Of a DNA stretch of 64,000 bases, positions 1 to 64,000 are shown in pieces. The translations under genes and the position numbers were made by a program. Numbering within the stretch: position 1 is the stretch's first letter; each line of letters begins with the position of its first letter. Under the pieces are notes generated by a model that searched no databases, was not told the DNA's origin, and saw only the letters and a list, made by a program, of their open reading frames with translations. The stretch is from Bolinopsis microptera (taxonomy: Eukaryota > Ctenophora > Tentaculata > Lobata > Bolinopsidae). The stretch lies in assembly GCF_026151205.1 (NCBI RefSeq), contig NC_087076.1, positions 12,943,675 through 13,007,674 of the forward strand, in the 5' to 3' direction.

Positions 1-3000
1 TCAATTATCAAGTACCAACCCTACTTCACTGTTGGTCAGGTATGGTGCGTGAGTGGACGAATTTGCCAGTTTCAGATTAGACAGCTTGAATCGGAACAAC
101 AGTGAGGGATGGTTCGTGCGTGGACGAATTTACCAGGTTCAGATTAGACAGCTTGAATCGGAATTGTGGTTTTAACTATCTTATATCTTAATCCCCACTA
201 ATATTTAACAAATCAATCCCAGTAAATTTTTCTAACCTTTTCGTCGATCTTCTATTTTGTTTTTTTTAATTTTTTAATTTCCACATATCCATGGGAAACA
301 GAGTCTTGCTTCATTAAAATTTTTGTTACAAGATTCATGATACAATATAATAAAAGAAATGAACGATCTCTGACCTACATTCCAGTCGTATAAACATATA
401 AAATGAATCATCTATATGAGCTTAATACGTCCCGTCGTCTCGTCGGGCACAAATTTGTTGGTACATGGTATAATAATAAAAATCCCAAATTAGATGAAGT
501 GTAACCTATGTTCCTGAGTTACTATACTCAGACACTAAGTTAAACATAGCTTTACAGTGTACAATGTTTGATACTGACAGTATCATACTGACTAACTAAC
601 ACAATTATATAATAGGATAAAACAGAGAATGTAACTTCTTAGCCAAGGTCGGGTAATAATAAGGCCCTGCTACAGACTTTTACATACCATATTCTATAAC
701 TATATCAATAATATCTCCTTAGCTTCTTAATTAACAAACATGTTGCATGTTTAACACCTGTTAAATCGTCACATTAAAAACTTGTTATCGAGTTACATGC
801 CGGGTCCTTAGGTTTGGATCTCGGGGCCTAACAGGAGGTCTCGAGATCTGATTTCGGGTAATTAGCTGACCGTGCGTTATTATATTGTTACTCCAGGCCA
901 GGTGTTCCTACTACACAGTTACTAAAACACTTAACTACCGTTTACTAATAGTAATGAGTTGTTCCTGCTTGTTGAAGCTGTAAAAGTGAAGAACAGTACA
1001 GATTCACAGATGAACCAGCAGCTGATACAATGAATGTGATAGAATTTTGTTACATCACATTTATTTTCAACATTTCTTTAACACTTTAGTTCAGTATTAC
1101 CGCATCTATTTTTAGTGAGGAAAGCAGATTTAAACATTTAACACTAGAACTATATTAATTAAACACTAACTACTATGTAGTAGTGTAGTTCAAGGATTTC
1201 GATTAAGAGTGCTGAGTGTTCGCATTTTGAAGAATGGTTTAATAATGGCTGCCCAGATTACTGCTGGAAACTTAATTTCTCAATTATATTGCAGTCTACC
1301 CGTGAACATTTAAATAAATAGAGCATTTCGTTTAAACATCCAGAGACCAGACGATCACGAGGTGTTTCTAAATTTACAAGAATGTCAAATTGGAAAATTC
1401 CATTTTATTAGATTTCAGGAGACAAATTTAACCATGGTATAAACGGTTCTTGTACAGATTTAATAAAATCGAAGGAAAGAAAAACAACTCTCCTTCAAGG
1501 AGATGTGTTTTTTGAACACATGGAAATCTTCTTGCCATAAATTTGATTTTGTTAGATTCCGGAGACAAATTTAACTTTTTGATAAACGGTTCTTTTTACC
1601 GATCTAACAAATTGAGAAAACACGTCTCCTTGCCATAAACATGAATATTTTATTTAACATCATTATATAAAATCAAAATTTGAGTCAACAAATTTTAAAT
1701 AAATTAAATTTCAAGAAAAGGTGTGTAAGCTTTATCGGTCCTTTAATTTGATTCCTGTTGGTTTTTTTTTGCATCAAACTTGCAAGAGCTTCCGAAATGG
1801 TCCCTAAAAAGTCTCGATTCTAAAAGATGTATGCATTTTAGTAGTTTTACCGAAAAATCACACTTTTCTCAAATAATTGGGATTGAAAATCTTTATTATA
1901 CCATAACATGAACAAACATAAATTTAATAAACTGTAAGCAAAGGTTGTCTTCTCAGAGCCCACAAGTTAAAGGGTTTGTTATGATTGTTGTGCAATTTTA
2001 TTGATGGTCCGACCACAACAAACAAATATTGCCGGGCAAAGTTTGCACACCTTTCCATGTAACACCCAGTGTCCCAGTACATTCTACATTGCAATTATTA
2101 TAGAGTATGGAATAAAGAAAGTTGTACAGTTTCACGGTTCCATAGAATAAGGCGCTGGAAACATTGCCACCAATGATATTTTTATCTACAGTAGTTGCGG
2201 TGGTGTGTGGCCCAAATGTCTTGCTCTGTGAGGATTCAGGTGTTCTATACCTGGGGTCCGGACCCCTGTACAGGGGGAAGGGGGATCTTTTGTACATTTC
2301 AAGTGATAATGTCAGAGAACCAATCCCCTAGAAGCCTTAAATATTTCCAATTCTCAGAACATAATGTGTCTAACAGTTTACACGCTGCAATGGTTTTTGT
2401 GAACGACCACAGCTCACAGCATGTGAGGTGATGCCCATATAAGGGCGTAACGTGGTAACAGCATGCATTAACAGCGGGGTTACACACCACACTTATACCA
2501 GTGTAATAGCACTCAGTTCCATTGTGCTTATACCTCCCTGGTAAAGTGCTGTGTACTGTGAACTATAATATAGAATATATATTACTTTTATCTTCAAGTA
2601 GCAAGCACTGATTGGGCACGGAATACAGCTTGCTATCAATGCGGCTTTAATTTATTATAGATAGATATAATCTTTATATATTATATTAGATATCATTATA
2701 TATAATCTATACATATTATATCATCTTTATTAGATAATCTATATAATTATATCTATAGCTATGTTTAATCTATGTATATATATTATATATAATCTATACG
2801 CATTACGCATGGTCAGGAGTGCATCTCATTGTACACGGTACTCCGCAAGCAATGCTGCTCTATTGCACTAAAGAGGCCTGGGGATTTTCACTTTCACTTT
2901 TACTTTAAATTCCACTATCACAAATAAAATTAACTAATCATTCATAAGAACTCACTTCCTTATTTTAGGTGTACTCAGCACTAGATACAGACTACCATTC

Positions 3001-3150
3001 TAATGAGTACAACGAGACATTTTATGAAGGAGCACACTTCACTGTGTATTTACAATGCTCAGTATTCCATAATAGTTTCTAAGCAGATGTATGTATGTAA
3101 ACATGTGCAGTGTGCATTATGTGCATATTACAACACAATGTACATTATAA
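1..3150. other. AT-rich intergenic region, no gene seen
   Basis: I see no ORF with protein-like composition or splice-linked exons here. The contents are AT-rich sequence, a pure AT microsatellite-like block near 2660-2800, and short imperfect repeats. A segment near 2430-2450 shares a short string (gcccatataaggg) with one near 11970-11995, followed in both by a TAACGTGG or TCACGTGA box. That may mark remnants of a common dispersed repeat. Confidence 0.5.
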
Positions 3151-3160
3151 CAGGTTTGGC

Positions 3161-3579
3161 GTATTAGTGTATTGGCACGTATTGGTGTATTGGTGTATTA
3201 GTGTATTGGTGTATTGGTGTATTAGTGTATTGGTGTATTGGTGTATTGGTGTATTGTTGTATTAGTGTATTAGTGTATTGGTGTATCGGTGTATTAGTGT
3301 ATTGTTGTATTAGTGTATTAGTGTATTAGTGTATTAGTGTATTAGTGTATTGGTGTATTAGTGTATTGGTGTATTAGTGTATTGGTGTATTAGTGTATTA
3401 GTGTATTGGTGTATTAGTGTATTGGTGTATTGGTGTATTGATGTATTGGTGTATTGGTGTATTGTTGTATTGGTGTATTGGTGTATTGGTGTATTGTTGT
3501 ATTGGTGTATTGGTGTATTGGTGTATTAGTGTATTAGTGTATTGGTGTATTAGTGTATTGATGTATAAGTGTATTGGTG
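3161..3579 (+). repeat. 8-bp tandem satellite, GTATTGGT/GTATTAGT
   Basis: About 50 head-to-tail copies of an 8-bp unit (gtattggt with an A/G alternation at position 6) run through this stretch. Because 8 is not a multiple of 3, all frames in one direction cycle through the same 24-bp super-period. This produces an apparent 62-codon ORF rich in Tyr, Trp, Cys, Ile, Gly and Val. I take that ORF as an artefact. Confidence 0.95.
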
Positions 3580-4078
3580 CACCCTGGTGTACAGTATTAC
3601 ATTAGTTTATACCCCTTTATAATAACAGGTCCAGATTAAACTAAATTGTACAAAGATGCATATTGTGAAGGATCTTACCATATCGAGATTTGAAAACGGT
3701 TTGTGATTTGACATTTGTGATTTGACCGTGAGATTGTGAGCTAGTCATTGCACTGTTATGTCCATTTTACTGACAGTGGGAGAAGTATACAGAATACAGA
3801 TCTACATTTTATAGTATATAATTTGCGATTGGGGAGGCGGATTATCGTTGTGAAGTACTGTACTACTCACGAAGTGCTGTACACGATGTTTTCATCCCAC
3901 GAGCCAGAGAGCAAGCTCAACTGACGGCTCCCAAGGATGTCGTATGCACATGTGATCTGGTCAAGAATGTGGTTGGGCTGTGATTTTATCGACCATGAAT
4001 ACCAAGCATATAAGCAGATATTTGAATTGACTAGATTTCCACTGGTAAGCGATTCGGAAAATCATGGGCCGGCATAGT

Positions 4079-4146
4079 GCCGGGGCGGGTATGATCCGCC
4101 AACCTCCGAGTTACATGCCTGGTGCTCTACCAATTGAGCTACCGGC
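4079..4146 (-). tRNA. tRNA-like sequence, probably a pseudogene or SINE head
   Basis: Read on the minus strand, the segment starts GCCGGTAGCTCAATTGGTAG, which matches a tRNA acceptor 5' strand followed by a perfect A-box and D-arm. It continues with an anticodon arm whose loop reads CATGTAA (TGT, which would be Thr) and a T-arm stem GGCGG/CCGCC. The T-loop reads ATCATAC instead of a TTCGA-type loop. The anticodon stem has a mismatch, and the 3' acceptor strand pairs only partly. This looks like a decayed tRNA gene or a tRNA-derived SINE head rather than a working tRNA. Confidence 0.45.
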
Positions 4147-4699
4147 CCTATTCAGCTCAGGAATTTTGATTATGTCTACATTCTATATAATATGTTATAT
4201 AGATTATATCTATATTCTATGTTATGAATATTATATGAACCGTTAATACCAATGAAATACTCAGCTACTACATAGCAATAATACGAGTTCAGCAGCTGTG
4301 TCGTTATTACACGCTGATATAACCTTATTGTACACGTTATGTAACGGTTAAGTAGACCTTATTTGGGAATTTTATATATTCTCACCAGAACAATGTAATA
4401 TACTGGTATAAGTATATAATATATACATTGTTCTCTACCTCAGAACAACATACACAGCTTGTAAGTACTCAACAATACGGTCTAGAGATAACCATAATAT
4501 ATATGTGCGTGGTGGCCCAGCTAATCGATTCTTAAGTCGTATTTAATTGGTTGTCCCGTCTACGACGCAGTGATATTTGTATATCCAACAATAATACCCG
4601 ATCATTATGACAACAGTATCAGCACTGTCGTTGTACCGTTACAAAGTTACAATACTGTTACTGCAGTACACCGCCACTTTACTAGAACAAGAGGAGAGA

Positions 4700-4880
4700 G
4701 GGAGGGAGAGGTTCAGTAGTAAGACGTGTGGTGGTGAGGTACGAGGTATGAAGTGAGGTAACAGTACACCGCTACTTTATTATTTACTCGCACTAGAGGA
4801 GAGACAGGTGGGAGGTGAGGTAGAGGTTCAGTAGAGGTGAGGTATGAGGTGAGGTAGAGGTGAGGTATGAGGTGAGTGTA
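4700..4880 (+). repeat. Degenerate GAGGT-rich minisatellite
   Basis: Imperfect repeats of gaggtagaggt and gaggtatgaggt fill this stretch, including two near-identical blocks around 4675-4750 and 4757-4830 (tacaccgccacttta / tacaccgctacttta followed by gaggagagaga). This is simple-sequence DNA without coding signal. Confidence 0.7.
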
Positions 4881-5050
4881 TAATAATTGTTCAACGTAAG
4901 AGAGTTCAGTAAACCACAGGGAAGGGTACACTATGTTTCTACACATAGTGCACCGCCTACCTCCGCCCATTATTTAGACAATGAAGATGTACACAATTAC
5001 AAAGAGTCTTTCTTCAATGTAGTACACTTATACACCTCCTCTTACTCTGT

Positions 5051-5195
<145 letters not shown>

Positions 5196-5446
5196 AGTAT
5201 TATTATACATGCTGGATCCCACCAGGTTAATTGTACACAAAGTGTAAATCAATTACCTCTGGATGATGCGGATTATTGTGCCACTTCTTACTTTATCAGG
5301 ATCTGTAGCAGTGGGGGTGGTAAGATATTATAGCGGCAACTGAGAGCCAGAACCCGTACTTCTGTAACCTCTGTTGTAGAAGTACTGTTAATTTAATATT
5401 AGGAGCCGGTGCCACTTCATACTTTATGCAATGAGATACTTTATGA

Positions 5447-6200
5447 AGGAGCATTAAGTGTGTCAACCATGCTCTAAACTGTCCAAGAGGAGGCTACATC
5501 ATCATCCGCCACAACTCAGTTAGGGATTTCATAGCCAAACAACTATCAACTGTTTGCAAAGACGTAGAATGTGAGCCCCACCTACAGACTTTAGACGGGG
5601 AGAGTTTCTCAACAAGTACCACACTAACAGGAGACAATGCCCACCCTGACGTCCGTGCCAGGGGATTCTATCGTCCGGGACAGAACTCCTATTTCGACAT
5701 AAAGTTTCTCAATCCCAATTCTGAGTCTTATCTCTCATCATCAACAGAAAAAATATACGAGAGAGCTGAGACTCAGAAGCGGAGGTTATACAACGAGAGA
5801 ATTCTGAATGTAGAACATGGGAGTTTCTGTCCTCTGGTGTACTCTGTCACGGGTGGCAGCGGGCCAGAAGCGAGAACATTCTTTAGATTATTGTGTGAGA
5901 AAATAGCGTATAAAACTCAACAAAATTATTCAGATGTTGTAAATTTTTTAAGATGTAAACTTTCATTTATTATCAGGAAGCTGGTTCTCCTGTGTATAAG
6001 AGGAACCAGATCTTCTGTCAATTCAGTTGACAAAAGTTGTGAAAGCGACTTTGAGTTCGCATGCTTTGTATCAAAGCTTAGCTAATTATGAGTCCTATGG
6101 ACTCAATTAATTGATGATTCAAATCTGGTCGATATACATTGTTGTAAATTATATTGTTATATATTATTCTATTTGTTTTCCAAAAAAAAAAAAAAAAAAA
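5447..6200 (+). mobile_element. 5'-truncated retroelement 3' end with poly(A) tail
   Basis: One frame is open from about 5447 to the stop at 6085 (about 213 codons) and has no start codon of its own at the left edge. The protein has the hallmarks of a C-terminal domain seen downstream of reverse transcriptases in many invertebrate retroelements: a GGYIIIRHNSVRD block, VCKDVECEP, a DVRARGFY...YFDIKF block, then LVYSVTGGSGPEA and a basic LLCIRGTRSS end. Only the tail of the polyprotein is present; no RT motifs are visible upstream, where a stop lies at 5444. The 3' UTR ends in an A run at 6182-6200, as expected for target-primed integration. The single long frame has no internal stop, so the copy may be fairly young. 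The exact superfamily is not certain. Confidence 0.75.
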
Positions 6201-6574
6201 TTAAGTGTGTTACGTGGTATGTCTGCTCTCTCTATAACGGTGTAGAAGTACCAGGTACCTTCACATCTCCTCACCAAGGTTCACTCTTTCCGGCCGACAT
6301 ACTTGACTAGATCTAATGAGATCTAGCAGGAGCTAGGGAACTGGTAGTTGCACTACCGCTATGCAGTTGAGATGCTAATTGCTACTTTTATTAGACGGCC
6401 GTAGAATGGAACACCACTTCTCATTTGCAATACTCAAGAGACCGTTATCTTACTTAATGTGATCTAGTGAAATGTAGTGGGAATTTAGCAGATGGCCGCT
6501 GGATCATAGTACATCTCTTACAAGATAGAGTCAGTCTCTAGTGTACTGAGGGAGTTAACCTCCGTAATGAAATC

Positions 6575-6695
6575 TAGCAAGATCTATGAAAGCTTAAATT
6601 CTATTCTCTAATCTCTAGTAAGATCTATGAAAGCTTAAATTCTATTTTCTAGTAAGATCTATGAAAGCTTAAATTCTATTTTCTAGTAAGATCTA
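6575..6695 (+). repeat. 34-bp tandem repeat, three copies
   Basis: Three copies of a unit containing agatctatgaaagcttaaat and tctattttctagta follow one another. A related string (gcaagcttaaattctatttt) recurs at about 8249-8270, so the unit is part of a dispersed local repeat. Confidence 0.85.
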
Positions 6696-9305
6696 AGAAA
6701 ACTGGTACTTCAACTACCACCTTATATTATTTATTATACAATGTATAATAATAATACCAAATCAAGATAACAGTGGCCAGGCCAGGCCATAAGTCACACA
6801 ACTAGTTAAAACCAGTTTGTTCTCATTCCTTGGAAAGAGCAAGTGACACGCCCGGCGTAATACCGTTATAATTTTAATTTTTAAATCAAGATAATTTAGT
6901 TTGCCAGCAACGTCTCGCAGTATTACAGAGTTGATGAAATTAACACATCTTTTGCTTGTCCCTCCGCTGTTCAACCTGGCACATGCTAAAATATGCAAAA
7001 ATCTGTAAATGTGTGTAAAAGCGTGTATATGAAGCGCTGAGAATTGCACAGAGTTCCGTGAGGAAATAGTTTCTTCTGTCCCTCAGCAATATTGAGCACT
7101 GAAAGTGAAAACAGTCTAGTAGTGAGTGTTTAGTAGTGAGAATTGAGAAATGTTGAAAACAATCCAGTGAGGAATGGAATGTTGAGCACTTCAAAAAACA
7201 CATTGGGACTTGTTTACAGAGACCAGCTCAGTTACTATGGAGCTATGGAAACTAAAGCTGGTTACTATGGAAACTAAAGCTGGTTACTATGGAAACTAAA
7301 GCTGTGTTCAGCTGTTACAGGTGGTTAGTGTTACAACTCACTAGGTAGGTGGGCTAGTAGCAGAGATCGTTAGTATTTAGCCTACACTACAGTCTACACT
7401 ATCTATTAGTGTGAGTTCAATACATAATGACCTCCAGGTAATGAGTATCTAAAGTTTTGTGCCCTACACAGATTTGCTTTGCCACACAGAGGGGTTAACA
7501 CTACTGTAGTAGTAGCGCTGTCCAAGAAGTTGAGATTCCGACGATTTACTCATGGTAGTATAGTGGCGTGACGAATTCTTACAATTCTACCACCATCACA
7601 ACCATCAATACCCCCGTCAATTGACGCAAGTTTTGGGGGGAACCGAGAGAAAGTAGGAGAGGTCACTTTAAACGGTTGAACCCCGAGCTGCAGCTTCGAA
7701 CACGTGGGCATATTTAGTGAGCACGTGGGCGCATTGAGTGAGCACGTGATCACAGGTTTTACAACTTGACCACATGTTTAACGAATTTATCCTAACTATG
7801 TAGTCGAACCTGTCTCTCTAAATTTTTGCTTCCGCTCATATTATTCAGTGAATTTTAAATTTGTACTATTCTGAGACAACATAGGTTCAGTAGGTTCGGT
7901 AGGGAGCTGTTCCCTCAATTTCTTATATTTTAGTATTTTCATTCAAGGCACGCCACAGTTTGAAAACGTTTCAAATCTCAATCTGGCGACTACGTAATCT
8001 GTTGATGGATAGTTGACACACAGTTAAGAAACACAGATCACCATTCTCCAATCTAACCGTTTAAAAAGGAACTCCTTCGGGACCGGGATCTACTTACAAC
8101 CATTTAGAAGGATTGAAAGCATTGTTCGTAGTATCGGATAAAGAAATGATTATAACTAATTGTCTATTTCAAGTTATCTGCTGCTTATTATCTTATCGTA
8201 CAATGAGGTGATGAGTACAATGTGTACAATTTGTTCTTTTTTCCTATGCAAGCTTAAATTCTATTTTCCATGGAAGCTAGTCTTTACAAAGGCTTGCTTG
8301 TTGTTTCTAAATGGTCTTTAAACCAGGACAAGCTGAAATGCTTAACAATCTCGAGAATTTTAGAAAATTTGCGGGGCCTATCGTGAAGAATTCCGAGGAT
8401 TTCTCACAAAAACATTTAAACCTGCTTATCTACTGTATAGTACAGTAATTGTAACATTCCAATATTTCTTTCAATTTTATATCAGCTCCTCAGCTAGAAT
8501 ACTGAAATACTTGACGGTTCATCGCTCTTGATCAATCTGCTGGTAAAATAAAAACAATCAATTACCACTACCAGCGTCCAGCACCCGTGCAAGCGTATAT
8601 GCGAAGCCTCTTTTTCGTGGATTGCCATTAAATTAATTTCAATGGAATCTTGTCATCCAAAAGTCAATTTTCTATGAATGTTGGTGAAACCCATTACCCG
8701 ATACTAATAATTCATTAGCATATTAGGATACTTCGATTTAGTCACGTTTCCAATACCTATTTACTGCAATCTGGCATGACTTCCTTTCCTTCAATCCATC
8801 CTCCCTTGCAATTACAATCTGACAAGCTCGCAGAGCAATGAAGGCAGTTGTATTCCGAGCAGAGCACTTTAGTTGCCCTGATCAAAGTGGGAAACGTAGA
8901 GCAAGGTGGCCAGTCAAAGGGCCCTCAATCACTAACAGCGTCATAGTTCAGACAGCTTTGGCATATTGTGGCACTGGTGCGTGAACCCCAGCACGCAACT
9001 ATAAATACAACAACAACAACACACTATCACATTTTAAACGTCGTATCAATAATTCCAGTTTGTGTTATTTTTTCTTTGATTGAAGGCTAAACCTTAGAAG
9101 ACACCTGGGTCCCTCTAGGTTCCAGCTTTGTGTCATTTGCTGTTGATGTATATTGTATATGGTGAAACTATGGTAACCATAGTGCAGCGCATTACTCCAT
9201 GTGTCGTAGGTTCATCTTCAGAGACATTAATTTGGGCTGTGTTCTTGGTCCCGACCGGTAATTTCAATTAACATTCATACGGTATGATCAGTGGCCAATG
9301 GCCAT
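6696..9305. other. Intergenic region, no gene seen
   Basis: No supported gene. It holds a three-copy 22-bp tandem repeat (ggttactatggaaactaaag) at about 7233-7303 and a small CACGTG repeat array at about 7696-7752, listed separately. Short ORFs here have neither family resemblance nor flanking splice signals. Confidence 0.5.
7696..7752 (+). repeat. CACGTG (E-box) mini-array, three boxes
   Basis: Three CACGTG hexamers occur about 22 bp apart in a repeated context, gcacgtgggc then attXagtga. The last one is extended to a CACGTGATCAC form. The spacing and shared flanks show a short tandem duplication carrying the hexamer. Confidence 0.75.
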
Positions 9306-9690
9306 AGTGTTACAATGTTACAGTGTTAGGGTCTGCCCACACTACGCCATGTGGCGACGGGCCACATGGCGTGGGAATTTTTAATAAATTGGAGGAGACG
9401 CACACGTTATATATTCGATAACGTTTCCAATTCGAGGCGAAAATCACAAAAACTTACGTGCCTGGAACATGTTTTCACGCCAACAGGCGTAGTGTGTTTA
9501 GATAGACGGGCCACATGGCGTGACTACTCGCGCCAAGTGGCACAGTGTGTTTAGGTGAATCGGGCCATGTGGCCCGTCGCCACAAGGCGTAGTGTGGGCA
9601 GACCCTTACAGTGTTACAGTGTTACAGTGTTACATTGTACACAGTGTTACAGTGTTACAATGTACACAGTGTTACAGTGTTACAGTGTTA
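9306..9690 (+). repeat. (ACAGTGTTA)n minisatellite, split by a MITE
   Basis: Nine-base units of the acagtgtta type occur at 9310-9328 and again at 9606-9690, with the 277-bp element at 9329-9605 between them. The array was therefore there before the insertion. Confidence 0.85.
9329..9605. mobile_element. 277-bp MITE with TTA target duplication (PIF/Harbinger-like)
   Basis: The left end GGGTCTGCCCACACTACGCC and the right end, its inverse, bound the element. TTA lies directly outside both ends (9326-9328 and 9606-9608), so this is a 3-bp target-site duplication. GGG-starting termini with a TWA target fit PIF/Harbinger, but no transposase is encoded. Inside, palindromic blocks of CGCCATGTGGCG and GGGCCACATGGCG type repeat near both ends. 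They make the termini strongly self-complementary. Confidence 0.85.
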
Positions 9691-9975
9691 TAAATGGAGA
9701 AACTTAATATTTTTGCCCTGCCCTCCCCGTCATGTTCTTTAAAACCAATAATTTTCCTTCGCTTCAACGTGCCAATTTTCATAATCCTCCTCAACAAGGG
9801 ACAAATTCGTGGCATGTTATAATTCTGCGACAAATTGCGGCAAATTCCACCTTCTGTCAACCTTGGCGATATCTCAGGCATATAACCCGCATCCTGCGGA
9901 GTATTATGAGGGAAAGTTTTGCGGAAAGTCGTGTTAAAATTGATGCCGTGGTGTCAGTAAAATGGTTCGGATATA

Positions 9976-11602
9976 GGGTGGCCCATAAGTGACTACCCAC
10001 ACGCAACCTCTTAATAACTCAAGTAATTCGTCTCCAAATTGCACCAAAATTTCAGAGATTATAGATATGGGTCAAACTTAGATTTCCTGAAAGTTTTGTA
10101 AGCCACGCCCAATTACAGTGGGCGTGGCGTGACACTCCCTCTTTTTCACTATTGTCTTCATAAAATGAGAACGCTTTAAGCTAAGAACTCAAAATTTTTT
10201 GCACACATTTGGCTTGATAATTGAAAACTTTTCCAAAAGTTTCAAGTTCACTGGTTAAAATATGGCTGAGTTATGACCATTTTAAAATCCATCGGATATG
10301 TGATCCGAGCACTCAGTCAGTGATATTTGCACTCAATTAGTGATCTCGTCACCCAATCTGATCAAGAGTAAGGCGTTAGCGTGTATTAATGAGGTTCATT
10401 AGGCTTTGATTGGATACCGATGATGACTTTGCTGTAAAGGAAAACACAAATTTTTAGGATAAATCAATAAATGAAATCAACTAATAAAAATTCCCACACA
10501 AAAAAAATTCAATAATTTCAATTAAGATGTTCAAATTGTCGTCCCCCAGCTGCAATCACCTTGAGGCACCGCTGTACCAGATTTAGTCCTAAAAGTAGGG
10601 ATCCACATTCTGCTTGGACAGGAATGTGTTGGCGAAATCTATCCTCGATTGGAAATCACGGTCCAAAAGTTTGTGTTTCATTGTGATTCGGTAGGCCCGG
10701 TTAGAAAGGTCTTGCTTGAGGATTCGCTGAAGGGTTGTTCTGCTGATGTCTAAGGCAGGAGCTCGTTTCCGGGTGCCAATCTTAGGTGTGTTTATCACGT
10801 CACCAACAACCATCGTGATGTCTTCCTCGCAGTTCGTCTTCTGCCGACTCTTCGCCGATCGTGTGCAGAAAACGTAAACTTGATCTTGTGATGAATGTCA
10901 AAGCAGCTTTTCCGGCAAGGGGGTGGTCGGTTGAATTTCATCTGAAATTGTCGTTTAATCTGAGGGTAGAACTCCCCATTTTCTTTCTTCAGGTAGACGA
11001 ACAATCGTTGTTCTGCAGTAAAGGGAGGATAGTGAACCATTTTCGATGATTCAATGGATGGTTCATTCCTCTTTATTGATTGTAAGGAACCTGTGACTAG
11101 CAGGGCTAACAAGCCCTGAAATGGTGACACCACCATAAATTCGTGTGATAGCGTTTTAGGTGCTGTCAGCTGTTATAAAGGCCGGCCCATAAGCAGGCTG
11201 CAACCAATCAAGCCGTGCATGTGAGCCAAACAGGCCATTAACCAAGTGACGAGATCACTGACTGAGTGCTCGGATCACGTATCCGATGAGTTTTGAAATG
11301 GTCATAACTTAGCAATATTTTAACCAATGAACTTGAAACTTTGGGAAAGGTTTTCAATTATCAAGCCAAATGTGTGCACAAAATTTTGAGTTCTTAGCTT
11401 AAAGCGTTCTCATTTTATGAAGACAATAGTGAAAAAGAGGGAGTGTCACGCCACGCCCACTGTAATTGGGCGTGGCTTACGAAACTTTCAGGAAATCTAA
11501 GTTTGACCCATATCTATAATCTCTGAAATTTTGGTGCAATTTGGAGACGAATTACGTGAGTTATTAAGAGGTTGCGTGTGGGTAGTCACTTATGGGCCAC
11601 CC
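9976..11602 (-). mobile_element. 1.6-kb Tc1/mariner-like DNA transposon with about 340-bp inverted termini
   Basis: The ends read GGGTGGCCCATAAGTGACTA at the left and its exact inverse at the right, each flanked by TA (9974-9975 and 11603-11604). Inverted similarity continues inward for about 340 bp (to about 10330 at the left, from about 11255 at the right). A TA target duplication and a minus-strand transposase-like fragment between 10589 and 11136 support a Tc1/mariner-IS630 relative. The internal region is short for a full transposase, so this copy is probably non-autonomous or decayed. Confidence 0.85.
10589..11136 (-). pseudogene. Broken transposase fragment within the 9976-11602 element
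   Basis: The minus strand first encodes a segment with FTAEQRLFVYLKKENGEFYP and a basic RRRVGRRRTARKTSR stretch, typical of a DNA-binding helix region. It then encodes, in another frame, KRAPALDISRTTLQRILKQD, a second helix-turn-helix-like block of the kind found in the N-terminal part of mariner-like transposases. The two pieces sit in different frames (a break near 10795-10813), and no DDE catalytic core is visible before the inverted terminus starts. I read it as an N-terminal transposase remnant. The family assignment is inference from these helices plus the TA target. Confidence 0.65.
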
Positions 11603-11624
11603 TATTATGTAAACATACAGGGTG

Positions 11625-11700
11625 GCCCAGAAGTAACTGCCCACACGCAACCCTTTAATAACTCACGTAATTCGTGTCAGATCCCTTTGAGTGAAAAATG
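11625..11700 (+). mobile_element. Solo terminus related to the 9976-11602 transposon
   Basis: The string acagggtggcccagaagtaa, then ctgcccacacgcaacc and taactcacgtaattcg, matches the left terminus of the neighbouring element with several substitutions, then stops at about 11675. It sits only about 20 bp outside the right end of that element. It is a truncated related copy. Confidence 0.75.
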
Positions 11701-14700
11701 ATAGTGACTTCGGATATATAAACAAACATAATAATATATCGTCTCGTTTTATGTATAGTAAGATGATGGAAACGTTTAAAATCCAATTGTAATAGAATAA
11801 AAATATAGAAGGCCAATCATTATAATATAATATGTTTTAGCGATGGTGATCGAATTCATTATTACTAGCTGTTTAAACGATTTATTATCATGAGATTCAT
11901 GAAAATAAAGATGTCATCTCCTGTCAAGTGTCAGTCTCATAAAGTTAAACGGAGCTCATGTGGAGACATGCCCATACATGCCCATATAAGGGTATCACGT
12001 GAGATAAGCTCATATAATAACTGACGAAATAGTACGTCAGTAAACACCTCCTACTTGAGCCGATACTAAATTTGACTAAAACATATGAGTAGGGTCAAAT
12101 AAGAGCTGTCAAAATAAAATTGGCTTGAATCATCTAATGAAGGTTGTTCATTGCATTTGCACGTGTTCATTGCATTTGCACGCGTTCACGTCATTTGCAC
12201 GTGTTCACGTCACGTTAATATTATATGATGATAGCAGTTCCGCCCCGAGAGAGTGAGCCTATAAAGAGCCTGATCCGCTGCGAAATAACACTTATTTGTC
12301 TTCAATTATATTTATTTACTTGAAAACTTCGATTAAATTGTGAATTTTTTCATTATTCCCACGGTTTGACCGTGGTTTTTTAAATGATTCAATGGTTTTT
12401 GAAGAACATTTTATCCGGGTAACGCTTGGATATATCCTTATTCCTTATTCATAATATTTACTGATGGACATAATATGTGTAACATTTGTGCTTTTCGTAA
12501 CTTATCCATGAACGGGTCAATTTGCCAAGTGTCGTACCAAAGTTGAATTTGATTTATGAAAATGTTTGGTTTTTCAGATAGAAAACTTTCATCATTCAGT
12601 TCATTCCAATAGGCAGCTATCTTATCATTAAAAAACAGACATCATTTCTGTAGAACATAACACATTTGTCGGGGATTAATTAGTTTATCGAACATATATT
12701 TCTGATCATGATGCTAACGATATTACAATCATAAATATAACTATAATAATTATGATTATGATCGTATCTTTTCCGAAGGTTTTATAAACCGTTCACATAA
12801 TGTTAACAACAGTAACACACCCCTAATGATATTGCAGTAAGTTAACTGTTTTTAACCCACAAAGGGGCTTATTCTCCTGATTATGATTACTTTTCTGGAT
12901 GAAAATTAAGAAAGTTAATTAAGAAAGTCTGCCATTGATCTTTAAAACCAGATAGTATAAGTAGTAGTTTTATTCGAGTTTTGTCAATCTTTGGTAATCG
13001 TGCCATCTCGTATTTATAATTCTGGCCCCATGGTTCTGCAATATTTTTAGCTTGAGCATTGAGTTAGCGTCATTTATAAACTTGTGTATATCACTTGCAA
13101 GACAGGTCTGAGATACTGGAATTAATGACGTTGGATTTTACACTCATTTTTATTAAACTTTGAGTGGTAGTTTGTAGTTCACGCTGCAATTTTAAATTTC
13201 TAAACTTCATGTGCGAGAAAAGTCAACGTAGCTGACAAATTGACAGTTAAATTTAGGGAGCATGACACGGAAAAGAAAGCTGAGCAAGTAAACAGACAAA
13301 TAAGTCGTGTCAGGTGTCAGGTGAAAGCTCGTAATTGCCAGGATAAATCCTTGTTACGTAGTTATAATAACTTGTTATTCACGGGTAATGAAACCCAAGA
13401 TGATTATTATTTGTTGTCAGCTTCATATATTGTCCGTGAAGTTCCATTATCTTAACTTCCCCGATCAACCTGCAGCTGAGGCAGTGTTATGAACTATAAT
13501 AGTTAAACAGCTTTCCTGCAGGCACCCGATTAATGAACTTTCCTGAGAACTCCCAATCAAATGAAGATGAGAGCTCCCAAAACTAATTGATCGTCTGTAA
13601 CAATCACAGCGCCCCCACAGTCCACACGTGTCACGTTATGATTAAACGGATCATTGGTTTTGTGCTATCTTGTTCTGTGCAATCGCTAATATTGGGTAGC
13701 GTGTGGAAACATCGCACAAGTGAAATGCCCACGTGTGAAATGCCCACGTGTGAAATACCCTCAGCACGTGTGAAATACCCCCAGTACGAGGTGGTGTTAA
13801 TAGCGCGACTAGCTGATTAATCCCAGCTCTAGTCTCTAGTTGAGACAAGTTCATGTTGCTGCTCCAATCATGCTCTTCATTACTTAACTGCTGGAGATTC
13901 CTCCCCTTAACAACATCACACTGCAATATTGAGTTAGACATGTGGTGGACCGCTATTTGTTTCATTAAATCCTGTCTTCCCCATTAATCTTGAAGCGTCA
14001 ATCCCGTTAATTTTATAGTATTAGCCGAGAATTTTAATGAAACTCTCATGACCACATTAAATATAGTATACGGTAACCAGGACTAAGAGAGATTTTCAGC
14101 ACCGTCTGTTACTGCAGATTAAATGGTTGTCTCGCCACAAGCGCTCATGCGCACGAATAACCGTAAATAAGATTTCGATTTAACCTCCAATTTTACGATG
14201 GTTATTGGTTAAGTGGTGAGCAACAGTGTCTGTGACGGTGGATCTTCACTCCCCTCAGCTCCTCACGTGCTTACCAAGGCTTTTCCTTCCGTGCCGGCAA
14301 CTAAATAACACCACCATTTGTCAGGGACGTTATATATTTTGACAAAATTAGTCTCGTTTAAATTTAATATAATCCCCAAAAAAACGCGCTCCAAACGGCT
14401 CTATTACTATTTAAATAAATGCCTACGACCGTCTACGGTGACGACCATCGTGGACCATAAAACGGTTTCAAAGGTACGACCACGAACTGTTTTATTGCAG
14501 CTGGGTTAGCGTCCATACCTATTGGTGATGTGATTGAGGATATGCTGCTTGTTCATCCAACCTAGCTGATTGCATTGCATCAGCCGCGCTTTTGTTCTTT
14601 TGTTCAAGGTATTTTTTAATTATGTGATCAGTTTTTTCTTGGTAGATTCCAAAACGTCTTAGGCATTCTAATTTTCAATATTCAAGCAAGTTATACTGTT

Positions 14701-16200
14701 ATACATGTTATAGCTATGGAATCTAATGTTAACTGCAGTCGTGTAAGTCCATGCTACTTTAGAAATATCATTCAATTCTTTATTGTGCTAAAGATTTAAG
14801 TGGTCGTTCCTCGTCCAATTGTAATTCACTGTTATGTGATCGTGCAAATATAGCTGAGACAGTATAAAATGTTGACCTCTACTTGCACTGAAAAGACAGA
14901 GGAGACGTGTTTTGGGTGAAGAAAGTTCTGATATAATAGTTCTAACTTAGTTAAATAGCAGTTTAAAAAGTTACTTTAAAAAGTTAGTTAAGCGGGTTAG
15001 TTAAGTCTATAATTCTCATTTGCTTCTTTCTTGGTATTTAATTCTCTTTATTATAACGGAAAATCTACTAAATCGTTTTGCCCGATCTGCTATTTCTTAG
15101 CTGACCCAGTAGTTAGTATAACGTCGGAACTTAAAAATCGTAGGTCGAATAATGTGTTTTAGCATTTAACTTTGTGTCTCAACCAACAGTTCTTTATTTT
15201 ATTCTGAAATGATGAAATCAGGTTAGAAAAACGAATAGTTATTATATAATATAGATTGTGAGAGAATAAATGAGACCACAAGTGTTTGCAGTTTGCACTT
15301 TACAGATATCGCGAGTTACATGTTCTCATAAGCCTTGTTCGATTTTCAAAGGTGACTTGTAACAATTTATCTATGTAGTCTGTTCTTAGGATCACTCATC
15401 AAGTTTCTGATGGAGTGAGGTTTTTAAAACTTTGTCCTTTTGATATGTACTCAATATGACAATTGAAGAACAAAACATTGACATATTTATTCGGCGAAGT
15501 GATCTAAAAAGAAAAGAATAACAACAACTTCATCATAGTCAGCATTACTTTATCCCCAATACTTGCTTATTATGATAAAATTAGCACACCCCAAATTACG
15601 CTTAAATTCTTCTCTGCCAGTTTCAAAAACAAACATCACACCCTTAGCATGCAATAGAAATCAATTGGCTACAATTTAATTCTACAAAATGCTTGAAACC
15701 CAATTAAAAAGCCGCTCAACAGTAAGATTGACAACAACAAAGAGCAAAATCAGAAAGCAAAGTGAAAATGAAAATTAACCTAGATTACACACGTCTTTTA
15801 TTTATCCCACATTTTAAAATTCCATGCTCAAAATTGTATCATACTTATATATCAGTTATCATGCGTATTAATTTTAATCATGCACCTAAAATAGCAGCAC
15901 TGATTTCAATCCTATATCCTAATAGCTGATCTAAAAATTACATTGGTTTAGTCTGTTCAAAAATATATTTCACAAAAAGGATTTATACAGATTAAAAATG
16001 TACAACATTCTAGCCAACTACCATTAAGCATAATATTCTAAAGTACCTATCTTAAAACAGTGATTAGAACAACGGGAAAATCAGCTGTAATTACTAGTCT
16101 GGTCAAGTGAACCTCTAAAGTTCACGGTGGAGTACTCTTATAATGAGACCTCTAAATAGAGTTCACTTAGAGACCTCTAAATAGAGTTCACCGCTAAGAG
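11701..16200. other. Intergenic region, no gene seen
   Basis: I find no ORF with family resemblance. CACGTG-containing repeats occur at about 12150-12215 and 13715-13790. The ORFs near 13240-13455 and 14318-14509 have no recognisable motif and no supporting splice context, so I leave them out. At 16130-16200 the phrase gagacctctaaatagagttc is duplicated. Confidence 0.5.
13715..13795 (+). repeat. CACGTG-containing short tandem array
   Basis: Units of tgaaatgcccacgtg and tgaaatacccXcagcacgtg repeat four times, each carrying or nearly carrying CACGTG. A different sequence frame with the same hexamer recurs at 12150-12215 as gcatttgcacgtgttca-type repeats. Confidence 0.75.
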
Positions 16201-16226
16201 TTCACGGTATATCACTCTTGTAAGTT

Positions 16227-17546
16227 TTACTCAATTTTGTCAGATGAGATCTTTTCGGCAAAGATAGTGTTAGTTGAAATAATAACGAGAGCAATAACCG
16301 GGCAGATGTAGTAGATGGAACCGTAAATGTACATGATTTTGTCAAAGGTGTAGAGTTCAAATCCGACAAGAGCAAAGGACAAGAACAACTTGGCATATAG
16401 CCAACACAGGAGCTTCTCGACTGATTTAGGAAGGACATTACTGACTTGTTTAAGAAGAGGATTAGTAGAGGCTCCCTTCTCCATAAACAAGTAGAGGAAC
16501 TCCTGGAAGAAGCAGATGAAGTAACCGAGATGGAGTCCGTGCCACGTAGCGAGGAACAACATGGTAATCAGCTGGGACAGACTCTTGTTCCCCAGGAACC
16601 TGCAGCGCTTGTAGATGTGCTTCGCGCACCAGTTGCTGGTGTTGATGTTCCAGGTTTCTATGATGTCCTGAAGCTTGGTGGACTGGTGGAATGCGTTGGT
16701 GGACACATTCCGGAGGCCGTCCCACTTTTCCTCGCCGTTGAAGGTGTAACCCATGTACATACAAGCGCTTTCAGCAATACACCACACTCCAAGGTATTTG
16801 TACAGCCCACAGTGCCCCCAGGCAGTAACGTACAGGATCCTCAAAGGCAGCAGTAGATCTAGAAATTGTGGGGTGAACATGTAGTCGGTTGTAAAGAATG
16901 ATGTTGTCAATACAGACACAACTAGGTAGAAAACCCCGTGAGCCACTCGCTTCAATCCAATTCCAATACCCGGACCCTTCTCCTTGTCAAACAACTTATC
17001 GCTGAAGAATGCTTCGAATCTCTTGAAATCGTCCAAAGGTCCAACCAGATATGTACCCATAAAGAAGACATAACCTAGGATCGTCATAACTCCAGGGAGT
17101 TTCACTCCATCCTTTTGACGGTCACACAAATCAAACCCGATTCCGATCATCTTTAGGGTTACCACAGCTTGGGAGGTTGTCCAGTTGATAGCGTAGTTTT
17201 CTACCAAGTTGTTGAAGTAGTAGCCCACAGCAAGGTATCCTAGCTGATATAAAAAGTTCAGCTTGGCAGCCAATTCCCAGGGCAAAATGGAGAACATAAG
17301 ATAAAAGCCTAGAGCTGATGCACAGTGGTGCAGACAGTCAAGATCCCAGACATAGTAGCCCAGAAATAGTCCTAACAGGAGATGTATAGTCCGTTTAGTT
17401 GTGGGATCTGACATCTTGGAGATCACTACTCGGTGGAGAACAGCAAAGATCTGACAGAAGAGAAGTCCCGTTACTAGTCTTACAGCATCGACTGGGAGGC
17501 CCATATTGCTGGCTAAAAGGTTCACCGGACCTTCTAATATAGCCAT
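16227..17546 (-). CDS. LPCAT3: Lysophospholipid acyltransferase 5 (LPCAT3/MBOAT5 family)
   Basis: A single-exon gene of 439 residues, close to the family's usual 450-490. It should acylate lysophosphatidylcholine and related lysolipids with acyl-CoA in the ER membrane (Lands cycle). The sequence shows many hydrophobic segments from about residue 20 to 425. Also visible are a MBOAT catalytic Asn in WNINTSNW (about residues 299-306), the catalytic His in FLATWHGLHLGY (His336), and the family-specific KRCRFLGNKSLSQL and TGYTFNGEEKWD-like blocks. LPCAT3, rather than MBOAT1/2/7, is the closest match I can recall, particularly around NINTXXWXXXXIYKR and GNKXLSQ. The start was chosen because the N-terminus begins just before the first membrane region and no upstream in-frame homology is seen. 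The tail ends SSDKIE; a dilysine ER signal is at best weak. The gene is intron-free here, unlike the vertebrate gene. It lies divergently about 400 bp from the GPCR at 17952, so the two may share a bidirectional control region. Confidence 0.95.
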   Translation of the reverse strand: MAILEGPVNLLASNMGLPVDAVRLVTGLLFCQIFAVLHRVVISKMSDPTTKRTIHLLLGLFLGYYVWDLDCLHHCASALGFYLMFSILPWELAAKLNFLYQLGYLAVGYYFNNLVENYAINWTTSQAVVTLKMIGIGFDLCDRQKDGVKLPGVMTILGYVFFMGTYLVGPLDDFKRFEAFFSDKLFDKEKGPGIGIGLKRVAHGVFYLVVSVLTTSFFTTDYMFTPQFLDLLLPLRILYVTAWGHCGLYKYLGVWCIAESACMYMGYTFNGEEKWDGLRNVSTNAFHQSTKLQDIIETWNINTSNWCAKHIYKRCRFLGNKSLSQLITMLFLATWHGLHLGYFICFFQEFLYLFMEKGASTNPLLKQVSNVLPKSVEKLLCWLYAKLFLSFALVGFELYTFDKIMYIYGSIYYICPVIALVIISTNTIFAEKISSDKIE

Positions 17547-17951
17547 CCTGAATAAAAGAATGATTAGTTAAGAGCATTTCATTTTGGTGAGAATAAATCA
17601 AATAAATGAAACTTTGATTGGATAAATATTGAGAACCACTTTATAGAAGGAACAGAAATCGTTCTACCTATTTAAATATGAGTGCAACAGATTATTATAT
17701 TCTCATCAAATTTCATTACTAACTTTCAGATATTATAAACAAAAGCTGTGATATAATGTACATTTCATCGCAAAATATCCCAAACCTAACATCATGTGTA
17801 AAACAATGTTCACAAAGCGTATTTTAAAGTTAATACTGCAAAATTGTTTCTACCCGCCCATTTTTATTTTATCCCGCTGTTATATCTTAATCCTTACTAC
17901 AGGTAAATTACTCTAACCAAAAACTATTTCTTAGGGAAAAAAGTATCACAT

Positions 17952-19180
17952 ATGAACTTTACATCAGGGATGATTGACCACCTAACAGATGCCACAATAG
18001 CAAATGCTGTCTACTATCCAACAATGCCCCAATGGGTCATACGATCACTAGATATCTTTAATGGAATCCTTGCACTGTACATGGCAACATTTGGAGTTAT
18101 TTGGAACGCAATGGCACTGGCATTCTTCTTGAAATCAAAGAAGGACGTAATCAAAATCATATACATCTCGATATCAGTCATAGACTTTTTGACTTGCTTG
18201 ATGATGGCTCCAATCGGAATTTCAGACCTAGACTTCAGAAGAGGACACTTCTTCTCTTATAGAATGTTGTGTAATGCACATGGATTCCTGTGGAACGTTG
18301 CAGCAAGATTGTCAGTTTTTCTAGTCATGGTACTAAGTGTAACTCGAACCGTGTACTTATTATTTCCTTTCAGAAGTATCAGTAAGAAATCTGTTCTGAT
18401 AATAATAATATTTTACACTGTTTTGCAGCTCCTACAAGCATCTGTGCCCTTTGCAGTAAGTTTTATTCTCTTCTATGATTGTATAGATTGGATAGCTTTA
18501 TTAGCAAAGAGTTGTTAAAATTACCTATGATTATGAATAATTGCCTTCAGAAAAGAAAACTGAGTTCATAAATACATTTTTTGTGAAAATCAGTCTTTAA
18601 AGCTGTCTTATACTTTCAGATGAAGATTGAATACTACTACAGCGAAATGAACACGAAATGCATCTGGATGATAGGAGATGTAGTAACCTCACCAAAGATT
18701 GTGTTGATAGCACACCTATTTTTGGTGATCATACCACTGATTGTACCAGTCATTCCGATTGTTTTGAGCTGCATATTATCTGTGTATGCTATGAAGAAAT
18801 CTATAAATGTATCCCTTGAAATGAGTGTAAGAAACATTAATGGTAATGTGATAAACGAAAAGAAAAAAGTAACATTGACTGTTATAGTGGTGACTGTAGT
18901 GTACATAATATTTAATGTGCCACCAGTTGTTACTGTAATATTATACTCGGTAGGCTATTTGTATCCAAAAGCCTTACACCTATTCACATTTGATAGTTAT
19001 TTCTATTTTAATAATTTTCAAGAGATATTTTGTGTTGGTTTAAACTCATCCATGAATCCTATAATTTATATGATATTCATGCCTTCATTTAGGAAATTTT
19101 TCTTTCGATTCTTAAAACGTGCAAGACTGAGATATGCTGATGTCAGTGAATCCATTAATACATATAATAATGACCAATAG
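17952..19180 (+). CDS. Class A (rhodopsin-type) GPCR, two exons
   Basis: Exon 1 is 17952-18455 and exon 2 is 18620-19180, joined in phase 0 across a 164-bp GTAAGT...TTTCAG intron. The product is about 354 residues. Seven hydrophobic segments are visible, at about 33-60, 67-91, 104-137, 147-168, 194-226, 252-280 and 295-320. Cys107 at the start of TM3 and Cys182 in extracellular loop 2 can form the usual disulphide. The TM3 end reads SVTRTVYLLFPF, so the DRY motif is replaced by TRT. TM6 has FNVPP and TM7 ends with NPIIY (314-318), a canonical NPxxY. Three Asn/Thr-rich stretches at the N-terminus could be glycosylated. I cannot assign a ligand; this looks like an orphan receptor of an invertebrate expansion. 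The intron falls at the end of TM4, and without it exon 1 would read into an early stop at 18516. Confidence 0.92.
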
Positions 19181-19674
19181 TTGCCTACATTTTATCAATA
19201 TCATGTTATATTTTTTGACAGCAAAAAGGTTTTTGCCAGGATTTCATAAGCTTATATGTTAATTCGAATTGAATTTGATCTGTAAATGTCTTTTTGTATA
19301 AATAGTACAATTACTGTACCCCACAAACAATATTGTATGATTGAAAGAAATCAAGATTGGACAAGAGACTGTTTCACAAATTTGGCTGGAACCAGGAATT
19401 TGTATATGTTTAATACTTTCAACACAACTAGTATATTATAGAAAATAATAGAGATCATGAATACGATGTTGTTACATTGAAATGTCAAACAATTCCTTTC
19501 CTGATAAGAGCCTTTTCCTTGTCACAACAAACGGGATCAATTCAAACTTTGCCCCAGAAACATTGTAAGTGCATCACGAATGAGAACATTTCCAGCCACT
19601 TTCACAGAACAGAAATCAGTAAGAGAACAGTTAATTTGCCACAGAACAATCAATACAATATCTTATATTAGAAA

Positions 19675-20770
19675 ATGCTGTACATGATTAAGGATAAAAT
19701 TCCATCATCTATCCATAAGGACTTGTACCACACACTGTTTGAAAGTCACCTATCTTATGGCATTACCGTTTGGGGAGGTGCAAGTAATAATAAACTTCAA
19801 CCACTATTTGTAGCCCAGAAAAAGTGTGTTCGTATCATGTTTGGTGACAAAAAAGCATACCTTGATAAATTTATGACATGTGCTAGGACTAGACCTATCA
19901 GTGAACAGAAACTTACGAGCAAATTCTTTGAGAGAGAGCACACCAAGCCAATTTTTGCCCGTCAATCACTCATGACATTGCATAATTTATACGCGTATCA
20001 CTGCTGCAATGAACTTTTTAAAGTCTTTAAATATCGAACACCAATTGCACTATTTGAACTTTTCTGTTTGTCTAAAAGACCCGGCAAAGAAACTCTTCTT
20101 ATAACAACCATGCCCTCAAACAGTTTCGTTTACAAATCTAGTTGCCTTTGGAATTCATTCCGTCAGATGTTGGCACTGAACGACCTTGAAATCACTCATG
20201 GTGTATTCAAATCAAAGGTAAAAAAAGTCATTCTCTCGTCTGAGGGTAAAAGTGACAAGAATACCTGGGCCCCTTTGGTAAACTTTCTGAGCTCAGGCAG
20301 CTTGAACAACTAAATTTGAAAAAGTAAAACTTCTTGTCTGAATGAAATACTAGAACCTCAAGAAGCTGATCCGCATGTCTCCGCTACTAAAATGTTTAAT
20401 GACCCCAATCACTCATCACTTAACAGTTTAATCCTCAAAGTGAGTTGTACAATCTAGGTTGTTTTAAATAGCTGTTGATAGTGTAAAACAGGAGTGACTT
20501 GATCGTTTTCATAACTTCGATTTACAATCTGTACCATAATAAAACTAGCACTGCCATGGGGTTCAAAAAGGGTCATTGTAAGCCTCCAGCGTAATGGTCC
20601 TAAGTCTCTGCCCCATGCAGTGCCTGTCAGCATCAGCTAACAGAATAGCCCTAACATAACGATCAAGCCACAAATTAGGTTCTATAATGATTTAATATTG
20701 TTGAATAAAGAGATTTGAATATAATATTTGTTTTATTCTGAATATTTGTTTTATTCTGAATAATAAATTT
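19675..20770 (+). mobile_element. 5'-truncated LINE (non-LTR retrotransposon) 3' end
   Basis: An ORF at 19675-20313 (212 codons) matches the thumb and C-terminal end of LINE reverse transcriptases: FESHLSYGITVWGGAS, then VAQKKCVRIMFG, and near the end KSSCLWNSFRQM followed by a basic FKSKVKKVI tail. The catalytic palm is missing. The 3' UTR runs to about 20760 and ends in a short tandem tail (tttgttttattctgaa, two copies) after an AATAAA at 20704-20709. Such tails are typical of CR1/L2/RTE-type elements; the clade is not certain. Confidence 0.85.
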
Positions 20771-21227
20771 ATCATAATAAATATAAGTAAACATCCGATA
20801 ATAAACTTGTTAGAATCAGTATAGCCAAAGATGCTCTACTGACAAATAAAAAGAACTTGCAGGTTCATGGTCCTTTGAACGTGCACACATACAAAAAATG
20901 CCATACCGATCTAGCTTTAATTCTACGTCATATTAAAAACTCATCATCTTTAAATACAAAAACAAATTTTATCAATTAAATTATATCAACATGAACTCTA
21001 AATATTTTTAAAGGTAAACGAAATTTAACGAGATAATTTAGCATGCTGACCTTGCGGGATATTACAATTACACCTGTTCTGATTCCAGACGTAGGTTAGT
21101 ACTTAAACCAAAATCAGTTGGCAAAAAGAGCTTTACTAGCACCATAAGATCTTTACTAGCACATACTTACGAATATATGGTAAGTTCAACCATTCACAAT
21201 TTGAACAAAACAAACCCAACGCTAGAT

Positions 21228-21510
21228 CAGTGGCGTAACGTTGCCTGTTGGCGCACCCGCCGAAAAGGCGCCCCCCTGTTGGCGCCCCATCCCCTTTTGG
21301 TGCCCCTCCCTAAAATTGAAAAAATTAGGTGATTTTAGAGGATACGATGGTAAAATCTCTTAAAAAGTGTGTATCTAGAGCAAAAATGCGCAGTTTTGCT
21401 AGTACTTTAGTTAAGTTTTCGAAATTGTCCCACATTCAAACGATTTGGCGCCCCCCTAAGACGGCGCCCCCTACACAGCAGGGTCAGCGGGGCCCTTCGT
21501 TACGCCACTG
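21228..21510. mobile_element. 283-bp hAT-like MITE
   Basis: The termini CAGTGGCGTAACG and CGTTACGCCACTG are exact inverses. Outside them sit cgctagat (21220-21227) and cgccagat (21511-21518), an 8-bp target duplication with one substitution, as made by hAT transposases. The interior contains repeated GGCGCCCC blocks near both ends (GGCGCACCC, GGCGCCCCCC, GGCGCCCCAT, GGCGCCCCCT) and no coding potential. Confidence 0.88.
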
Positions 21511-22540
21511 CGCCAGATGCTTGTGCAGTGCTTCTAGGTGAATACCTGAAGGTCGATGCATGTGCCAGGCTTGAGGTTCTGCGAAGTTCATCAATAATTA
21601 TTAACAAGATGGGGTAGTGTAAGACACTCAACCCCGCCGAGCAAAAACATACATTTCATTGGGGGAACTTCTCATATTAAATGCATAGAATAAGCGTTGC
21701 ATGCAAAGCCTGCACAATCACAACCACCAAGAACATTTCACATCTTTTGATTAGTCAGGAAATTTACATCTCAGAAAGATGCCACACTGCTTGATAACAG
21801 GCCAAATGGTGCAGAATTTCAGAATCCGGATGCTAATCGTATTAAATGAAGCATCAGGGAACTAATTGTCTGTGAGATTCCATGCTACTTTGTGCCCACC
21901 AATTAATGACAAGCACCACATTATTAAAGGGCACATCAGGATCTATCAACGGATGCCTTGGATCGGGATAACATGACCTGATGTGTAACGACCTACACTT
22001 TTCGATGGTCTTTCCGGGCAGTTAAATGTAACCGATTGCATTGCTTGTGATAGATACCACTCCTCTACCTACACCAAAACTTTTCAGGAGGGACTTCTCA
22101 ATTCAATTCTAGAGCTAAATGACATTGTTACCAGCAGTCTAAAAACAAAGGTGTCTGCACATTCGATTAGAGCTGTAGAAGCACAATTGTAATTGTTCCA
22201 AGGAAATAGGCCAGTTATTCCGATCCGTCAACTAAACAGCTCAGAATTATGCCACAAACCACTGCCAAACCATCATCCTAAGATTTCCCTGTATGAATAT
22301 ACAGTGATTAAACTTAAATACTTAAACTCATGCTAAAAAGAACGCCAGTTGGTGACTGAAACGTTGAACTTTCACTAAAAAGTATTTAATATTAACCGGA
22401 GTTACTTGACTTGTTGTTGACAGTTAAGTAAAAGACCTGCAGTAATAATGATGAGAGGAGTCGAAAATTGTAGGAAAGAAAGAAAATTACTCAAATAATA
22501 CATTATATATATATTATATATATACGCACAAATAAATTCA
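21511..22540. other. Intergenic region, no gene seen
   Basis: No ORF or repeat structure that I can support. A LINE-like relic cannot be excluded around 22080-22400, but no protein motif is legible. Confidence 0.45.
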
Positions 22541-22561
22541 ACAATTGTAATTGTTTAATTA

Positions 22562-22748
22562 TATACGCTAATCTAACTGCGTATAATGCGATTACACTAT
22601 TAATTGCACGAGGCGCAGCCGAGTGGAAATTGATACAATAATCGCACGAGGCGAAGCCGAGTTCGATTATTGCAGTTATTTCACGAGGCGCAGCCGAGTG
22701 CAATAACTGGTGTAATCGTATTATACATGCAGTTAGATTCGCGTATAA
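22562..22748. mobile_element. Foldback element with three CACGAGGCGCAGCCGAGTG motifs
   Basis: The outer arms tatacgctaatctaactgcg and its inverse, near tgcagttagattcgcgtata, make a long hairpin. Inside are three copies of cacgaggcgXagccgagtg at 22607-22625, 22645-22663 (the last base differs) and 22682-22700. A second copy of the whole element lies in opposite orientation at about 36208-36360. There is no coding content. Confidence 0.85.
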
Positions 22749-22807
22749 CTCCACGCCTCTGATGTTATAACCAGTGTAATTAGTTTATAATCGCACCGAC
22801 TTTGTTG

Positions 22808-23575
22808 TTATACAGGGTGGGCCTCAAAAGTCTACCCATCCTTATCTCTTAAAATTGTAACAGCTCGCTGAGATCTCACTAATTATTTTATTTCAGAATG
22901 GAAAAGCGCCATAACTTACGTTCTGATTAATATTTTTGATTCAAATTTTTAGAGAATGTTAATCATGATTAGACACAACTTCGTGCTAAGTTTTGTGTGA
23001 GTCTGAGCTTGTCTGACAAAGTTAGCTCCTGAGTGTGTTAGCTTTAATTTCTCACCCAGAACTGTTTACATTGGTTAATAGAAACCACCAAAAAAAATCC
23101 TGGGTAAAAAAATTAAAAAACCACAGATTTATTTATGTTTTACCAATTCTATTCACCATGATACATCGCACATTCCATGTGAGAAGAACGATATAAACAA
23201 GCAGGAAGGATCATCTGTGATAGTCCTTATCAGTTAAAATATAGAGAGAATGGAATGTGCGATGGATCCATGTGAATAGAATTGGTAAAACGTGAATAAA
23301 TCGCTGGTTTTTTAATTTTGTTACCCAGGATTTTTTTTGGTGGTTTCTATTAACCAATGTAAACAGTTCTGGGTGAGAAATTCAAGCTAGCTCGCTCAGG
23401 GGCTAAATTGGTCAAATAAGCTCAGTGAAGCTCGCAATCACACAAAACTTGCCACAAAGGTTTAGATACTTGTTATTAACATTCTGTGAAATTTAGAAGC
23501 AAAAATATTTATCAGAACATAAGTTATGCCACTTTTTGTTTTACAAATAATTAGTGAGATCTCAGCCTCATACTG
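22808..23575. mobile_element. About 0.77-kb foldback MITE with long inverted arms
   Basis: The left arm (about 22850-23165) is the inverse of the right arm (about 23245-23575) with around 10-15 percent visible differences. Matching landmarks are gagatctcactaattatttt, ctcacccagaactgtttaca, ttggttaatagaaaccacca and aattctattcac. The left tip tacagggtgggcctcaaaag is similar to the GGGTGGCCC tips of the 9976-11602 transposon, which suggests the same or a related transposase. The right tip appears truncated because the first about 60 bp of the left arm has no partner. Confidence 0.85.
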
Positions 23576-24110
23576 TGTTGTGTTAATGCAATGTAAGGAT
23601 TGACTTATTCCAAACACAAGGAAAGATGTTGTCCTAAACTATAAATTTAAATTTGTGCCCATAAATTTATTTCGTGCGACCATTGCACTAACGGTCGCCA
23701 AACTACCTCAGGTAGTTGATTTAAGTCAATACTTGAATCAGCACCTCACAGTAGTAAAATACTCGGTTTTAATTAGGTCCTCATTTTACGAGGTGCTCTC
23801 TCTAACTCTAATTATCTGCCTGAGCCATGATTTACAGCATCTTTTAGGGAATCAGTGCAATTAGTTTAGTAATCGTACCTAATAAGATTTCGGTCACTCT
23901 CAAAACACTGCAATTAGTTTTGTAATCGCACCCCCGGAACAAAAACCGGTGCAATTATGGGATTAATAAATGGCCGCCAAATAGGTCAAAAGTGGAGTTA
24001 TAAAGTTAATCACACAAAAGTAAACTTCTGTTAAGATAACTCAAAAATATTATATTTTGCATGCTGCTAGATTTATAATTCATAATTAGAGTAAAAATTA
24101 ATTACTTTAA
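23576..24110. other. Region with GTGCGATTA-type repeats, no gene
   Basis: Several copies of a short motif (attagttttgtaatcgcacc and variants) occur at about 22775-22800, 23865-23880 and 23915-23940. They also recur near 35620-35710 and 36115-36195. They look like termini or subterminal repeats of one transposon group. The ORF at 23655-23864 has no recognisable family. Confidence 0.5.
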
Positions 24111-24425
24111 AAAGTTAATTTAATTTCTTAAGATAATACTAAATTCACAATGCGCGCGGCGCGAGAAGCGAAGACGTCCTTCAATTACTCGCGCAGCTCA
24201 GCTCAGCTAGTTGAATAACAGAAAAGTATTATTTTATGTTCATACCATATGGCAACTGGCAGCTAGTGTTAAAGTGAAATGTACGTATAATGTTGACGGA
24301 TGTTACTCGTCTAAATTTCTTCGAAGTAGCGCGCGCCGTTTTCTTCTCGAAATGTAGCACGCGCCGGGCCTGATCATTAACAATGGTCAACGCGTAATGC
24401 CATAATAGTTCTTAGATTAAACATT

Positions 24426-24711
24426 TGCTCTAACCAAAGCCCTTTCGCTTGCAGTAGTGCGCGACCGCCGAAGGCGGCATACAATTTGTATTGTACTTGT
24501 GCAGTGCAGAAAGAAACGTGTCACGCGCACGCAAAATACACGTAAAGATACATGGCTATGTGAAATCAATTATGTATTTATCGTGCGCGCGGAGTTCATT
24601 GTTTGCCAAATAAGTGATAAAGCTCGGAAAGTTCACATAACCATGTGTCTACGCGTACTGCGTGACGCGCTTGTTTCGCTACTGCAAGCGAAAGGGCTGT
24701 GGTTAGAGCAA
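24426..24711. mobile_element. 286-bp GC-rich inverted-repeat element
   Basis: The left tip TTGCTCTAACCAAAGCCCTT, followed by TCGCTTGCAGTAG, is inverted at the right tip ending GGTTAGAGCAA (24701-24711). The inside is rich in GCGC and carries the string catggctatgtgaa together with an inverse-related copy (ttcacataaccatgtg). A related sequence starts at about 55200 (tgctctaaccagagccctct). A palindromic GC-rich satellite-like surround extends over about 24150-24400. Confidence 0.8.
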
Positions 24712-24919
24712 CTCGGAAAGCTTTATTAAAAATTCTCAGGCTAGGCTTTTGTTTTAAAATAATTTATTTTGTATTATATATCGATGTAGAGAATTGGACA
24801 CATTATAAAAAGAAACTAATACATTTTAAATTCTTTCCTAGTTTATTTACAATTATTAAAAATGTTAATATATAAACCTTCGTTGCGCGTGCGTGTCGAA
24901 CGTTTTAAAAAGAAAAATA

Positions 24920-26098
24920 TAATCACAATTAAAATTAATGATGTCATTTCATTTGGCTACTGTAAAGGTTTTTTATAAATGTTTCTCAGTTTTTAGGATT
25001 TTCTAAAAATAAATATTTTTCCATTTTTAAAAGGTTATTTATTGTTTGAATATTTTAATTCAAATCTTAAATTTATGTTCCACCATGTGGGTGACCTGAG
25101 CCATGCATATTACAAAGTCATTATCAACTAATTTATGTGACACTATTAAAATAAAAAACTGTGATATCTCCCTATTCCAATAATTGAACTCGAAATTAAT
25201 TTGTTTTGATGTGTAATGGCGTATGCTTTATATCTAACATCAGATTTTTGGAGCCGCAGTTTAAACACTAATTTCAGAGCTATATCAGAGTTGTTTGATT
25301 TGTTGTGGTTCTTTAATTTCACGAATGTTGGAAATCCTTTGCCGAAGCTACACATACCTGAAACCCCAAAAACTTAGTGTACCCTCACTATTTCGAGTAC
25401 TCTTGATCAATTGGGGTTTTTACCTGGAGACCTCAGGCTATAATGTTCATAAACCTAATCGAATGAAGATTTGGTGGAAGGACAGGCTGAGCCCGGTCCA
25501 ATAAGATAGGTTTCATTTCTCAAAAACGTAGGAGGCAAATTTCTTAGTTCAAATTACTAAACTTCCTTTTTGCTAATGGAACCACACATAATCACTGTGA
25601 TGACAGGATATCTATGATTACTCTTGTTCTCGAAAAATTCAAGAAAACAACAATTTCGAGAAAAATTACAAAAATTACCTGCAAAAATTACCTCCCTCAT
25701 TTCTACTTATCAATTCTTCGGACCCTTTCCAATGATGATCATAACAAATTCTTTTCAGGATACAATTCTTTTTAAAACATTCTAGATTTATTTTGAAATT
25801 ATTTACACTGTTAGAGTTCTTAACAATAAGGTATAACCAACCCTCTCAGGAAGAAAGGCTTTGTGAAGACTCCTTAAATTACAGTTAATGATGTTGCACT
25901 TATATGAAGATAAATGTGATATTTGCAATAGGCTCACATTAAGAAATGTGTGATTCAATTAATTGAGAAGGGGATAGACTGTTTTCTATCCCCTACCTAT
26001 CATACAAAGTTTCTAAATAGTTTGATGTCCAACCTTGGGGCGCTTGATCAACCACTTTTTTTGCTCATTGTAGCCTATAATATTTAGATTTTCATCGT
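24920..26098. other. Intergenic region, no gene seen
   Basis: AT-rich sequence with no supported gene. The ORFs at 25146-25504 lie on both strands of the same bases and lack family motifs. Confidence 0.5.
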
Positions 26099-26100
26099 TA

Positions 26101-27526
26101 CGGGTATCGGCCTTACAAAATGACAGGCCTCACAAAATGACAGCCCACATAGACCATGCTGTAGCTTAGGTTCCCTATACATTGAACCCTATTCCTTTTA
26201 CTGTATGAAAGAAAAAGCATTAATTAACTCTTCCCAAGGAATGATAATGACATAGAATCTATATTTCTTACATAAATATGGACGTTTTTGCTGTTCAGTC
26301 ATTGCCCCGTCAAACTGTTACCCAGAATGGAGACCAAAGTTTAGAATTTAACCCCAGAAAATAAGGTACTACCATGACTTATGTCAATCAAAGACTACTC
26401 TGCATCTGGTCAAATAAAAAAACTGTTTTAGTGACTTTGGTAGAAGAAATGACAAAAAAATGACCTAGCATCACAAAATGACAGTGTTATGCCTCACAAA
26501 ATGACAGTTTTATTTTATGATACAAAGATGGCATATTTATATTGGATGCCCCTTGCCTAATTATTGGTATTCTTAAACCCAGTAAGCTTATGATGAGCCT
26601 AAATGTGTTTGTTTGATCATAAATTTTGATTAAAATGCCTCACAAAATGACACCGAAAAGCCTTACAAAATGACAATGTTTCAGATTGAATTACTTTCAT
26701 CATCTAAAATGGATCAGAAACAGTCAATACAATAAGGAGTTAAAAATAATCATAATCTGACAGTTAACAATCAAGTAGCATTAAAAAAGTGCAGTTCTGA
26801 TATCAAAACTTTGATTTCAAACTCTATGATTTCAAACTCTGATTTCAAAACTCAACGAAATAAAGCTTCTATTTTGTGAAAGCAGAGAGTAATAACAACT
26901 CCTAAAACATGTCAAACGTTAACTAAACACTGAAAAGTGATCTGTCCAGTCATAGAAAATATCAAATATAACCAAATACTGTGTTCAAGTATGAAAACAA
27001 AAAATTATTTTTACGCCTCACAAAATGACATTTTTAAAATTTTTTCAAAGTATAAAAAATGTTCCTTTTTTAATATACTCTGGTAAAAACAGAACTGGTA
27101 TAATATAAACAACATATATATCTAACAGTAAGACACGTGAAAGAATAATGAAACTTTTTCCCAAATCGGATTTGAAGTGATGCCGTTTTGGGTTGTCATT
27201 TTGTAAGGCACTATCTCACGCGAAATTGCCCAACTTTTTTAATCTTCCTTTTTCCTGTAAAAGCTATTCTAATCTTCAATCTATTATATTTATCTAACTG
27301 TCCTAGGTGAAATCAAATTTCTATAGGATGCTGTTAAAAAATGACAGCCGTGACGAAATTGTCATTTTTTATCGCAAAATTTACGGTTTTTCAATCAAAT
27401 CAACCCCCGGGAAGAAAAATATACCTGTTGAACTACCTATCTGGATAATAAAACATGAACAAAACTCATTTTTGTGCATTTCAGAGCCATCTCCTTTTTC
27501 GTGTCATTTTGTAAGGCCGATACCCG
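26101..27526. mobile_element. 1.43-kb TA-flanked element with nine ACAAAATGACA motifs
   Basis: The termini CGGGTATCGGCCTTACAAAA (left) and its inverse at the right (ending at 27526) extend for about 25 bp to the word tgaca/tgtca. TA lies immediately outside each end (26099-26100, 27527-27528). The 11-mer ACAAAATGACA occurs exactly at 26115, 26132, 26473, 26496, 26642, 26665 and 27020 in direct orientation, and inverted at 27194 and 27502. It is usually preceded by GCCTC or GCCTT. No transposase is recognisable; the ORF at 27307-27534 runs through the right terminus and is not convincing. I infer a non-autonomous DNA transposon whose 11-mer is likely a repeated transposase-binding or host-factor site. 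Confidence 0.82.
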
Positions 27527-27673
27527 TAATCTAGTAGTATCTATAGGATTATAATATGTCTAGTTTTTCTCTTGTTTATTAAATTGGCAGTTATTTTTTT
27601 CAGCTCTAACCAATACATCATTATTAGGTTTTACATGATGTGATAGATTGATTATTTATCTCAATCATCAAGT

Positions 27674-28213
27674 ATGTCCTTACAACTGTCCAGTCGTCTC
27701 CTCCATCTATCCCTGCGTGGAATTACATGCGGGGCAACTACTAGATGGTTGAGTACGCAACCACCTACAGTTTACAAAGGACAAATCACTCCACGTATCA
27801 GAAGGACTAGAATCATTAGCTTGACATCAAGTGCTGCAACCACAATTTTTGCCCCACTGATAGCTGCTAAAAAACTACACCTAACAACAATTTGGTTTGC
27901 AGTTGCATGCGGCACACCAATGACTCTCACCTACATGTACACTGCGGTTGTGTTTTTCATGACCCGGACCTATGTCATAGAGATGTTCTTAAAGAACCCT
28001 GATACACTTGTCATCAAAAAGTATAATTTCTTTTGTAAGCAAGTGTCCCAAGAAGTTGACCCCAAGGATGTAGAAGTACCTGTTAATGTTGGGTTACTAG
28101 AATCTTTTAGGGTAAAAGGTGAGAGTTTTATGATTGATGATAACGCTATAACAGACAGGGATTTGTATGAATGTGTATCTGGTTTCAGACACAAAAAGGA
28201 ATCTGAAACTTGA
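27674..28213 (+). CDS. TMEM70: TMEM70-like mitochondrial inner membrane protein
   Basis: A single-exon gene of 179 residues. TMEM70 helps assemble ATP synthase (complex V) by incorporating the c-ring in the mitochondrial inner membrane. The N-terminal about 30 residues are rich in Arg, Ser and Leu without acids, as expected for a mitochondrial import signal. A YKGQI segment (about residues 34-38) corresponds to the family's YTG start of the conserved core. Two membrane segments follow at about 46-66 and 71-97, forming the typical hairpin. After them come TYVIEMFLKNP and a soluble C-terminal half with EVDPKDVEVP and a RDLYECVSGF block that aligns with the family's REDYIHLMGY. The protein is shorter than human TMEM70 (260), mainly at the N-terminus. 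The start at 27674 follows an in-frame stop-rich leader. It is the upstream same-strand neighbour of the STARD3-like gene, about 470 bp away. The family call rests on my recognition of the pattern, not on a search. Confidence 0.78.
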   Translation: MSLQLSSRLLHLSLRGITCGATTRWLSTQPPTVYKGQITPRIRRTRIISLTSSAATTIFAPLIAAKKLHLTTIWFAVACGTPMTLTYMYTAVVFFMTRTYVIEMFLKNPDTLVIKKYNFFCKQVSQEVDPKDVEVPVNVGLLESFRVKGESFMIDDNAITDRDLYECVSGFRHKKESET

Positions 28214-28681
28214 ACGTATTTTTCGTAAAATGGTAATATTTTATATTTAATTTATTGAATTAAATTTACATATCTTCTTGTAGTACTATGTAGAGTCGTA
28301 GACGATCTTGTGCTTAGATAAATAATGCTGGCTTTGCATCTTTCACTGCATTCTACTCATCCAAAAAAGGAAATTTCCAAGTTTTCTATAATTATGCCAG
28401 TTTAGCAATACTGTTTATGAAAAAAATGTTTGATGAACAACAAATACTGCTTCTTTATCAATGTTATTTTGAATTCTAATGCTTTAATACAGCTCTTAAA
28501 ATTCTGTTGCTGTGCTATTAAAATCATTTGCAGATACACCCACCACGCTCAGTGCTGTTTTAATGTCTTGCAGGGTTTTTGAGGCCAATGGTCCTTCATT
28601 CTGAGCATTACAATTAACAATTTATCTTTGAACCAATTTTCTCTATGAAATTAACATATTATTTTCTTCCATTTTTAGTGA

Positions 28682-46243
<17,562 letters not shown>

Positions 46244-48164
46244 ATAGGTGAAATATCCCAATATGTATCGTTTATTTGGTAATAGCAGAGAAGCAGAAAC
46301 ACTTTCCCGATTGGTACGGTCTCAGGCCGCCCAAAAAACAGTAACAAGAAACGTTTTAGGCGGTCTGTTTAACTGTGTTTATCAAGTCTTAGGCGGTCTA
46401 TGCAGAAATGAAATTGCAAGCGAGAACTCTTCCAGTGACCTGTCGCTGACAGAGCAAAGATTTGATTCTCTGTGTCAGTGATTGAAGGAGGAGGAATTAG
46501 TGCCAGCGCACCATTATGGGATATCAAGAATAGAACAATACTACCATTCAATAAGCACTGCCTTCTTTTTATCAGTTGGATTTCTATTTGAACGTGATTT
46601 TTAACAGTAATCATTTTTGTACATTGTTTGTTCTCAAGATAAAAAAGATGTTTTTAGATTGGATGTAATGAAGATTTGCCGTCTTGTGTGGATTTTATAT
46701 TGTATTTTTAAAGTTCACTTTGATGTTCTTACCTATCAAATTAGGATGAGTACACTTGCACTAAATGGCCGCTTGCTTTAAATGATTGTTGAGATTGTTG
46801 TTAGCTTTTAAACAAAATATAATAACCTCCCACTTATAATTAACCCTAGTTCTGCTGTCTGCATGATATAATTGATAACGGTAAGTGATATATAAGTGTA
46901 GTAATTTAAGATTTCAGTTATGTAAATACCTTTAAGTTTTAAAGTGATAATTTCTTATGCTATTATATATTGATGCTGTGTTTTTAATGTCCGCGTATTG
47001 TTTACATTAATGTATTGGTTTTCCTTTGTTGTAATTTGCATACATTAATAATACATATTTACATATTAATGAACCTCCTTAAACTCTAACTGGAATTAAA
47101 GTTAAATAAGAAAAGTAAGAACAATTTTTCAGCAAATTCTCTTGCCTGGTAGCTGATTTTAGTAAAGTTTCATCAGGAATATCAACCACATGGTAACCTA
47201 TCTTTACTGGCACTTCACTTCTCATCGGCGTAAAATTACCCTGTCTAGTATCGATGAATCAGCATTTCGGGTGCACACTGCACTGTATCCGTGTATGAAG
47301 TATAGCATCATGCAGTCCTTTCACAACTCGATCATTTATTCATTCGATGACATGTGCATGGCAGATTGATGTGGTACATCTACGTCATATTATTGGTATA
47401 CTTGGTGGTACACTAATATTGTCGAAATTTATCGCAGGTACATACCGCCAAAATTTGGGCGGGCCAATTAAATAAGATGCGCTTATGAGGAAATCCCGCC
47501 TGCGCGCGCAATAAACGTGCTTCTTCCTGTACGGACTGTAGAAACCTTTTCTTTTTAAAATTATGTTTGGATACTGCGCGTTCCATGTTGGGCGCATTGC
47601 AGCGTCATTCGGTACCGGATTCAAATTGGGCGCCACAAGATATCCTCACTTGAGATCACCCTAAAGGCCATCAATCATCAACACTAAATGAGACTGAGCT
47701 CGACGGTTCATATTTTGTACCAATCTAATGTAATTTGGTGAACAAGGAAAATGGTTGACTTTTAGACTGACGGGATAATGATGTTCTCATGCTTATTATG
47801 ACAGCATGTTACAATCTAATGCTACATATATCCTCTATCCACTAACCATAAGAATTAAAACAACATTTAGAGCCCCTGACTTCACTAATCCAACTGTAAT
47901 GCTGATTAGTCATCCCTATAAATACGCCATGTTCGATAATCCTTGGCTGCACCAGATAACCCTGTTGCAATCATTACACCTGTCACCTGTGTACAACGGT
48001 CTACAACATATGGTTTTAAATTTAAGTTAAAATCCAACTTCCTTCCATGTCAGATGCAAGTGTTGAGTTTACGGAACATTATTCAAGTAGTAACCTAAAC
48101 TTTACTTAGTAAAGATAACCCTTTAAACAGACGTGTTAAGATCAAACCTAGGAGGATTGTCGAC
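46244..48164. other. 3' flank of the STARD3-like gene and intergenic sequence
   Basis: I see no further gene. The ORFs at 46248-46481 and 47806-48030 have no motif. A GC-rich patch at 47440-47640 has short palindromic pieces but no clear element boundaries. Confidence 0.45.
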
Positions 48165-48529
48165 GATTTATCACGTGACTACAAAATGAGACCTAAAGAT
48201 TTATCACGTGACTAGAAAATGAGACCTAAAGATATATCATGTGACTAGAAAATGAGACCTAAAGATATATCATGTGACTAGAAAATGAGACCTAAAGATA
48301 TATCACGTGACCAGAAAATGAGACCTAAAGATTTATCACGTGACTAGAAAATGAGACCTAAAGATTTATCACGTGACTAGAAAATGAGACCTAAAGATAT
48401 ATCATGTGACTAGAAAATGAGACCTAAAGATATATCATGTGACTAGAAAATGAGACCTAAAGATATATCACGTGACCAGAAAATGAGACCTAAAGATATA
48501 TCACGTGACTAGAAAATGAGACCTAAAGT
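48165..48529 (+). repeat. 33-bp minisatellite carrying CACGTG, 11 copies
   Basis: Unit: gacctaaagatttatcacgt then gactagaaaatga. Copies vary mainly in the hexamer (CACGTG or CATGTG), in tttat versus tatat, and in gactag versus gaccag. The variants are ordered so that a block of several units appears to have been duplicated. It is intergenic. Confidence 0.93.
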
Positions 48530-48660
48530 CCCCACCTGTACAACTCTCGACCCAGTGTACCCAGACAAATTGTTTGTGAACACTTAGTAAACACTTGTTG
48601 AGTCATACTGTACATGCATGGTAAGTGACCTGTGTGCGTTTGAAACCCTAGTCAGCCAGT

Positions 48661-48661
<1 letters not shown>

Positions 48662-48692
<31 letters not shown>
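48662..48692 (+). repeat. (GA)n microsatellite
   Basis: A 31-bp GA run. Confidence 0.95.
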
Positions 48693-48695
<3 letters not shown>

Positions 48696-50912
48696 CAAAA
48701 GTTGGAGGGAGTGTAAATGATAATTTATTTAAACATTCCCGCACTAAAAGAACAAGGAAGTGGGCTATGATACACCACGCTAGTGTTGTAATAATAATAA
48801 TAACTTGCAGTACATGTCTGTCTGTGGAATATGTCTACTTTCACTAAACCCCATTTACCGTGAGACTTCATGATAACCTTATAATAACGGTATTAATGTC
48901 CTCATTATACTCTGTGTCTATTAAACTGTTTGCTTACCCAGAGAGCACAGTTAAAATTCTGTACTATAAATCCAGCTATCTACAGGAGGTGCGGTTAAAT
49001 TCCTAAATCCTTACTCTGGCCAAAATATCTAGTTCAATCAAATCAGACTAAGTTAACTACCTCCCCTCTACAATAAATCTGGAGTTGTGCAGTGTATCTC
49101 AGAGGAGTGATGTGTATTTCAGAGGAGTTGCGCAATAAGGCAGCTGGCTACTATGCGTATCATAATATGTGCGGTATTGCGGTCTGGAATTGTAAATAAT
49201 ATGGTGTTTAGATTGGGCGGCAGATTTGTTAACAATGTACTCTCGTACAGTGTGTACGTGTCTACTTATTGGAACTTGAAAGGTAGTACAAGAGAGAGAG
49301 TTTGGCGGGTTCTGTGAGGTAAAGAGTGAGAGTTGTGTCACGTGACTAATGACTTCTAGTGAGGGTGCCACCTGATTGGGTCACGTGATTCGGAGAAAGA
49401 GTCACGTGATACAGAGAAAGAGTCTTGGTTAATTGAATCGCGAGTAGGTAGTAGCCCCTGGCGTGATCCCGCGTTTAATGATTTGTAACGGTCTTTTCAT
49501 TGTTTAATCAAATCCCCATAATTTGGTTATGGATCGAGTTGGATGTTAATCTCTTCAGTAGGTCACATTGACTGCCAAACTAGATTAGGACAGAGTTTTC
49601 ACTGCCCTCGACAAATCACAGACTTTATTTAAACATGAGTTTTATGATAATCTCGCTCTATACATTATTATAATTAACTTTGATTATAATCAGTTGAAAG
49701 GTCGGCTAATGTCCGTATACTTCAATTTCATGTGTATTGTCAGATAACCCATTATCTTACCCGGATTATTTTGAATATATAGTTTTGGCGGGAATTTTAA
49801 CCGTTGCTGAAGTTTACAAATAGAAAGAGAGAGCTGATGATAGATGGGAGAGTGGCAGTCAACTGAAACACAAGATTTGATATTATATGGACCATATAAT
49901 ATGGTAGTAATAACTTTAACTTCATATAACTTAATAGAAATTCCAAATGATTATAAATATAAACAGTGCACAAAATTTAAAAATCGCCGATAAAAACAGC
50001 CCTATTATAAGCGATAGAGCAGAAATATAATTAGCATAATTAGCATAATTATAATAAGTTAACAGTACTGGGTTTGTTCTAGAAGATTCTATAGGATTTA
50101 GAGCTACACACACCAGTTGACACGACTACACGTCAATATACCACACAACTCATTAATACAACAAAAGTTATAAAAATCAAAACTCACATTATTGTCTATA
50201 GCTCAAAATGACTCATAATATGACATGTCAACCCAGCCCATAATCAACACTAACACAGAATCTGGATTAAAATGGAGAGGTAAATATATTTTTCTTACAC
50301 GTGATTGCGGTGAACCAATCAGCACTCCGACACTGTCACGTGCAAAACAGTTTCTGTTTACCATCCAAATGTCCATGTCTGTATTCCACACCATAAATTA
50401 ATCAAGGTTCAAAGTCCTGGACAAGAGTCAATCAAAGGAATTATCCTATATAAGAAGTTATTAAGTTATCAAACTGACTTATCATTAACGTATATTAAAT
50501 GATTTTAACGAATTTTGGATAACGTCCAAATTTAAAAGATAACCATATCCCAACAGTTTAAAAATTATCAAACATTTTATCAAGGTCACACCTGATTATC
50601 ATAACTATAATCGCTAATAATCACATTTATGATAATTAATCATAATAAATGTTCGTGATTATAATTAATTACGACTATTTAATTGTAATTAAAGTCTATC
50701 TGGGGAGGTATCACAGGATGACGATGAGACTGTTACGTGTACTCTTGGAGCAGTTATCCTGCATTCTCATCACCTGACAGGAAATGTGTTGTTAATTTCA
50801 TGATGGAGATTACAACATTTTAATTAACTGTAATTTTAATTAACTGTAACTCTGTATAATAGCGTTGGTAATTTTAGGATTACACCATCTCTGATAAATC
50901 CTTGTTAAAAGA
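48693..50912. other. Intergenic region, no gene seen
   Basis: AT-rich. A pair of agtcacgtgattcggagaaag / agtcacgtgatacagagaaag repeats lies at 49379-49420, with another TCACGTGACT at 49337. No gene is supported. Confidence 0.5.
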
Positions 50913-51922
50913 TCACCTCAATATTGAACATCTCCAAATTAAATAATTAGTTAAGTAATCAGTAAAAAGTAAGTTAAAATGTGTTGAAATAACCTTCACT
51001 TTGTCAGAAAGAGTCTCCAGAAGCTGCGGCTTGTTCTCCTTGTCCTCCTCTCCTGAGAGGGGGTGTTAGCTTAGGTGACGAGTTTAGTTAAGGTGACGAG
51101 TTTAGTTTAGGTGGTGACTGTTTGCAAGACTTTGCCATGTGACAGTTTGTTGGTAGTTTGGTGGTAGTTAGCTAATGACTGACTAAATCATCTCCAGTTA
51201 ATTAGGGAGGGAGGGAGGCAGGGTGTTGAGGGACATTCTGAAAGCCTTTTTTCTTTAGGGTTCAGAAACTTTATACGGGCACGGATTACCTATTATACTG
51301 AGTAAGCAATAGTATTGGACACAGGGCTGAGTTGAAGATAGACTGCTATAAAGTTCTGAAAGTACTGAAATAAACAAAACATGCTTCCTAATATAATATT
51401 ACATTGTGACTTGTAACTCTTACCATTTTCACTGACATCAGTTGTAAGCTTGCTCTTATTCTCAGCTTTATTAATAATCTTCTTCCTCCTCATTAACATG
51501 GGCAGGACTCTTCTGCATCGCAACTCTAACATTGACTTTGCTAAATGGGTCTTCTTCTGTTGCATCTGTCTCGCTTTGATCTTCTCTGGGTTCTTAGCAT
51601 CATCGCTCACCTGAAACAGATCACATGTTATGGTTTAGGTCTAGAAAATATGGCTTACCTCATTGCACGAAATTAGGGTAAATTACGAAACAGTATGTCA
51701 TTTAGCACCGTCCAGATTTCGTTATTTTATAGTACTTTATTCTCAGCAATCTTAATAACTCACCGAATCGAGCATCTCTATGAAGCTTTTGCGATTAGGT
51801 CGTTTAGCGAGCGGGTATAAGATGTTGCCTTCTGAACGACTTCTTGAACACAAGGGGGAGAACTCAAGCCTCCTCTTGGAATCGTTACTCGGAGTGATAC
51901 ATTCGGTACTGGATTCAGTCAT
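50913..51922 (-). CDS. Unrecognised three-exon gene, small basic protein
   Basis: Minus-strand exons 51764-51922, 51424-51610 and 50913-51052 join in phase (0, then 1) with GTGAGT...TTTCAG and GTAAGA...TCTCAG introns. The product has about 161 residues. Residues 1-53 are Ser/Arg-rich with a SKRRLEFSPLCSRSRS block and LAKRPNRKSFIEMLDS. Residues 54-115 are strongly basic and probably helical: PEKIKARQMQQKKTHLAKSM, then RCRRVLPMLMRRKKIINKAE. The third exon starts acidic (EEDKENKPQLLETLSDK). The KRRLEFSP-type N-terminus recalls nuclear regulators such as akirins, but I do not recognise the family. The last about 28 residues could be intron read-through if a donor at AAA/GTGAAG (about 51000) is used. 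I infer a nuclear protein, low confidence. Confidence 0.6.
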
Positions 51923-51999
51923 TATACTATTAACCTATATAAGGGAAGGGTTGGTTATCTTTGCAATTATTATATTACCTATGTTATACTCAGATAGGT

Positions 52000-53390
52000 A
52001 AACGAGTCGTTGAGTAAAAATTACCACCAGTTTTATTGTCATTTAATGTAATACAATGCTATCCAAAATATGTACAAATGTTAAACAACTTTATTGATTT
52101 ATGCACATACAGTTTATATTGCTGTGTCAAAGTGCATGTGAATAAAAACCTGTAAGTCGAATATTACAGGAACAATCGGACGAGCTTGCATGAATATGTC
52201 AAGCATGACAATTTAGATATGTACTGTTACATGGCACAACTTTTAGGAATAGTTTTTGAAGCATCATGATACAGGTGGTGTTCTATAATCTATGTGGCGG
52301 AATGAGGAAGTTTAAGTTTCATGGGAGAGGCACGATAACTCAAAGAGGTCCTGAAGCTGAAACGTAAGAATGCTGAGCTCCTCCTTCTCTCCTCACAGAA
52401 AAACTTTCTTGTGAATAATAGAATGTAATAATTTGCAAATTTACCTCATTAGCAAAAGCCATGTGGAAGCTCATAATGAACTATTTTTCTGCTCTGTAAA
52501 AAAAGCCACAGTAAATTTGGAAAGAAGCAAAAATACTCCCATTGTGTTTTGCAGCCAAGTTCAAGTGATGGAGCTAATTTCCTCGAGTATTAGCAGGTAA
52601 AAGTTTAGTGGTCTGCTGTGAGAAGAATAAGAAGTTGAACAAAGAGCCAATGTATCTGTGATCACATATCTATAATATAAATTATAGAATAACTAGAGTA
52701 ACGACTTCATGAGGCAGATGACACATTAAAACATTAAACATTGCTTCTCATTTGTTCTGATGGTACCTAATATACAACTCTAAATTTAAAGATCTGAGTG
52801 CTGTTCACTCTGATCTACCAGAGAAACATCTTTAATGATATGGTCAGCTGGGATTTATCAGGGGCCTGAACGAAGAGGATGAACACAATCAGTAAAACAA
52901 GGTGGAGAATGAGGTGTTTAAATCTCCAATACCTTAAGCATAAGAGTTTTGAGGCCAGGTGGCCTCTAGTGACGATATTTGCCATGAAGGTGCTGGGGCG
53001 CATATGCTAACTAGTCAGCTAAACCACGGATAAGGTGACGTCATCAAAAATTGTGCAATATCAGTCTACTGTAGATTTTCAGTTGGTCTTGAAATTTCAC
53101 TGCAGCAGGTGTCAATTGACACGAAGAGTTTGCAAGGAAAAAGGACAACATCTAGGTTAGGTAATTTGTGAACATTCTCTTAGATATTCAATCATTAAAA
53201 AACTTCAAAACCAGGGCATTTATTTTCAATAAAAACTAAGTTTGCAATAAAACAAAATAGCAAGGAGCATATGGTCAGTGTACTACCCCAGTTTTGCTTC
53301 CTCTGAGCACTCCATGACAAAGTTTGGCACCATCAAACAACTCCTAATAATTGTGTCATGATTATTATTTTCAACTTGTTTAAATGTTTG
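52000..53390. other. Intergenic region, no gene seen
   Basis: No supported gene. Small ORFs at 52815-53003 and 53283-53597 on the minus strand oppose the retroelement relic and are shadows of it or noise. Confidence 0.45.
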
Positions 53391-53394
53391 CAGG

Positions 53395-54321
53395 TGTCTA
53401 AAGCCCACATGGTAAAGACATCTGTGGATACAAAAGTTGGGGAGGTGTTTGAACACAGAGAAAACACCAACAAGAACAAGAAAAGATGGGATTACACCAA
53501 GGAGTTGACCGATAGGGAGAGAGATCTCTAGTCTAACGAGCTGCTTGGCTACATTCAGGCAAAGGAAGGAGGGAGTTGGAATCAGATTCTGAGACAAGAG
53601 GAAGAAGAAGAATAAGAGGGAGCAGCTGGTAGAAATTATCCAGTCTCTGAAAGAAGAGGAACTCTTACATACCCTTTATGACAAGAGAGTCCAAGGAAAG
53701 TTCCTGACCTGGGAGAACACCATGCAGATGGATACTGACTGGCAAAGCCTGATGTATACCTTGAGCCCTGAAAGGACAAAGTTCCGCCTAAACGCCATCC
53801 ATGATGTTGCGAGCGATCCTAGCACCCTCCAGCTGTGGAACTACAGCTCTTCGAACAACTGTCCCCAGTGTGGACGCCAGCAATGCAATTTAAAGCACAT
53901 CTTAACTTGCTGCCCAATATCCCTAAAGCAAGGAAGATACGACTGGAGACACGATCAATTGCTCAGAGTTATCCTGCAACAAATTGTTGAGAAGTTGCGG
54001 GAGGTGAACAACGTAGCCCCTAAGATAAAGTTTGGATTGAAAGACCAGGCAATTCCCTCAGCACATCCTAAATACAGCTCTTAGACCTAATGTTGTTATT
54101 TTCTCGGATACATTCAGAAGTCATCCTTATAGAGCTGAGTGCTGAGCTGTAGAAACGAGGAGAACTTCGAGGATCAGAAGTCCCGAAAGGAGAAGAGATA
54201 CAAACAGTTACTGGTGGATATCGAGACTGCAGGCTGGAAAGGGGATCTCTTCGCGGTAGAAATTGGGTGTCGTGGGTTCTACCACTTAATTCTCAATACC
54301 CCAAATATTCGATTTCCTTAA
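53395..54321 (+). pseudogene. Decayed retrotransposon: RT C-terminus with zinc knuckle and restriction-like endonuclease
   Basis: The longest intact frame runs 53593-54084 and reads FLTWENTMQMDTDWQSLMYT, FRLNAIHDVASDPSTLQLWN, then the Cys/His knuckle NNCPQCGRQQCNLKHILTCC and GRYDWRHDQLLRVI. This order is that of the RT-linked C-terminal region of non-LTR elements with a restriction-like endonuclease. The continuation needs a frame change near 54075 (LRPNVVIFSD, matching the usual RPDxVIYSD endonuclease core but with N for D). A change back gives NEENFEDQKSRKEKRYKQLL and the conserved end LFAVEIGCRGFY. An in-frame stop lies before the tract at about 53532 (after TDRERDL). It is 5' truncated with at least three disabling changes, so it is dead. 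Confidence 0.82.
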
Positions 54322-55690
54322 CATCGCCCGAAATAATTAAAAAGAGGAGGACACTTAATGCCATTGCGGTAGTTTCCCTCAAAACACAAAAGCTTCTACA
54401 CTATACTTTACTTTGGCTTACTAGTCGCTAAAAAAAATCGACCTGGAGTGACAACTGCCTGGAGTGACAACTGCCAGTTAAGTTGGCTGGACGACTTAGC
54501 CCAGTTTAATTTGTAGGTTTATAACCTACCAGGATGCGCGCCGAGTATCACCCGTTAAAGTTTATTAATCGTCGCGTGGTGAACAGCTGAACTAATTGCA
54601 TTGTGCCCATAAAACGTGATCGTTTAAAGCTAAATATTGGGTCATTTGTCATTGTCCATTTTTAATGAACTAATCCAACGCGTGCTATTTCATAGCACTT
54701 ACTACCTCAATTAGAAGAAACAAAAAAGCGTGCGCGCTACTTCGAAGAAATTTAAACAAGTATTAGTGAAAAAAATTTTAGTACTGAAACAAATTTAAAA
54801 TTTTATCCTTTATTTTACAATCATAATTAATATCATAATATTTATAAGCCTCCGTTTTGAAAGTTTTAAATTTTAATATTTCACATTTCTATTTAAAATT
54901 CAATTTTATGTATAAGTCAATAACTGGCATGGCCGCCAAAGCCGCGCATTCTTGAAAACAGGATTAACTTGTTTATACTTATACGACAACGTAAATTTAA
55001 AACTATCCGTGGTTTTTAAAAAATAAATAAATTATAATTTTACCTAAGTCCAAAGCCAGCTTTGTAAAATTTATTATTAAATCATCATATATCGTCAACT
55101 TTAAATATTTACAATGCACAAATGCACAATGCAACAGTTCATTAATCTGTAAACACGCGTACTCCAGCCCTTACATACACGCATCAATTGTTATGCGGCG
55201 CGTTGCTCTAACCAGAGCCCTCTCGCTTGCAGTAGCGCGCGACCGCCGAAGGCTTGTGAAACAAGCGCGTCACGCAGTACGCGTAGGCACATGGCTATGT
55301 GAATGCGGCGCGGCTCAAGCTCCGCGCACGCACATATTACTTTATACTGTTTGCTTTCTAATAAATATCGTGTCAATGTGTACTACGTCTAAATTGTAAA
55401 CGTTTATGTTTTGTGTAAAGTGAATCCAATTGAGATTATTGACAAGGATAAGGACCCAAGTGCCTGTACGGCTTTTTCGGACCCCTGCGGACTACTACTA
55501 GCTCTCAACTTGGGTCAATGACCAAAGCAAATATATATAAATTATAATGATTACAGCTTAATGGTCAGTTGTCACCAATTTTTAGTTTATTAACCTAAAT
55601 AAAACATGCTATACGTTAATTCAATAAAGGAAAACATAATATTGCGCGGCGCGCGGCACATCGAAGTGGCGACGTTCTTGATTATAAAGT
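54322..55690. other. GC-rich foldback region related to 24.1-24.9 kb
   Basis: No gene. The left side has tgcgcgccgag and gcgtgcgcgctacttcgaag, the latter matching the inverse of cttcgaagtagcgcgcgccg at 24319-24338. The segment at 55198-55310 repeats the 24426 element's tip (tgctctaaccagagccctct, then cgcttgcagtagcgcgcgac) and its inner catggctatgtgaa. I read it as a rearranged relative of that element. Confidence 0.65.
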
Positions 55691-56200
55691 AAAGTAAAGT
55701 AAAGTAAAAATTATGACATAACATCATCACTAATGTCTACAAAGTATCATCACACTACATGGAAAAATAATTATCCCTCCATCAAATTTAAAAGTAATAA
55801 TTTGTCAAATATTAATCATGAATAAAAACGACATTACAAAATTTAATTTATTTATACTTCCCAGTGGAGTGAAGATTTATAAAACGTTTCTTTGCTACAT
55901 AAGGATGAAACCACAGATAATCATTGTGTTTTTCCTTATAACTGATATAACTGGTACCTTCAATTCTTGTTAAAACTTCTTTCGAAACATTCCAAAAATG
56001 AAAGTCATTTACAATACATTTAGAAATCATATTCTTTTTATAACTTTCCAATCCAATTTTAAAACTCAAAACTGTCAAGCAGTTCTTCACCTCCGAAGGG
56101 AGTTTGTTCCATTAAGGAACAACCCGCTCTGGAAGAAAAGAACACTGAAGATTCTTGACCTTTGTCACACTCTTGCTACATCTATTGGATGAAACCAGAT
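55687..56200 (-). mobile_element. LINE 3' end, copy A, with (TTTAC)n-type tail
   Basis: On the minus strand this encodes the extreme C-terminus of a LINE protein: LTVLSFKIGLESYKKNMISK then VNDFHFWNVSKEVLTRIEGT, ending at about 55848. Its 3' UTR ends in a run of ttttactttac-like repeats (55687-55708 on the plus strand, aaagtaaagtaaagtaaagt). The upstream WNKLP block found in copy B is broken here by a changed frame. The stretch matches copy B at 57005-57530 over about 510 bp with few differences. Confidence 0.85.
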
Positions 56201-57004
56201 TAAGACCTGATCTGATTGGTCTGAACAAGTCTGAACCATAATCAGTCAATCTATTATGGCGTTTTTGCCCCAACCCATGAAGCTGAGACACCTCACAGCA
56301 AGTGGTAACTAGCCGGCCCTAAAGGCTATGTTGTTTTATAAAGTTTAAGCATTTTCCATCCGATTCAGAGAGAATGCACCCTGCCACACGGGACTCTTGA
56401 GGTTAAGGTTTGAGCCTGATGGGTGACTGAAGTCCCTGGCTTTATTGTTTATCACCTGTGACAAAGCAATGAGATGATAAGTAAGTAAGTAAGGTGTTAT
56501 ATATTGCAACAGTGTAAGTCCATAGGGTCGGTAAAGGGAGTGGTATGATCACGTCAGGGAAGCTCAACAAAGAGAGACTCAATCCAACAGGTGGCTGGGT
56601 GGACTATCACTGACAGTTCTCCCACTTCATTAGAGCTTATAGTCCTAAGTACCAGCCATACAAAATTATAATGTGAGGGGTGTATTTACGTCTTCAGTTT
56701 ACAAGTCAGTGAAACACAAACATACTATGCGGGGGACTACAGACCCCCTCAAAGTCCTTTTTAATATAAGGCTGATTATTTTTATTTTAGTTTAATTGTG
56801 AAGGTTTCTCCATGTTGGGTTTGTCTGTCTATCGTGAAGGAAGTGCTAAATTGTTATTATATCTTGTGAGTCAATTGACACCATGCCACATGTTGAAGAC
56901 GTTTTTGATGTATCCTATAGTTTGATTGTACTGATAGTTGGGTAATATCCGGTTGGAAGAGACAAGGCCAAATGAAACAAGTTAATTTTAATCGAAAATT
57001 TGCC

Positions 57005-57535
57005 TAAAAGTAAAAGTAAAGTAAAAATTATGACATAACATCATCACTAATGTCTACAAAGTATCATCACACTACATGGAAAAATAACTATTTCTCCATC
57101 AAATTTAAAGGTAACAATTTATCAAATATCAATCATGAATAAAAACAACATTACAAAATTTAATTTATTCATACTTCCCAGTGGAGTAAAGATTTATAAA
57201 ACGTTTCTTTGCTACATAAGGATGGAACCACAGATAATCGTTGTGTTTTTCCTTATTACTGATATAACTGGTACCTTCAATTCTTGTTAAAACTTCTTTC
57301 GAAACATTCCAAAAATGAAAGTCATTTACAATACATTTAGAAATCATTTTCTTTTTAAAACTTTCCAATCCAATTTTAAAACTCAAAACTGTCAAGCAGT
57401 TCTTCACCTCCGAAGGGAGTTTGTTCCAATAAGGAACAACCCGCTCTGGAAGAAAAGAACACTGAAGATTCTTGACCTTTGTCACACTCTTACTACATCT
57501 ATTGGATGAAACCAGATTAAGACCTGATCTGCTTG
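57005..57535 (-). mobile_element. LINE 3' end, copy B
   Basis: Near-identical to copy A. The ORF at 57165-57485 is longer and reads SFLPERVVPYWNKLPSEVKN then CLTVLSFKIGLESFKKKMIS, the standard end of a CR1/jockey-like RT protein. The right breakpoint lies near 57530 (gacctgatctgcttg versus gacctgatctgattg in copy A). It is 5' truncated. Flanking DNA at 56926-56983 and 57556-57606 is inverted relative to itself (see findings). Confidence 0.88.
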
Positions 57536-57813
57536 CCTACATTCCTAACTTCCTGTTTCATTTGTCCTTATCTCTTCCAACCGGATATTACCCAACTATC
57601 AGTATTTCAATCCTGAGACTAATAAACAGCGAACTACTTCATCATTTGATTGTACTGTGAATAGAATTAATAATTTGTGGGACATGACCAGTCATTGATT
57701 TCAATATTGTTGGTTTGAAGAAAGCGCTGTATTTTTGCTTCTTGTTCAAAATTGTAATGATGCAATAAGTTCTCTGCCTTCCTAACATTAACTTTGCTAG
57801 AAAATCATTAGTA

Positions 57814-59148
57814 ATGAATTATGACACCACTGTAAAAGGTAAAACTATGAGGAACCTACGAGAATTGGGTTCAACTACTATGTATGGTAGAGACATGGAA
57901 GGAAGCCCTGATCAGGAGCCAAAATATCCATCAGCTTTACTGGCAACTGCTGGATTAGATGACAAAATATACATATGGCATCCAGAGACAGGGGACATTT
58001 ACAAAGAGTATGACCTTGATCCACAGATTGATTCACAAGTAAGTTTGGTCTATAAATTTAAATTCTACTTTGAAATAGAAATATAACCTTGTATAGTTCC
58101 CGGTAACTAGAATAGACTATTGATTAATTACAAATAATGCAAACATTTAGGATCAGTATATAGTAATTTAATTTACTTAATTTATCGCAGGTTAACTGCC
58201 TTAAATTTTCTGGAGACGGCAGACTGTTAGCAGTGACGGGATATGAAGTAATCAAAGTGTATGATGTCCACTCCAACAGGCCTCTTACCAATATGAGCAA
58301 CAATTCTGATTCAAACAGCAAAAATATCACATGTGTCAATTTCGCAACGACAGATAACACAAGCTTAATTACAGGTAACTTTATTTTTATTTATATTACA
58401 GTTTGATGATTTTCAAAAACCTCATCAAAGTAGTGACCGTGATTTCCAGCTACATATGGGACCTGATCATTTGTTTTATATCACAGGTGGAGAAGATGGT
58501 TATTGTAGACTGTGGCAATTTCCAAGACGAAACCTAAAGCAGACAAGAGAGGTGAATTGCTCCCTATACGGAGTCATCAACTGCTTGACAACCAAACATC
58601 CTGATTTTAATGCAGTTGTCGGAACTCAGTCAGGTTACATATTAGGGTTAAATGTTTCAGATGACCGGGTAACAAAACTGCTTCACAAAAAGGCATTGGG
58701 AATTCAGTCAATAGACTGCTATGTTGATAAACACACTTTGAGAGTTGTCGCTATGACAAATACAGGACATTTGCTATCTCATTATAATGGTGAGTGGACA
58801 GACAGAAAGGTGCACGAAAAGTTTGGTCTCTGTTGTGTTTTATCTCCTGATGGGCAGTTTTTAGCAACTGGAGGTTCAGATGCAAAGATCCGATTGTTTA
58901 GGCTTGAAGAGAACAATATTTTTGAGCTAAACACCCTTTGTGACTCGAAGTTGAAGTGGATTTGGTGTCTACAATTTTCATTTGACAGTCAGTTTTTGTT
59001 TGTGTCCTCCAGTGACGGAGTTGTACAGATGTGGAGCCTACGGGACTGGACCATTAAAAGGAACTATCGGGGACACAAGAAATCTGTGGTGTCTCTGTCT
59101 CTGTTTGAATATCGTCAAAAGCACACACGTGATCATCAAGGTTTATGA
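57814..59148 (+). CDS. MLST8: mLST8/GbetaL-like WD40 subunit of TOR complexes
   Basis: Three exons, 57814-58038, 58191-58374 and 58487-59148, join in phase 0 then 1, giving about 356 residues (human 326). mLST8 stabilises the TOR kinase domain in TORC1 and TORC2. The WD repeats run in family order: ALLATAGLDDKIYIWHPETG, then LKFSGDGRLLAVTGYEVIKV, then ITGGEDGYCRLWQFPRRN with an intron inside it. Repeat 4 carries FNAVVGTQSGYILGLN, repeat 6 CCVLSPDGQFLATGGSDAKI, repeat 7 QFSFDSQFLFVSSSDGVVQM, followed by SLRDWTIKRNYRGHKKSVVS. The order GEDGYCRLW ... GTQSG ... SPDGQFLATGGSD ... GHXKXVV matches mLST8 better than other WD proteins. Oddities: an N-terminal extension of about 40 residues (start chosen as the first Met of the frame), a divergent middle (repeat 5 area, HKKALGIQSIDCYVDKHTLR), and about 15 extra C-terminal residues (EYRQKHTRDHQGL). 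Confidence 0.93.
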
Positions 59149-60336
59149 TAGATTATTGTTTATATAGCCCTGCAATGTTATATCTAGGTTTTAAATGATT
59201 ATTGGTACGGCGTGGTCAATAATATTTTAAGATTTTAGTGGGTTAGATAGATCCAACGATTTCGGTAGGTATGTTGATTTTAGGCAAAGTGTAATAGGTA
59301 TTGGATAGAGGCCTTTTCTTATATTTTGATATTGTTAATGTTTGATGTTTATAGGTAGTAGGTACCAAAGGTAAATGACATGGTTTGTTACGCTATTATT
59401 GGTACCGAGATTATTTTTGGCACAGTTACAGGAGCTTGCATGTGTGGATTAAGTATGATTGTTAGATGTATCACGTGACCGGTATTGGTGGAAGGATGCT
59501 GGTATATTGAGCAGCAAGCTCTATTCTATTAAGCTCATTTGAAATCATGTGAAATTTTGATATTTTTACGGTATTTAATCGTATCTTTTAAGAATCTATA
59601 ATGATTTGGTCCCCCAATCACTTGTCAAAAAGTCAAAATATCGAAGTTCTGATTAATATTTTTTGAATATTATATTGATGATCTCTTGAAGCTACCTTTT
59701 GAAAAGAAGACAGATAATATTGAACATAAATATTTTTAAAGATGAATATAAATTTATTAAGCTTACTGACATCTAAATGAAGCAATTACATCGTGTTGAT
59801 CATTTAATTTATTTTTCAATTTGAAACGTTCAGTTGAGTATTCAATGTTTCCATGAAATATAAACCAAGAATACCGCATTGTCAGCTAGTGAACTGTCAA
59901 ATCTTTAAAAAATTGTTTGATCAAATCATGCAATTTGATCTAAAATCAATATTGGATTTAATACTGTGCAATTCAAAGTACGCATTGATACCTTTATGAA
60001 TTATACACTATACAGCTACTGCAGCACTGCATATATATACATATTTATAGATACCAAGTAATGAAGTTTTGTAATTTGTAAGTTCAAGAATAGGCATCGC
60101 AATACGTATTGTTTGACATACTAGGTTAAATTCAAAATCAATTAATAAGTTGTTAGAGTCACTCTCACTTCCACTGCAATAGTGAAGAATTACTAATATT
60201 TGTATTATATTATATATATATACTCTACACAGCTGTTAAATCTTATTGAACAATGCTAGTCCCGTTCAATAATTGATTCAAATAACTGTCAATCTTAATG
60301 ATATTTTCAAAGGTAATCAGCCCTCATTGTACAAGC
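59149..60336. other. Intergenic region, no gene seen
   Basis: AT-rich sequence between the mLST8 and P5C reductase genes. It contains one TCACGTGACC at 59470-59480. No ORF or repeat is supported. Confidence 0.5.
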
Positions 60337-61628
60337 ATGTCGGTGGACATGAAGATAGGATTCCTTGGAGCGGGCAACATGTGTCAAGCAATAGCGGGTG
60401 GAATGATTGCCAGTGGCACAGTGGCAGTAGAAAACATCATAGCCAGTGCACGAAGTGAAGGAGGGTTGGCTAAAGTCAGGAGCATGGGTATCAGGGTACT
60501 CTGGATAATTGCCAAGTAGTTGCGGAATGTTCAGTGGTATTCCTGGCAGTTAAACCACATATTTTACCGGGCGTGTTGGAGCAGGTGGCTGGTTCTGTTA
60601 CAGAGGATAAACTGCTGGTTTCTGTTGTTAATTGTACTACAAATCAGCAGATTGAGGATCTTGTTGGTGAGTGTTGTTAGAGATTTTATTTTACCCATAG
60701 TTTAAGTTTATTGGTTTATCTAAATCATTCTTTTCATATCTATTAATGCTTTTCATACAAAGTTACAACGAATTCTTCATGTCGTTTATCCTGGGTTTGG
60801 ACAGGATATGCCCGCTTAAAATATTTCCATCACGTTACATTACATAATTCTCAATAAATGTAATAGATTTGTAGTGTTGTAATTAGTTTAAAATATGTTC
60901 TCATCACAGCGTTGTTTACTTTTAAACAACCCATTACGAGTAATTGTTATATTTCTTTATTTTGGAAGACTGAATTCGGAAGATGAACAATGAATCTGAC
61001 AAGATTTAACCATCGATTCCAAAATCAAGAAATAGAACAACTACAAAGTTGTGTACACAACATTTTAATATGAATTACATTGTATACTCTGTATTAAAAA
61101 CTGTCCCATTCGTCAACTCCCCCTCCAACCCCAGGTAAGAAAGTACCAGTAATGAGGACGTTACCCAACACTCCAGTTAAAGTAAGATCAGGAGTAGTTG
61201 TTGCGTACCCAGGAACCCACTGTACCCCCCACCACACCTCCCTCTGTAAATCCCTCATGGAACCGCTCGGTCTCTGGTCCATCCTACCCACAGAAGCTCT
61301 CATTGATGTGGCTAGTGGACTCTGTGGTAGTTCCCCTGCCTTCATGTTCATGATGGTGGATGCCATGGCAGATGCAGGAGTAAGAATGGGGCTGCCCTGG
61401 CAAGTAGCAGCTAGTTTATCTGCCCAGACAATGCAGGGGTCTGCTAAGATGGTGTTGGAATGTGATGAACACCCCCTGCAGCTGGCTAACAATGTGTGTT
61501 CTCCTGGAGGGACTACTATTGAGGGGGTTTATAGACTCAATAGGGCTGGTTTTAAAGGTATTGTTATGGATGCTGTGATAGGGTCCATTGAGAAGACTCA
61601 GGGTAAGGAGATGAGATACAATTATTAA
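60337..61628 (+). CDS. PYCR: Pyrroline-5-carboxylate reductase, one frameshift
   Basis: This enzyme reduces pyrroline-5-carboxylate to proline with NAD(P)H. Exon 1 (60337-60666) begins MSVDMKIGFLGAGNMCQAIA, a Rossmann GxGxM nucleotide-binding loop, and runs through SMGIRV to about 60497. The frame then shifts at 60497/60498 and continues TLDNCQVVAECSVVFLAVKP, with the family's VKPH, to EQVAGSVTEDKLLVSVVNC. A GTGAGT donor in phase 1 joins exon 2 (61135-61628): KKVPVMRTLPNTPVKVRSGV, then ALIDVASGLCGSSPAFMF (the conserved SGSGPA-like loop), DAMADAGVRMGLPWQVA, and NNVCSPGGTTIEGVYRLNRA, the substrate-binding SPGGT. The protein ends QGKEMRYNY. A one-base deletion breaks the gene once. No other damage is seen, so a sequence error is as likely as a real lesion. 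Confidence 0.88.
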
Positions 61629-62102
61629 ATTATTGTAAGGTATTATTAGGGTAGGTAACCTTATTTTAGTACAATATTATGATACTTTGATAGGAGTAAA
61701 AATCTATAATTAGCAGTGTCAGACATAACATAATTGCATAATCACGAATATGTTGCATCATATACAAAGATTTATAATTTGCCCAATTTGGTTTTAAATA
61801 ATCACCGAGAGTAAAGTAAGATGATGGTAAAGGTATGTTTGTAGTATAAAAGGTTTCGGTTTGTTTTTATTCTTAGCGTTTATATAATTTATTTCAAGAG
61901 ATAATTTTACTTCTTGTTTTCTTCACGTCAATCTTAGGTCTGTTGCTTAATGCATTTAAAATCATAGCACATTTAAAATTACTTACATTGTATAAAATTA
62001 AAAAAATTACCGTGCAAAATATTATCGTATGCTCGAATAACAATCATAATATGTATTATACTTGTAATTGTCTTGATGGTATTTTAAATTATAACGAATA
62101 TC

Positions 62103-62267
62103 ATGCCAATCTCTAGTAAGAAGTGTATATTCGATGCCATGGGACGAAAGATTGAGGAGCTTGACAGTGAAACACAAGAACTGCTGGCAGCCTCTGTCAC
62201 TATCCCTTCACTTTCTATCCTTGTGCAGGTTGTTAACGAAGAATACATTATAACTTGTAGTTATTAA
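62103..62267 (+). CDS. Small orphan ORF or exon
   Basis: ATG at 62103 opens a 54-codon frame, MPISSKKCIFDAMGRKIEEL then DSETQELLAASVTIPSLSIL, with a stop at 62265. The composition (amphipathic, Glu-rich) looks coding, and a CAG/GTTGTT donor-like site follows the VQ at about 62229. It might be a first exon of an unknown gene or a 5' exon of the downstream GPCR. It does not join the P5C reductase exon in phase. I do not recognise it. Confidence 0.35.
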   Translation: MPISSKKCIFDAMGRKIEELDSETQELLAASVTIPSLSILVQVVNEEYIITCSY

Positions 62268-62288
62268 GGTGTTACTTTTATTTGCAAC

Positions 62289-62570
62289 TCATCTGAAAGT
62301 TGAGTTTCTCCTTCTGACTTTATAATGTTGCCGCAGGTGCACATTGTACACGTTACTAGCATGGATCTCTTTTGTTGTAAGAACTATGTTTTCAGTTCTT
62401 ATTAGCTTTTCATGATTTGCTATATTTTTGGTTATAACAAATCGTTTTTTTTGCCGCAGGTGCAAGTTGTCCACGTTACTAGCATGAATCTCTTTTGTTA
62501 TAATTACTATATTTTCAGTTCGTACACCTTTTCATTTGCTATATTTTTGGTTATGACAAATAATAAAATT
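62289..62570. repeat. Duplicated 115-bp block with GCCGCAGGTGCA
   Basis: The segment from about 62330 is repeated from about 62452: gttgccgcaggtgcacattg / ttgccgcaggtgcaagttgt, then cacgttactagcatg, atctcttttgtt, and ttcatXXgctatatttttgg. The two copies are close tandem duplicates. Non-coding. Confidence 0.8.
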
Positions 62571-62739
62571 AATTCTTCCTGACTGATTTGGTCTTGATAT
62601 ACCTATTTAAGATTCTTTCTTCAGCGAATCTGTACTATAACAAATCTTTTTGAATTTGTAAACACTGGCTGTCAAAAATGACGACTAGCTTCAATCCTGT
62701 TAAATATAACGATCATTCTAGTGATGTATTCTGTATAAA

Positions 62740-63780
62740 ATGCGAACAGACAACAAGACGCTTTACATAATAACAGATGACCGGGAGCGATATATCTTCA
62801 TCTTATGGAGCTTAACTACTCTTATTGCGTCCCTGATAGGTGATGGCATCATTCTAGTAGCGACTATAAGATACAATGCCATCAAACTTCAGAAGGTTAT
62901 CATAGCAGCGATGCAGCACATGGCTATCTGCGACCTTCTACAAACTGCCTTCAAAGTATTCCCAGTCACTTTGGCATTCATCACAGACCGCTGGGTGGTA
63001 GGAGGACTACTTTGTGAAGTTTCGGCAAATATGAACTGGGTATGTTCACAGGTGACCGTGTTCCAAACATGCACCCTGACAACTCTAAAGCTGATAATTT
63101 TGAAAACCCCCCTGAAATCCAGAGTTTGGTCCTCACGGTTCGGACATAAAATCTTTACCTCAGTCTGGCTCTTGGCAGTGGTCGTTTTCTCTCCAATGCT
63201 TATTTTCAAGATAATCTATCTCAGAGATTCTCTATATTTTAGTTACCAAGACTATTTTTGTGTCTATGGTTACCCTTCACCAAATCTCCCATCATGGTAC
63301 AAATGGTATTTACTGATAGCATTCCCTGCCGTTAACGCTCTCTCCTACATAGAACTCACGGTCACATCGATTTGTATTCTGGTTGTCGCCAAAAAGGCTA
63401 GCTCCCAGCACGGACGAACATTACGGTGGGAGGGGGTGATAACAGTGCTGCTAACTGTGGGGGTCTTGTTACTTTCCAGTCTACCGTTCGCTGTTGCATT
63501 TATAACTTGGCTCCTAGGAGCAGAGCATGGCACTGGAGTTTGGCGATCAACCATGTTAGTGCAGTACCTTAACATAATGGCTAACTTCTTTGTATATTCA
63601 ATTACAGTGAAGAGTTTTAGAGAGTTCTTAAAGCTGTATGTTTCCAAACTCATGCTCATAATATCTCCTCAAAGAACACAAGTAACCCCTGAACGAGCTA
63701 CACCGCCTCGAATGCAAATTACCACTCAAGGACTCGACTTGGAGTTGGAAGTGCTTCCTTCAACCCAACAGTCGAACTAA
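62740..63780 (+). CDS. Class A-like orphan GPCR, single exon
   Basis: 346 residues, no intron. Seven membrane segments are visible from about residue 20 to 290. TM1 has GDGIILV (family GN replaced by GD at 34-35). TM2 contains MAICDLLQ with the conserved Asp65. Cys92 at the TM3 start and Cys174 in loop 2 can pair. TM3 ends CTLTTLKLIILKTPLKSR, so DRY is replaced by TLK (115-117), followed by the basic PLKSR loop. TM6 has LLSSLPFAVAF, and TM7 has ANFFVYSITVKSF, NFFVY in place of NPxxY. The lack of DRY and NPxxY but retained D2.50 and Cys pair is typical of expanded orphan receptor families in cnidarians and other marine invertebrates. The C-tail is long, Pro/Thr-rich, with several possible phosphorylation sites. 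An AATAAA lies at 63907-63912. No ligand is predictable. Confidence 0.93.
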   Translation: MRTDNKTLYIITDDRERYIFILWSLTTLIASLIGDGIILVATIRYNAIKLQKVIIAAMQHMAICDLLQTAFKVFPVTLAFITDRWVVGGLLCEVSANMNWVCSQVTVFQTCTLTTLKLIILKTPLKSRVWSSRFGHKIFTSVWLLAVVVFSPMLIFKIIYLRDSLYFSYQDYFCVYGYPSPNLPSWYKWYLLIAFPAVNALSYIELTVTSICILVVAKKASSQHGRTLRWEGVITVLLTVGVLLLSSLPFAVAFITWLLGAEHGTGVWRSTMLVQYLNIMANFFVYSITVKSFREFLKLYVSKLMLIISPQRTQVTPERATPPRMQITTQGLDLELEVLPSTQQSN

Positions 63781-64000
63781 CAGAATTGCATGCGGAGTAT
63801 AAACAAGAACTTCCCTAGCCTCAGCTCTTAGACATTGAAGTTAGCTAGCGTCCCATTCTCTATGAACGAATATTTGTAGGACGGTAATTAAACTTTGAAT
63901 ACTTGAAATAAACGCATACCGCGACGTCGTAGAGTTTCTGTTTGGTATATTGTGGCTACTGTAATTTCTTCTAACGTTCTACCCAATAATGATATGTCGA

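Follow-up and report, generated by a model that had tools for sequence, protein, structure and literature searches.

What is the 1,426-bp unit at positions 26101-27526 (forward strand) of the window, the 64,000-nucleotide stretch of Bolinopsis microptera DNA analyzed here, and what are the short repeats inside it for? The unit is bounded by 25-bp inverted repeats, the terminus CGGGTATCGGCCTTACAAAATGACA at 26101-26125 (+) and its inverted copy at 27502-27526 (−), and a TA lies directly outside each end (26099-26100 and 27527-27528), as the original prediction had claimed from the sequence alone. That prediction also described nine exact copies of the 11-mer ACAAAATGACA, seven direct and two inverted. 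All nine are present, within 26115-27512, compared to a mean of 0.11 and a maximum of 2 in 100 dinucleotide shuffles of the whole window. While the 11-mer copies were borne out, the true repeated unit is longer, a 16-bp box, GCCTYACAAAATGACA, with the 11-mer at its core. The bases flanking the box on either side vary from box to box.

The consensus of the fetched copies of this element (see below) contains ten boxes, one in each terminus and eight internal, divided six to four between the two arms and spread over ∼560 bp of each. In the window copy, box 1 (26110-26125) lies inside the left terminus and is followed on the same strand by box 2 (26127-26142), box 3 (26468-26483), box 4 (26491-26506), box 5 (26637-26652), box 6 (26660-26675) and box 7 (27015-27030). 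Box 8 (27194-27209), the remnant of box 9 (27360-27375) and box 10 (27502-27517, inside the right terminus) are on the opposite strand. Eight of these are exact, box 3 has one mismatch, and box 9 has three mismatches where it is cut by the loss of consensus bases 1261-1301 (41 bp), a deletion private to the window copy's row of the alignment. The left terminus consists of nine outer bases, CGGGTATCG, and one box; CGGGTATCG is found at the ends only and is missing from the internal boxes. A 179-aa frame (27674-28213, +) with TMEM70-family relatives, 5 out of 5 of which contain PF06979, starts 148 bp beyond the element, placing the insertion promoter-proximal to a likely gene.

We searched the 264.65-Mb assembly (232 contigs) with the 25-bp terminus and found it, with at most three mismatches, at 145 places (69 on one strand, 76 on the other; 0 for the reversed-pattern control), so the termini are not unique to this locus. 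A 40-mer taken from the left end is present 70 times in the genome. Among the 40 BLAST rows scored out of 150 candidates, 36 span at least 1,422 of the 1,426 bases, with 93-95% identity excluding the window copy itself. Copies were fetched from most of the best 100 of the 145 terminus places; 17 loci, some of them partial stretches, yielded no end pair and were left out. TA is present on both sides of 59 of the 63 called end pairs, and the remaining four are mis-pairings in which an internal box, with six or seven mismatches, was taken for one of the ends. Both 25-bp ends are exact in 52/63 pairs. Most copies are non-coding and ∼1.46 kb long (29 of the 55 short copies measure 1461-1464 bp), and their divergence from the consensus is low (median 0.96%, range 0.27-3.45%; 1.2% between the window copy and the 51-copy consensus), suggesting that the spread was fairly recent.

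Two paralogous uninterrupted sites were identified. The joined flanks of copy L024 align unbroken across the junction to window positions 54782-55202 (+; 373/425 columns identical), an uninterrupted and diverged paralogue of the repeat that L024 entered, with AA at the junction, and the joined flanks of L033 match L012 at 4923-5000 (78/82 columns) with a single TA at the junction. Together with the repeated left ends and the TA-flanked end pairs, these sites uphold the original description of a transposon-like unit: the genome contains a family of DNA transposons, and window 26101-27526 holds one of its copies. The window contains other repeats. Inverted arms of 370 bp, 95% complementary and 893 bp apart (9973-10342 and 11236-11605), are possibly another inverted-repeat element; there is a long hairpin at 23003-23425 (176-bp arms, 90% complementary, 71 bp apart), and direct 300-bp copies at 55696-55995 and 57013-57312 are 96% alike and 1317 bp apart. 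Tandem arrays occupy 3067-3500 (8-bp unit), 43897-44472 (32 bp) and 48099-48593 (33 bp), and ARAGORN places a tRNA-Thr (TGT) at 4075-4149 (−).

The exact box GCCTYACAAAATGACA occurs 686 times in the genome and its reversed control 0 times, showing that the repeated site is not generic, and all ten boxes are exact in 36 of 51 copies. These 51 are the 55 short copies minus L095 (badly diverged or misaligned) and L011, L083 and L093 (mis-paired, internal box). We divided substitutions into private (in one copy) and shared (in two or more copies); being found in several copies, a shared substitution was mostly already present in a copy that later multiplied. Against a null of 50,000 draws of random sets of eight 16-mers from the same element, the eight internal boxes (128 bp) carry 2 shared substitutions where 50.3 are expected (P = 8e-5), at 1 shared site compared to 11.9 expected (P = 1.2e-4), and 16 private substitutions compared to 27.5 expected (P = 0.02). 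For a first set of 41 copies, the numbers were 2 shared vs 37.5 expected and 13 private vs 19.5 without correction for base type, and 2 vs 42 and 13 vs 21 with it. In the 42 youngest copies there are 2 shared substitutions vs 28 expected (P = 0.007), at 1 site vs 6.7 expected (permutation P = 0.0098). All 55 copies give 8 shared substitutions in boxes vs 65 expected (P = 1e-4) and 63 private vs 69. The contrast is weaker in a Fisher test of shared against private sites, with P = 0.029 over the 51 copies and P = 0.13 over the 42 youngest. Private substitutions, expected to be neutral, are also low in the boxes, so the contrast is not fully clean, and part of the deficit may reflect low mutability or unsampled older branches.

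The near-absence of shared substitutions suggests that the boxes are needed for mobility. Copies with damaged internal boxes were, on the natural reading of these counts, less often mobilized, and the boxes are most likely candidate transposase sites. The original prediction had guessed at a transposase-binding or host-factor motif. Its repeated functional site fits the substitution pattern, with the transposase as the candidate binding protein.

The original prediction had also pointed to a full-length relative with the same ends and a transposase, and such a relative was found. Copy L018 has exact ends on both sides and carries a coding insert with a DDE transposase at consensus position ∼667/671; L059 carries the same insert at the same point and retains the right end. 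L018 is 5667 bp long including a nested SINE of ∼368 bp, or ∼5.3 kb without it. Its arms match those of the short copies, at 95-97% identity to one of them, a level that places L018 on an older branch. Compared to the consensus, L018 differs at 1 of 128 box positions (∼4 expected) and at 40 of 1254 positions elsewhere, a contrast that is weak alone. With their ends, their duplication, their similar size and their lack of coding sequence, the window-type copies have the features of a non-autonomous derivative of an autonomous partner. MITEs are usually a few hundred bp long; at ∼1.46 kb these copies exceed that length, and we therefore use the term non-autonomous derivative. The transposase gene runs from the four-box arm toward the six-box arm, so that the four-box arm is upstream of its start.

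Not all long copies are autonomous. L009 and L014 contain reverse transcriptase genes, L010 is simple repeat, and L013 and L017 contain small nested elements at consensus 669-678. A frame at window 19675-20313 (+) resembles, by eye, the C-terminal part of the L009 reverse transcriptase frame and is a retroelement fragment. L013, L017 and L018 are all interrupted within ∼12 bp of one another (consensus about 667-678), by nested elements in the first two and by the coding insert in L018, which is either chance or an insertion hot spot. The SINE in L018 looks tRNA-derived and lies at about 3011-3378, within a predicted intron of the transposase gene; near-identical copies of it (98-100%) make up most of 42 search rows, indicating a young and abundant SINE. 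Beside the transposase is a small frame with RanBP2-like zinc-finger spacing (L018 986-1321, −; L059 2768-2983, −, where it is shorter). It scored 16.8 bits in Pfam, under the cut-off of 27, and could represent either an additional gene of the element or captured sequence.

With so many nested sequences among the long copies, the transposase gene of L018 and L059 could itself be a foreign transposon that landed inside an old copy, the true partner being another element; the older-branch arms of L018 are compatible with this. The edges of the insert have no inverted repeat and no duplication of their own, however, and the same insert occupies the same point at two unlinked loci. A DNA search of the genome identified two coding copies, one with a broken reading frame, and no third copy outside such arms. 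The TA duplication of the family is moreover typical of this transposase class. We therefore regard a foreign origin of the gene as very unlikely. An intron-like artefact was also rejected: the insert edges read GT...AG, but the spliced sequence is absent from the short copies.

The predicted spliced transposase of L018 is a pogo-like DDE protein of 837 aa. Metagenome proteins of ∼840 aa share ∼45% identity over its full length, and P0003 aligns with the spliced model end to end (46.6% over 827 columns). DDE_1 is matched by exon 1 of L018 (26.3 bits, cut-off 22) and in 16 of 23 alignment members. D236, D353 and D390 are invariant across the 23 sequences, and the last two aspartates are spaced by 36 residues in L018 and 35 in the other 22. 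The predicted structure, of moderate confidence (mean pLDDT 79.1, pTM 0.53), has the Mos1, SETMAR and Sleeping Beauty transposases as its top matches, pointing to an RNase H-like catalytic fold of Tc1/mariner type like that of Mos1. The N terminus is helical in the model, and the long C-terminal part is cysteine-rich. None of the 23 transposases matched the Pfam DNA-binding models (HTH_psq, HTH_Tnp_Tc5, CENP-B_N and others) at E 0.01; a distant relative, P0042, has PF05225 and PF03221 together with DDE_1. Searching solved structures by sequence with exon 1 returned three weak rows, all of them ribonuclease P proteins (best E 0.31), judged to be chance. Searches with the transposase alignment gave 28 pattern stretches in viral contigs, with no relative by tblastn, and 19 in genome contigs, also with no relative.

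The original prediction took the copies to be spaced irregularly. Instead, the clusters of boxes sit near multiples of ∼177 bp: successive clusters are 355, 169, 366.5, 179, 167 and 183 bp apart, values that approximate multiples of 177.5. With the period free between 100 and 300 bp, 1e-4 of 20,000 random layouts equal the observed fit (Rayleigh R = 0.988), and the arms fitted separately give periods of 174 to 175.5 bp (P = 0.0009 and 0.0013, free period). All of these spacing tests are post hoc and use seven clusters picked by eye. Phasing through the whole long element was rejected, as the inter-arm box gap of L018, 4565 bp, is not a multiple of 177 once the SINE is subtracted. Such spacing would be left behind if the boxes were the functionless relic of an old satellite-like tandem repeat, and the paired boxes at 362/385 and 531/554 do have a common 39-bp match (84.6%). 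We find this hardly credible, since there is no self-similarity outside the boxes at lags 160-190 (maximum 0.308; mean 0.288, sd 0.015) and the depletion of shared substitutions in the boxes weakens a functionless reading.

The same spacing suggests a chromatin role and bears on a second alternative, that the protein bound at the boxes comes from the host, as a transcription factor or architectural protein, and that the element keeps the boxes for expression or chromatin reasons. The right-arm boxes are indeed upstream of the transposase start in L018. The six boxes of the left arm, however, are located distally, at the 3′ end of the transposase gene, the short copies that retain ten exact boxes (36/51) have no gene to express, and 16 of the 25 bases in each terminus, the place at which the transposase has to act, belong to a box. 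A host protein as the reason for the boxes is thus improbable. A role in chromatin could also belong to the transposase itself. The element would then amount to a mobile array in which transposase boxes recur about once per nucleosome repeat (∼177 bp), the transposase loading at linkers or setting nucleosome phase in both arms, an idea that we consider doubtful and put forward tentatively. CENP-B is a pogo-derived protein with a two-part DNA-binding domain that recognizes a 17-bp box, and its boxes in alpha satellite are about a nucleosome repeat apart. It is a domesticated centromere protein acting on tandem satellite, whereas the boxes described here belong to a mobile element, with non-repeated sequence separating them.

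The reading that we prefer, and that is very probably correct, is that the window element is an internally deleted, non-autonomous cut-and-paste transposon of the pogo kind, on which the transposase of the long form acts in trans via the 16-bp box. A two-part N-terminal DNA-binding region of the transposase would recognize GCCTYACAAAATGACA in both terminal and internal positions, and the nine outer bases CGGGTATCG would mark the place of cutting, a division into binding site and cutting site proposed by analogy with Tc1/mariner ends. The six and four boxes would load several transposase molecules and help pair the two ends, and a copy seems to have fewer descendants once it has lost a box. Because the four-box arm precedes the transposase start, binding there may also control expression of the gene.

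Among known systems, the pogo superfamily (Passer, Tigger, Fot, Lemi, Mover and others) is like this element in DDE_1, the TA duplication and short inverted ends. In the available text of PMC7386202, pogo elements are 1.2-5.2 kb long, encode transposases of 300-977 residues, are flanked by TA, TAA or TAAA duplications and have inverted ends that mostly do not exceed 40 bp, and Mover also has no detectable DNA-binding motif. By that account the DDxD aspartate triad and its spacing are within the pogo-family range, as are a transposase of several hundred residues and 25-bp ends; L018, at ∼5.3 kb minus the SINE, is slightly over the surveyed length, which is not a definition. The differences are the long cysteine-rich C-terminal part, a DNA-binding region that Pfam does not detect, and the ten-box array. 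The word "subterminal" is absent from the main text of the pogo surveys PMC7386202 and PMC7325037, and it appears in the available text of the Passer paper (PMC9976928) once, in the reference list. Publications were searched for the 16-mer, the 11-mer and the first 12 bases of the terminus; among the matches listed, only the 11-mer was found, in none that by its title concerns this transposon.

Repeated internal sites are already known in other superfamilies. As far as PMC8151067 was available, the IR/DR ends of Sleeping Beauty hold extra transposase sites, inner and outer repeats within ∼230-bp inverted repeats. The element shares with them the TA duplication and extra inner sites, putative here, but has six and four boxes, unequal between the arms, over ∼560 bp per arm and an inverted repeat of only 25 bp, and so departs from IR/DR, in which long inverted repeats hold two transposase sites at each end. 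Repeated short subterminal sites in Tol2 (PMC8151067) and in Galileo/Foldback-like elements (for Galileo, PMC3688188) are thought or were shown to be bound by transposase, going by the portions of these papers available. Tol2 and Galileo belong to the hAT and P superfamilies, with other transposases and other duplications, and the sites of Galileo are in long inverted repeats. Against the pogo elements covered in the accessible survey text, the ten-box array is different.

The family amounts to an experiment run by nature on the internal sequences that a pogo-type transposon requires, in which inherited and non-inherited mutations can be compared in ten identical sites. If the transposase binds the boxes, the family would be a case for the study of multi-site end assembly in the pogo superfamily. 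The near-177-bp layout opens the link between transposase binding and chromatin to direct testing. If the boxes do form an array of nucleosome length, it would be a free-living parallel to the CENP-B boxes of satellite DNA, and would suggest that the phasing of boxes at nucleosome length is an ancient trait of pogo-type DNA binding that did not originate at centromeres.
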